Positions 1-47,050 of a stretch of DNA of 47,050 nt are shown here, one piece after another (position 1 is the first letter of the stretch; the number at the start of each line of letters is the position of its first letter). The notes under the pieces are model-generated. The model saw only the letters and a program-made list of their open reading frames with translations, did no database searches and was not told the origin of the DNA. Origin of the DNA: Desulfovirgula sp. Its GTDB lineage: Bacteria; Bacillota; Desulfotomaculia; Desulfotomaculales; Desulfocucumaceae. Position numbers and translations under genes: made by a program. The DNA is taken from positions 1 to 47,050 of the forward strand of contig DYET01000124.1 of assembly GCA_020725625.1 (NCBI GenBank). The letters are read 5' to 3'.

Positions 1-723
1 CAGGAGGACATCCGGCTTGGTGGCCAGCACTGCGGTGAGCTGGGATGAGAAATCGGTCTCGGTGTAGTAGTTGGCGGGCTTATCCGCGGTAATCGTGCCG
101 CCCTTCTTGGTCCAGTGTTCCTTGAAGGCGGTTCTCCACTCGTCGCCGTAAGCTCCCAATGTCACCACCATGCCGGCCTTCTTCCATCCCTGGGCCATGG
201 CGAACTCGGTGAAGGAGTTTACGTATGCCGTGAACGGGGGAGGAATGGCCACCACCAGCTTGTTGTTGAGCTGGACGACCTTCGGGGTGCTGGTATAAGC
301 CATCATTATGAACTCGTTGCCCTTCTCCTGGTTGATCTGCATCATGGGGGCAGTGGTGTTGAAGACCGGGTTGAATACGGCCGGCGCCTTGAACTGGTTG
401 CGGAACCTGCGGGCGTTGTTCACGGCGTTGGTGGGGTCGGCCATGTCGTCGAGCTTTTCCAGCTTGAACACATACTTCTTGCCGCCCACGGTGATGCCGC
501 CGGCGCTGTTTATTTCGTTGATGGCCATGTCAATTCCGTTCACGCAGTCCTGGCCGTACTCCGCGGCCGGGCCGCTAAGGGGACCGGTATAGCCGATGAC
601 CACTTCCTTGGGTTTTTCACCTGCTGCGGGGGCCGGCTTTTCCTCCTTTTTGGACCCGCACCCGGCGGTCACCAGAATCAGTCCCAGGACCAGTGCCAGG
701 AACACACCGAAAATACGTTTCAT
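1..723 (-). CDS. Branched-chain amino acid ABC transporter substrate-binding lipoprotein (LivJ-type), 3' truncated by window edge
   Basis: The minus strand is open for 241 codons from an ATG at 723 to the window edge; the C-terminal part lies outside. The start has a ribosome site AAGGAG at 737-742. The N-terminus is a lipoprotein signal: MKR, a hydrophobic stretch, then a TAGC lipobox, followed by a Lys/Pro-rich linker. The mature part begins VVIGYTGPLSGPAAEYGQ and continues with GIDMAINEIN and a GG-containing strand, which is the classic type 1 periplasmic-binding fold of Leu/Ile/Val and amide binding proteins. It would sit on the outer face of the membrane and deliver a ligand to an ABC permease that should lie beyond the left edge. 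The ligand cannot be read from the sequence; short-chain amides, urea or branched amino acids are all possible in this family. Confidence 0.88.
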   Translation of the reverse strand, partial: MKRIFGVFLALVLGLILVTAGCGSKKEEKPAPAAGEKPKEVVIGYTGPLSGPAAEYGQDCVNGIDMAINEINSAGGITVGGKKYVFKLEKLDDMADPTNAVNNARRFRNQFKAPAVFNPVFNTTAPMMQINQEKGNEFIMMAYTSTPKVVQLNNKLVVAIPPPFTAYVNSFTEFAMAQGWKKAGMVVTLGAYGDEWRTAFKEHWTKKGGTITADKPANYYTETDFSSQLTAVLATKPDVLL

Positions 724-1064
724 TAAAACCCACTCACTCCTTTTTTCTTTTAATTCTGGCGGATAAGATTATTTGCTGTCTCGAAACACCTCCCCCGGTA
801 GTGTGTTTGATTGTCAAAGCCCCGGAAACCCGCACATATTGTATTGTGTGGTTAAGGACACGGAGACCAAAAAATCGACAATATATAAAAAAGGGCAACA
901 GTTGTCATTATTCTGAATCTTAAGTATATAGCAAAAGACATGCCATAGGGAGGATTAATCCGCTAACAGCAATTAATCAATAATAAAAAGGTATTTTTTA
1001 ACCTTTAATTGTCAGTAATATTTTGACTTTTTTTATGTGTAAGTGTTGAGAAATTAAACGCGGT
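724..1064. other. AT-rich intergenic region without a supported gene
   Basis: I see no convincing coding frame here on either strand. The stretch from about 830 to 1064 is markedly AT-rich and should contain the promoter of the minus-strand lipoprotein gene, but I could not identify a -35/-10 pair that I would defend. Confidence 0.5.
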
Positions 1065-1098
1065 AAAAACAAGAAAATCCCACAGACCTGCTGTGGGA
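1065..1098 (-). terminator. Intrinsic terminator of the 54-aa gene
   Basis: A perfect 8-bp stem (TCCCACAG at 1078-1085 with CTGTGGGA at 1091-1098, 5-nt loop) is followed on the minus strand by a T-rich tail (complement of 1065-1077). It begins 6 nt past the stop codon of the small minus-strand gene, so transcription of that gene very probably ends here. Confidence 0.85.
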
Positions 1099-1103
1099 GC
1101 CTT

Positions 1104-1268
1104 TCATTTTGACCAGGACTTCAGGGTATGGTAGTTGTGGTTCAGGGATCCGACAAGCGACGCCATTAGATCCCCTTCCTCCTTTAAAATCTCAACCCTT
1201 ATCAATTCCGCCTGGTAGAAGGGTTCTTCCAGGAAGCGCTCCACCCAGTATTTAATTCTGGCAAACAT
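1104..1268 (-). CDS. Small protein of unknown function, 54 aa
   Basis: A 54-codon frame starts with ATG at 1268 behind a good ribosome site (AAAGGAG, about 9 nt upstream) and ends with TGA at 1104, immediately before a strong intrinsic terminator. The protein begins MFARIKYWVERFLEEPFYQ and ends HTLKSWSK. It has no signal peptide or membrane segment and looks like one or two amphipathic helices rich in Glu, Leu and aromatic residues. I recognise no family. The combination of ribosome site, frame and terminator argues that it is a real translated gene with its own transcript. The promoter should lie at 1270-1400 but was not resolved. Alternative: the unit could be a small regulatory RNA with a fortuitous frame, though the ribosome site makes that less likely. 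Confidence 0.6.
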   Translation of the reverse strand: MFARIKYWVERFLEEPFYQAELIRVEILKEEGDLMASLVGSLNHNYHTLKSWSK

Positions 1269-1531
1269 CTATTAACATCTCCTTTAACATCAATAATTTA
1301 TTATTTTCATTTTCATCTTACTCCCGGCAGTAAAAAAAATAAATTGTCCGCCGTTTAAATGTTGATAGCCGGTGTCCACCGTTTCACAAGGCCTCCGCCG
1401 CGCCGCTCGGCAAGGCGAAGGTTTCACAAAGGTCTTTAAAAACTTTTTCGGCTGCCGAACCGTGCCGTGGTTTCCGTCGTCAATTGGGTATAAAAAGGAA
1501 ACCCCTTCTCAGGGATGAAAGGAGGCCGAAA

Positions 1532-3613
1532 ATGTCTAAATTAAAGACGGTTGCAATTTTTCTCGCCCTGGCGGCGGCTGTCGCACTGACCCAGTATCTT
1601 TTCCCCCGTCAGTCGGTGGCCGAAGAGCCCAGGAGATTCGCCAGCAAGCAGCAGTTGGCCGAATACATCAGATCCGCCGGAATTCTGGCGCGGTTCGGGT
1701 ATGACTATCAAGTACGGGAGCTGAGTATCTCCGGGGTTGTTCAGCCGATGACCAGGAAGGAGGCGGCGGCAGGGTCCCCGGCCATGTCCGCCGATGTCCA
1801 CTCCACCACCAATGTCCAGGTTGAGGGGGTCGACGAGGCCGACGTGGTAAAAAATGACGGGAAATATCTGTACGTCGTTTCGGGCCGCCAGGTCCACATT
1901 CTGGAGGCGTATCCTCCGGAAAGGGCCAGGCTTTTGTCCACCATCAGGTGCGACGGCCGCCCCTCGGAAATGTTGCTGAACGGTTCCAGGCTGGTGGTGA
2001 TCAGCGGGAGGTCTACGGCCCCGGGTACCGCCGTGACCGTCTACGATATCTCCGACCCTGCAAATCCGGCGGAAGTCAGAAGACTGGCCTGGGAGGGCGG
2101 CTTCACCAGTTCCAGGATGATCGGCAATTACGCCTACCTGGTGATAAACATGCCGGTGGCCTTTGAGGGTGATGACGTCAGGCTGCCCCGGCTTACTGAA
2201 AACAACGGGGTCAGGGAAGTCCCCCCGGAAGAAATATACTACTTCGACTGCCCGGACTACTCGTACAGGTATACCTTGATCGTTGCGGTAAACACGGCCG
2301 GCGATGAAGGGGAGTCCTCTTTGAGGACAATTCTAACCGGGGCTTCCCAGAATGTTTACGCCTCCCCCGGGAACCTCTATTTTGCAGGACCCAAGGCTCC
2401 GGACCCGGGCCCCCTCATCGGCGGCCTGATCGAGGGCCTGGCCTCCCTGGTCGGCGGGGAGACCGCAGCTGAGATCAGGACTATCGGGTCATCGGGCTTA
2501 AGTCCCGAAATAAAAATTTCCAGGGTGGAACAGGTCCTCCAGGATTACCTGGCCGGGCTGGACTATGCCGGGGCGGCCGCCCTGGAGGAGAAGACAGACT
2601 GGCTGCGCCGGAAATTTTACCGGGACCTGGCCAGGGAAAGGGACAAGACGGTTATATACAAGTTTTCCCTCCAGGGCCCAGACGTCCGGTACAGGTGCCG
2701 GGGGGAGGTCAATGGAAAACTTCTCAATCAGTTTTCAATGGACGAAGCGGGAGGATATTTCAGGGCGGCCACCACCTCCGAGGCGTTTATACTGAGTGAA
2801 AGGCCGGTCACCCGGAACAATATTTACGTTATGGACGAAAATTTGAATGTGGTGGGCAGGCTGGAGGGGCTGGCCCCGACCGAGCGCATATATTCCGCCA
2901 GATTTATGGGCAGCCGGGCATATCTGGTGACCTTCAGGAGGATCGACCCCCTGTTTGTAATCGATTTGAAGAATCCGGAAAGCCCCAGGGTGCTGGGAGA
3001 GCTGAAAATCCCGGGATATTCCGATTATCTCCACCCGTATGATGATAACCACCTGATCGGTGTAGGCAAGGAGCTTGATCCGGGGCCTGAACCGGCACCG
3101 CTGTTGGTGGAACCGTTCATCCGCAGGCCGGAATTGATCCCGCTCCCGCCGGTAAGGCCGCAGGGCGTCAAGATTTCCCTGTTCGACGTCAGCAACCCCG
3201 CCAGGCCGGTGGAGATTTCAAAGTACGTCGTGGACCACCCGTACTCCGATTCCGAGGTTTCCAGAAATCACCGGGCCTTTCTTTTCAGCCGGACCAGGAA
3301 TCTGGTGGCGCTGCCGGTTTCCTACCCCGAAATGGGACCCGCATCCGGGGAAAAATTAATCCCGCCCCTCCGCAGGCCCTGGCAGGGAATGTACGTTTTC
3401 AGCGTTTCCCCTGCGGGCGGAATAAGCCTCCGGGGAAAGATCAGCCACCCGCCTGCGGCTGACGGCCGGGGCTACGATGTTTACGACCCGGTGAAAAGGG
3501 CGGCCTACATACAGGACGTTTTTTACACGGTTTCGGACGGGGCGGTAAAACTGAGCAGAATCGAGGACCTCAGGGAGATTAAACTGATCCGCCTGCCGCA
3601 GGGGGTCAGGTAG
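1532..3613 (+). CDS. Secreted beta-propeller domain protein (Beta_propel family, PF09826-like)
   Basis: The ATG at 1532 is preceded by AAAGGAGG at 1519-1526, which I prefer over an in-frame TTG at 1484 that has no ribosome site. The 693-aa product starts with a signal peptide or anchor (MSKLK, about 18 hydrophobic residues, then a basic/polar cut region near QSVAEEP). After it comes the family signature TTNVQVEGVDEADVVKNDG, which defines the secreted C-terminal beta-propeller proteins distantly related to WD40 repeats. Repeated blade-like units follow (YVVSGRQVHILE, AYLVTFRRIDPLFVIDL, and others). It probably acts outside the membrane as a scaffold or binding protein; no enzymatic residues are evident. 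It is monocistronic and convergent with the next gene. No terminator was found in the 41-bp gap. Confidence 0.85.
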   Translation: MSKLKTVAIFLALAAAVALTQYLFPRQSVAEEPRRFASKQQLAEYIRSAGILARFGYDYQVRELSISGVVQPMTRKEAAAGSPAMSADVHSTTNVQVEGVDEADVVKNDGKYLYVVSGRQVHILEAYPPERARLLSTIRCDGRPSEMLLNGSRLVVISGRSTAPGTAVTVYDISDPANPAEVRRLAWEGGFTSSRMIGNYAYLVINMPVAFEGDDVRLPRLTENNGVREVPPEEIYYFDCPDYSYRYTLIVAVNTAGDEGESSLRTILTGASQNVYASPGNLYFAGPKAPDPGPLIGGLIEGLASLVGGETAAEIRTIGSSGLSPEIKISRVEQVLQDYLAGLDYAGAAALEEKTDWLRRKFYRDLARERDKTVIYKFSLQGPDVRYRCRGEVNGKLLNQFSMDEAGGYFRAATTSEAFILSERPVTRNNIYVMDENLNVVGRLEGLAPTERIYSARFMGSRAYLVTFRRIDPLFVIDLKNPESPRVLGELKIPGYSDYLHPYDDNHLIGVGKELDPGPEPAPLLVEPFIRRPELIPLPPVRPQGVKISLFDVSNPARPVEISKYVVDHPYSDSEVSRNHRAFLFSRTRNLVALPVSYPEMGPASGEKLIPPLRRPWQGMYVFSVSPAGGISLRGKISHPPAADGRGYDVYDPVKRAAYIQDVFYTVSDGAVKLSRIEDLREIKLIRLPQGVR

Positions 3614-3654
3614 GTAACGGGGGTAAGGGAACTCGCGACGGGACCGGGCTTTAT

Positions 3655-4215
3655 TTAATAAAGATTTCTTTTGATGTAATCCTTTATTTCATTCCAGCTG
3701 AACACCCTGGTTACCATTCCGGGGAGACGCCCGCGGTTGTAAGTGGCGTTCATCAAAAGCACGGGAATGCCGCACGAACTCACCTGGATGGCGTTTTTCT
3801 TGCTGTCTTCGATAAACAGGTCGACACCCAGATCCAGGCAGGCCCGGCGCTTGTCGTGCTGCCCCAGAAGCTTTAACCGGCTGAATGGTATTTCGTGGCT
3901 TTTCAGCCAGGCCGCGGTCTGATCGAGATATTTGGGGGACCGGGCTGAGATCAGATGGATTTCAAAGTCCCCGGCCAGTTCATTTATGCCCGGCACCGCG
4001 CCGGGGTAAGGGGCTGCTTCCTGGATGATTTCCAGTTCCCAGGTCATGATCAGTTTGTCCAGCTGCGCCCGGTTTATCCCGAACATTTTTTTAGGCCTGA
4101 AGTTTGCGAAGTCGGCAAGGGTGTAACCGGTTCCGAAATACTTGTTCAGCTTTGCGATGATTACCGGCTGCGAGTTCGCCACCACACCGTCGATGTCGAT
4201 GCCGATTATCTTCAT
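3655..4215 (-). CDS. HAD-superfamily 5'-nucleotidase-like protein (YqfW / 5'(3')-deoxyribonucleotidase type)
   Basis: The 186-aa protein opens with MKIIGIDIDGVVANS, the HAD motif I (nucleophile Asp and acid Asp as DIDG). Motif II is the Ser of HLISARSPK, and the final acidic motif is DLFIEDSKKNA. Length and motif spacing fit the small cytosolic NT5C/YqfW group of phosphatases that act on nucleotides, with no large cap domain. It is cytoplasmic, with no signal. The start ATG at 4215 has GGAAGGAG about 17 nt upstream, an unusually long spacing. A perfect hairpin at 4253-4280 lies just upstream. It is convergent with the beta-propeller gene and downstream of two small minus-strand genes. The substrate is not predictable from the sequence. 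Confidence 0.75.
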   Translation of the reverse strand: MKIIGIDIDGVVANSQPVIIAKLNKYFGTGYTLADFANFRPKKMFGINRAQLDKLIMTWELEIIQEAAPYPGAVPGINELAGDFEIHLISARSPKYLDQTAAWLKSHEIPFSRLKLLGQHDKRRACLDLGVDLFIEDSKKNAIQVSSCGIPVLLMNATYNRGRLPGMVTRVFSWNEIKDYIKRNLY

Positions 4216-4252
4216 TAGTTGCTGTTGTGCCGCTCCTTCCCGCGGGTCAGAG

Positions 4253-4280
4253 ATCGGGCAGCCTTCGCCGGCTGCCCGAT
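4253..4280. repeat. Perfect 11-bp inverted repeat upstream of the HAD gene
   Basis: ATCGGGCAGCC (4253-4263) pairs perfectly with GGCTGCCCGAT (4270-4280) across a 6-nt loop. No T-run follows on either strand, so a standard intrinsic terminator is not supported. It lies between the stop of the 45-aa gene and the distant ribosome site of the HAD gene. Confidence 0.7.
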
Positions 4281-4352
4281 AGCCCGGTATTCCAAGTGCA
4301 CCCAGGTTATTTCAATAGACTCCTTCAGTACATAAATTGTTGTGGTCAATAA

Positions 4353-4490
4353 TCAGTTGCCGATGGTTTCGTAGTGTTTGGGGTCTTCAATCTGATGGTG
4401 GTAATTTCTAAATTCCATGTGCGCCGTGGCCAGCAATATGGCAACGAGCAGTGAAAAAGCAACTATTTTCCAAAAACTCAACCTGTTCAC
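4353..4490 (-). CDS. Putative 45-aa single-span membrane protein
   Basis: A 45-codon minus-strand frame begins at GTG 4490 and ends at TGA 4353. Two further in-frame GTG codons at 4502 and 4505 would add 4-5 residues. The product begins MNRLSFWKIVAFSLLVAI, a short basic N-terminus followed by a 15-18-residue hydrophobic helix, then a polar His-rich tail (HMEFRNYHHQIEDPKHYET). This has the shape of a small membrane-anchored protein with its tail outside, or of an uncleaved signal anchor. No strong ribosome site is seen (weak GGG-type sequence), which lowers confidence. It sits between the zinc-ribbon gene and the HAD gene on the same strand and may share their transcript. No family is recognised. 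Confidence 0.45.
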   Translation of the reverse strand: MNRLSFWKIVAFSLLVAILLATAHMEFRNYHHQIEDPKHYETIGN

Positions 4491-4631
4491 TCCCGGATTC
4501 ACCACCCTGTTGTGAAAGGGGGACTTCACTTTTTTTCTTTCATTTTTAATTTTAACAAAAATCCAGGGCAGCGGTGAAAATAATTTGGCGGCATGCCGCG
4601 GCCCTGATTCAATAAACAGCTTTGGCGGGCT

Positions 4632-4850
4632 TCAGATTTTTTGCAGGGGAACGTCCAGCCTGGCGTCCCTTCCGCAGGCCGGGCAGGTGAAAAGGTGGGT
4701 ACAGCGGGGGGATTCAAAGGAATTGTTGAAATAAGGGCTGTACGGACCGAGATAGTCGGTTGCCGGGCCCGAATCCACCATTTCTTCTCCGCAGGGACAG
4801 ACAGGGGCGTTTTTCATCAGGCCGGTGCATGCCGGGCACATTGTGGTCAC
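4632..4850 (-). CDS. Small zinc-ribbon-like protein, 72 aa
   Basis: The frame encodes 72 residues with two Cys knuckles near each end: MCPAC at residues 5-8 with CPCGE at about 18-20, and CTHLFTCPACGRD at about 50-60. The paired CxxC/CxC spacing is typical of a small metal-binding ribbon. The middle part contains a Gly/Pro/Tyr-rich segment. The start is GTG at 4850 behind a weak GGGGG sequence, or ATG at 4841. An overlapping frame in another phase has no such pattern. It is cytoplasmic with no signal. The function is unknown; such proteins may bind nucleic acid or protein partners. It is divergent from adhE. Confidence 0.6.
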   Translation of the reverse strand: MTTMCPACTGLMKNAPVCPCGEEMVDSGPATDYLGPYSPYFNNSFESPRCTHLFTCPACGRDARLDVPLQKI

Positions 4851-4985
4851 GGTCGTAACCCCCGGAATAGTTTTTTTAAGGCAGTCATATCATTTCTTCC
4901 GGTCCCGGCGGGTATGCGCAAAAGACGGCATAACCCGGCGGCGTCCGCGGAATAATGAGTTATAGACCATTTTGGAGGTGGGGAT

Positions 4986-7655
4986 GTGGCTTCCGGACCG
5001 GAACGGAAACGTGAAGAAGACGGCTTCCCCCGGATTGACGAACTGGTGTCGGCGGCCCTGGAGGCAGCCGGAGAATTTTTAACCTATGACCAGGAAAGGG
5101 TGGATAAAATTGTCCACGCCATGGCCCTGGCCGGCCTGGACAGGCACATGCCGCTGGCCAGGATGGCGGTGGAAGAGACCCGCCGGGGAGTTTACGAAGA
5201 CAAGATCGTCAAAAACATTTTCGCCACCGAAACCGTGTACCACAGCATCAAGTACAAGAAAACCGCGGGCATAATCAGGGAGAACGAGGAGGAGGATTAC
5301 CTGGAGGTGGCCGAGCCGGTCGGGGTTGTAGCGGCCGTGGTGCCGGTAACCAACCCCACCTCGACCACCATGTTCAAGTCACTGATCTGCATCAAGACAA
5401 GAAACCCGGTTGTTTTCAGTTTCCATCCCGGGGCCGTCCGCTGCAGTTCCGAGGCGGCCCGCACCATGCTGGACGCGGCCGTTTCCGCCGGGGCCCCCCG
5501 GGGGTGCATTTCCTGGATTGAAAGTCCTTCCATAGAGGCCACCAACTACCTGATGAGGCATCCGGGGGTTTCCCTGATCGTGGCCACCGGGGGGGCGGGG
5601 CTGGTGAGGGCGGCGTACAGCGCCGGAAAGCCCGCCCTGGGTGTGGGTCCCGGAAACGTCCCCTGTTATATGGAAAAAACCGCCAATCTCAGGCGGGCGG
5701 TGACCGACCTGGTGATCAGCAAGACCTTCGACAACGGCATGATCTGCGCCTCGGAGCAGTCGCTGATCGTGGACAGGGAAATTGCCGGCCGGGTCATTGA
5801 GATCATGAAGGAATTCGGCTGTTACTTCACCGGGCCCGAGGAGACGGACAGGCTGGAAAGGCTGTTTGTAAAGGACGGCAGCGCCTGTTCCCTCAACCCC
5901 GACGTAGTGGGCCGGTCCGCGCCCGAGATCGCGGCTATGGCCGGGTTTACGGTGCCCCCGGGAACAAAAATACTTGTGGTTCCCTTGTCCGGGGTCGGGC
6001 CCGAATACCCCCTTTCCTTTGAAAAGTTGAGCCCGGTGCTTTCGTTTTATGTTGTCGATTCCACCGCCGGGGGCATCGGACTGTCTGAAAAGGTGGTTGA
6101 GTTCGGGGGATTGGGCCACTCGGCGGTCATTCACTCGGAGGATGAAAGGGTCGTCGTGGAGTTTTCGCGGAGGATCAGGACCGGCCGGATCATGGTGAAT
6201 TCCCCCGCCACCCACGGGGCGATAGGGGACCTTTACAATGTAAACGTTCCCTCCTTCACCCTGGGCTGCGGGTCCATGGGAAGCAACAGCACAACCTCCA
6301 ACGTCAGCGTGGAGAACCTGATCAACATCAAGAGGGTGGCCCGGAGGAGGGAAAAGCTGCAGTGGTTCAGGGTTCCCGAGAGGATTTACTTCGACCATGG
6401 ATCGATCAGCTACCTGAGCAAGCTGCCGGGGATAGAGAGGGCTTTTATCGTCACCGACCCGGTCATCCTCAAGCTGGGTATGGTGGAAAAGGTGGTTTAT
6501 CACCTCAACAGGCGGGAAAAGCGGGTATCGGTGGAGGTTTTCAGCCAGGTGGAGCCGGATCCTTCCCTGGACACCGTCAAAAAGGGCTGTGAGGCCATGA
6601 ATGACTTTAAGCCCGACACGATTATCGCCCTGGGCGGAGGATCGCCCATCGACGCCGCCAAGGCCATGTGGCTTTTTTACGAGCACCCGGAAGTGGAGTT
6701 TGAATACCTCAGGCTGAGATTCCTCGACATCAGAAAAAGGACGTACAAGTTCCCCAAACTTGGGAGAAAGACCGTTTTTGTAGCCATCCCCACCACCAGC
6801 GGGACGGGGTCCGAGGTCACGGCCTTTGCCGTCATCAGCGACAGGGGAAAGCACATCAAATACCCCCTGGCCGACTACGAGCTGACCCCGGACGTGGCCA
6901 TCATCGACCCCAACCTGGCCGCAGGCATGCCCCCGAAGGTGACTGCCGACACCGGTATGGACGTGCTTACCCATGCCCTGGAGGCCTACGTTTCGGTAAT
7001 GGCCTCGGAGTACACCGATGCCCTGGCCCTGAAAGCGGCAGACCTGGTGTTCAGGTACCTGCCCCGGTCCTACCGGAATCCCGGGGACAGGGAAGCCCGG
7101 GAGAAGATGCACTACGCCTCCTGTATCGCCGGGATGGCCTTCACCAACGCCTTCCTGGGTGTGAACCACAGCCTGGCCCACAAGCTGGGAGCCGAGTTCG
7201 GCGTTTCCCACGGCCGGGCCAATGCCGTTCTGCTGCCGTACGTGGTGGCGTACAACGCCAGCCCGCCCGCCAAGTTCACCCCCTTTCCCCAGTACGAGTA
7301 TTTCAGGGCGCCGGAAAAATACCGTGAGGTGGCCTCACACCTCGGTATTGAGGCTTCCACCCCGGAGCAGGGAGTGGTTTCTCTAATCCAGGCCGTCATG
7401 AGGCTGTCCACTGATCTCGACATGCCTCTGAACCTGGCCGGTCTGGGAATCAACGCCGACAAGTTCGCCGGCATGATCCCGTACATGGCCGAGGAGGCCT
7501 TTGACGACCAGGTCACCGGAACCAACCCGAGGAGCCCGCTGATTTCCGAACTGGCCGACCTTTACCGTCTTTCATACGGCCCCCCGTTAAGCGGCGGCAT
7601 CGGGGAAAACCTGGTGGACGCCAAGTACCTGGAGGTTCTCCGGAGAGGCCTTTAA
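4986..7655 (+). CDS. adhE: Bifunctional acetaldehyde-CoA / alcohol dehydrogenase
   Basis: The 889-aa protein has the two-domain AdhE layout. Residues about 20-450 form a CoA-acylating aldehyde dehydrogenase (VPVTNPTSTT; catalytic Cys254 in GMICASEQS). Residues about 465-885 form an iron-dependent alcohol dehydrogenase (GGGSPIDAAKAMW for NAD binding; AIPTTSGTGSEVT; metal ligands Asp and His in GMDVLTHALEA and two His in VNHSLAHKLG and SHGRANA). It reduces acetyl-CoA to acetaldehyde and then ethanol, or runs in reverse, with NAD(H) in the cytosol, usually as spirosome filaments. The start is GTG 4986 behind GGAGGTG at 4974-4980; an ATG two bases upstream is out of frame. The gene is monocistronic and followed by an intrinsic terminator. 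A short charged N-terminal extension (PERKREEDG) precedes the first domain. Confidence 0.96.
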   Translation: MASGPERKREEDGFPRIDELVSAALEAAGEFLTYDQERVDKIVHAMALAGLDRHMPLARMAVEETRRGVYEDKIVKNIFATETVYHSIKYKKTAGIIRENEEEDYLEVAEPVGVVAAVVPVTNPTSTTMFKSLICIKTRNPVVFSFHPGAVRCSSEAARTMLDAAVSAGAPRGCISWIESPSIEATNYLMRHPGVSLIVATGGAGLVRAAYSAGKPALGVGPGNVPCYMEKTANLRRAVTDLVISKTFDNGMICASEQSLIVDREIAGRVIEIMKEFGCYFTGPEETDRLERLFVKDGSACSLNPDVVGRSAPEIAAMAGFTVPPGTKILVVPLSGVGPEYPLSFEKLSPVLSFYVVDSTAGGIGLSEKVVEFGGLGHSAVIHSEDERVVVEFSRRIRTGRIMVNSPATHGAIGDLYNVNVPSFTLGCGSMGSNSTTSNVSVENLINIKRVARRREKLQWFRVPERIYFDHGSISYLSKLPGIERAFIVTDPVILKLGMVEKVVYHLNRREKRVSVEVFSQVEPDPSLDTVKKGCEAMNDFKPDTIIALGGGSPIDAAKAMWLFYEHPEVEFEYLRLRFLDIRKRTYKFPKLGRKTVFVAIPTTSGTGSEVTAFAVISDRGKHIKYPLADYELTPDVAIIDPNLAAGMPPKVTADTGMDVLTHALEAYVSVMASEYTDALALKAADLVFRYLPRSYRNPGDREAREKMHYASCIAGMAFTNAFLGVNHSLAHKLGAEFGVSHGRANAVLLPYVVAYNASPPAKFTPFPQYEYFRAPEKYREVASHLGIEASTPEQGVVSLIQAVMRLSTDLDMPLNLAGLGINADKFAGMIPYMAEEAFDDQVTGTNPRSPLISELADLYRLSYGPPLSGGIGENLVDAKYLEVLRRGL

Positions 7656-7667
7656 TTAATGAAAATA

Positions 7668-7692
7668 AATCCCCTGTGCCAGGGGATTTTTT
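7668..7692. terminator. Bidirectional intrinsic terminator between adhE and spoVT
   Basis: AATCCCCTG (7668-7676) pairs with CAGGGGATT (7680-7688) around a 3-nt loop. A T-run (7687-7692) follows on the plus strand, and an A-rich left flank gives a T-rich tail on the minus strand. It lies between the convergent ends of adhE and spoVT. Confidence 0.9.
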
Positions 7693-7713
7693 GCTTAACC
7701 GGACCAATCCCTT

Positions 7714-8250
7714 TTACTGCTCCATTTGCCTGGCCAGAAAACCGGCAGCGGTCTCTGCCAGCTTCGCTTCCAGATTGGTCATCTGGACCTTTTCCCTAGA
7801 GGCTATGATTACCGTTCCGATGGATGTTCCTTCCGAGATGATGGGTGCTATTACAGCCGCTTCAAAGGCTGACCTCTGGTCTTCGGTGATTGCCACTGTG
7901 GCGGAAAAGACTTCGGCCTTCTTGTTTTCCATTACCTCTTCCACGGCGCTGCTTATGGTTTGATTCAGCAGATCCTTGATGTTTTTACCGGCTACTGCCA
8001 CCACGCTGTCCTTGTCGGTTATTATGGCCGCGTGTCCGAGGGCTTCGTTGAGCGATTCGGCATACTCCTGAGCAAACTGCCCCAGTTCGTTTATGGGGGA
8101 ATACTTCTTGAGCATTATCTGCCCTGCTCTGTCCACATATATCTCCAGCGGGTCCCCGTTGCGTATTTTTAAGGTCCTGCGAAGTTCCTTCGGAATGACT
8201 ACCCTGCCCAGGTCATCTATTCTGCGCACAATACCCGTTGCCTTAGCCAA
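7714..8250 (-). CDS. spoVT: Stage V sporulation protein T, AbrB-family transcriptional regulator
   Basis: The 178-aa protein has an N-terminal AbrB swapped-hairpin DNA-binding domain (MAKATGIVRRIDDLGRVVIP, residues 1-50) and a C-terminal GAF-like domain (about 55-178) with the SpoVT-specific NELGQFAQEYAESLNEALGHAA start. SpoVT modulates SigG-dependent forespore genes and spore maturation. The start codon is TTG at 8250 behind an excellent AAGGAGGTG 8 nt upstream; no ATG fits the conserved N-terminus. The gene is alone on its strand and ends at a shared terminator with adhE. The full family length is present. A SigG promoter is expected upstream on general grounds but I could not find one with correct spacing. 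Confidence 0.95.
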   Translation of the reverse strand: MAKATGIVRRIDDLGRVVIPKELRRTLKIRNGDPLEIYVDRAGQIMLKKYSPINELGQFAQEYAESLNEALGHAAIITDKDSVVAVAGKNIKDLLNQTISSAVEEVMENKKAEVFSATVAITEDQRSAFEAAVIAPIISEGTSIGTVIIASREKVQMTNLEAKLAETAAGFLARQMEQ

Positions 8251-8527
8251 CGAATATCACCTCCTTGTGGTTTGTTAAACTTATGGTTCCTTGTTTTTAT
8301 AAAAAATATGCCATAGAAGGTATAAGCAGAATAAGTAAAATATGTCAGGGACAAGGTGTCCGGGGACGGATTCGTATAGCGGCAAATTCTTCATCAGGGA
8401 ATTGATAGCCGGCGAGTAAACGTGTTGCCGTACTTATCTAAGACACTTTCCTTTGTAGGGGCATGGTGTGATAACTTTACTAATTGCCTAAAACTGAGCG
8501 GTGATCCTCTTTTTTAAAAAAATTTTA

Positions 8528-8539
8528 CAGTGTACACTG
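8528..8539. promoter_or_regulatory. 12-bp perfect palindrome, possible operator
   Basis: CAGTGTACACTG is a perfect palindrome about 75 bp upstream of the predicted -35 of the exopolysaccharide locus, in an otherwise AT-rich stretch. It has the size and symmetry of a dimeric regulator site. The regulator is unknown. Confidence 0.35.
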
Positions 8540-8612
8540 GTTTTTTGGTTTCTGCTTACCGGATCAAAGTCTAAGTTTCATCTAAATATCCCTATGTGGA
8601 GAAATTATTTCC

Positions 8613-8640
8613 TTGATTATGTAATAAATTCTGATAAAAT
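8613..8640 (+). promoter_or_regulatory. Putative sigma-A promoter of the exopolysaccharide locus
   Basis: TTGATT (8613-8618) and TAAAAT (8635-8640) are separated by 16 bp, in AT-rich sequence about 55 bp before the first gene of the locus. Each hexamer deviates from consensus, so this is a moderate call. Confidence 0.45.
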
Positions 8641-8695
8641 ATGAAACAAATAATTAATTTCTTTTAACCACCTGGTGGCAAAAAAGGTGATTAAT

Positions 8696-10441
8696 TTGAA
8701 TATTAACGGCAGGATCAGGGTAATGCTTTCGACGGAAGGCACTTACCCCTTTCATCAGGGGGGCGTAAGCACCTGGTGCAATGTACTGGTGGAGAAACTT
8801 CCCAATATAGATTACGTTATTTACAGCATAATCATGAATCCCTTTGTGACCCAGAAATTTAGCCTGCCGGACAATGCCAGCCTGATCAAGGTGCCGCTTT
8901 GGGGTACCGAGGAACCCAGTGAGCATTTGACCACACCCTTTTCCAAGGTTTACACCGCCAAGAGATATACAGACAGCAAGGTTATCCAGAGAGAATTCAT
9001 ACCCTTATTTAAGGAACTTATAGAAGAAATTGTCAGCATCGACAAAAACCCTTTGAAGTTTGGCAATGTTCTTTTCGAAATTCACAAGTACCTCAGGGAT
9101 TATGATTATAAAAACAGCTTCAAGTCGGAAATGGCCTGGAAAGTTTTTAAAAGCACAGTTTTGGAACACTCTGCCGACAGCCGGAACAAGCTTGCCATGC
9201 CAAGCGTTTTTGACCTTACCCAAAGCCTGGGGTGGATATACAGGTTTTTGGTGATTCTAAACACGCCCCTGCCCCGGGTGGACGTGTCCCATTCGGCCGC
9301 CGCCGCCTTTTGCGGCATACCCTGCGTGCTGGCCAAGCTGGAAAACAAGACCCCATTTTTGCTGACGGAGCACGGGGTATACCTGAGGGAACAGTACCTG
9401 TCCCTTTCCCGCAGGGGATACTCCTCGTACCTCAATACTTTCCTGATTCGCCTGATTCACTCGGTGGCCGGCCTCAATTACGCCATGGCCGACCAGGTTT
9501 CCCCGGTATGCGCCTACAATACCAGGTGGGAGAGGATTTTTGGAGTTGAAGCCCATCGTATCCAGGTGATCTACAACGGTGTGGACAAGGACATATTCTC
9601 ACCTTCTCGGGATTACCATAACAGCCCGCACCCCACGGTGGTTGCCGTGGCCAGGGTGGACCCGGTGAAGGATTTGGTCACCCTGATCAGGTGCGCGGCC
9701 ATAGTTAGGGATAGAATCCCGGACGTCAGGTTTATCGTTTACGGATCGGTGACGGTGCCGGAATACTACGAAGAGTGCCTGGTTCTGCGGAAGGAACTGG
9801 ACCTGGAGGAAACATTCATTTTTGCCGGACACACCGACGATGTCCCCTCGGCATACCGCAGCGGAGACGTAATCGCCCTTACCAGCGTCACCGAGGCGTT
9901 TCCCTATTCGGTGGTGGAGGCCATGATGACGGGAAAACCGGTTGTGGCCACCGATGTGGGTGGAGTAAGAGAGGCCATAGGGGACTGCGGCCTTGTGGTC
10001 AAGCCCCGCCGTCCGGAGGAATTTGCCCGGGCACTGATCATGCTGCTGGAGGACCCGGCCCTGCGCGTTTCCCTCGGCAAGGAAGCAAGGGAGAGGGCTC
10101 TGAACCACTTTACCATCGAGCGGGCTCTGGAATTATACCTCAACAGCTACAGGAGGCTGGCGGCCAGGTATGTGGAGCCCAGGGTTGTCCCCATAAGTTT
10201 GAAACGGCAGAAGCTGCTGGCGGAAAGGGGCTATGCCCTGGCGGATATGGGGTACTGGCGGGAGGCTATTACCCAGTTCCGACAGGCCGTCAAGGCCGCC
10301 CCGGGCTCCGCCGCCGTTCCTGTGCTGCTCACGGAGATAGCCAGGGCGTACAACAACCTCGGAGAATTTGACCTGGCTTTCAGCGAACTGGAGAAGGCAG
10401 AAATAATGGCTGAGTATTTGGAGGCACTCAGGATTGCCTGA
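8696..10441 (+). CDS. PelF-like GT4 glycosyltransferase with C-terminal TPR tail
   Basis: The N-terminus RVMLSTEGTYPFHQGGVSTW is the hallmark of the PelF subgroup (DUF3492 + GT4), the cytoplasmic glycosyltransferase that polymerises the amino-sugar polysaccharide Pel. Donor-binding elements follow: YNGVDKDIF, VARVDPVKDLVTLI, and the E-x7-E motif in EAFPYSVVEAM, then DVGGVREAIGD. Residues about 500-580 add two TPR-like helical repeats (AERGYALADMGYWREAITQF; NNLGEFDLAFSELEKAE), which are not part of standard PelF. I favour TTG 8696, with AAGGTG 6 nt upstream; GTG 8675 is in frame but lacks a ribosome site. It is the first gene of a long plus-strand block that includes PelG-like and GH114 genes. 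Confidence 0.82.
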   Translation: MNINGRIRVMLSTEGTYPFHQGGVSTWCNVLVEKLPNIDYVIYSIIMNPFVTQKFSLPDNASLIKVPLWGTEEPSEHLTTPFSKVYTAKRYTDSKVIQREFIPLFKELIEEIVSIDKNPLKFGNVLFEIHKYLRDYDYKNSFKSEMAWKVFKSTVLEHSADSRNKLAMPSVFDLTQSLGWIYRFLVILNTPLPRVDVSHSAAAAFCGIPCVLAKLENKTPFLLTEHGVYLREQYLSLSRRGYSSYLNTFLIRLIHSVAGLNYAMADQVSPVCAYNTRWERIFGVEAHRIQVIYNGVDKDIFSPSRDYHNSPHPTVVAVARVDPVKDLVTLIRCAAIVRDRIPDVRFIVYGSVTVPEYYEECLVLRKELDLEETFIFAGHTDDVPSAYRSGDVIALTSVTEAFPYSVVEAMMTGKPVVATDVGGVREAIGDCGLVVKPRRPEEFARALIMLLEDPALRVSLGKEARERALNHFTIERALELYLNSYRRLAARYVEPRVVPISLKRQKLLAERGYALADMGYWREAITQFRQAVKAAPGSAAVPVLLTEIARAYNNLGEFDLAFSELEKAEIMAEYLEALRIA

Positions 10442-10469
10442 TGAGTGAGATGGGTGGTGTGTTTGACAA

Positions 10470-10895
10470 ATGAAGACAAATTACAAGCGATCACTTTGGG
10501 GTTACGACCCGGCCGGTGTGAACAACCTGGTCAATAAAATGGATCGGGATTATAAAGACACCATTATACAGCTGAAAAAGCAGCTGGCCGACGAGGTTCA
10601 CCACCTTGAGCTGCTGAAGGCTGAAGTCCGGAAAATAAAAAGGGATGTAGATTCGTACAGGTCCCTTGAAAATGAGATCTCCCGGTTGCTGCTGAAAGCT
10701 CACCTGGAGGCTGCCGAAAAGGTCTACGCGGCGTTGCAGAAAGCCGAACAGGTGGAAAAGGGCGCGGCGGAAAAGGTCATGCTGAAAAGGAATGAGCTGG
10801 TCAACCTGAAGGCAACCATGGAAAAAGTGAAGAACGAAATCAATTCAATGGTTGCCCAGTACCTGTCGGTAATAGAGAAGGCCGAGGGGGAGTAG
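10470..10895 (+). CDS. DivIVA/GpsB-like coiled-coil protein, 141 aa
   Basis: The protein starts with LWGYDPAGVNNLVNKMDRDY at residues 8-27, matching the GYDPxxVDxxL pattern of the DivIVA/GpsB N-terminal membrane-binding domain. The rest is a continuous heptad-rich coiled coil (about residues 27-135). DivIVA proteins bind negatively curved membrane at poles and septa and recruit partners, so this one may localise the polysaccharide machinery. The ATG at 10470 follows the PelF-like stop by 28 bp; a weak GGGTGGTG precedes it. It is separated by only 4 bp from a second, larger DivIVA-like gene. Homology is inferred from the short motif and coiled coil only. Confidence 0.6.
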   Translation: MKTNYKRSLWGYDPAGVNNLVNKMDRDYKDTIIQLKKQLADEVHHLELLKAEVRKIKRDVDSYRSLENEISRLLLKAHLEAAEKVYAALQKAEQVEKGAAEKVMLKRNELVNLKATMEKVKNEINSMVAQYLSVIEKAEGE

Positions 10896-10899
10896 GCAG

Positions 10900-12261
10900 A
10901 TGCAGGCTATAGCCGGTAAACTGCTTGGCTACAACAGGCAGCAGGTGGATGAACACCTGGAGAAAATCCGTGCGGCCCAGGAAGCCGAAATACTTTTAAT
11001 AAAAGAAAATATTGAAGCCTGCAAGCTGGAACGGGACCTCCTGGCCAGGGAACTGGAAGCGCTGCGGGAAGAAAGGGAAAGGTATGTCAAATCCGGCCAG
11101 TTGCTGAAGTATGCCCTGGAAAGGATAGAGAGTGCGGTTCTTCTGATTAACAAAGCCTCGGAAGACGATATCAAAAAGATAAATGCGGAATTGACCCGGA
11201 AAATAACGGTCCACGGCAACTATGTGGCTGATCTCGATAAAGAAATAAACCAGACCAGGGCCAAAATGGACGCGATGCTGCGGAGCATACTGCAGTTCAG
11301 CAGGGAAAAGGACGGACCCGCTGAGGAGGACTCTGCCGCCAGGAAAGTGGTGGGGACGATATTTTCCCCTGCAAGCAAATCGGAAATTGTGTCGGCCATG
11401 GGTGAAGACATCATCGGCAAGTCCGTAGTCGGATCCAACGGGGCGCTGGTGGGCCGGGTGGATAGTCTTTTCATCGACCATCAGACCAGGGAAATAAAGG
11501 GATTTTACCTTAAGGGCGGAAGGTTTGTCCCCGCCGATTGTGTCATGGCGGTAAAAAAAGACTCCCTGGTAGTTTCCGCTGACTGGCAGAAGGCGAGTGC
11601 GCAGCCGGTGGAAAAACTGGAAACCATAAAGGCCCTCATTGAAAAGCATTTTACTGGTGATGTTTCGGCCGGACCGGCGGAGAACCCGGCCGGGACTTCC
11701 GGGCAGGTGGAGGCCGGCAAGGAAGATTTAACCCCGGGTGAGGGACTGGAAACTCTGAAAGTTGTGGAAGACGGGCCAGGAGGGCTTGGCGGCGGGTTTT
11801 GGGATGACGGCTTTGACAGCGACTTGCCGAACGCTCAACCCCCGGCGGAGAAAGGCGAAACCCCGGGCAGTCCCGTGGCGCCCCGGGAAGATGCTGGCCG
11901 GGAATTGCTTTTTTCCCAGTCCGAAACGGCATCCGCGGCCGAACCGCCCGCCTTGGCACATGAATCTCGGGGCGTGACTTCCGCACCTGGGGCCGGAGGG
12001 ACGGCCGCGGTCAATGACCAGGCCGGGCCGGGGCAAGAAAGCGCTAACCGGGCAAGCCCGGCGGTGGCCAGGGAGATTAAAACCGTCAGGCACAAGTACG
12101 TGGTGGGAAAACTGGCCGGCGAGGACCTGCTGGCCGGCGACGGCCGGCTTATCATCGGGAAAAACGAAGTAATTACCCCGGAAATAATCGACAGGGCGGA
12201 AAAGGAAGGAAAGCTGGCCGAACTGATAGTCAATATGGTTATACCGGGTTTGGAACAATAA
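10900..12261 (+). CDS. DivIVA-like coiled-coil protein fused to PRC-barrel domain
   Basis: This 453-aa protein has four parts. Residues 1-25 (KLLGYNRQQVDEHLEKI) resemble the DivIVA N-terminal motif; residues about 25-135 are coiled coil. Residues about 168-230 (EDIIGKSVVGSNGALVGRVDSL..FYLKGGRFVPADCV) form a PRC-barrel like those of YrrD. Residues about 245-390 are a low-complexity Pro/Ala/Glu/Gly linker. The C-terminus (about 395-453; YVVGKLAGEDLLAGDG..ITPEIIDRAEKEGKLAEL) resembles the small motif that accompanies PRC-barrels in Firmicutes. It has no signal or membrane segment. The ATG is 5 nt after the preceding stop, so the two DivIVA-like genes are probably translationally coupled. A role as scaffold between cell pole and polymer machinery is inference; the fusion is unusual. 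Confidence 0.65.
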   Translation: MQAIAGKLLGYNRQQVDEHLEKIRAAQEAEILLIKENIEACKLERDLLARELEALREERERYVKSGQLLKYALERIESAVLLINKASEDDIKKINAELTRKITVHGNYVADLDKEINQTRAKMDAMLRSILQFSREKDGPAEEDSAARKVVGTIFSPASKSEIVSAMGEDIIGKSVVGSNGALVGRVDSLFIDHQTREIKGFYLKGGRFVPADCVMAVKKDSLVVSADWQKASAQPVEKLETIKALIEKHFTGDVSAGPAENPAGTSGQVEAGKEDLTPGEGLETLKVVEDGPGGLGGGFWDDGFDSDLPNAQPPAEKGETPGSPVAPREDAGRELLFSQSETASAAEPPALAHESRGVTSAPGAGGTAAVNDQAGPGQESANRASPAVAREIKTVRHKYVVGKLAGEDLLAGDGRLIIGKNEVITPEIIDRAEKEGKLAELIVNMVIPGLEQ

Positions 12262-12264
12262 CCT

Positions 12265-13866
12265 ATGGAACTGGTTAAAGGCGAATATAACCTGAACCAA
12301 AAAGAATCTATTCTTAACGAACTGGTTGATGAAGTTCTCAAGCGCCACATCCAGCCCGAAGACAAGTATGAAGTAGCGGCCATACTTGAGTCTTTGGGCT
12401 GGAACGACAGCATGGCTGCGGAGATATTCGGGGCAGAGGACGTTTTTGCCCTGGCCGCCACTGTATGGGACGCCATTCAAACCAAAATAGTATTTGTCCC
12501 CACTTCACAGGTTGAGAAAATACACCCTCTGAAGTACCTTCTCCTGATTATAAGGAGTTTCCTGAGGGGCACCATCTTTGCCCTGCCTATGGCTATTTCG
12601 GTGTTGTCCATGCTGACCCTGAGGTTTTCGCTCTGGTCCTATGAATACCTGTCATTGGAAAATGCCACCAGTATCGCCATGGGTACCATCCTGAGCTTCA
12701 TGGCGGTGGGTGGGTTTACCCAGGCCATTGCCCGCCGGGGTTTTATGTATGTGGGGCATGGCTACTACTACATAGCCAGAAGGGTGACCTTTCATTTTGT
12801 AAGGATAGGTTATGTAGCCTGCTTGATAACCGCCGGCGCATTCCTTCTTTTTAGCCTCATTTTTTCGGTTTTTCCCTGGAAAATGACATTTATCATCATC
12901 CTTTACTTCATGTTCCTCTGCGCCATCTGGCTGTCGGTCACCATCATGTACATTTTGCAGAAGGAACTGGTTTTCACCGGGTTGATCATCAGCGGCATAT
13001 TCGCTGTTTTCGTCCTGTTCAAGCTGGTGGGGCTGAACATAATCGCTTCCCAGGTGACAGCCCTTTTAATGGTTTCGATAGCCGGTATTGTTGCGGCCCA
13101 CTATTATTTTGTCCGGGCGGAAAAAGAGATGGAAAAAGGAATAGTCCCGCCCATGCCGAGACTGTCCATCATAGTCTACACCAGCATACCCTTCTTTACA
13201 TACGGCTTCCTGTATTTTACCTTTCTTTTTACAGACCGGGTGATGGCCTGGTCCACCAACAACCTCTACATGCCCTACCTGATCTGGTTCAGGGGCGAAT
13301 ACGAACTGGGCCTGGACTTCGCCCTGATCACCCTGATCCTGCCCATGGGCGTGGTGGAGGTGGTGGTGAACGAGATTATGATGAACCTCGAGGCCAACCA
13401 GAAAAACCATATGGCCTCCGAAGCCGGGCGGATGAGCAGGATGTACATGCTGCTGTACTTCAAGAGGATCGTTTTTGTGGCCCTGTTTTCCCTGTTGAAC
13501 GCGGTGGCCCTTTATTTTGTGATCAAGTTTTTCAGTACCTCGGGCACTTTTGAGTTAAATCTATTTACCAGCCGGACAACCCAGTTTGTTTTCATCTGGG
13601 CGGTGGTGGCCTACGCCGTGGTGGCGGTGGCGCTGATGAACTCGCTGATCCTGTTCTGCCTGTCCCAGCCCGATATGGTCTACCGGTCCACTCTTTATTC
13701 TTTTTTAATAAACTTGTTCCTGGGTTTTGTCCTCAGCCGCTGGGTGGACTACAGCTGGGCGGTGTTCGGGCTCCTGGCCGGATCGCTGGCCTTTGCTTAC
13801 ATTACCTCCCGGCGGGTATTAAAGGTGTTCAATAAGCTGGATTACTACCTATACTCCGCTTCTTAA
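12265..13866 (+). CDS. Divergent PelG-like polytopic membrane transporter
   Basis: The 533-aa protein has a charged helical N-terminal domain (residues about 1-75) and then about 12 predicted membrane spans. Its position after a PelF-like gene, its span number and its layout (basic loop, paired helices, FTDRVMAW segment, LPMGVVEV loop) resemble PelG, the MOP-type inner-membrane protein that cooperates with PelF to move the nascent chain. Overall similarity to PelG is weak by eye, so this is a family-level inference. The N-terminal extension is absent from ordinary PelG and might contact the DivIVA-like partners. The ATG lies 4 nt after the previous stop with little ribosome site, implying coupling. 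Alternative: another Wzx/MOP-type flippase. Confidence 0.55.
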   Translation: MELVKGEYNLNQKESILNELVDEVLKRHIQPEDKYEVAAILESLGWNDSMAAEIFGAEDVFALAATVWDAIQTKIVFVPTSQVEKIHPLKYLLLIIRSFLRGTIFALPMAISVLSMLTLRFSLWSYEYLSLENATSIAMGTILSFMAVGGFTQAIARRGFMYVGHGYYYIARRVTFHFVRIGYVACLITAGAFLLFSLIFSVFPWKMTFIIILYFMFLCAIWLSVTIMYILQKELVFTGLIISGIFAVFVLFKLVGLNIIASQVTALLMVSIAGIVAAHYYFVRAEKEMEKGIVPPMPRLSIIVYTSIPFFTYGFLYFTFLFTDRVMAWSTNNLYMPYLIWFRGEYELGLDFALITLILPMGVVEVVVNEIMMNLEANQKNHMASEAGRMSRMYMLLYFKRIVFVALFSLLNAVALYFVIKFFSTSGTFELNLFTSRTTQFVFIWAVVAYAVVAVALMNSLILFCLSQPDMVYRSTLYSFLINLFLGFVLSRWVDYSWAVFGLLAGSLAFAYITSRRVLKVFNKLDYYLYSAS

Positions 13867-13878
13867 GAAGGGATCCTG

Positions 13879-15894
13879 TTGTACTCGGATTTCGGCAACC
13901 AGTTGATAAACATGGCCAGGTACGGGTTTGCCTTCTGCCTGGTTTATATACTCTGGCCCCTGGTCCTGTTCAGGTACCGGGAAGAGGGCGGCCTGGAAGG
14001 TTTTATGTCCAGGTACGCTAAGATGGTTTGCCTGACCATAGCCATCGTTTATATTCTGGTCATAATCAAGCTCTATGAACTGATTTCCCTGGTGGCCGTG
14101 CTGGTCATCCTGTCCCTGTACGGCATAGTGGCCGGCGGAGTTTGGAGAAGCAACCCGAGGGAACTGGGGACCAGAATCGTCACCTGGATTTATGACCTGC
14201 TGGACGGGCTGATCCACCCGGTGAAGATTGCGGCGGATTGGGGCCGGGACCAGGCCCGGTCGCTTAATGAAGCGGTGTACCGCCGGTTCGGCAGTGCGGC
14301 GGCAGCGGGCAACACCCTTCTGTTTGCGGGGGTTTTTTTATACGCCGCCTACCTGAGGTTCTACGACGCCGTCATGCACGCCGCCCCGGCCATGTCCGAC
14401 GCCTATGTAACCCTGGCCTGGATGAAGTACATAGAGAAAAGGATACTGTTTTATGACGGAATCTACCCCCAGGGTTTTCACATCTACCTTTCCGTATTGC
14501 GCAAGTTTGCCACCAACGATTCTTTATATATCCTTAAATATACCGGTCCCCTTAACGGCGTGCTGGCGGCCCTGGGCGTCTATTTCGCAGTTTCAAGGTT
14601 TACCGGCCGGAAAGTGCCGGGCATTCTGGCCGCCTTTGTATACGGCGTCCTGGGCAGCTATCTGCCCCTTCAGTGGGAAAGGCAGGCGTCTACCAATTCC
14701 CAGGAATTTGCCCTGGTTTTTCTGGTGCCGGCCTGGTATTTCGCCGCAAACTACCTGAAATCCTCAAAAGGAACCCATCTCTGGGCGGCCGGGGCCTGTT
14801 TCGCCGTCATTGGCTGGGTGCACAGCCTTATTTTCGCATTCCTGGGAATCGGGCTTTTTTCCCTCCTGGCCGCGCATTTGCTGCTGGACTTCAGGGGATC
14901 CCTCAGGCCTTCCTGGCACATATGCCTGGCCGGTGCGGCGGCGGGGGCCCTGGCGGCCCTTCCGGTGGTTGTCGGGCTGCTGATGGGAAGGCAGTTCCAC
15001 GGGTCGTCGGCGGATTTCCTGACCCAGGATCTGCAGATTAAATTTCCCGAGATCACCCTCCTGGACCGGGCAGCCCTGGGGGGGCTGCTGCTGTTCTTCG
15101 TCATTTCCTTTTTTACAAGGAAGTCAAGGCGGGATCTTGTCATTCCGCTGTTTGTCCTGTTGCTGGGAGCATCTTCCTTTGCTTTGTACATGGTATTGGG
15201 GCCAATGACCGGCAAGGCCGTGCTGACCCATGAGCGCACCGGCATCCTCTGGAGCCTGCTGGCCTCCATGGGGATCGGGCTGGGGTGGTTTGCCGTCTTC
15301 CGGCTTTTCCCCGGAGACGGTAAAAAGCAGGTGGCCGAGGCCGTCCTGTGCCTGGGATTGATGGCCTGCGCGGTGTACTATTTCAAGCCTGCCCCGGTGC
15401 AGCCGTACAAGATGCAATACGACAGCACGGTGGATCAGTACCTCCGCATCACCGAGGAATTCAGGCCCACCGAATGGATGATTGTTTCCAACGAGGAGGA
15501 CTACCCCCTTGCACTGGGCAAGGGGTACCACCTCATGCTTGGAGAATTCCTGAACTGGTACAACCCGGAGGACAGTCGCCTGGCCAGGCAGGTGGACGGC
15601 AGGATTGAGGTTTTGTCCACCACCGACATATTTATCTTTAAAGAGAAGAACATGCTGCGGGTTGACGTAAAGGGTGCCGAGAAGACACTGGAGGCCAGGT
15701 ACCGGCGGCTGGCCAGGGAATACGAGATGCTGGACCGGTGGATTGAAAGATACAGGGCCACCCACAGCAATATGAGTATATATTACGAAGATCAGAATAT
15801 CCAGGTTTTCCGCATTCACCAGCCAAAAAGCAGGGAAGAGCAGTTCAGGGAACTGTGGGAGGGCAGGGAAAACCATGGCGCCGGCAGGCGTTAA
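13879..15894 (+). CDS. Large GT-C-like polytopic membrane protein, paralogue A
   Basis: The 671-aa protein has an N-terminal block of 3-4 spans (about 1-110), an amphipathic cytosolic segment, a GT-C-like core of roughly 9-10 spans (about 140-500), and a soluble C-terminal domain (about 515-671) probably outside the membrane. Just after the first core span lies SDAYVTLAWMKY and then DGIYPQGFH. The same SDxYVxLAWxKY / DGIYxxGxH signature occurs in the protein at 16135-18186, so the two are paralogues. GT-C enzymes place an Asp in this loop to use lipid-linked sugar donors; activity here is inferred only. The start is TTG 13879 behind GAAGGG. The 3' end overlaps the next gene by 20 bp. I do not recognise a described family. 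Confidence 0.7.
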   Translation: MYSDFGNQLINMARYGFAFCLVYILWPLVLFRYREEGGLEGFMSRYAKMVCLTIAIVYILVIIKLYELISLVAVLVILSLYGIVAGGVWRSNPRELGTRIVTWIYDLLDGLIHPVKIAADWGRDQARSLNEAVYRRFGSAAAAGNTLLFAGVFLYAAYLRFYDAVMHAAPAMSDAYVTLAWMKYIEKRILFYDGIYPQGFHIYLSVLRKFATNDSLYILKYTGPLNGVLAALGVYFAVSRFTGRKVPGILAAFVYGVLGSYLPLQWERQASTNSQEFALVFLVPAWYFAANYLKSSKGTHLWAAGACFAVIGWVHSLIFAFLGIGLFSLLAAHLLLDFRGSLRPSWHICLAGAAAGALAALPVVVGLLMGRQFHGSSADFLTQDLQIKFPEITLLDRAALGGLLLFFVISFFTRKSRRDLVIPLFVLLLGASSFALYMVLGPMTGKAVLTHERTGILWSLLASMGIGLGWFAVFRLFPGDGKKQVAEAVLCLGLMACAVYYFKPAPVQPYKMQYDSTVDQYLRITEEFRPTEWMIVSNEEDYPLALGKGYHLMLGEFLNWYNPEDSRLARQVDGRIEVLSTTDIFIFKEKNMLRVDVKGAEKTLEARYRRLAREYEMLDRWIERYRATHSNMSIYYEDQNIQVFRIHQPKSREEQFRELWEGRENHGAGRR

Positions 15895-16096
15895 GTGGAT
15901 CATAGACGCCCTAAAAAGCGTGGTCAAAAGCAGCCGGGAGGCCGAGAAGGGGCTGTTCATCCACGAGAGCCACTCCAAAGCTGAGCTGCCCGGGGAACTC
16001 CGGTTCAACATACACTCGGCTCTGGGCTGCGCTGCGTTCATGGCTGTGATAATAATTGTAAATGTCCTCATTTTTGTTTTGTTTAGAATGAGGTAA
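15875..16096 (+). CDS. 73-aa single-span membrane protein between the GT-C-like paralogues
   Basis: The ATG at 15875 lies inside the 3' end of the preceding gene, 20 bp before its stop, and has an upstream GAGGGCAGGG sequence. The first 48 residues are soluble and basic/amphipathic (VKWIIDALKSVVKSSREAEKG). Residues about 50-71 form one hydrophobic span (AAFMAVIIIVNVLIFVLF) with a basic end RMR, so the N-terminal part is cytosolic or the protein is tail-anchored. The overlap suggests stoichiometric production with paralogue A, perhaps as an accessory subunit. No family is recognised. Confidence 0.65.
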   Translation: MAPAGVKWIIDALKSVVKSSREAEKGLFIHESHSKAELPGELRFNIHSALGCAAFMAVIIIVNVLIFVLFRMR

Positions 16097-16134
16097 GGCG
16101 CTTTTTTTTAAGGTTTTTCTTATGGAGGTAGGCC

Positions 16135-18186
16135 ATGACTTTCGGGTTGGGATTCAGCATCCTGATGGCCCTCAAGGTGGTACTGTTTTTTGTCTTTATT
16201 TATATTTTTATCCCGTCTCAAATTGTCCGTTTCAGAGACGAAGAGACATTCCTGGACAAGTTTTTTATAAGCCTTGTCCACTCCTCTGTCATTACTATAA
16301 TAATTGTCCACATCCTTGCGTTTTTGAAACTTTACGAAACCTTCTCCCTATTTTTCGCTTACGGAATCTGGTATATAGCATATTCGTGGGTCAGGGGCAA
16401 GTCACCGGTTGCTGTGGCAGACGCCCTGGGTATGAAGTTGGTTGTAAACATACTTGATATGTCCGAGGGCAGATCCGGTCTCGCAGGGGAATTAGCAGGC
16501 CGCGCGAAAAATTGGTTATACCAGGTATTGGCTTTTATAAAAAATATTGTAAGTGAATTGTTTTTGAACCCCTTTGCGGGGGTATTTCCCTTTGCAGCCA
16601 TAGCGGCTGCTGCCGTGATAAGGTTCAACCACTCCATAACCCACGCCTATTACGGCGCCTCGGACTCCTATGTCCACCTGGCCTGGATTAAATACCTCGG
16701 GGCCAACCAGATGTACAGGGACGGAATTTATTCTTACGGTTATCATGCTGTTCTATCAGCCCTCAGTAAGATAACACTCATAGACCCCTATTTTGTTGTT
16801 CGGTTTATAGGCCCCCTGGCAGGAACCCTATTGGTGCTGTCGGTATACTATTTTGCTTCAAGGAATTTTAAAGGTCCTTATGTGGCCCTGGTAGCCGTTT
16901 TGATTTACGGGATGGTAACCGATGACAGGTTTCCGAACGAGGTTTGGAGGCAGATTTCGGCGCTGCCGCAGGAATACGCCGCCATTTTTTTATTGCCCGG
17001 GTTGCATTTTTTTAACCTTTGGCTTAAAAATCCAGCAAACCGTTACTTGTGGCTGTCTGCGGAGTGCCTGGCCATAACCATATATATCCACCCTTATGTT
17101 ACGGTGTTTTTATCCTTAGGCTGTGCCGTTATGTGTCTTTGTTACCCCGGTAAACTATCAGACATTAGATTCCTGGCCAAAACGATTACAGCCTTTATCA
17201 TAGCGTTTCTGGCGGGGATGTTTCCGGTTGCCGTCGGGATTTTAACCGGAAAAGAATTTCACAGTACTCTGGGATATATAAAACAGGACCTGGAGTCTTC
17301 TGGCCAGGCTGTTCCCTCCCAGATAACCGCCAGTCTTTCAGAGGATAATCCCTTTATACTGATGATGCTGGCTAGTTCCGCCATTCTGCTTTTGTGCTGG
17401 CTGTTGAACGGCGCGAGAAGTGGCATGAAAAGGGAAGAGAGGGCATACCTGTTTTTTTCTATAATTTCACTGATTCTTTACTTATTTTACAGGGTGAGCA
17501 GCACTGGGATCTTGGTTGTCATGGATCCGCACCGGATTGCTACGTTTATGGCCGTGTTTTCCGCCATCACCTATGCGGGGACTGTTAATGCACTTGATTT
17601 AATAAGGGTAAAAAATGTTTTCAACGCTCTTAAAGGAGTTGCCGTGGTGGCGGTTTTAACTGCCATATTGATCTTTACACCCGTTAAAGTTCCTAAAGGT
17701 GAATGTTTCGAATATGACGAGGCAGTCAACGCCTATTTAAAAATAAAAAATTCATTTCCCGCCCTTAGCTGGACTATTGTGGCCCCGGTTGAGCAATACC
17801 AGCAAACCTTGGGTTACGCATGGCACGTGGAGTTACTTGAATTTGTCAAAAAAATGGAGGCCGCCCGGAAGCCCGAAGGTGACAAGTCATACGCCATACC
17901 CACAGACTACGTTTTTATTTTTACTGAAAAAATCCCGCTGGGATCAGACAGGCATGTTGAAGAGAGCGATTTAAATGCGGAAATTCCCGAACTGAAAGGG
18001 ACAGAAACCGAATTTTACTACAGGAATGCTGAAAACAGAAGGATCCTGCAAGCCAAGGCTTTTTTTTGGGCGGAGGATTATATGAAAAAGCGTGACAACA
18101 TGGAGGTTTTTTTTGAGGGCCAGTATTTAAAAATATTTGTACTAAAACAGGATTATAGAAACCCAGTCAAATTGTTTTCAGACTGA
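16135..18186 (+). CDS. Large GT-C-like polytopic membrane protein, paralogue B
   Basis: The 683-aa protein has the same plan as the one at 13879-15894: an N-terminal membrane block (about 1-85), a linker, a GT-C-like membrane core (about 145-500) and a soluble C-terminal domain (about 515-683). Shared signatures are SDSYVHLAWIKY, DGIYSYGYH, a following xGPLxGxLxxLxVY segment and, in the C-terminal domain, TDYVFIFTEK versus TDIFIFKEK. ATG 16135 follows ATGGAGGTAG. The gene is visibly more AT-rich than its paralogue, so duplication is old or one copy was acquired separately. It probably acts in the membrane on lipid-linked sugars or on the growing chain; this is inference. A 54-bp gap follows before the dehydrogenase gene. 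Confidence 0.7.
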   Translation: MTFGLGFSILMALKVVLFFVFIYIFIPSQIVRFRDEETFLDKFFISLVHSSVITIIIVHILAFLKLYETFSLFFAYGIWYIAYSWVRGKSPVAVADALGMKLVVNILDMSEGRSGLAGELAGRAKNWLYQVLAFIKNIVSELFLNPFAGVFPFAAIAAAAVIRFNHSITHAYYGASDSYVHLAWIKYLGANQMYRDGIYSYGYHAVLSALSKITLIDPYFVVRFIGPLAGTLLVLSVYYFASRNFKGPYVALVAVLIYGMVTDDRFPNEVWRQISALPQEYAAIFLLPGLHFFNLWLKNPANRYLWLSAECLAITIYIHPYVTVFLSLGCAVMCLCYPGKLSDIRFLAKTITAFIIAFLAGMFPVAVGILTGKEFHSTLGYIKQDLESSGQAVPSQITASLSEDNPFILMMLASSAILLLCWLLNGARSGMKREERAYLFFSIISLILYLFYRVSSTGILVVMDPHRIATFMAVFSAITYAGTVNALDLIRVKNVFNALKGVAVVAVLTAILIFTPVKVPKGECFEYDEAVNAYLKIKNSFPALSWTIVAPVEQYQQTLGYAWHVELLEFVKKMEAARKPEGDKSYAIPTDYVFIFTEKIPLGSDRHVEESDLNAEIPELKGTETEFYYRNAENRRILQAKAFFWAEDYMKKRDNMEVFFEGQYLKIFVLKQDYRNPVKLFSD

Positions 18187-18240
18187 CTCCTCAAGTAAAA
18201 CTAAAACCTGCTGAACTCAAAGGAGGCCGAAAAAGGATTA

Positions 18241-19563
18241 ATGCCTGATATAAAAATCTTAGCGGAGAGAATAAGTAACCGTGAGTATACGGTTGGCATA
18301 ATTGGACTCGGTTATGTGGGGCTGCCGCTTTTGTTGAGGTTTGGCGAGGCTGGATTTAAGGTTCTGGGTTTTGACGTGGACCGTGAAAAGGTCGAATTAC
18401 TCAATAGTGGCACAAGTTATTTACATTATATTTCCGGGGATCGGGTTGCCACACTGGTGCGATCGGGATTTTTGGAGGCTACTCAGGCGTTGGACCGGCT
18501 TGGTGAGGCTGACGCCCTCCTGATATGTGTTCCAACGCCTTTGAACCGCCATCGGGAGCCGGACCTTCAATATGTTAGAGATATTGCATTCGCCATAGCC
18601 CAAACCCTAAGGCCCGGTCAGCTGGTGTGCCTGGAGAGCACTACATACCCTGGTACTACGGAGGAAATTCTTCTGACCCCTCTTACTGTCGGCGGGCTCA
18701 GGGTGGGGGAGGATTTCTTCCTGGCCTATTCGCCGGAAAGAGAGGATCCGGGGAATACACAATATATAACCGCCACCATCCCAAAGGTGGTAGGGGGTGT
18801 AACCCCGGGATGTCTTGATTTGGCCAGTACTCTATATAGCCAGGTGGTTGAACGGGTGATCCGGGTATCATCCACCAGGGTGGCCGAGGCTACCAAGCTA
18901 TTGGAAAACATCTATCGAGCTGTTAATATTGCCATGGTAAATGAATTGAAAATGACCTTTGACCGAATGGGCATAGACATCTGGGAAGTTATTGAAGCCG
19001 CCAAGACAAAACCGTTTGGTTTTCATCCATTTTATCCCGGGCCCGGCCTTGGGGGGCACTGTATTCCCATCGACCCCTTCTACCTGACATGGAAGGCCCG
19101 GGAGTACGGGATTTCTACCCGGTTTGTGGAATTGGCCGGGGAAATTAACCGCTTGATGCCTTCATATGTGGTCCAAAAGCTGGTGGATGCCCTGAACACC
19201 CGCTGCAAGTCCGTAAGTGGGTCCAGGGTATTGGTTTTGGGAGTCGCTTACAAAAGGGATGTGGGTGATCTTCGTGAGTCTCCGGCGCTGGAAATTCTAA
19301 CAATCCTTCTGGCCAAAGGGGCCATTGTGGAATATAGCGATCCCTTTTTTTCCCGTCTCCCCACCGTGCACCGTAACTCTCTCCAGTTGGAGTCGGTCCC
19401 CATCACTGAAGAAGCAGTCCGGCAGTATGATGCCGTCGTACTGGTCACTGATCATTCCAATTTTCCATACGAAATTATTTTTAGGGCGGCCCCTTTGATT
19501 GTTGACAGCCGTAATGCCTTTAAAAGCAGAGGTTTTGCGGGACCCCACTTAATTGGGGCATAG
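18241..19563 (+). CDS. Nucleotide sugar dehydrogenase, UDP-N-acetylglucosamine 6-dehydrogenase type (WbpA/WecC-like)
   Basis: The 440-aa enzyme has an N-terminal Rossmann fold (VGIIGLGYVGLPLLLRFGEAG, residues 18-39), the conserved PTPL and LESTTYPGTTEE segments, and the catalytic Cys274 in GGHCIPIDPFYLTW. The C-terminal UDP-binding domain follows (VLGVAYKRDVGDLRESPALE). The PFYPGPGLGGHCIPIDP context is typical of enzymes that oxidise UDP-GlcNAc (or UDP-GalNAc/ManNAc) to the uronic acid with two NAD+, in the cytosol. In this locus it would supply an acetamido-uronic acid precursor, suggesting a polymer containing amino sugars and uronic acids. ATG 18241 has AAGGATTA just upstream and a stronger AAAGGAGG 14 nt away. 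The exact C2/C4 stereochemistry of the substrate cannot be told. Confidence 0.88.
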   Translation: MPDIKILAERISNREYTVGIIGLGYVGLPLLLRFGEAGFKVLGFDVDREKVELLNSGTSYLHYISGDRVATLVRSGFLEATQALDRLGEADALLICVPTPLNRHREPDLQYVRDIAFAIAQTLRPGQLVCLESTTYPGTTEEILLTPLTVGGLRVGEDFFLAYSPEREDPGNTQYITATIPKVVGGVTPGCLDLASTLYSQVVERVIRVSSTRVAEATKLLENIYRAVNIAMVNELKMTFDRMGIDIWEVIEAAKTKPFGFHPFYPGPGLGGHCIPIDPFYLTWKAREYGISTRFVELAGEINRLMPSYVVQKLVDALNTRCKSVSGSRVLVLGVAYKRDVGDLRESPALEILTILLAKGAIVEYSDPFFSRLPTVHRNSLQLESVPITEEAVRQYDAVVLVTDHSNFPYEIIFRAAPLIVDSRNAFKSRGFAGPHLIGA

Positions 19564-19629
19564 AAAACCCGGGGAAGAATCAAAAGTAGATTGTTTATCA
19601 AAGTAGTTTAAACAGTCAGGGGAAAAAAC

Positions 19630-21054
19630 ATGAGAATCCTTTTAATTAATCCTCCCTCGGAAAATGAAATCTCGGCCAACATACCTTTGGTGGTTGAAAA
19701 GGGAAGGGGATTTACCCCTCCCTTGGGGCTTCTCTACGTGGCGAGCTATGTTAAAAGGTTTTCTTCACACGATGTCAGGGTCATTGACACCCTTTTGGAT
19801 AATCTTGGACAGGAACAGATTAGGGGCTATGTTTTGTCTTATAAACCTGAGGTGGTGGGAATAACCGCCCTTAGTATGACAATGATAGACGTAATGGAAA
19901 CAGTTGCCACTATAAAGGCAGTGAACAGCGAAACCAAGGTGGTTCTGGGGGGGCCTCACCCGCACCTTTTCCCGGAGGAGACAGCGAACCTTCCCGGGGT
20001 GGATTTTATTGTGGTGGGAGAGGGTGAGGTAACATTTCTTGAACTGGTTCAGTGCCTTGAAAAGAGGAAGGAACCGCTGGATGTAAAGGGCCTGGTGTAT
20101 AAAAAAGAAGGCAAGACTGTGTTCACCGGGGAGAGAAGCCTTAACGACAGCCTGGATAATCTTCCCTTTCCAGCCAGGGAACTGGTTGACTACAAAAAAT
20201 ACTACTCGTCCATTGCAACCAGGACCCCCATCACCACCATGATGACCAGCAGGGGCTGTCCATACCGGTGTTCGTTTTGTGACCGCCCGCACCTTGGCAA
20301 AAGGTTCAGGGCCCGGTCCGCCAAGAATGTGGTGGACGAGATGGAATATTGCCATGAAATGGGCATTAATGAAATCCTGTTTTATGACGATACATTTACC
20401 ATAGATCGCCAGAGGGTATTCGACATTTGTGATGAAATTTCACGCAGGAAATTAAGGTTATTCTGGGACATAAGGTCACGGGTTAACACTGTTGACGAAG
20501 AGATGCTCAGGAAGCTATCCGAGGCCAACTGCAAGAGGATCCACTTTGGTGTCGAGGCCGGAACCCCGAAGGTTATCAGGGCGCTGAAAAAGGGGATTAC
20601 CCTGGAACAGGTTTACCAGGCTTTTAAGAGTGCCAAAAAGTACGGCATCTCTACACTGGCCTACTTTATGATTGGCAATCCCGGGGAAACAAGGGAAGAT
20701 ATAATGGAAACGATTAATCTTTCCATCAGGTTGAACCCCGACTACGCCCTTTTTTCGATTTTGGTGCCGTACCCCGGAACTGAAATATATTTTGACGGTC
20801 TCAGGAAGGGCATAATAGCTGAAGATTACTGGCGTCAATTTGCCCGAAGCCCTTATAAAGGCTTTGTACCCCGATACTGGAACGAGTTTCTGGACAGTGA
20901 AGAACTGGAAAGGCTTGTTGTATACGCATATAAAAGGTTTTACTCCAGACCCCGGTATATGCTCAAACAATTTATTAAGGTTAAATCTATGAGCGAGTTG
21001 CTGCGGAAGGCCTGGACGGGATGGAATGTGATCAAAATGAAAAAGAAATGGTAG
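19630..21054 (+). CDS. B12-binding-domain radical SAM protein
   Basis: Residues about 1-145 form a cobalamin-binding-type Rossmann domain (MRILLINPPSE; VGITALSMTMIDVMETV; VVLGGPHPHLFPEE; VVGEGEVTF). It lacks the DxHxxG motif, as in many BchE/HpnJ-like members. Residues about 200-400 are a radical SAM barrel with the cluster ligands Cys210, Cys214 and Cys217 in GCPYRCSFC. The C-terminal part carries a helical tail. Such class B enzymes methylate or rearrange unactivated carbons, using SAM and often cobalamin. The substrate is unknown; in this locus a lipid carrier or sugar is possible. The gene starts at ATG 19630 behind CAGGGG and overlaps or abuts the following GT2 gene. Confidence 0.85.
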   Translation: MRILLINPPSENEISANIPLVVEKGRGFTPPLGLLYVASYVKRFSSHDVRVIDTLLDNLGQEQIRGYVLSYKPEVVGITALSMTMIDVMETVATIKAVNSETKVVLGGPHPHLFPEETANLPGVDFIVVGEGEVTFLELVQCLEKRKEPLDVKGLVYKKEGKTVFTGERSLNDSLDNLPFPARELVDYKKYYSSIATRTPITTMMTSRGCPYRCSFCDRPHLGKRFRARSAKNVVDEMEYCHEMGINEILFYDDTFTIDRQRVFDICDEISRRKLRLFWDIRSRVNTVDEEMLRKLSEANCKRIHFGVEAGTPKVIRALKKGITLEQVYQAFKSAKKYGISTLAYFMIGNPGETREDIMETINLSIRLNPDYALFSILVPYPGTEIYFDGLRKGIIAEDYWRQFARSPYKGFVPRYWNEFLDSEELERLVVYAYKRFYSRPRYMLKQFIKVKSMSELLRKAWTGWNVIKMKKKW

Positions 21055-21962
21055 GTTGGTATGCTTTGGTGGACAATGTCTCGGTAGTAATCCCATGTTA
21101 TAACGAAGCCGCCACTATCGGCGCAATCATAGAAAAGATAATGGAAATAAACAGCCGGTGGGAAATCGTCATCGTAGATGACGGCTCAACGGACGAATCT
21201 TACGAACTTATAAAGCAATACCCGGTAAAAGTCATAAGAAATCCCTATAACATGGGCAATGGGGCATCAGTAAAAAAGGGGATAATTGAGGCAAGCAGAG
21301 AATATGTGGTTTTGATGGACGGAGACGGGCAGCACGACCCCGCCGATATACCAAAGCTTCTGGAATATATCGATGATTATGACATGGTCGTGGGGGCAAG
21401 GGTTAACAAGAAAGCCTTGTCCAGGGTAAGAAACTTCGGCAATTTCCTTATGATAAGGCTGGCTGAATATCTTACAAGACAAAAGATTGGTGATCTTACT
21501 TCCGGATTCAGGGTATTTAAACGTATATCCGCTTTGCCTTTTTTACCGCTTTTCCCGGCCAGATTTTCATATCCCACCACATTAACCCTATGTATGATCA
21601 AAAGTGGAATGAATATTAAATATGTGTATTTAGAGTCAATTGTAAGGAGAAAGCACGGGAAAAGCAGTATTAACCCCCTGCTGGACGGAATGAGATTTAT
21701 AAACATAATGATTAAGATAATTATGTTATACAGCCCACAAACTATTTTTCTTCCCATTGGAATTACGGGATTGGTTATTTCCATAGGATTAACTATATAT
21801 AAACTGGCGTTTTTTAATAGGTTTACCCCTAACATAGGCATATTTTATCTTGCCAGTATTTTTACCATATTACTCAGCCTGATTGCCGAACAAATTGCCA
21901 ACATGAGATTTGAATTAATAGAGTTGACCAGAGACAAATATAACCGGAATAAAACCCAGTAG
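21048..21962 (+). CDS. Family 2 glycosyltransferase (DPM/DPG-synthase type) with C-terminal membrane spans
   Basis: The protein (about 304 aa from ATG 21048) has the GT-A fold signatures VSVVIPCYNEAATIGAII, EIVIVDDGSTDES and, for metal/sugar binding, LMDGDGQHDPADI, then GARVNK and GDLTSGFRVF. Two hydrophobic segments close to the C-terminus (about 230-290) anchor it in the membrane. It probably transfers a sugar from a nucleotide donor to undecaprenyl phosphate or a lipid-linked acceptor. The start is uncertain: ATG 21021, ATG 21048, TTG 21066 and GTG 21069 are all in frame, and none has an ideal ribosome site. All but the last two overlap the radical SAM gene. The gene is AT-rich compared with its neighbours. 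Confidence 0.85.
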   Translation: MVGWYALVDNVSVVIPCYNEAATIGAIIEKIMEINSRWEIVIVDDGSTDESYELIKQYPVKVIRNPYNMGNGASVKKGIIEASREYVVLMDGDGQHDPADIPKLLEYIDDYDMVVGARVNKKALSRVRNFGNFLMIRLAEYLTRQKIGDLTSGFRVFKRISALPFLPLFPARFSYPTTLTLCMIKSGMNIKYVYLESIVRRKHGKSSINPLLDGMRFINIMIKIIMLYSPQTIFLPIGITGLVISIGLTIYKLAFFNRFTPNIGIFYLASIFTILLSLIAEQIANMRFELIELTRDKYNRNKTQ

Positions 21963-22011
21963 TTAGTAAACTGTATTTGTAATAATTGAAAAAAACTTGG
22001 AGGTTCCCTGC

Positions 22012-23976
22012 ATGCGTCGTCCGGTCCTTATTGTAGTGCTGGTTACGTTGCCCATTATCGTATTTGCTGTTTTTTTCGGTCCGAAAATTTTTTTGGGCGG
22101 AAAGATTACCTTGTTTAATGATTCACCGATGCTGGCCCAGGCCGGCCCCAGGGTGGTTCTGGACGGGCGGGCGTTGAACTTTGACGTGCCGCCGGTGGTG
22201 CAGGACGGCCGCACCCTGGTGCCCATGAGGGCCGTCTTTGAGGCCCTGGGTGCCCAGGTAGGGTGGGATGAGGCCACCAGGACGGTAACTGCTGCCAAAG
22301 GCGGGACGGAGATTAAGCTGACCTTAGGGGGCATGGCATTCAAAAACGGATCGCCGGTGGGCCTCGACGTGCCGGCCCGGCTGGTAAACGGTCGCACCAT
22401 GGTACCGCTTCGGTTTGTCAGCGAGGCCCTTGGGTGTCAGGTTGCCTGGGACGGCGCCACCCGGACCGTTGCCATTACATCGGGATCCGGTCCGACGGCG
22501 GACACCACCGTGGGAAGGGTAAACTTCACGAAGGCCGTTATGGGAAACTCAAGGCTTCCAATCCTGATGTTTCACACAGTAAACAGGGCGAAGCCAAAAG
22601 GAGGGCTTGACCCCTACTGGGAGTGGAGCTTCAGGGAACTGATAGACCGTATGTACAGAGAGGGTTATAGAACCATTACCGCCAGGGAGGCTTATGATTT
22701 CAATATCAGGGGTGTTCGCCTGCCGGAAAAATCCATCTGGCTGACTTTTGACGACGGATGGGAGGACAACCTTACGTTTGCCGCCCCTATTTTGGCGGAA
22801 TACGGCTATGTGGCCACCATCTTTGTGGAAACTTCAAAGATCGGGGGGTATTTGAGGCTTAACAGTGAGCAAATTGCCACCCTTAGAGACAAGTACCGGT
22901 GGGACATACAGCTTCACGGCCACGTCGGGCACCAGCCGATACCCATAAATAGCGAGGGTAAAAAAGGATCTTTCTATAATGATTTGAAGTGGCTGCAGGA
23001 ATTGTCCAGGATGGAAACCATGGAAGAAAGGCACGCCAGGGTCAAAGCCGATTTGGAATCCTGCATAAAGATTGTCAGCCAGTACAACACTGCCTGTTGT
23101 TTCGCCTATCCCAGCAGCCTGAACGGTGCAACACCCGAAATCAGGGCTGACAACGACCGCGTGCTGGATGAACTGGGTATTATGGGGGTCAACGTCGGCA
23201 AGACGGGCGGCGAGCAGATTGTTCCTTTAAACACCACATCCCGGCACAACCTGTGCCGGCTGGGTATTGCCGGGGATACCACCTATGACAAAATATTCAA
23301 CATACAGAACTTCGGGATCTTCGTGCTGTTGGAAGATTCATCCTTCGATACAAGGTTTCCCGTATATGACAGTATAAACGACAGGTTCGTGATAGGAACC
23401 ACTGACGGCAGGATTATGACGGTGGGTAAGAACTGGATAGTGGAGTTAAAGCCGATCCCGGTGCAAAAACCGCCGGGATCCGGCAGGCCTGAACCAAAAT
23501 CTCATATCGTGCCATCCATATTGTCAAACGGTGACATCTGGGTAGGAAGTGTTTCAGGGTCGGTTTTATACAGATTGGATCTAAAAGATCTGACAAAGCC
23601 GGCCTTAAGGGAGATTAGCCTGACATTCAGTCCCCACAATGTTGTTAATGACGGAACAAACCTGTATGCCTTCGATACCAGCGGCGTGGTGAAAAAGATT
23701 GACCTTGCAACGGGGGAGGCGTCGATATACTGTACCCTGCCCAATAGTGGCACCGCCCTTTATACAGGGTCCGTGCTGAACGATGGAAAGCTGTACACGT
23801 ACGACTCAAAAAGAAAGCATATAGTAAAATATGATTTTGTTAATAAGAAATTGATAAAGTATATCAGTTGGGAGCCTTCGGATTATCAGCTGCAGCCATG
23901 GTATGTTATTGACGACAATAACATTCTTACTTATTGTAATAAAAACTTAAGGCATGTAATCTTAGAGTACAATTAA
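22012..23976 (+). CDS. Anchored polysaccharide deacetylase with copper-amine-oxidase-like N-domain and C-terminal propeller-like region
   Basis: ATG 22012 follows TTGGAGGTT at 21997-22005 (7-nt spacing); the in-frame TTG at 21997 is part of that ribosome site. The 654-aa protein has an N-terminal membrane anchor (about 5-25). A duplicated copper-amine-oxidase N-like region follows (about 45-160; DGRTLVPMRAVFEALGA and NGRTMVPLRFVSEALGC). A NodB deacetylase domain follows (about 180-400), with Asp247-Asp248 in LTFDDGW and His residues in LHGHVGH (302-307). The C-terminal 230 residues repeat short beta units (IGTTDGRIMTVG, WVGSVSGSVLYRLDL, YAFDTSGVVKKID) like a propeller. It would N-deacetylate hexosamines outside the cell. 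The metal His spacing (i, i+5 or i, i+3) differs slightly from the usual HxxxH. Confidence 0.82.
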   Translation: MRRPVLIVVLVTLPIIVFAVFFGPKIFLGGKITLFNDSPMLAQAGPRVVLDGRALNFDVPPVVQDGRTLVPMRAVFEALGAQVGWDEATRTVTAAKGGTEIKLTLGGMAFKNGSPVGLDVPARLVNGRTMVPLRFVSEALGCQVAWDGATRTVAITSGSGPTADTTVGRVNFTKAVMGNSRLPILMFHTVNRAKPKGGLDPYWEWSFRELIDRMYREGYRTITAREAYDFNIRGVRLPEKSIWLTFDDGWEDNLTFAAPILAEYGYVATIFVETSKIGGYLRLNSEQIATLRDKYRWDIQLHGHVGHQPIPINSEGKKGSFYNDLKWLQELSRMETMEERHARVKADLESCIKIVSQYNTACCFAYPSSLNGATPEIRADNDRVLDELGIMGVNVGKTGGEQIVPLNTTSRHNLCRLGIAGDTTYDKIFNIQNFGIFVLLEDSSFDTRFPVYDSINDRFVIGTTDGRIMTVGKNWIVELKPIPVQKPPGSGRPEPKSHIVPSILSNGDIWVGSVSGSVLYRLDLKDLTKPALREISLTFSPHNVVNDGTNLYAFDTSGVVKKIDLATGEASIYCTLPNSGTALYTGSVLNDGKLYTYDSKRKHIVKYDFVNKKLIKYISWEPSDYQLQPWYVIDDNNILTYCNKNLRHVILEYN

Positions 23977-24008
23977 TGCTTAAAACCTAAGGTTAAGATA
24001 GGGGTATA

Positions 24009-24989
24009 ATGAACAACACGTTAAAAGTAGTTTTAAGAGTAGTTTTGGTACTGGGCTTTCTCTTTTTCCTCAAAAAAAATTTTCATCTAGATGATATCAA
24101 TAAAATAGAGTGGGGATTTGAACCGTTTTATTTTATCCTTTTCATGCTGGTATCTCCGCTCATGTTGATTTTCAGAGGGTTTATTTGGCTATCCCTGCTC
24201 GGACTCAAGGCCGGGGAAAACCTGTGGCTGTTTTCCAAAGTGTTTGCCAGCATGATGGCCAATGTGGTTCTTCCGGGACGGGCTGGAGACATTTATAAGG
24301 CTTGGTGGAGCAGGAGTAAAACCAATGAAAAATATAGTCATATCTTTTTCTTATTGGTTTTTGAAAAAATTATTGAAGGATCGACGGTACTGTTTTTTTT
24401 GTTTCTGTGTTTTATGTTGCAGATTGAAAGTTTGCTCCTTAAATATAGTGGTTTAATAACCTACACCATCTTGATTTTAACTTTATTGTCACTGGGGATC
24501 AAAAGTAAAAAATTAACGAAATATTGCAAGGGTTTTGGATATGGCTTTCTGGTGAGGTTTTTCTCATTTCTCTCCTTTTACTTTTTTATAAAGTCACTTA
24601 ATATAGATTTAGGTGCATTTGATGTCTTTCATATTAATAACATTGCAGCTTTGGGGGCTTTCGTAGCAATTTTGCCGGCCGGCCTGTTAACCTATCAAAT
24701 AGCAGCTACCTACGGTTTTTCAATTTGTGGATTAGATGAGTCATTAGGGGTTGTAATTAGCGGTTTCTATCACGCATTACTGATAATTATTACTCTGCTG
24801 TCAGGATTGATTTCGGTAGTGCTGTTTGAAAAGGATTACCGGTATATAATAAAAATATTAAAAATCAGATCCAAAATAAAAATCACGAAAGAAGCACTGG
24901 AAGGTAATGAATGGACGGGTTTTGCTGACCGATGCGCAGCAGAGGAAGACCCTGGCGGCCATCAGGTCCCTGGGAAAAAAGGGTGTTGA
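24009..24989 (+). CDS. UPF0104-type (lysylphosphatidylglycerol synthase TM-like) membrane protein
   Basis: The protein has about 8 hydrophobic spans and the family features FRGFIWLSLL (after span 2), NVVLPGRAGDIYKAWWSR and, near the end, AILPAGLLTYQIAATYGF, typical of the UPF0104/AglD-like flippase-fold group. Members move or process lipid-linked intermediates; the precise job here is unknown. ATG 24009 follows a GGGGTA sequence. The last 25-30 residues (EWTGFADRCAAEEDPGG..) are not membrane-like and are simply the second reading of the ATP-grasp gene's 5' end, which the frame enters for 83 bp. This suggests that the natural stop was lost at a junction. The gene is very AT-rich (for example 19 G/C in the 60 bases at 24541-24600). 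Confidence 0.75.
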   Translation: MNNTLKVVLRVVLVLGFLFFLKKNFHLDDINKIEWGFEPFYFILFMLVSPLMLIFRGFIWLSLLGLKAGENLWLFSKVFASMMANVVLPGRAGDIYKAWWSRSKTNEKYSHIFFLLVFEKIIEGSTVLFFLFLCFMLQIESLLLKYSGLITYTILILTLLSLGIKSKKLTKYCKGFGYGFLVRFFSFLSFYFFIKSLNIDLGAFDVFHINNIAALGAFVAILPAGLLTYQIAATYGFSICGLDESLGVVISGFYHALLIIITLLSGLISVVLFEKDYRYIIKILKIRSKIKITKEALEGNEWTGFADRCAAEEDPGGHQVPGKKGC

Positions 24990-26076
24990 GGTTATTGCCG
25001 CCGAGGAGACCCGCTGGGCCACCTCCCTGTTCTCCAGGTACTGCGGGCGGGCCCTGGTGAGCCCGAACCCGGCCAGGAGGCCGGAGGAATATTTCATCTG
25101 GCTGGAGGGCGTTCTGCGGAAACACCCCTGCGACGTGCTGTTTCCCATGGATGACGGGTCCATGGAGGTGGCGGTGAGGTACCGGGGGCAGTTGGAGAGG
25201 CTCTGCCGTCTGCCCATACCCCGGGACGAAAGCTATTTCACGGCTGCGGACAAGGCCCGGGCCGTCATGGCCGCCAGGGAGGCCGGGCTGGACTGCCCCG
25301 AGACCATCGTTTTGAAAAGCCTGGATGAACTTGACAGGGCGGCCTCCAGCCTGGCCTTCCCGGTGGTCATCAAGCCCAGAAAAAGCTCCGGGTCCAGGGG
25401 CATCGTGGCGGTCCAAAGGAAGGAGGACCTGGCCGGACAGTACCTGAAGGTGCACAGGGAGTACCCCTTTCCATTGATCCAGGAATACATAAACCCTGGC
25501 GAGAAGTTTGACGTCTGCCTCCTCTTTGACTACTCGTCCCGGCTGAAGGCCTCCTTTGTCCAGCGGGAGGTCAGGTGCTTTCCGCCGGAGAGGGGCCCCA
25601 GCACTGTCCAGGAAAGCGTCTGGCGGCCCGACCTGGTGGAAATGGCGGCGCACCTGATGCGGAAGCTGAACTGGCAGGGGGTGGCCGAGGTGGAGTTTAT
25701 GGTGGACCCCAGGAACGGCAGGGCCGTGTTCATGGAGGTAAACCCGAGGTTCTGGGGTTCGCTGCACACGGCCATCCTGGCGGGGGTCGATTTTCCCTGG
25801 CTGCTGTACCGGCTGGCCGTGGACGGGGATGTGAAGGAGGTTTCCACGTACACTGCCGGGGTTAGATGCCGGTGGCTGCTGCCGGGGGACATTCTGCACT
25901 TTATTTATAACAAAAACAGGTTTTCCATGGACCCCCCGTTTTTCAGCACGAGAAATTCGGGACTGCACGATGACATAGTCTCCCTGGAGGACCCGCTTCC
26001 GGCCCTGGGGTTTTTTCTGGCCTGCCTCCGCTATGTATTCGACCCGGGCATGTGGAAGCTGATGTTTTTCCGGTAG
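24907..26076 (+). CDS. ATP-grasp enzyme (CarB-like carboligase fold)
   Basis: The 389-aa protein has an N-terminal Rossmann-like preATP domain (GRVLLTDAQQRKTLAAIRSLG), the ATP-binding strand FPVVIKPRKSSGSRGI (about 150-165), the hinge PLIQEYINPGEKFDV, and the catalytic metal-binding segment VEFMVDPRNG..VFMEVNPRFWGS (about 255-285). ATP-grasp enzymes join a carboxylate to an amine or thiol through an acyl-phosphate. In surface-polysaccharide loci they are thought to add amino-acid-like groups to sugars; that role is inference here. ATG 24907 has GGAAGG 5 nt upstream and lies inside the end of the preceding gene. Base composition jumps to GC-rich (43 of 60 at 25021-25080), matching the rest of the downstream block. 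Confidence 0.83.
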   Translation: MNGRVLLTDAQQRKTLAAIRSLGKKGVEVIAAEETRWATSLFSRYCGRALVSPNPARRPEEYFIWLEGVLRKHPCDVLFPMDDGSMEVAVRYRGQLERLCRLPIPRDESYFTAADKARAVMAAREAGLDCPETIVLKSLDELDRAASSLAFPVVIKPRKSSGSRGIVAVQRKEDLAGQYLKVHREYPFPLIQEYINPGEKFDVCLLFDYSSRLKASFVQREVRCFPPERGPSTVQESVWRPDLVEMAAHLMRKLNWQGVAEVEFMVDPRNGRAVFMEVNPRFWGSLHTAILAGVDFPWLLYRLAVDGDVKEVSTYTAGVRCRWLLPGDILHFIYNKNRFSMDPPFFSTRNSGLHDDIVSLEDPLPALGFFLACLRYVFDPGMWKLMFFR

Positions 26077-26090
26077 GATTTCACCTTGAG

Positions 26091-26951
26091 GTGGGGATTG
26101 GGCTGGTCAACGCACTGACTGTGGACCTGGAGGACTGGTACCAGACGCACGACCTTAATATAGACGCCGGCCGCTGGGACGGTTTTGAGGACAGGATTGA
26201 ACGCAGCACCGGCGCCCTCCTGGATCTGCTGTCCCGGCACAGTGTCCGGGCGACCTTCTTCGTGCTGGGCTGGGTGGCCGGGAAACACCCCGGCCTGATA
26301 AGGGAAATAGCCTCCGCCGGACACGAAATAGGGTCCCACGGAAATTATCACAGGTTGATATTCCGGCAGACAAGGGAAGAATTCCGGGATGACCTGCTGT
26401 CCTCAAGACGTCTTCTGGAGGATATAACCGGGAGGGAAATCAAAATGTACCGGGCCCCTTCCTGGTCCATCTCCCCCAACACCCTCTGGGCGCTGGAAAT
26501 CCTGGAAGAGGAGGGCTTTTCGTGCGATTCCAGCATCCAGCCCTTCAGGACCCCTCTCTCCGGGATAGCCGGGGCGCCGGTGGTTCCCTACCACCCGGTG
26601 GTGGGGGGAAGAAGGCTCAACCTGCTGGAATTTCCGCCTACCGTGTTGACGCTGGGGAGGTTCCGCCTGCCCTTCGCCGGTGGCTTTTACTTAAGGGCGC
26701 TGCCCCGGCGGGCCATTGTCATGGCCCTGGCCCGGGTCAACAGAAAACGCCCGGGTATGGTTTACGTCCACCCGTGGGAGATGGACGACGGCCAGCCCAG
26801 GCTGAAGGTTTCGACGGTAATAAAGCTGACCCACTATCTGAATCTGGGCAGAACCGGGGAGAAACTTGAACACCTGTTCCGGCGTTTTGAATTTGTTCCG
26901 CTGGGCCATTTTTTAGACCGGGGCGGCTATCCGGCCGTTCCTGTACTCTAG
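26091..26951 (+). CDS. Polysaccharide deacetylase, XrtA/DUF3473-associated type
   Basis: The protein (about 286 aa) starts GLVNALTVDLEDWYQ, matching the NALTVDxEDxF opening of the deacetylases common in exosortase-linked polysaccharide loci. It contains ATFFVLGWVA, the metal pair GHEIGSHGNYH (H-x3-H), the YRAPSWSI motif and a C-terminal MVYVHPWEMD. Zn-dependent NodB enzymes remove N-acetyl groups from hexosamine polymers. No signal peptide is apparent, so it may act in the cytosol on a lipid-linked unit, unlike the anchored deacetylase upstream. The start is uncertain: GTG 26091 is my choice; GTG 26052 would overlap the ATP-grasp gene, and an ATT 26097 sits best behind GAGGTGGGG. It is followed after 17 bp by the MurJ-type gene. 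Confidence 0.85.
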   Translation: MGIGLVNALTVDLEDWYQTHDLNIDAGRWDGFEDRIERSTGALLDLLSRHSVRATFFVLGWVAGKHPGLIREIASAGHEIGSHGNYHRLIFRQTREEFRDDLLSSRRLLEDITGREIKMYRAPSWSISPNTLWALEILEEEGFSCDSSIQPFRTPLSGIAGAPVVPYHPVVGGRRLNLLEFPPTVLTLGRFRLPFAGGFYLRALPRRAIVMALARVNRKRPGMVYVHPWEMDDGQPRLKVSTVIKLTHYLNLGRTGEKLEHLFRRFEFVPLGHFLDRGGYPAVPVL

Positions 26952-26968
26952 ATAACAGGGCGTAAAAG

Positions 26969-28582
26969 ATGGGGATAAAATTAAGCAGCTTCAAGGGTAT
27001 GAAGGATTTAATTCAAAACACCGTATCGACGGTGGCGGTGATCAACCTGATCCTGGCCGCCACCGCACTGTTCAAGGATATTTTCCTAGCCTTTTACCTG
27101 GGTACTTCAGTACAGGCGGACGCCCTTCTGCTGGCCTATTTTATCCCTGATACAGCAGGAAATAATTTGCTGGCCAGCGCTCTGGGCGTTGCCTGCGTTC
27201 CCGTTTTTTCCAGGCTTTACGTGACGGGAGAACAATTGCGCCTGAACAGGGCGGTAGCCGGCAGTATTATTTATTTTGGGGCCCTTTCCTTTATCCTGAT
27301 GATTATTTTTTACCTTGCCGGGAATACCGTGGTAAGTACGCTGGGGGCGGGGCTGGAAGAAGGTGTCCGGGGTTTGTGCGTGGAATTGTTGATCTTAATA
27401 TTGCCTTCCATGGCTGTTTTTCCCGTTATCAGCATCGGGATGGCAGTAATGCAGGTGCACAACAGGTTCAACATTCCCGCCCTGGCCCCGGTTCTTTTCA
27501 ACCTGGTTTTTTTAAGTGCAATACTTTACGTTCACCTGGTGTCCCTGCCCCTCGATAAAGGCGTTTACCTGCTGGCGGCCTCCGTTCTGGCCGGGGCCGT
27601 GTCCATGGCGGCGTTGACCTGGCTGGCCATTACAGTATACCGGATCGGGGTGCCGGCACGCCCGCGTCTTGCCTGGTTGATCAGGCCCGGGGACGATATA
27701 GTGAAGATTTTTAAAATTTTTTTTCCTTACCTGGCCATTTTGTTCACCTTCCAGGCTGTTCTGGCGGTGGAAAGGTACCTGGCGTCGGGGCTGGAGGTGG
27801 GCAGCATAGCGGGTTTGAATTACGCTTACAGGATGGCCCAGTTCCCGCTGTGGGTCTTTGTGGCGGCGGTCAGCGCCGTGGCCTTCCCCTCCATGTCCAA
27901 AGCCACCGGCCTTGGCCAGATGACCGACCTGAAGGGCACTGTGGGCAAATCCATCAGCCTGGTTTTCATTATCACCGTTCCGCTGGCCGTTTGTCTTTTC
28001 GTTTTGAGAGTGCCGGTAGTGTCCATCCTGCTGCAGCGGGGGTCCTTCGACTCGGGTTCGGTGCAGGTCACGGCCGGGATACTGGCCGGGTACGCGCTGT
28101 CCGTTGTTTTCCAGGGCCTGGTGGTTATTAGCCTGAGGGCCTTTCTGGCCGTCGGCCGTTACGAAGTTCCCCTGCTGGCCACCCTGTTCTCCGCCGGGTT
28201 GAACATAGTACTTGATTTTGTTCTTGTGGATGTGGCGGGATCGGCGGGCCTGGGTTACGGTGCGGCCGCAGGGGCCCTGGTGAACGCGGTGGTTTCTCTC
28301 TTCCTGCTGAACAGGGAACTGGGCCTGGAGATGGGGAAGCGCCTGGGAAGCACGGCCAGGATACTGGCGGCCAATTTGCCGGTTCTGCTGGTGGCGGGGG
28401 TTTTTCATGAAATCTGGTGCCTGGTGGAGGGTGCCGGGTTGATAATCAGGCTGGGATACGTCTTTGGAGTGGTGGCTATGGGGTTGCCTGTTTATCTGGT
28501 CAGCCTGCGTTTACTAAAAGTAACGGTAGGGGGTGCCGGTCATGGGCAGGGCCGACTGTCTGGTAATCATTCCCGCATATAA
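26969..28582 (+). CDS. MurJ/MviN-type lipid-linked oligosaccharide flippase
   Basis: The 537-aa protein has 13-14 hydrophobic spans and MurJ-like landmarks: LFKDIFLAFYLGTSVQADALL near the N-terminus, GNNLLASALGVACVPVFSRL, and AVLAVERYLASGLEVGSIAGL in the middle, then LQRGSFD and AFLAVGRYEVP. MurJ and its relatives flip polyprenyl-diphosphate sugars across the membrane. The location among glycosyltransferases suggests a dedicated flippase for the polysaccharide repeat rather than the housekeeping MurJ, which is usually elsewhere. ATG 26969 follows a weak AGGG. The 3' end overlaps the GT2 gene by 41 bp; the last residues (GGAGHGQGRLSGNHSRI) read through that gene's start. Confidence 0.87.
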   Translation: MGIKLSSFKGMKDLIQNTVSTVAVINLILAATALFKDIFLAFYLGTSVQADALLLAYFIPDTAGNNLLASALGVACVPVFSRLYVTGEQLRLNRAVAGSIIYFGALSFILMIIFYLAGNTVVSTLGAGLEEGVRGLCVELLILILPSMAVFPVISIGMAVMQVHNRFNIPALAPVLFNLVFLSAILYVHLVSLPLDKGVYLLAASVLAGAVSMAALTWLAITVYRIGVPARPRLAWLIRPGDDIVKIFKIFFPYLAILFTFQAVLAVERYLASGLEVGSIAGLNYAYRMAQFPLWVFVAAVSAVAFPSMSKATGLGQMTDLKGTVGKSISLVFIITVPLAVCLFVLRVPVVSILLQRGSFDSGSVQVTAGILAGYALSVVFQGLVVISLRAFLAVGRYEVPLLATLFSAGLNIVLDFVLVDVAGSAGLGYGAAAGALVNAVVSLFLLNRELGLEMGKRLGSTARILAANLPVLLVAGVFHEIWCLVEGAGLIIRLGYVFGVVAMGLPVYLVSLRLLKVTVGGAGHGQGRLSGNHSRI

Positions 28583-29285
28583 CGAGGAGCAAAACATCGG
28601 CAGGGTGCTTAAGGAGATCCGCAGCCTGAACATCGATTTAGATATACTGGTGGTGAATGACGGCTCCAGGGACCGGACCGAGGCCGTGGTCAGGGAGACC
28701 GGGGAGAAGGTAATCACTCTTCCATACAATCTCGGGTACGGGGGTGCCCTTCAGACCGGGTTTAAATATGCCGCGGCCCTGGGGTATAATTGCATTATTC
28801 AGTTTGACGCCGACGGCCAGCACGATCCCGAAAACATTCCGGACATCCTTGAACGGCTGAGGACGGGAGCCTATGACATTGTAATCGGGTCCAGGTTTTT
28901 GGGTAATGCGTCATTTAACATGGGCTTGCTGAAAAAAGTGGCCATATCGGTATTCAGGTTTTTGATCAAGCTGTCCACCGGGGTCAGGATCAGCGACCCC
29001 ACGTCGGGCCTGCAGGGCCTTACCAACCGGGTGTTCACCTTTTACGCCGGCTTCGGCAACTATCCCGAAGATTTCCCCGATGCCGACACCTTAATCTACA
29101 TGATTCTGTCCAACTACCGGGTGACCGAGATCCCGGCCAACATGAGGGAGAGGTATTCCGGCAGGAGTATGCACACCGGCGTCAAAACCGTTTTTTACTT
29201 CGTTAAGATGCTGGTCAGTATACTGGTTGTACTGCTCAGGGAAAAAACCAGGGTGGGGGGCGCCAAACAATGCACGGACCGATAA
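28542..29285 (+). CDS. Family 2 glycosyltransferase (DPM-like)
   Basis: The 247-aa protein shows the GT-A signatures CLVIIPAYNEEQNIGRVL, DILVVNDGSRDRT, FDADGQHDPENIP and ISDPTSGLQGL. It has no long C-terminal membrane anchor, unlike the GT2 at 21048. ATG 28542 has GGGGGTG six nt upstream and is preferred to GTG 28533. It overlaps the MurJ-type gene by 41 bp and the DUF2304 gene by 16 bp. GT2-DUF2304 is a frequent pairing, where the small membrane protein probably docks the transferase. It likely transfers a sugar to a polyprenyl-phosphate acceptor. Confidence 0.88.
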   Translation: MGRADCLVIIPAYNEEQNIGRVLKEIRSLNIDLDILVVNDGSRDRTEAVVRETGEKVITLPYNLGYGGALQTGFKYAAALGYNCIIQFDADGQHDPENIPDILERLRTGAYDIVIGSRFLGNASFNMGLLKKVAISVFRFLIKLSTGVRISDPTSGLQGLTNRVFTFYAGFGNYPEDFPDADTLIYMILSNYRVTEIPANMRERYSGRSMHTGVKTVFYFVKMLVSILVVLLREKTRVGGAKQCTDR

Positions 29286-29710
29286 AACTGATCATTTTAC
29301 TTATCGGAGTAATTTTCGTGATCACGGTTATCAACCTGCTGGTCAGACGGAGGATTAACGAGCGGAACTCCTTTCTCTGGCTGGCGGGATCCCTGGCCAT
29401 TCTGGTCCTGGCCGCCATTCCGGACGTCCTGGACATTGTGGCCCGGGCCGCCGGCGTGGATTATCCGCCCACCTTGCTGTTCCTTCTGTCCATCCTGGTC
29501 ATCCTTTATATACTTCTTTACCAGTCCATTCAGATTTCTATTTTACAGGAAAAATGCCGGGAGTTGGCCCAGCACCTGGCCATAGTCAATTTCAGCGAGA
29601 TGATGAGACGTGATCAAGAACCGGGACGGGTAAGTGAAGATGGAGAGGGGGTGAAGGGGGCGGGCCATGAAGGATACGCTGTTCGGTCAAATCGAAATGC
29701 TGCCCGGTAA
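29270..29710 (+). CDS. DUF2304 small membrane protein
   Basis: The 146-aa protein has three hydrophobic segments (about 5-24, 36-55, 66-86), the RRRINERNSFLWL motif between the first two, and a polar C-terminal helix (QISILQEKCRELAQHLAI) as in DUF2304 proteins next to GT2 enzymes. It probably helps anchor or regulate the transferase encoded just upstream. The last 15 residues run into the start of the HD-GYP gene (44-bp overlap) and look unconstrained. Confidence 0.8.
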   Translation: MHGPIKLIILLIGVIFVITVINLLVRRRINERNSFLWLAGSLAILVLAAIPDVLDIVARAAGVDYPPTLLFLLSILVILYILLYQSIQISILQEKCRELAQHLAIVNFSEMMRRDQEPGRVSEDGEGVKGAGHEGYAVRSNRNAAR

Positions 29711-31583
29711 ATTGCCGGGCCTGGTCAGTGGTGTAGTTTCACTGCTTGACCTGAAGTACGTCACCCCGGCCCTGCTTTTTCTTCTTGTTTTAATGATGTT
29801 TTTGCTGGTCCGGCAAAGGAAAAAAACGAGGATTGCTAAATTGCAGTCCGAAGCCATTGACGGGATCCTGGCCAGTTTCAGGCCCGGCAAGGGGCTGGAG
29901 AAGAACCTGTCTGATTTCCTGGGACTGGTCGTCCCGCTGGTGGAGGCCCAGGGCTATTATTTCTACCTGCTGGATAAAAAAAACGGCAGCTATGTGCTCA
30001 AGGCGGTGCGCTACAATGAGCCCGCCGGCGGAGACATAGCCCCCAGCTACAGCGGCCTGCTCCCGTACAAAAAGGAAAACTACTCCCCTCCCCTGGGCAT
30101 TCCGGCCGACCAGGCACCGCCCAGGCCCGCCGTTGTTAAGGACGGCTCGGTGCCCATGCTGGTGCTGCCGGTGGCGGGGGGATCCGGGCTGATCCGGGTG
30201 GGGCCGGTCCGCGGCGTGCCGAAAAGGTCCATGGTCCTGCTGGAGTACATCGGCCGGAAGATCCAGCCGGCCCTGGAGGCGGTGGTTGAGACCGAAAGGA
30301 TGAAGATGCAGGTTGAGTCGGTTTCGGCTTCCAGCCAGGCCATACGGTCCCTAACCAGGTCCGCCCTGGACCTGGACGGATCCCTGGCCACCATCATGGG
30401 GCTGTGCATCAAGATGATCGATGCGGCCGGCGGCTGCTTTTTGTTTGAAGACCGCGAACGGCTTGAGGTGGCCGTTACCCTGGGGCTGGAAAAGGAAACC
30501 GAGGACCTGTTCCGCCGGGACCGGGAGGCCCAGTTCCTTTTGCACGACCTGGCGGCAGACAAGGAGTTCCTGTTAATTAACCGGGAGATGAAGGAATATT
30601 TTCATATTCCCTCGTATTTTGCGGCTATGGGCATAGAAACGGTTCTTCTGGTCAAGGCCCAGGGGAGTGCGGTTAACGGGACGGCCCTCTTTTGGTACTA
30701 TAAGCTTGTGGATCCGGACAAACACCGCATCGCCGCCCTGCAGATGCTCACCAAGCGGCTGGGAGACGCCCTGGACAGGCAGCTTAAATTCAAGGACTTG
30801 GCCGATTCCTACCTTGACATGCTGAAAATGCTGGTGGACACTGTGGACAACATGGAGCCCTATACCATTTCCCACTCGGAGTTGATTTCAAGGTATTCCG
30901 GCATTATTGCAAGGGAAATGAGGCTGGGTGAAGGGGACGTCAGGGAAATCATGCTGGCGGGGTACCTGCACGACATAGGCATGCTGGGCCTGTCCGGCGA
31001 TATTCTGTTCAAGGCCGGGAAATACACCGACGTCGAGTATGAAACCATGAAGCTGCACGCCGAGGTGGGGGCCTCCATCATCGAGTCCACCGTTTCCAGG
31101 GGCAGCGTTGCATCATATATCAGGCATCACCACGAGCGGTGGGACGGGTATGGATACCCCGGCGGCCTAAAGGGAGAGGAAATACCCCTGGGGGCCAGGA
31201 TAATCTCGGTGGCCGATATGTTCAACGCCAAGCTCACCGGGCGCAGGTACCGGGAGCCGGCAACCTTTGAGAGGGCCATCACCGACCTGCGGGCGGCGTC
31301 GGGGTCACAGCTGGACCCCGCCATTGTGGAGGCGCTCATCGGCTGGTTCCGGAAAAAACAGGCCGACCCATCGAGGCGGGGCCGTTCCCTGGGCCCCTGC
31401 TGGGAGATGAGATGCTGCCCGCCCGGTATTTCAAGATACTGCCCCGCTTATAAAAGGACTGATGTCAACTGCTGGGAAGTGGAAGGCGTAAATTGCGCGG
31501 CCCACGGAAACAGGTGCCCGACCTGCGTGGTGCATACCGAGTTTGTATACAGGTCCGGAAAAGTCCTGGCCGGAACGCGGTAA
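29667..31583 (+). CDS. Membrane-anchored GAF-like/HD-GYP protein with C-terminal Cys cluster
   Basis: The 638-aa protein has one membrane span (about 30-50), two GAF-like sensor regions (about 60-190 and 215-370), and an HD-GYP domain (about 385-560). The HD domain shows His435-Asp436 in YLHDIGML, the later HAEVGASII His, and RHHHERWDGYGYPGG. HD-GYP enzymes hydrolyse c-di-GMP, a signal that drives exopolysaccharide synthesis. The Lys of the usual HDIGK is Met here. After the domain come at least nine Cys in CWEMRCCPPGISRYCPAY, NCWEVEGVNC and CPTC, resembling a two-CW metal or Fe-S motif. ATG 29667 overlaps DUF2304 by 44 bp, so translation is coupled to the glycosyltransferase genes. It is likely the local regulator of polymer production. 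Confidence 0.85.
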   Translation: MKDTLFGQIEMLPGKLPGLVSGVVSLLDLKYVTPALLFLLVLMMFLLVRQRKKTRIAKLQSEAIDGILASFRPGKGLEKNLSDFLGLVVPLVEAQGYYFYLLDKKNGSYVLKAVRYNEPAGGDIAPSYSGLLPYKKENYSPPLGIPADQAPPRPAVVKDGSVPMLVLPVAGGSGLIRVGPVRGVPKRSMVLLEYIGRKIQPALEAVVETERMKMQVESVSASSQAIRSLTRSALDLDGSLATIMGLCIKMIDAAGGCFLFEDRERLEVAVTLGLEKETEDLFRRDREAQFLLHDLAADKEFLLINREMKEYFHIPSYFAAMGIETVLLVKAQGSAVNGTALFWYYKLVDPDKHRIAALQMLTKRLGDALDRQLKFKDLADSYLDMLKMLVDTVDNMEPYTISHSELISRYSGIIAREMRLGEGDVREIMLAGYLHDIGMLGLSGDILFKAGKYTDVEYETMKLHAEVGASIIESTVSRGSVASYIRHHHERWDGYGYPGGLKGEEIPLGARIISVADMFNAKLTGRRYREPATFERAITDLRAASGSQLDPAIVEALIGWFRKKQADPSRRGRSLGPCWEMRCCPPGISRYCPAYKRTDVNCWEVEGVNCAAHGNRCPTCVVHTEFVYRSGKVLAGTR

Positions 31584-31609
31584 CCCTTTAAGCCGGGAGG
31601 TTCAGTAAA

Positions 31610-32425
31610 ATGGACAGGCTGGCCAGGTTTGCCGCGGCCAGGAATTTCGCCTTATACTACGGGGCCGGCAGGGACGGGGAGTTGGCCCGGTTTGACGTGG
31701 CTGTGGTGGAGCCGGCTGGGCAGAACGAAGCCTCCCTGCGCAGGATGCAGGATTCGGGCACCCTGGTGCTGGCCTACCTCAGCGTTGTAGAGATACCGCC
31801 CTGGGCGCCGGAAATAAAGCTGCTGAAATGCGACGACTTCTTGTGTTCCCGGGGGGAGCCCCTGATCAATGAGTGCGGCAACCGCCTGGCGGACCTGCGG
31901 TCAAGCCGGTGGACCGGGCTGCTTCTGTACAGGGCGGGAAGCCTGCTGGCCCGTTCCGGTTACGACGGGCTGTTCCTTGATACCATAGGGGATGTCGAGT
32001 CTGTCGGCTTTGCGGCTGAGACCAGGGATTCCCTTTTGCTGGCCGCGGCCGGCGCGGTCCGGAGGATTAGGACCGTGTTTCCCGGACACGTCCTGGTTCA
32101 AAACAACGGCCTGGAAAGGCTCTGCCTGATGACGGCCGAATATTTGAACGGCATCTGCTGGGAAAACCCCATGTTCGGGAATAAACCCTTCAGGCCCTGG
32201 ACTGAGGCCATGGTGGCCCGCCTGGAAAGTTTGAAGAATAAATACGGCCTCAAGGTGTTACTTTTACTGGAGGCAGGAAATAAGCCGGAACCGGGCACCG
32301 GCCCGGCGGCCGAGGAAATCGATTACAGTTTAGCCCAGGAAATTGCCGGCAAAAAAGGTTTTCTCCTGTACAGGTCCCCTCATGGATATGTCGGCGGGGT
32401 TAATCCACCTGAAGGGATGGAATGA
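31610..32425 (+). CDS. GH114-like (endo-alpha-1,4-polygalactosaminidase / TM1410 family) protein
   Basis: The 271-aa protein has a TIM-barrel pattern of the TM1410/GH114 family: FALYYGAGRD, FDVAVVEPAG, VLAYLSVVEI, LADLRSSRWTGLLLYRAG, GYDGLFLDTIGDVE, LVQNNGLERL, YLNGICWENP and GLKVLLLLEAGN. GH114 members, including the N-terminal domain of PelA, cleave galactosaminogalactan or Pel-type amino-sugar polymers. No signal peptide is visible from ATG 31610 (behind GGGAGG), so it appears cytosolic or is exported by another route. It closes the exopolysaccharide block, 26 bp after the HD-GYP gene. It supports a GalNAc/GlcN-rich polymer, by inference. Confidence 0.83.
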   Translation: MDRLARFAAARNFALYYGAGRDGELARFDVAVVEPAGQNEASLRRMQDSGTLVLAYLSVVEIPPWAPEIKLLKCDDFLCSRGEPLINECGNRLADLRSSRWTGLLLYRAGSLLARSGYDGLFLDTIGDVESVGFAAETRDSLLLAAAGAVRRIRTVFPGHVLVQNNGLERLCLMTAEYLNGICWENPMFGNKPFRPWTEAMVARLESLKNKYGLKVLLLLEAGNKPEPGTGPAAEEIDYSLAQEIAGKKGFLLYRSPHGYVGGVNPPEGME

Positions 32426-32432
32426 TTTATTA

Positions 32433-33338
32433 ATGAACTTAAAACACCTGGAAACCTTCATCACGGTTGCGGAACTGCAGAGTTTCACGGCGGCCGCCCG
32501 GAAACTGTTTATGAGCCAGCCCGCCGTCAGCTTCCAGATTAAATCCCTGGAGGAGGATCTCCAGGTCACCCTGTTCCAGCGGGGAGACAAGAGACTGACC
32601 CTGACCTCCGCCGGAAAGCTTATCTACCCGGAAGCCAAAAAAATGGTCACCAGGTACCAGAAAATAAAGGCCGGGATTGACGACCTGCGGGGCCTGAAAA
32701 CCGGCCACCTGGTGATCGGGGCCAGTACTACCCCCGGGGAATACCTGATTCCGCTGCTGATCGGCGGTTTTCGTAAAAAGTACCCGGGTATCCACGTCAG
32801 TCTCCGGGTGGCGGGAAGCGGCCAGGTATTTCAGTGGCTGAAGGAGAGGGAGGTTGATATCGGCGTAACGGGTTCTGCCGTATCCGGAAACTGGGTGTCC
32901 TGCCGGCCCTGGCTGGAGGACGATCTGGTTTTGATAGCTTCCGCGGATCACCCTTGGACCCGGAAGGACGCCGTCGGGATTGAGGATCTGATGGAGGAGC
33001 CCTTCATCCTCAGGGAACCGGGATCGGGAACCAGGCGTTCCTTTGAGCAGAAGATTAGCCAGGCGGGGCTGGACCCGGCCAGGATCAACCTGTCCATGGA
33101 ACTGGGCAGCACCCGGGCGGTAATCACCGCCGTCCAGGCCGGCCTGGGGGTCAGCGTGGTCTCCGGCTGGGCCGCCCGGGATGCCCTGGAACTGGGTAAA
33201 ATCAGGAGAATTGTCTCTCCTGTGGATATGAAAAGATCACTTTACCTCATTACCGGCCGGCACAGCCTGGATAGTTCAGTATCTGACGAATTCCTGGCCT
33301 TTGTCGGCGATGAAAAAAACTACGGCCGGCTGCTGTAG
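32433..33338 (+). CDS. LysR-family transcriptional regulator
   Basis: The 301-aa protein has an N-terminal winged helix-turn-helix (MNLKHLETFITVAELQSFTA, SQPAVSFQIKSLEEDL) and a periplasmic-binding-like effector domain (about 90-295; VIGASTTPGEYLIPLLIGGF, EREVDIGVTG, AGLGVSVVSGWA). ATG 32433 lies 7 bp after the GH114 stop. It is close to the CysL/YwfK subgroup in look. It is followed in the same direction by a class III CoA-transferase gene, a plausible target. Whether it belongs to the polysaccharide unit or to the CoA-transferase is unclear; the usual divergent arrangement is absent. Confidence 0.9.
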   Translation: MNLKHLETFITVAELQSFTAAARKLFMSQPAVSFQIKSLEEDLQVTLFQRGDKRLTLTSAGKLIYPEAKKMVTRYQKIKAGIDDLRGLKTGHLVIGASTTPGEYLIPLLIGGFRKKYPGIHVSLRVAGSGQVFQWLKEREVDIGVTGSAVSGNWVSCRPWLEDDLVLIASADHPWTRKDAVGIEDLMEEPFILREPGSGTRRSFEQKISQAGLDPARINLSMELGSTRAVITAVQAGLGVSVVSGWAARDALELGKIRRIVSPVDMKRSLYLITGRHSLDSSVSDEFLAFVGDEKNYGRLL

Positions 33339-33413
33339 GGCCCGGGACGAAGGGCCCGAACCGGGGAAACCGGCGGACGGCTGTGCCTGTTTGTCAAGGA
33401 GGGGAAATATAAA

Positions 33414-34571
33414 GTGGGAAAAATGCTGGAAGGGGTCAGAATCCTGGATTTGAGCATGAACCTGCCGGGACCGTACTGCACTATGCTGCTGAGCGACCTG
33501 GGAGCCGACGTAATCAAGATAGAGGAGCCCAGGATCGGAGACCAGGCGAGGGTACTGAACGAGCCCTTTTTCGACCAGTTGAACAGGGGCAAGAGAAGCG
33601 TAAAGCTGAACCTTAAAAACCCGGCGGGGCGGGAGGCCTTCCTGGAGCTCGCCAAACACTCTGACGCCGTGCTGGAAAGTTTCAGACCGGGGGTGGTAAA
33701 GAGGCTGGGGGTCGATTACGAGGCCGTTTCGGCCGTCAACAGGAGGATCGTATACTGTTCAATCAGTGGCTTCGGACAGGACGGGCCCATGAAAGACGTT
33801 CCGTGCCACGACCTGAATATTATCAGCCTGACGGGGATTCAGCACATGACCGGGGTCAGGGGCGGCCCTCCGGTAATGCCGTCGGTCCTGATTGCCGACA
33901 CGGCTACCGGGACGCTGGCCGCACTGGCCATTGTATCCGCCCTGTGGCAGAGAGCCGTAAAGGATCGGGGTCAGTACCTGGATGTTTCTATGTACGATAG
34001 CTGTTTTTCCTGGCAGCACATTCACGCGTCCTTCCTTTTGTCCGGGTATGAGTACGGGGCCGGGGAGGGAATGCTGAGCGGGGCCGCTCCCAGCTACAAT
34101 CTTTACCGGGCTGCTGACGGGAAATACATCAGCATCGGAGCGGTGGAGCCCCATTTCTGGGCCGGGATCTGCAGGGCCCTGAACAAGGATCACCTGATCG
34201 GGAAGCAGTTCGCGTCCGGAGAAGAGGCCGAAGAGGCCAGGAAGGAACTGCAGGAACTTTTTCTGACTAAAACCTCCGACCAGTGGATGGAGATTTTGGG
34301 GCCGCCGGGCCTGTGCGTGGCCCCTGTCCTGACGTTAAGGGAGTCCCTGGATCATCCCCAGGCCAGGCACAGAAACGTCCTTGTCTCCACCGAGGTAAAC
34401 GGGGCCGTTCTTTCACAGCTGAACTGCCCCATCAAGGGAACCGGCCTCCAACAGCCCGAGGCCCGGAAAGGTCCGGTGCTGGGCGGTCACAATTCCGAGG
34501 TGTTCAGGGAAATCGGCATGAGCCCCGAAGAAATCCAGGGACTTGAGCAGAGGGGCGCCTTCAGCCCTTGA
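33414..34571 (+). CDS. Class III (CaiB/BaiF) CoA-transferase
   Basis: The 385-aa protein carries the family start LEGVRILDLSMNLPGPYCTMLLSDLGADVIKIE, the catalytic Asp162 in VLIADTATGT, and a C-terminal GPPGLCVAPVLTL with LGGHNSEVFREIG. Class III enzymes shift CoA between two carboxylic acids through an aspartyl-CoA thioester in the cytosol. The acid substrate is not predictable. The start is GTG 33414 behind AAGGAGG (10-nt spacing); an ATG three codons later is possible. The LysR gene precedes it by 75 bp. Confidence 0.9.
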   Translation: MGKMLEGVRILDLSMNLPGPYCTMLLSDLGADVIKIEEPRIGDQARVLNEPFFDQLNRGKRSVKLNLKNPAGREAFLELAKHSDAVLESFRPGVVKRLGVDYEAVSAVNRRIVYCSISGFGQDGPMKDVPCHDLNIISLTGIQHMTGVRGGPPVMPSVLIADTATGTLAALAIVSALWQRAVKDRGQYLDVSMYDSCFSWQHIHASFLLSGYEYGAGEGMLSGAAPSYNLYRAADGKYISIGAVEPHFWAGICRALNKDHLIGKQFASGEEAEEARKELQELFLTKTSDQWMEILGPPGLCVAPVLTLRESLDHPQARHRNVLVSTEVNGAVLSQLNCPIKGTGLQQPEARKGPVLGGHNSEVFREIGMSPEEIQGLEQRGAFSP

Positions 34572-34619
34572 TTCGGGAAACAGAGGGTTTTGTTTGACGA
34601 AATTTTTTATATAGAAAAC

Positions 34620-34646
34620 AAAGGATTTATATCAATAATAAAGAAA
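34620..34646 (+). promoter_or_regulatory. Possible SigH-type promoter of the kinase gene
   Basis: AAAGGATTT (34620-34628) matches the SigH -35 pattern RnAGGAWWW, and AAAGAAA (34640-34646) fits RnnGAAW, with an 11-bp gap. It lies about 50 bp before the kinase start in AT-rich sequence. SigH control of sporulation kinases is known in Bacillus; here it is inference. Confidence 0.35.
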
Positions 34647-34693
34647 AATTTATATATGTTAACCTGCAAAAAAGTTGTTGCGGGGTTGTTCTG

Positions 34694-36538
34694 GTGGATG
34701 GCTTTAAACGCTTTTTGGTAAAGGTATTTGATTCACTTGAAATACCCTTTTTTATAGTATCCTACCCAGATCTGCGCTTTGTAGTCTCAAACCGGGCAAA
34801 TAACGGGTCGTTTTTTTCCATGCTGCCGGGCAGGGGAATTCCACCGGAGGAAGTGACAGGAAAGGCCTTTGATGAAGTTTTTTCGCCCTCCGAGGCAACT
34901 TCGGCCCTAAGGGATGTCCTGGACAGGGCGGGCCGTGAAAAGAGGGTGGTGAGGCTGGACGACCTGCCGGTGCCCTGCGCGCGGGATGTGGCCAAGATCT
35001 TCAATATTGTTTGTTTTCCGTTTACTGATGACGGCCGGGAGGCAAAGGAGTATGTAGCCGGGTCAGCCAGAGACATGACCTATCCTCATAAAATAGCAGA
35101 ACTGGAAAAGTTGATCTCCTGGTTTAAAGAGACTCTGGAAAAAAAGGAGTCTTTGCTGTCCATCTTAAACATTTTGCCCTTAGGAGTTGTTCTTTCTTCC
35201 AATGACGGGGTTGTAAGGTACGTAAACGAAAGTTTATACTGGCTGACGGGTTATGAAAAACAGGAACTTTTAGGATTGAGCCGGGACGGGGCCGAGAAAG
35301 TCCTGTTCGGGTGTGATCACGCCGTCGAATCCGAAGACAACACCTGCCTGATAACAAAATTTAATGAGTCAAAGCCGGTTGAAATTTACCGCGTGCCGTT
35401 GGTCAGGATGGGACTGGTGTACGGCACGGTTACGCTGATCAGGGAAAAAACCGCCGAACATGAGCTTCAGGCGATCAAGAGGACTCTTAAGGCGGTTTTG
35501 GACAGTGTTTTGTCGACAGTGATTATCGCCGACAGAGACCAGAATATACTTGCCTGCAGCAAGGCAGGCCTGGAAATATTCGAGCTGAACGAGGAAGAGG
35601 TAACGGGCCGGTCCCTTTTACACCTGTTTGACCTGTTGAAGGTACAGAGCAGGGAACTCTCCTACCAGACGGTAAACGGGAAACAATATGTAGACAAGAT
35701 TCAGGCAACGATAACCACGAGATCCCAGAAGTGCAAGACCGTTTTGTTCAGCAACACGCCCATTTTCGGCCGCGGCGGAGAATTCATCGGTATGGTCTCG
35801 GTGGGTTCGGAGATAACGACGTTTATTGAAAAGCAGGAAAAAATTATCGAGAATGAAAGGATGGCCGTTATCGGGCAGCTGACCACCAGTATCGCCCACG
35901 AAATCAAAAACCCGCTGACGGTAATTTCGGGGTTTGCCGAGGTGACCAAAAGCAAGATCCAGAAAATCAGCGGAAACGAGAGCCTGAAAGAGTCGATGCT
36001 TTACTATCAGCAGGAAATTATTGACAACAGCCGCAATATGAACAGGCTCATTGTCGACCTCCTGCAACTGGCCAGGCCGAAGAGATCGGAAAAGGTAAAA
36101 ATAAATCTGTCAGGCACTCTGGATAAAATTTGCAACACCATAACCCCGTACGCACTTCAGAGGAACGTCACCCTGGTCAAAAACCTTGCGCCCTCCAACC
36201 TCGAGATGGCCGTGGACCCGGTGCAGATTGGGCAGGTCCTCCTCAACCTGTGCAACAACGCCATCCAGGCCATGGAGGACGGCGGGACCCTCAGCGTAAC
36301 CACCGAGTGCAGCGACGGGCACTTCATAATTCAGGTTTCCGACACCGGCTACGGGATCAAGCCGGAAGACCTCGGCAAGTTGGGAACACCCTTCTTCACC
36401 ACCAAGGCAGAAGGGACCGGCCTGGGCTTGAGTGTAAGCTACAGCATAATCAGGGACTACGGAGGGAAGATAGAGGTGGATAGCGAGGTAGGCAGGGGGT
36501 CCACCTTCAAGGTTTTTCTCCCCCTGGAAAAGAACTGA
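34694..36538 (+). CDS. Multi-PAS sensor histidine kinase (sporulation kinase type)
   Basis: The 614-aa protein has a first PAS-like region (about 10-125), a coiled coil (about 130-155), a PAS domain (about 160-255), a third PAS (about 265-380), and a HisKA domain with His402 in TTSIAHEIKNPLT. The ATPase domain follows (NLCNNAIQAMEDGG, VSDTGYGIKPEDL, GTGLGLSVSYSII). No membrane span is seen, so it is cytosolic. The architecture is like KinA/KinE-type kinases that feed the Spo0A phosphorelay; no response regulator lies nearby, which fits an orphan kinase. The start is GTG 34694, preceded by a poor ribosome site. A SigH-like promoter lies about 50 bp upstream. Confidence 0.9.
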   Translation: MDGFKRFLVKVFDSLEIPFFIVSYPDLRFVVSNRANNGSFFSMLPGRGIPPEEVTGKAFDEVFSPSEATSALRDVLDRAGREKRVVRLDDLPVPCARDVAKIFNIVCFPFTDDGREAKEYVAGSARDMTYPHKIAELEKLISWFKETLEKKESLLSILNILPLGVVLSSNDGVVRYVNESLYWLTGYEKQELLGLSRDGAEKVLFGCDHAVESEDNTCLITKFNESKPVEIYRVPLVRMGLVYGTVTLIREKTAEHELQAIKRTLKAVLDSVLSTVIIADRDQNILACSKAGLEIFELNEEEVTGRSLLHLFDLLKVQSRELSYQTVNGKQYVDKIQATITTRSQKCKTVLFSNTPIFGRGGEFIGMVSVGSEITTFIEKQEKIIENERMAVIGQLTTSIAHEIKNPLTVISGFAEVTKSKIQKISGNESLKESMLYYQQEIIDNSRNMNRLIVDLLQLARPKRSEKVKINLSGTLDKICNTITPYALQRNVTLVKNLAPSNLEMAVDPVQIGQVLLNLCNNAIQAMEDGGTLSVTTECSDGHFIIQVSDTGYGIKPEDLGKLGTPFFTTKAEGTGLGLSVSYSIIRDYGGKIEVDSEVGRGSTFKVFLPLEKN

Positions 36539-36539
36539 T

Positions 36540-36558
36540 AAAAAAGGCCCTCCGGGCC
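36540..36558 (-). terminator. Intrinsic terminator of the minus-strand cyclase gene
   Basis: On the minus strand GGCCC and GGGCC (36546-36558) form a 5-bp stem with a 3-nt loop followed at once by six T (complement of 36540-36545). A longer pairing of GCCCTCCG (36547-36554) with CGGAGGGC (36613-36620) is also possible. Confidence 0.65.
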
Positions 36559-36669
36559 GGCTTAAATCCAGAATCAGAATGCTTTCAGCCTTTCATACAA
36601 GCCTTTCCCCCGCGGAGGGCAATTTGGAAGGCCTTTTAAGAAGGCGTTTGTAAGTTTGCCTTAGCACTG

Positions 36670-37446
36670 TCAGTCAATGATGGCCACCGCCCGGACCCAG
36701 CCTGCGCTGGCCCTTTTAATTTTTACCGGGAAGCAGGCCACCTTGAACCCGGTGGAAGGCAGCTGATCCAGGTTGGTCAGTTTCTCCAGGTGGCAATACC
36801 CCCTTTTTATGCCGGCGAAGTGGCCTTCCCAGATGATGGAGGGGTCCTTTGTTCTCTGAAATTCCCCGGCGATTATGGGAAGCGGCCGGTCCCAGCTCCA
36901 GGCGTCGGTGCCGGTAATTCTGACCCCCTGATTTAAAAGCCACAGCGTGGCCTCCTGTCCCATGCCGCATCCTTTGACCAGGTATTCCGGCTTGCCCCAG
37001 TATTTGGACGCCCCGGTGCGGACCAAGACAATGTCCAGGGGCTTAATCTTGCAGCCTATTTTGGCTACGGCTTCCTCCAGGTCGGCGGCCTTTACCAGGT
37101 AGCCGTCCGGTTTATGGCTCAGGTCCAGCATGACACCGTCACTGAAACACCACTCCAGCGGGATTTCGTCTATGGTGAGTGCCTTGGTGTCATCCCCATC
37201 CATGGTGGGGTGATAGTGCCATGGGGCATCCAGGTGGGTGCCGCTGTGTGTGGTCAATTTAACGAATTCTATAGTCCAGCCCAGCCCTTTGGGTAAATCT
37301 TTGTCAGTGGATCCCGGAAAAAAAGTCTTCATGTTTTCCGCACCTTTGATGTGATCCCAATAATCGATTTCCGGTATCATCATGGGCGGGTCGCTAGGCA
37401 GGCCGTTTTCAACAGCCACTGACAGGTCGATAATCTTCCTGGCCAT
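36670..37446 (-). CDS. Cyclase / kynurenine-formamidase-like metal-dependent hydrolase
   Basis: The 258-aa protein has the family pattern IIDLSVAVENGLPSDPP near the N-terminus, the metal-binding THSGTHLDAPWHYH (HxGTHxDxPxH) at about residues 65-80, and WNxxV-like later motifs (GTDAWSWDRP). Members hydrolyse formyl-kynurenine or cyclic amides/imides; the real substrate is unknown. ATG 37446 (MARK) is 12 nt after AGGAGGT; an upstream in-frame TTG directly abuts that site and is unlikely. The gene has a sigma-A-like promoter with a nearby inverted repeat, a 5' leader of about 200 nt and its own terminator. Confidence 0.85.
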   Translation of the reverse strand: MARKIIDLSVAVENGLPSDPPMMIPEIDYWDHIKGAENMKTFFPGSTDKDLPKGLGWTIEFVKLTTHSGTHLDAPWHYHPTMDGDDTKALTIDEIPLEWCFSDGVMLDLSHKPDGYLVKAADLEEAVAKIGCKIKPLDIVLVRTGASKYWGKPEYLVKGCGMGQEATLWLLNQGVRITGTDAWSWDRPLPIIAGEFQRTKDPSIIWEGHFAGIKRGYCHLEKLTNLDQLPSTGFKVACFPVKIKRASAGWVRAVAIID

Positions 37447-37633
37447 TACTTTGAACAACCTCCTATCTCACTTGTTCAGAGTATTTCTGCAACACCTGCC
37501 GGCCCTTGTCGGTCAATAGCAGGATCCTCCGCTACTTTTTACCTGTCCGTTACTTTTAAGGCGCCTGTCATCATATACAGCCGATCTCACCTCCCTGGAC
37601 AGGAGTTTTGCTATTCCCGGCCGCAGTGCTCTT

Positions 37634-37649
37634 TACTACCACGGTAGTA
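37634..37649. promoter_or_regulatory. Inverted repeat, possible operator for the cyclase gene
   Basis: TACTACC and GGTAGTA flank an AC spacer. On the minus strand the site lies about 12 bp downstream of the predicted -10, where a repressor would block transcription. Confidence 0.35.
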
Positions 37650-37661
37650 TAATCTAAATAT

Positions 37662-37690
37662 AATGTATATTCTGACATAGCCGGTGTCAA
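37662..37690 (-). promoter_or_regulatory. Putative sigma-A promoter of the cyclase gene
   Basis: On the minus strand TTGACA (complement of 37685-37690) and TACATT (complement of 37662-37667) are 17 bp apart. The -35 overlaps the stop codon of ylbJ, so the downstream gene would be transcribed independently as well as by read-through. Confidence 0.5.
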
Positions 37691-38997
37691 TAAATATAAA
37701 TTTTTATTTTCTTTACTGTAATGAAAATTAATGAAAGAATAATTAGAATCAGCAGGGTCAGCAGCATCAGGATGCCTGAGAACTGCAGGCTGGCCAGAAA
37801 AGGCGGGGTTTTTTGCATTCTTTCCAGGGTGGCCATGGCCGGGACGGCCAAACTTGAAGCCAGCGGCACGGCCGGGCCGAACAAAACGACAGTATAAAGG
37901 GCGGCGAGAGAGGCATGGGCTATCCTGGCGCAGACGAAGGGAAACATCCGGATGTCGGTTTCGCTGATCAGGCCGGCCACCTGGGCGTGTACGGAAAGGC
38001 CGCTCCAGGCCAGGATTATTCCCACTGCGGCCACCTGCTGGATGAGGGGGGCCTCCGACTCGCTGGCCATCTTGCACCCGATGGTGATTTCAAAAAAGCC
38101 GCTGGCCAGGGCCGGCATCACTTCCGGTGAAAATCCCAGCGGCAGGAGGATTAATCCGAACAAATCGGCCAGGCGCCCGATTACCCCGGCCTCGTTCAGC
38201 AAGCGTATAATAACCGCGAACAGGATAATAAACCCGCCGATGTTCAGCAGGCTGTTGATGGAGTTACGGGTGGCGTCGCCGATTATTTTTCCGGGGGGAC
38301 GGTTTTCCTTCCGCCACGCCTCGGTCAGTTCCTCCAGGGCGTGGGCCAGCAGGTTCCGGCCCGGGTTTTCCCCGGTGCAGGACCGTTCCAGGTCGTTCCG
38401 GCCGTAAAAGCGCAGCAAGAGGCCCAGGGTGAGGTTGGCCAGGTAATGGGACCCGGCGATTATCACGGCCAGTTCGGGCCGGCCGAACATCCCTACCGAA
38501 ACCGCCACGATCATGAACAGGGGACCGGAATTACTGGTAAAGGAGATCAGCCTTTCGGCCTCGATTCTTGTGCACAGCCCCTGGGAACGGAGTCGGGCGG
38601 TGACCATGGCCCCGATTGGGTATCCGCTGGTGTAGCCGATGCACAGAACGAAGGATCCGCACCCCGGGACGTTGAAAAGCGGGCGCATTACCGGCTCCAG
38701 CAAGACCCCCATAAACCTTACCAGGCCGAAGCTCATCAGCAGTTCCGAACCGATAAAGAAGGGAAGCAGAGATGGGAACACTATGTTCCACCAAGCCTTA
38801 AGTCCCGTGGTCGCCCCCTCGAAAACCGTCTTTGGCTGCAGTACCATGGCAATGACAAAGACCAGGGCGCAGGTGGTCCAAAAAATCCCTGCGGCCTGGC
38901 CGGAACCGGTTTTGTTCCTGCCCTTCCGCCTGATTGCCCGGAAGAGTCCCAGGGCGGCTGCTGCGGAGAGAATTGCCAAGATGAAAGCCGGAGTCAT
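37687..38997 (-). CDS. ylbJ: Sporulation integral membrane protein YlbJ
   Basis: The 436-aa protein has about 9-10 hydrophobic spans with the YlbJ signatures GLKAWWNIVFPSLLPFFI, GYTSGYPIGA, LISFTSNSGPLF and GFFEITIGCK. YlbJ is a SigE-dependent mother-cell protein needed for spore cortex, of the nucleoside-recognition (Gate) family. The position divergent from ylbN-rpmF matches the conserved ylbJ-ylbN-rpmF neighbourhood of Firmicutes. ATG 38997 has GGGGG 8 nt upstream. No terminator was found before the cyclase promoter. Confidence 0.92.
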   Translation of the reverse strand: MTPAFILAILSAAAALGLFRAIRRKGRNKTGSGQAAGIFWTTCALVFVIAMVLQPKTVFEGATTGLKAWWNIVFPSLLPFFIGSELLMSFGLVRFMGVLLEPVMRPLFNVPGCGSFVLCIGYTSGYPIGAMVTARLRSQGLCTRIEAERLISFTSNSGPLFMIVAVSVGMFGRPELAVIIAGSHYLANLTLGLLLRFYGRNDLERSCTGENPGRNLLAHALEELTEAWRKENRPPGKIIGDATRNSINSLLNIGGFIILFAVIIRLLNEAGVIGRLADLFGLILLPLGFSPEVMPALASGFFEITIGCKMASESEAPLIQQVAAVGIILAWSGLSVHAQVAGLISETDIRMFPFVCARIAHASLAALYTVVLFGPAVPLASSLAVPAMATLERMQKTPPFLASLQFSGILMLLTLLILIILSLIFITVKKIKIYIY

Positions 38998-39113
38998 GGT
39001 ACTGCCCCCGAAGTTTTGGAAAAGTTTTCTTAAATGATTTATACTGGGCCGGTTATCTGTTTAGACCCCCCGTTGTGCCGTAATCTCTGCGCAGACCACA
39101 GGTTGGGAAGTCC

Positions 39114-39143
39114 TTGACAAGGGCGCCGTCCCTTTAATATAAT
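39114..39143 (+). promoter_or_regulatory. Sigma-A promoter of the ylbN-rpmF unit
   Basis: A consensus TTGACA (39114-39119) and consensus TATAAT (39138-39143) with an 18-bp spacer precede the DUF177 gene. Both hexamers are perfect. Confidence 0.85.
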
Positions 39144-39170
39144 TCATTTTGTGATATGGAGAGTGGGCCT

Positions 39171-39689
39171 GTGTACCAGTTGGACGTGTCAGGTATTAAA
39201 AATACGCCCGGTGAGGTCCTGCCTCTGGACGTGGCTGTGCGGATGAATAACTTGCAGACCGACCACGGTGAGCTGTCCTTCAACCGTCCTCTCAGACTGA
39301 AGGCCTCTTTGGCCAATGAAGGCGGGACACTTAGGCTTACCGGCCTTTTGGAGGGAACGGCGGGGATTGCCTGCGGGCGGTGTCTGGACTTGTTTGAACT
39401 GCCGGTAAAGGCCGAGATGGACGAGGTGTATTATAACGAAGCCCAGCAGGATCTTGTGCCCGGAGAGGAGTGGGTGCCTTTCCGGGGGGACAGGCTGGAC
39501 ATAACCCCGGAACTGGTAAAAGCCATACTGTCCAACCTGCCTATGAAGATGCTGTGCCGGGAGGGCTGCCGGGGGCTCTGCCCAAAATGCGGAAATAACC
39601 TCAACCGCACCGGGTGCGGCTGCCCTACGGAGGAAATTGACCCGCGGCTGGAGGTCTTAAGGCGTTTTCTGGAAAAGCAGGACCGGTGA
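39171..39689 (+). CDS. ylbN: DUF177 protein (YceD/YlbN family)
   Basis: The protein (172 aa) begins MYQLDVSGIKN and carries GIACGRCLDLFELPV, DELYYN-like VYYNEAQ, DLVKAIL-like ELVKAILSNLPMKMLC and a Cys-rich tail CREGCRGLCPKCGNNLN..CGC typical of Firmicutes members. The family is almost always next to rpmF and functions in 23S rRNA accumulation in plants and E. coli. GTG 39171 has GGAG at 39157-39160; ATG 39156 would be nearly leaderless given the -10 at 39143. The tail probably binds zinc, as in the L32 partner. Confidence 0.88.
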   Translation: MYQLDVSGIKNTPGEVLPLDVAVRMNNLQTDHGELSFNRPLRLKASLANEGGTLRLTGLLEGTAGIACGRCLDLFELPVKAEMDEVYYNEAQQDLVPGEEWVPFRGDRLDITPELVKAILSNLPMKMLCREGCRGLCPKCGNNLNRTGCGCPTEEIDPRLEVLRRFLEKQDR

Positions 39690-39763
39690 AAAGGCTCAAT
39701 TCGGATCTTAAGCAGGGGAACCGGGAAATTGGGGCTATAAAAACGGTTGGTGTGATTATTGTC

Positions 39764-39796
39764 GGAGACAGGAGGTTTTAATCCCCTTCCTGTTCC
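39764..39796 (+). promoter_or_regulatory. Hairpin in the rpmF leader
   Basis: GGAGACAGGAGG and CCCCTTCCTGTTCC can pair (ACAGGA with TCCTGT, plus GGA with TCC across a bulged G). It is about 25 nt before the L32 start and covers an AGGAGG. It may tune translation or RNA stability. Confidence 0.35.
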
Positions 39797-39819
39797 GGGT
39801 AAAAGGGGGTGCGATTGAA

Positions 39820-40005
39820 GTGGGAGTGCCCAAAAGGAGATTATCCAAGCAGAGAGGCAGGCAGCGCAGGGCGGCCAATTATAACCTGGATGCCCCGAAC
39901 CTGGCAAAATGCCCTCAGTGCCGCGGGCTGACAGTATCCCATACTGTGTGCGGTGTTTGCGGATATTACAAAAACAGGGAAGTTGTGAAGATTAAATCAA
40001 AGTAG
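39820..40005 (+). CDS. rpmF: 50S ribosomal protein L32
   Basis: The 61-aa protein MGVPKRRLSKQRGRQRRA with the zinc-type CPQC...CGVCGYYKNREV tail is L32, of the Cys-containing (C+) form, and full length. GTG 39820 follows AAAAGGGGGTG. A terminator follows the stop. Confidence 0.97.
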   Translation: MGVPKRRLSKQRGRQRRAANYNLDAPNLAKCPQCRGLTVSHTVCGVCGYYKNREVVKIKSK

Positions 40006-40014
40006 TTGCCGGCG

Positions 40015-40050
40015 AAGCCTGCAGGACTAACAACCGCAGGCTTATTGTTT
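40015..40050 (+). terminator. Intrinsic terminator after rpmF
   Basis: AAGCCTGC (40015-40022) pairs with GCAGGCTT (40036-40043), followed by ATTGTTT. It separates the ribosomal unit from the fatty-acid operon. Confidence 0.8.
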
Positions 40051-40146
40051 TATTCCGGGGCGGGACAGGTCCGATCAAGGAGTTTCCCGTTTAAGGCCTG
40101 GTAAAAATTGCATAGCATAAAATTCAGGAAATATACTGTTCTAAGG

Positions 40147-40174
40147 TTGCTTTTTTTTCCAGTCCGGATATAAT
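40147..40174 (+). promoter_or_regulatory. Sigma-A promoter of the fapR operon
   Basis: TTGCTT (40147-40152) and a perfect TATAAT (40169-40174) with a 16-bp spacer; the FapR box begins 6 bp downstream of the -10. Confidence 0.75.
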
Positions 40175-40179
40175 TGAGT

Positions 40180-40196
40180 TTAGTACCTGATACTAA
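40180..40196. promoter_or_regulatory. FapR operator (FapR box)
   Basis: TTAGTACCTGATACTAA matches the known FapR palindrome (TTAGTACCTRgTACTAA-type) in all but the central positions. It overlaps the expected transcription start, so bound FapR would occlude polymerase; malonyl-CoA/malonyl-ACP releases FapR. It implies autoregulation and control of the whole operon. Confidence 0.92.
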
Positions 40197-40221
40197 AATT
40201 TAGGCGTTCGGGTGATAAACA

Positions 40222-40800
40222 ATGCCCAGGAGCAACCTGAACAAGGCCACCAGGCGGCTGTTGATGGAAAAGTATATCAACAGCAACCCCTTCCTGACCG
40301 ACGACGATCTGGCCGAAATCCTGGGAGTGAGCATACAGACCGTTCGCCTGGACAGGTCCGATCTGGGGATCCCGGAGATGAGGTCCCGCATAAAAACCAT
40401 GGCCAGGGGAATTTATGGAAAGGTCAAATCCATGGAGGCGGACGAGCTGACGGGGGAACTGGTAGAACTGGAGGTGGGCCGTTCGGGCATATCGGTGCTG
40501 AACATAACCGACCGGATGACCTTGAAAAAGACGAAAGTAGCCAGGGGATACTACCTCTTTGCCCAGGCCAACTCACTGGCGGTGGCCCTGGTGGATTCCG
40601 AGGTGGCCCTTACCGGCACCTGCAAGATTAGCTTCAAGAGGCCTGTGTTCAGCGGCGAAAAGGTTGTGGCCAGGGCGCGCATGAGCAGGAAAAGCAGGAA
40701 CAGATACATGGTCAGGGTTTCCTCCACGGTCAGGGAAGAACTGGTTTTCAGCGGGAGATTCCTCATATTTGCCATCTCAGAGGAGGTTTGGCGGCGTTGA
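40222..40800 (+). CDS. fapR: Transcription factor FapR, fatty acid and phospholipid regulator
   Basis: The 192-aa protein has an N-terminal HTH (FLTDDDLAEILGVSIQTVRLDR) and a linker helix, then a hotdog-fold effector domain (about 70-190; LNITDRMTLKKTKVARGYYLFAQANSLAVAL) that binds malonyl-CoA. FapR represses fatty-acid and phospholipid genes. ATG 40222 follows GGGTGAT; the stop overlaps the plsX start. It sits first in its own regulated operon, with a FapR box in the promoter. Confidence 0.95.
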   Translation: MPRSNLNKATRRLLMEKYINSNPFLTDDDLAEILGVSIQTVRLDRSDLGIPEMRSRIKTMARGIYGKVKSMEADELTGELVELEVGRSGISVLNITDRMTLKKTKVARGYYLFAQANSLAVALVDSEVALTGTCKISFKRPVFSGEKVVARARMSRKSRNRYMVRVSSTVREELVFSGRFLIFAISEEVWRR

Positions 40801-41807
40801 AAATAGCAGTGGATGCCATGGGGGGGGATTACGCGCCCCGGGAAGTGGTAATGGGTGCGCTGGAGGCCGCCAGGGATGGCATTGAAGTGATCCTGGTGGG
40901 TGACCGGGAGAAGATTCTGAATGAACTGGGAAAAGAACACCGGGACCGGCTGGAGGTGGTACATACCACCGAGGCCATCGCCATGGGCGAACAGCCGGCG
41001 GTGGCCGTGCGCCGCAAGAAGGATTCCTCCATAGTCAGGTCGATTCAGCTGTTGAGGGACGGCTACGCCAGCGCTTTTGTGTCTGCCGGCAGCACCGGGG
41101 CAGTCATGGCCGCCTCGCTGCTGGGACTGGGCAGGGTAAGGGGCATTGACCGCCCGGCCATAGCCAGTGTGCTTCCCAGCCGAAAGGGGGGGACGGTCCT
41201 GCTGGACGCCGGTGCGAATGTCGACTGCAAGCCCAGAAACTTGCTCCAGTTTGGGATAATGGGATATCTGTACGCCGAGAAGATCCTGGGCATCAAGAAT
41301 CCGCGGGTGGGCCTCCTGAACGTCGGGGAGGAGGACAACAAGGGGAATGAAATAACCCTGGAGGCTTTTCCCCTGCTGAAGGAGGCCGGTATAAACTTCA
41401 TCGGCAACGTCGAGGGCAGGGACCTTTTCAGCGGTACAGTCAACGTGGTGGTTTGCGACGGATTCGTGGGCAACGTGGTGCTCAAGGCCGGAGAGGGCCT
41501 GGCCATGGCGCTCATGCACATGATGAAGGAAGAACTGGCCCGGAACTGGCTGTCCAAGATGGGAACCGCGCTGACGCTTCCCGCCCTGAAGGAGATCCGG
41601 AGAAGGGTAGATTACGCAGAGTACGGGGGCGCTCCCCTGCTGGGCGTCAACGGCGTGGTGATAGTGTGTCACGGCAGCTCTACGGCCCTGGCCATCAAAA
41701 ACGCCGTAAAGGCGGCCGCGGAGGCGGTTTCATGCGGGCTGGTAGGATCCATCAGGGAAAATATAGAAAGCAGACTGTTTAAAAAGGTGGAATGTAATGA
41801 TGCCTGA
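40797..41807 (+). CDS. plsX: Phosphate acyltransferase PlsX
   Basis: The 336-aa protein starts MKIAVDAMGGDYAPREVV, with SAGSTGAVMAAS, RPAIASVLP, GANVDCKP, LLNVGEEDNKG and VVCDGFVGNVVLK, all standard for PlsX. It makes acyl-phosphate from acyl-ACP for phospholipid synthesis. I take the TTG at 40797: AGGAGG at 40781-40786 is 10 nt away and its TTGA overlaps the fapR stop. A TTG at 40788 is only 1 nt from the site. Length fits the family. Confidence 0.95.
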   Translation: MKIAVDAMGGDYAPREVVMGALEAARDGIEVILVGDREKILNELGKEHRDRLEVVHTTEAIAMGEQPAVAVRRKKDSSIVRSIQLLRDGYASAFVSAGSTGAVMAASLLGLGRVRGIDRPAIASVLPSRKGGTVLLDAGANVDCKPRNLLQFGIMGYLYAEKILGIKNPRVGLLNVGEEDNKGNEITLEAFPLLKEAGINFIGNVEGRDLFSGTVNVVVCDGFVGNVVLKAGEGLAMALMHMMKEELARNWLSKMGTALTLPALKEIRRRVDYAEYGGAPLLGVNGVVIVCHGSSTALAIKNAVKAAAEAVSCGLVGSIRENIESRLFKKVECNDA

Positions 41808-42816
41808 ATCCGGGACCAGGGCCGGCATAATTGGAATGGGATCGTACGTGCCAGAAAGGGTATTGACGAACAGGGAACTGGAAGCTATGGTCAACACCAC
41901 CGACCAATGGATCGTGGAAAGGAGCGGGATCAGAGAAAGAAGGATAGCCGCTCCCGGGCAGGCCACTTCGGACTTGGCTCTGGAAGCGGCCAGAAAGGCG
42001 CTGGAAGACGCCGGAATCGGTCCTGAAGAAGTCGATTTGATAATCGTGGCCACCAATACCCCGGACAGTCTCTTACCGGCGGTGGCCTGCATCGTTCAGG
42101 ACAACCTGGGAACACCCAGGGCCGGAGCCTTTGACTTGCTGGCCGGGTGCACGGGGTTTATCTATTCCCTCTCGGTGGCCGCCCAGTTCGTAAGGGTTGG
42201 AATGTACAGGCACGTGCTGGTTGTCGGGGCCGAGACCCTCTCCAGGATATTGGACTGGGAGGACAGGAACACTTGCGTTCTGTTCGGGGACGGCGCGGGG
42301 GCAGCGGTGGTGGGGCCGGTGCCCGAAGGCTACGGGCTGATCCACACCAAGCTGGGATCCGACGGGTCGGGGGGACCTCTTTTGTACATTCCGGCCGGGG
42401 GCTCCAGGATTCCGCCCAGCAGGGAAACGGTGGAAGGCCGGCTGCACTTCGTGCGCATGAACGGGCGGGAGGTGTTCAGGTTCGCCGTCCGGGCGTGCGG
42501 GGACGGGTCTCTGGAGGCCCTGGAGGAGGCCGGACTTTCAGTTGACGATGTTGATTTTCTGGTTCCCCACCAGGCCAATATCAGGATTATCGAGGCGGCC
42601 GCCAGGAGACTGAATCTGTCAATGGACAGGGTCCTGGTAAACGTGGACCGCTACGGCAACACCTCCACGGCCTCGATACCAATGGCCCTGGAGGAGGCCG
42701 TTAACCAGGAAAGAATCAGGGACGGGGACAATATCGTCATGGCCGGCTTCGGTGCCGGGCTGACCTGGGCGGTGGCCATAATGCGCTGGTATAACTATCG
42801 AAAGAAGTCCGGGTAA
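41797..42816 (+). CDS. fabH: 3-oxoacyl-ACP synthase III
   Basis: The 339-aa protein shows catalytic Cys118 in LLAGCTGFIYS, His in VPHQANIRIIEAA and Asn in YGNTSTASIP. It condenses acetyl-CoA or a branched primer with malonyl-ACP to start fatty acid synthesis. ATG 41797 (or the adjacent ATG 41800) follows AAAAAGGTGG, and the gene overlaps plsX by 11 bp. Primer specificity cannot be read off. Confidence 0.96.
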   Translation: MMPESGTRAGIIGMGSYVPERVLTNRELEAMVNTTDQWIVERSGIRERRIAAPGQATSDLALEAARKALEDAGIGPEEVDLIIVATNTPDSLLPAVACIVQDNLGTPRAGAFDLLAGCTGFIYSLSVAAQFVRVGMYRHVLVVGAETLSRILDWEDRNTCVLFGDGAGAAVVGPVPEGYGLIHTKLGSDGSGGPLLYIPAGGSRIPPSRETVEGRLHFVRMNGREVFRFAVRACGDGSLEALEEAGLSVDDVDFLVPHQANIRIIEAAARRLNLSMDRVLVNVDRYGNTSTASIPMALEEAVNQERIRDGDNIVMAGFGAGLTWAVAIMRWYNYRKKSG

Positions 42817-42900
42817 GGAGGCGTAAATTTTATTATAAGCTGCATTAGCTGCATTGCGACAGGTGGGCCGAATTGCGGCTTTTGACGGCCGTCAAGGCGG

Positions 42901-42908
42901 AAAGGAGG
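42901..42908 (+). promoter_or_regulatory. Ribosome binding site of fabK that decides a non-ATG start
   Basis: AAAGGAGG lies 10 nt before ATT 42919. No ATG, GTG or TTG lies in the fabK frame between the upstream in-frame TGA and the Met of GGMAW at 42979, so this site must serve an unusual start. Confidence 0.6.
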
Positions 42909-42918
42909 TTTCCTAGCT

Positions 42919-43869
42919 ATTATACATACCATTCTCTGCGATCTTCTCAAAATCAAGTATCCCGTCCTGCAGGGAGGGATGGCCTGGGTGTCGACGGCGG
43001 AGCTGGCCGCCGCGGTAAGCGAGGCGGGCGGGCTGGGAATCATCGGGTCCGGCCAGGCCCCGGGGCAGTGGGTGAGGGACCAGGTGAGAAAGGCAAAGCA
43101 GTTGACCGATAAGCCCTTTGGGGTCAACGTGATGCTGTTGTCTCCCTTCGTGGATGAAGTAATGGAGATAATCAGGGAAGAAAAGGTGGCGGTGGTCACC
43201 ACCGGGGCCGGTAACCCGGGGAAGTACGTCCCTTCGCTGCAGGCGGCGGGGATCAGGGTAATCCCGGTGGTGGCTTCTGTGGCACTGGCCAGGAGGCTGG
43301 TCCGGTCCGGTGTGGATGCTCTGATTGCCGAAGGGACGGAAAGCGGGGGGCATGTCGGGGAACTGACCACCATGGTCCTGGTGCCGCAGATCGTCGATGC
43401 CGTCGATGTGCCGGTTATTGCCGCCGGGGGCATATATGACGGCAGGGGCTTTGCCGCCGCCATGGCCCTGGGGGCTGCGGGGGTGCAGATGGGCACCCGG
43501 TTTATGTGCGCCAGGGAGTGCACAATCCATGAAAAGGTCAAGGAAATGGTAATCAGGTCCAAGGACCGGGACACCGTGGTGACCGGCAGGAGCACCGGCC
43601 ACCCGGTGAGGGTACTGTACAACAAGCTGGCCAGGAAATTTCTTGAAGCGGAAGAAAAGTGCATGTCTCCGGAAGAAATCCTGAAAATAGGGGTGGGCAG
43701 CCTGAAGGCGGCAATGGTGGACGGTGACGTGGAGATGGGTTCGGTCATGGCCGGCCAGGTGTCCGCCATGGTCAACAAAATTCAGCCAGCCGGGGAAATC
43801 ATCAATGAGGTCCTGACCGAAGCCAGGGAGACAATGGCCGGGCTGGGCAGGATGGCGGGTGGGCGTTAA
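42919..43869 (+). CDS. fabK: Enoyl-ACP reductase II (FabK), apparent ATT start
   Basis: The frame encodes a FMN-dependent nitropropane-dioxygenase-like barrel with GGMAWVSTAELAAAVSEAGGLGIIG, GVNVML, the catalytic His in AEGTESGGHVGE, IAAGGIYDGRG and ALGAAGVQMGTRF. FabK reduces enoyl-ACP with NAD(P)H in organisms lacking FabI. The ATG at 42979 is the internal Met of the QGGMAW motif; the preceding codons encode IHTILCDLLKIKYPVLQGG, which align with the standard FabK N-terminus (MIKTxxCxLLGIKYPIIQGG). The Met position is an ATT at 42919, 10 nt after AAAGGAGG. The resulting 316 aa match the usual length. The stop (TAATG) overlaps the fabD start by 1 nt. A sequencing error is the alternative to a true ATT start. 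Confidence 0.88.
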   Translation: MIHTILCDLLKIKYPVLQGGMAWVSTAELAAAVSEAGGLGIIGSGQAPGQWVRDQVRKAKQLTDKPFGVNVMLLSPFVDEVMEIIREEKVAVVTTGAGNPGKYVPSLQAAGIRVIPVVASVALARRLVRSGVDALIAEGTESGGHVGELTTMVLVPQIVDAVDVPVIAAGGIYDGRGFAAAMALGAAGVQMGTRFMCARECTIHEKVKEMVIRSKDRDTVVTGRSTGHPVRVLYNKLARKFLEAEEKCMSPEEILKIGVGSLKAAMVDGDVEMGSVMAGQVSAMVNKIQPAGEIINEVLTEARETMAGLGRMAGGR

Positions 43870-44810
43870 TGGAAAGGACAGCCTTCGTATTTCCGGGCCA
43901 GGGGTCCCAGCAGGTGGGAATGGGCCGGGAAATGTACGAAAAATACCGCGCGGCCAGGGAAGTCTTTGAGCGGGCCGCCGGGGCCCTGGGTACGGATATG
44001 GCCTCCCTCTGCTTCGAGGGGCCGGAGGAGGAGCTGAGGAAGACCGTGAACGCCCAGCCGGCCATTCTTACGGTGAGCGTGGCCTGCCTGGCCGTTCTTG
44101 AGGAACGGGGCTTGAGGCCCGACGTGGTGGCCGGGCACAGCCTGGGTGAATATTCGGCCCTGGTGGCCGCAGGGTCGGTGAATTTTGAAGATGCCGTAAG
44201 GCTGGTCAGGCTCCGGGGGATGTACATGCAGGAAGCCGTACCCCTGGGGACGGGCGGCATGGTGGCCGTCATGGGCCTAGATGCCGAAAGGGTTTCGAAA
44301 TTGTGCGCGGGCATTGCCGGACCCGGGGGCGTGGTGGAAGCCGTCAATCTAAACTGTCCGGGCCAGGTGGTCATTGCCGGCGACAACGGGTCCCTGGCCA
44401 GGGCGGTGGATTTGCTGAAGGAAAAGGGGGCCCGAAGGTGCATACCCCTTCCGGTCAGCGCACCGTTTCACTCATCCCTGATGAAGCCGGCCGGGGAGAG
44501 GCTGGCGGCGGACCTGGCCGCCGTTGAGATGAGGGATCCGGCCGTACCGGTGGTGTCCAATGTGACCGCCGGCTACCACGGAACCGGCGAGGAAATCAAA
44601 CGGTTGCTGGTCAGGCAGGTGTACAGCCCGGTGCACTGGGAAGAGGGCGTCCGGCTGATGATCCGGGACCGGGTGGGGCTGTTCGTGGAGGTTGGTCCTG
44701 GGAGGGTGCTTTCGGGCCTGATCAGGAAGATAGACGCCAACGTGAAAATCCTTAACGTCGAGGACTGCGATTCCTTGGAAAAAGTCCTTGCCAGCTTGCA
44801 GGGGGGTTAG
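43869..44810 (+). CDS. fabD: Malonyl-CoA:ACP transacylase
   Basis: The 313-aa protein has FPGQGSQQVGMG, the nucleophile Ser in GHSLGEYSALVAAG, the later His in VSAPFHSSLM and VEVGPGRVLSG. It loads malonyl groups onto ACP. ATG 43869 overlaps the fabK stop; GGCGGGTGGG serves as ribosome site. Confidence 0.97.
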   Translation: MERTAFVFPGQGSQQVGMGREMYEKYRAAREVFERAAGALGTDMASLCFEGPEEELRKTVNAQPAILTVSVACLAVLEERGLRPDVVAGHSLGEYSALVAAGSVNFEDAVRLVRLRGMYMQEAVPLGTGGMVAVMGLDAERVSKLCAGIAGPGGVVEAVNLNCPGQVVIAGDNGSLARAVDLLKEKGARRCIPLPVSAPFHSSLMKPAGERLAADLAAVEMRDPAVPVVSNVTAGYHGTGEEIKRLLVRQVYSPVHWEEGVRLMIRDRVGLFVEVGPGRVLSGLIRKIDANVKILNVEDCDSLEKVLASLQGG

Positions 44811-44815
44811 CTAAA

Positions 44816-45559
44816 ATGTATCTTAGTGGCAGGGCCGCCATAGTAACCGGCTCTTCCCGCGGCATCGGGCGCTCAATCGCCCTGGCCATGGCCCGGGAGG
44901 GGGCTGATGTACTGGTCAATTATACCGGCCGTGAGGCTGAGGCCAATTTGGTGGCGGATGAAATCAAGGCCGTGGGCCGGCGTGCGGTTGTTTTCCGCGC
45001 CGATGTGTCACGCCCCGATGAGGCCGGCCGGATGGTGGCTGCTGCAGTGGAAAGCTTCGGCCGGCTGGACATTCTCGTAAACAATGCCGGAATAACAAGG
45101 GATAACCTGATTCCAAGAATCCGGGAGGAGGACTGGGACGCGGTACTGTCCGTCAATCTCAAGGGGGCCTTCAACTGCATCAAGGCCGCCGTCCGGCCGA
45201 TGCTGAAGGCAAGGTGGGGGCGGATAATCAACATTACCTCGGTGGTGGGGATTACGGGCAACCCCGGGCAGGCCAATTACGCAGCCAGCAAGGCCGGGTT
45301 GATCGGCATGACCAAATCGGCGGCCAGGGAGTTCGGGTCCCGCAATATAACGGTAAACGCCGTGGCCCCGGGCTTCATAGTCACAGAAATGACAGGCGGC
45401 CTGCCGGAAGAGACGAAAAGCAGGATGCTGTCCGAAATACCACTGGGAAGGCTGGGCACGCCCGACGACATTGCCCCGGTGGTGGTGTTTCTGGCCGGTG
45501 AAGCCGCCGCATACATAACTGGACAGGTTATCATGGTTGACGGCGGAATGGCCATGTAA
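44816..45559 (+). CDS. fabG: 3-oxoacyl-ACP reductase
   Basis: The 247-aa SDR shows the cofactor motif TGSSRGIGRSIA, NNAGITRDNL, and the Ser-Tyr-Lys triad in INITSVVGITGNPGQANYAASKAG, with the C-terminal GQVIMVDGGMAM. It reduces beta-ketoacyl-ACP with NADPH. ATG 44816 follows a GGGGGG-rich site 6 nt from the fabD stop. Confidence 0.97.
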   Translation: MYLSGRAAIVTGSSRGIGRSIALAMAREGADVLVNYTGREAEANLVADEIKAVGRRAVVFRADVSRPDEAGRMVAAAVESFGRLDILVNNAGITRDNLIPRIREEDWDAVLSVNLKGAFNCIKAAVRPMLKARWGRIINITSVVGITGNPGQANYAASKAGLIGMTKSAAREFGSRNITVNAVAPGFIVTEMTGGLPEETKSRMLSEIPLGRLGTPDDIAPVVVFLAGEAAAYITGQVIMVDGGMAM

Positions 45560-45580
45560 GTTTGGGAAGGGGGTGAAATC

Positions 45581-45811
45581 GTGGCCATATTTGAAAAGGT
45601 CAGGGCAATAATATCCGAGCAGCTAGGCGTCGACGAAAATGACATCACCATGGAGTCATCGTTCATTGAGGACCTGGGCGCGGACTCGCTGGACATAGTT
45701 GAACTGGTAATGGCCCTGGAGGAAGAATTTGATATAGTCATCCCGGATGAGGATGCTGAGAAGATCCGGACTGTCGGCGAGGCAATTAAATATATTCAGG
45801 AACACCAGTGA
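45581..45811 (+). CDS. acpP: Acyl carrier protein
   Basis: The 76-aa acidic protein has the phosphopantetheine Ser36 in [20 protein letters not shown]. It carries acyl chains in the fatty-acid cycle. GTG 45581 follows AAGGGGGTG. A terminator follows the stop. Confidence 0.97.
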
Positions 45812-45822
45812 ACTTTCGTCGG

Positions 45823-45849
45823 GTCCCGCGCCAGAAGCGGGACTTTTTT
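45823..45849 (+). terminator. Intrinsic terminator between acpP and fabF
   Basis: GTCCCGC (45823-45829) pairs with GCGGGAC (45837-45843) over a 7-nt loop, followed by six T (45844-45849). It is 12 nt past the acpP stop and before the fabF ribosome site, so fabF would be reached only by read-through. Confidence 0.85.
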
Positions 45850-45875
45850 AAAAGGCTGTCGGTGGAGGTGTTTTT

Positions 45876-47050
45876 TTGGGATCCAGAGTTGTGGTTACCG
45901 GCATGAGTGTTGTTTCGCCTCTGGGAATAGGCCTTGAGACATTTTGGTCGAACTTGGTGGCGGGCAAATCAGGCGTGGGCCCAATAACCAAATTTGAAAC
46001 CGAAGGCTACAGCACCAGGATCGGGGCCGAAGTAAAGGGCTTCGTTCCCGAGAATTACATGGACAGGAAGGAAGCCCGGCGCATGGACCGCTTCACCCAG
46101 TTCGCCATAGCCGCTACCAAACTGGCCCTGGAGGACGCCGCCCTGGATATAAATTCCCTGGACCGGGACCGGGTTGGAGTGGTTCTGGGGTCTGGCATAG
46201 GCGGCATAGAAACTTTGGAAGAACAGCACAAGGTTCTCTTGGGCAAGGGCCCGGGAAGGGTAAGCCCTTTTTTCATCCCAATGATGATTGCCAATATGGG
46301 GTCGGCCCAGATTGCCATAACGTACGGGTTCAGGGGCTGCAACCTGATTACCACCAGCGCCTGCGCCTCCAGCAACAACGCCATAGGGGACTCGTACCGC
46401 CTGCTGCAGCGCGGCCAGGCGGATGTCGTGATCACCGGCGGAATGGAGGCTCCTATCACCCCCCTGGCCGTGGCCGGCTTCTGCTCCATGAAGGCCATGT
46501 CGACCAGGAATGAGGACCCCGAAGGGGCCAGCCGGCCCTTTGACGCCGAGAGGGACGGCTTTGTGATTGGGGAGGGCGCCGGCTTTCTGATTTTGGAAAA
46601 CCTTGAACACGCCAAGATCCGGGGTGCCCGGATATACGGCGAGGTGGTTGGATACGGCAGCAATTGCGACGCCTACCATATAACCGCCCCCGACCCCGAG
46701 GGCAGGGGGGCGGCCGTCTCGATGAAACTGGCCCTGGATGACGCCGGACTGGCTCCGGAGGAAGTAGACTACATCAACGCCCACGGCACCGGCACCCCGC
46801 TGGGGGACAGGCTTGAGACCCTGGCCATTAAAAAGGTGTTCGGCCCGCACGCGTACAAAATGGCGGTGGGGTCGACCAAATCCATGACCGGCCACCTGCT
46901 GGGGGCTGCCGGAGGGCTGGAGGCCGTGGTATGCCTGCTGGCCATTGAAAGGGGAATTCTTCCTCCCACCATAAACCTGCACAATCAAGACCCGGAGTGC
47001 GACCTGGATTATGTGCCCAACCAGGCGAGAAAGGCCGATGACAATGTCGC
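45876..47050 (+). CDS. fabF: 3-oxoacyl-ACP synthase II, 3' truncated by window edge
   Basis: The frame is open from TTG 45876 to the edge (about 391 codons of roughly 410-415). It carries MGSRVVVTGMSVVSPLG, catalytic Cys163 in TTSACASS, and the two His in YINAHGTGTPLGD and STKSMTGHLLGAAGG. It elongates acyl-ACP with malonyl-ACP. GGAGGTG at 45864-45870 precedes a T-rich spacer and the TTG; no ATG fits. It is the last fatty-acid gene visible. Confidence 0.96.
   Translation, partial: MGSRVVVTGMSVVSPLGIGLETFWSNLVAGKSGVGPITKFETEGYSTRIGAEVKGFVPENYMDRKEARRMDRFTQFAIAATKLALEDAALDINSLDRDRVGVVLGSGIGGIETLEEQHKVLLGKGPGRVSPFFIPMMIANMGSAQIAITYGFRGCNLITTSACASSNNAIGDSYRLLQRGQADVVITGGMEAPITPLAVAGFCSMKAMSTRNEDPEGASRPFDAERDGFVIGEGAGFLILENLEHAKIRGARIYGEVVGYGSNCDAYHITAPDPEGRGAAVSMKLALDDAGLAPEEVDYINAHGTGTPLGDRLETLAIKKVFGPHAYKMAVGSTKSMTGHLLGAAGGLEAVVCLLAIERGILPPTINLHNQDPECDLDYVPNQARKADDNV

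Follow-up and report, generated by a model that had tools for sequence, protein, structure and literature searches.

The analyses presented here indicate that two adjacent genes in a glycan locus of Desulfovirgula sp., P1 and P2, encode proteins with DivIVA-type N-terminal domains, and that the pair may well serve as a dedicated membrane scaffold clustering a glycosyltransferase and an exporter, a reading to which we give a probability of roughly 0.6. DivIVA proteins are known to act at poles or septa as general scaffolds for cell division and wall growth, and the presence of the pair in the glycan locus of ten genomes suggests that division-type scaffolds organise polysaccharide export. Positions are those of the window, the whole stretch of 47,050 nucleotides that was analysed (Table 1).

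Table 1. Features of the glycan locus around P1 and P2, with positions in the window
Feature	Positions	Strand	Basis
PelF-like GT4 glycosyltransferase, DUF3492, C-terminal TPR tail, 588 aa	8675..10441	+	NCBIfam PelF, Pfam
TPR tail of the PelF-like protein, residues 514-575	10214..10399	+	Pfam TPR, each match sub-threshold
P1, short DivIVA-like protein, 141 aa	10470..10895	+	Pfam DivIVA, family profile, AF2
P1 DivIVA loop motif KRSLWGYDPAGV	10485..10520	+	translation, residue table
P2, 453 aa: DivIVA-like N-domain, coiled coil, PRC-barrel, disordered linker, YrrD-like C-motif	10900..12261	+	
P2 N-domain (GKLLGYNRQQV) and long helix, residues 13-137	10900..11310	+	hhalign, AF2
P2 PRC-barrel, about residues 169-225	11404..11574	+	Pfam PRC; 8qzo/8onw/1pm3
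P2 disordered linker (predicted), about residues 250-391	11647..12072	+	pLDDT
P2 C-motif EIKTVRHKYVVGKLAGEDL...KNEVIT...EGKLAELIVNMVIPGLE	12073..12255	+	alignments, local HMM, YrrD-like matches
PelG-like multi-pass exporter, extra ~85 aa N-domain	12265..13866	+	PF16933, N-domain alignment
Large multi-pass membrane protein, possibly GT-C type, paralogue of next gene	13879..15894	+	~10 hydrophobic segments, alignment
Second paralogue of the large membrane protein	16135..18186	+	
GH114-like protein, possible Pel-type hydrolase	31610..32425	+	Pfam GH114 23.9 bits, cut-off 27 (sub-threshold)

P1 (starting MKTNYKRSLWGYDPAGV) is followed on the same strand by P2 (starting MQAIAGKLLGYNRQQV), with 4 bp between the end of the one and the start of the other. 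Both frames lie where the sequence-only reading had placed them, and the GY-type motif and coiled coil that it ascribed to each protein are borne out: the motif is KRSLWGYDPAGV in P1 and GKLLGYNRQQV in P2, and helices are predicted for residues 14-140 and 13-137, respectively. In the AlphaFold2 model of P1 (two-sequence alignment; mean pLDDT 87) an N-terminal loop leads into this one long helix. Against Pfam DivIVA (PF05103; cut-off 28) P1 scores 28.9 bits and is, as judged from its sequence, a divergent DivIVA member; P2, with 10.3 bits, falls below the cut-off and is described here only as a protein with a DivIVA-like N-domain. The LTPxDI N-terminal segment is missing from both, which start at about model position 10.

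Since coiled coils match one another by chance, the N-domain was tested apart. Among PDB matches of a P1-family profile built from nine loci, the ten best are GpsB and DivIVA N-domain structures (E 1.1e-5 to 1.4e-3; 4ug1 at 1.1e-5, 2wuj at 1.2e-5), ahead of any generic coiled coil, and weak GpsB matches were also obtained for P2. In hhalign comparisons with canonical DivIVA of the same order, the N-domain alone gave 96.4% for P1 (E 1.3e-9) and 93.0% for the P2 family (E 3.5e-7), as against 0.1-11.1% for twenty column-shuffled P1 controls. The P2 coiled coil minus its N-domain gave 6.4% and no specific match, so the homology of P2 to DivIVA rests on the N-domain. An HMM of the P1/P2 N-domain, run over 3,797 ORFs (not independent, since many of the loci overlap), picked out DivIVA-like proteins encoded in glycan and related loci, together with each of the 20 canonical DivIVA loci, none of which had been in the training set; nothing else was hit at E 0.01. 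Moreover, locus L056 joins a DivIVA domain (57.5 bits) and the C-motif in a single 256 aa frame, bridging DivIVA and C-motif proteins. As a single sequence P1 returned generic coiled coils only from the PDB; considering this and the failure of P2 to reach the Pfam cut-off, the homology needs family profiles to be seen. With these, the match of both N-termini to DivIVA/GpsB, set beforehand as the test of the idea, was found, and homology of the two N-domains (GY motif and the helix after it) is confirmed at the level of profile comparison.

F17 and R18 are the membrane-contact residues of Bacillus subtilis DivIVA, F17 not being conserved in actinobacterial DivIVA (PMC4285798); at these positions P1 has LW and P2 has LL. 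A hydrophobic residue occupies the R18 position in 27 of 29 DivIVA-like proteins from glycan loci and in none of 19 canonical ones (residue table), and the F17 position in all except one. We infer that the change at the R18 position strengthens membrane insertion.

The remainder of P2 had been read as a PRC-barrel, a disordered linker and a YrrD-like C-motif, and each of the three holds. The PRC-barrel scores 26.3 bits against Pfam PF05239 (cut-off 21.2). Besides the long helix, the AlphaFold2 model (two-sequence alignment; mean pLDDT 57.6) has PRC-barrel strands at residues 175-225 and two C-terminal helices, with predicted disorder (pLDDT <50) over residues 235-424. Foldseek places the model with the PRC-barrels of MTH1859, the PRC domains of Archaeoglobus fulgidus CdpB1/CdpB2 and photosynthetic reaction-centre H subunits (TMt 0.67-0.75). 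The best PDB match by sequence is 8qzo (E 9.3e-7), and the nearest solved PRC-barrel is that of archaeal CdpB (CdpB1/CdpB2 of Archaeoglobus, which we take to be cell-division proteins). The C-motif, common to PRC/YrrD-type proteins, is the best conserved portion of P2 across the phylum and nearly invariant in the alignments. Since one relative of P2 (L095, 325 aa) has no PRC-barrel, that domain cannot be essential for the shared function.

P1 and P2 stand between a PelF-like glycosyltransferase upstream and a PelG-like exporter downstream, beyond which lie a UDP-sugar dehydrogenase, a B12 radical SAM protein, GT2s, polysaccharide deacetylases and a MurJ-type flippase. The ‘Pel’ identity given to this locus by the sequence-only reading stands in part. 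The PelF-like protein passes the curated cut-off of NCBIfam PelF NF038011 (160.8 bits, cut-off 100), at 588 aa against 472-491 aa for five canonical PelF proteins of the same phylum. On the other side, the PelG-like exporter reaches 15.1 bits over residues 103-530 against PF16933 (cut-off 29; three of its eight relatives match, best E 1.4e-7), and PelD and PelE were not found, in that queries from five canonical loci gave no phmmer match in the window, the Pfam PelD model itself missing 4 of the 5 canonical controls and being sub-threshold in the fifth. We therefore describe it as a glycan locus that contains PelF, not as an established Pel operon; the latter reading was considered and is not accepted, the PelG-like protein being below its cut-off.

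Several features of the locus merit separate mention. The extra N-domain of the PelG-like exporter (12265-12519) carries a conserved D.YEVAA.LES.GW.D motif, absent from canonical PelG, and is a candidate docking site. The paralogous membrane proteins (~675 aa, 13879-18186) are conserved with the exporter across the phylum and have no Pfam or PDB match in the window; one relative matches PMT_2 (E 0.0024), and they are possibly GT-C glycosyltransferases. Profile searches of the PDB with the PelG-like exporter and these proteins gave no matches. The B12-binding radical SAM protein (HpnJ/BchE-like; 19630-21054) lies between the UDP-sugar dehydrogenase and a GT2. Searches of plasmids and phage families with the proteins returned nothing useful, and a promoter/terminator scan gave numbers near those of shuffled sequence.

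The tie between the pair and the PelF-like and PelG-like genes, claimed from this one locus, extends across the phylum. The PelG-like exporter was found in 8 of 398 phylum genomes plus G031 and G093, and in all ten, distantly related within one phylum, both P1 and P2 are present in the locus, which rules out a one-off of the window genome. In five canonical PelF/PelG loci of the phylum, neither the DivIVA-like N-domain (0/5) nor the C-motif (0/5) occurs within the 14 kb stretches taken; the contrast of 10/10 with 0/5 gives Fisher p = 3.3e-4, on only five canonical loci. P1 then P2, adjacent and on one strand with gaps of -38 to +61 bp, recurs in 11 of 11 loci (the ten genomes and one MAG contig). 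The order PelF-like, P1, P2, PelG-like is that of the window, L048, L049, L095, L096, L097 and L098; in L101 and L109 the exporter is divergent, and in G468 some 11 kb separate it from the pair. A 4 kb contig binned as Smithella (L018, MVRV01000057.1), which may be mis-binned, has the four-gene order as in G093. P2 occurs at high score in 3 of 113 genomes of the class, and the P2 profile run over the 398 phylum genomes finds the DivIVA-like N-domain with the C-motif in further families.

A separate canonical DivIVA scoring above 120 bits is present in seven of the ten genomes with the pair, which in these is thus a specialised paralogue. None scoring this high was found in the window genome, G031 or G404, although a draft genome cannot prove absence; in the window genome (97% complete, 205 contigs) P1/P2 are the only DivIVA-family match. 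Within the window's own family, G000 and G026-G032 have no DivIVA match above 40 bits, while canonical DivIVA scoring above 100 bits is found in many further families of the order.

Related genes occur beside other synthases. In the window's own family, P1-type genes lie upstream of a ~1,150 aa 6-pyruvoyl-tetrahydropterin-synthase (PTPS)-related protein, exosortase G (XrtG) and its GT2. In XrtG loci a DivIVA-like gene accompanies only those PTPS-related partners that have an N-terminal coiled coil (8 with, 3 without; p = 0.006); one member (L051) has lost the GY motif and one locus (L052) is cut by the contig end. In the window (4986-34571) the Pel-like cassette occupies a chromosomal slot flanked by AdhE and by LysR/CaiB-type genes; in the congener G032 and in G027 the same slot is taken by an XrtG cassette (L054 6332-19515; L050 4984-19998), and the two cassettes have little in common except the DivIVA-like gene. 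Elsewhere, the L056 fusion adjoins a GT2 and a polysaccharide deacetylase, a DivIVA-like pair lies near a GT2 and a HEAT protein (L103), and in L129 (373-1915) a pair whose longer member has a receiver domain (Pfam) precedes a GT2 fragment. In L055 (3140-3908) the longer member appears to begin a receiver domain before the contig end cuts it, and a large uncharacterised protein adjoins.

Counter-examples exist: in genus g180 (L125, L127) the DivIVA-like gene has a housekeeping context, and neither L107 nor L099 is clearly a glycan locus. In L125 (7502-8319) and L127 (7356-8212) a small PRC-barrel gene lies directly upstream of the non-canonical DivIVA-like gene, mirroring the P2 fusion. The profile of the last census was trained on these DivIVA-like families, so its top matches are biased towards them. 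We offer as a tentative proposal, at somewhat under even odds, that paired DivIVA-domain proteins (a short one and a long one with an exchangeable C-terminal PRC-barrel and C-motif or receiver) are a general adaptor recruited separately by PelF/PelG-like, XrtG/GT2 and other GT2 synthases. Were this true, one scaffold logic would place many surface polysaccharides.

For the locus in the window, we suggest that P1 and P2 dimerise via the DivIVA N-domain and coiled coils and would co-assemble, the exposed loop (LW or LL) binding the inner face of the membrane. P2 would supply the PRC-barrel and, on a long flexible tether, the conserved C-motif; these may hold the cytosolic PelF-like glycosyltransferase, through its TPR tail, beside the PelG-like exporter, through its extra N-domain, such that polymer would be made and exported at clustered membrane sites. 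In favour of the scaffold are the DivIVA homology of both N-domains, the constant P1-P2 order (11/11), the association of the pair with the divergent exporter (10/10 vs 0/5), the near invariance of the C-motif, the hydrophobic R18 position (27/29 vs 0/19), the TPR tail and N-domain absent from canonical PelF and PelG, and the coiled-coil pattern of the XrtG loci (8 vs 3). It is weakened by the sub-threshold Pfam score of P2, the missing LTPxDI segment, L095 without PRC-barrel, the ~11 kb separation in G468, the small number (five) of canonical loci, and the loss of the GY motif in L051.

A narrower form of the scaffold would have the pair read membrane curvature like B. subtilis DivIVA and confine export to the poles or to sites of division. 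Such a polar or septal location is plausible given the DivIVA-family N-domains, the likeness of the PRC-barrel to CdpB1/CdpB2 of Archaeoglobus, the synthesis of a DivIVA-linked glycan at tips by CslA in Streptomyces (PMC13432765), and the window genome and G031, in which no canonical DivIVA was found. However, neither the N-terminal segment nor R18 of canonical DivIVA has been retained, and in the seven genomes with a separate canonical DivIVA the pair need not follow the same cue; we regard strict confinement as possible rather than probable. A role as GpsB-like coordinator, in which the pair also binds cell-wall synthases and couples polysaccharide output to peptidoglycan growth, might be read from the PDB matches, the best of which are GpsB as much as DivIVA, and from the weak GpsB matches of P2. 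Yet the N-domain is common to both, so that the match does not discriminate, and neither a PBP nor a cell-wall synthase was found in the conserved core of the locus; such coordination seems to us quite unlikely.

It is also conceivable, if rather unlikely, that P2 works as a regulatory adaptor whose PRC-barrel and C-motif respond to a ligand or partner by activating the synthase, in place of the PelD/PelE control module, while the coiled coils only oligomerise. The window gave no homologue of the canonical PelD/PelE-like genes, and the receiver domains of the long partners in L129 and, as read from its sequence, L055 are signalling modules; against this, the PelD model misses most canonical control genomes as well, and the PRC-barrel is missing in L095. 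Convergence of generic coiled-coil proteins on DivIVA would account for the coiled coils returned by P1 as a single sequence and for the 6.4% of the P2 coiled coil, but it is very improbable, considering that the N-domain alone carries the signal, that the HMM separates DivIVA-like proteins from all other sampled ORFs, that the PDB profile matches are specifically to GpsB/DivIVA and that L056 fuses DivIVA to the C-motif. Chance or generic coiled-coil likeness was in fact tried as a candidate; the N-domain-only comparison, with its shuffled controls, and the HMM scan rule it out.

If a dedicated DivIVA pair does accompany an exopolysaccharide synthase, export of the polymer would be linked to the architecture of the membrane, and the working of such loci in the absence of any recognisable PelD/PelE module could be accounted for. 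The YrrD-like C-motif, too, gains a first lead to its function from this reading. The sequence-only reading knew of no described Pel locus with such a scaffold, and our searches agree: the two main Gram-positive Pel papers (PMC7112168, PMC7112194) do not mention DivIVA in their main text, the sole paper found with DivIVA and PRC-barrel together mentions each once, and no description of such a pair in a glycan locus was found in the literature searched, subscription journals being largely outside it.

The nearest precedent is Streptomyces CslA, tied to DivIVA-dependent tip growth (PMC13432765). The CslA/GlxA glucan synthase at DivIVA-marked tips shares with the present locus a DivIVA-linked placement of an extra-peptidoglycan polysaccharide, but uses the general polar DivIVA, whereas here a dedicated pair is encoded in the synthase locus. 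The Gram-positive pelDEADAFG operon (B. cereus ATCC 10987; PMC7112168) likewise clusters a PelF-family glycosyltransferase, a PelG-like exporter, deacetylase and GH114-like genes; here, in contrast, the PelG-like protein is far below its cut-off and has the extra N-domain, PelD/PelE were not found, and two large membrane proteins and the DivIVA pair are present instead. A subset of XrtG loci (TIGR03110-03112) has a P1-type gene directly upstream, but with a GT2 synthase and a long partner that has a PTPS-related domain and neither GY motif nor PRC. YrrD-like proteins (PRC-barrels, then the C-motif) share with P2 the C-motif and one PRC and are without its DivIVA N-domain and coiled coil, and CdpB1/CdpB2 have the PRC-barrel fold but are archaeal and without DivIVA domains. 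Finally, DivIVA/GpsB proteins (PF05103; 2wuj, 4ug1) share with P1 and P2 the GY loop with a later V, the hydrophobic F17 position and a long coiled coil, whereas the LTPxDI start and the arginine at R18 are features of canonical DivIVA, replaced in P1 and P2 by a shortened start and a hydrophobic residue; and P1 and P2 form an adjacent pair, one member with a PRC-barrel and C-motif, and lie within a glycan locus, not in the ylm-ileS division cluster.
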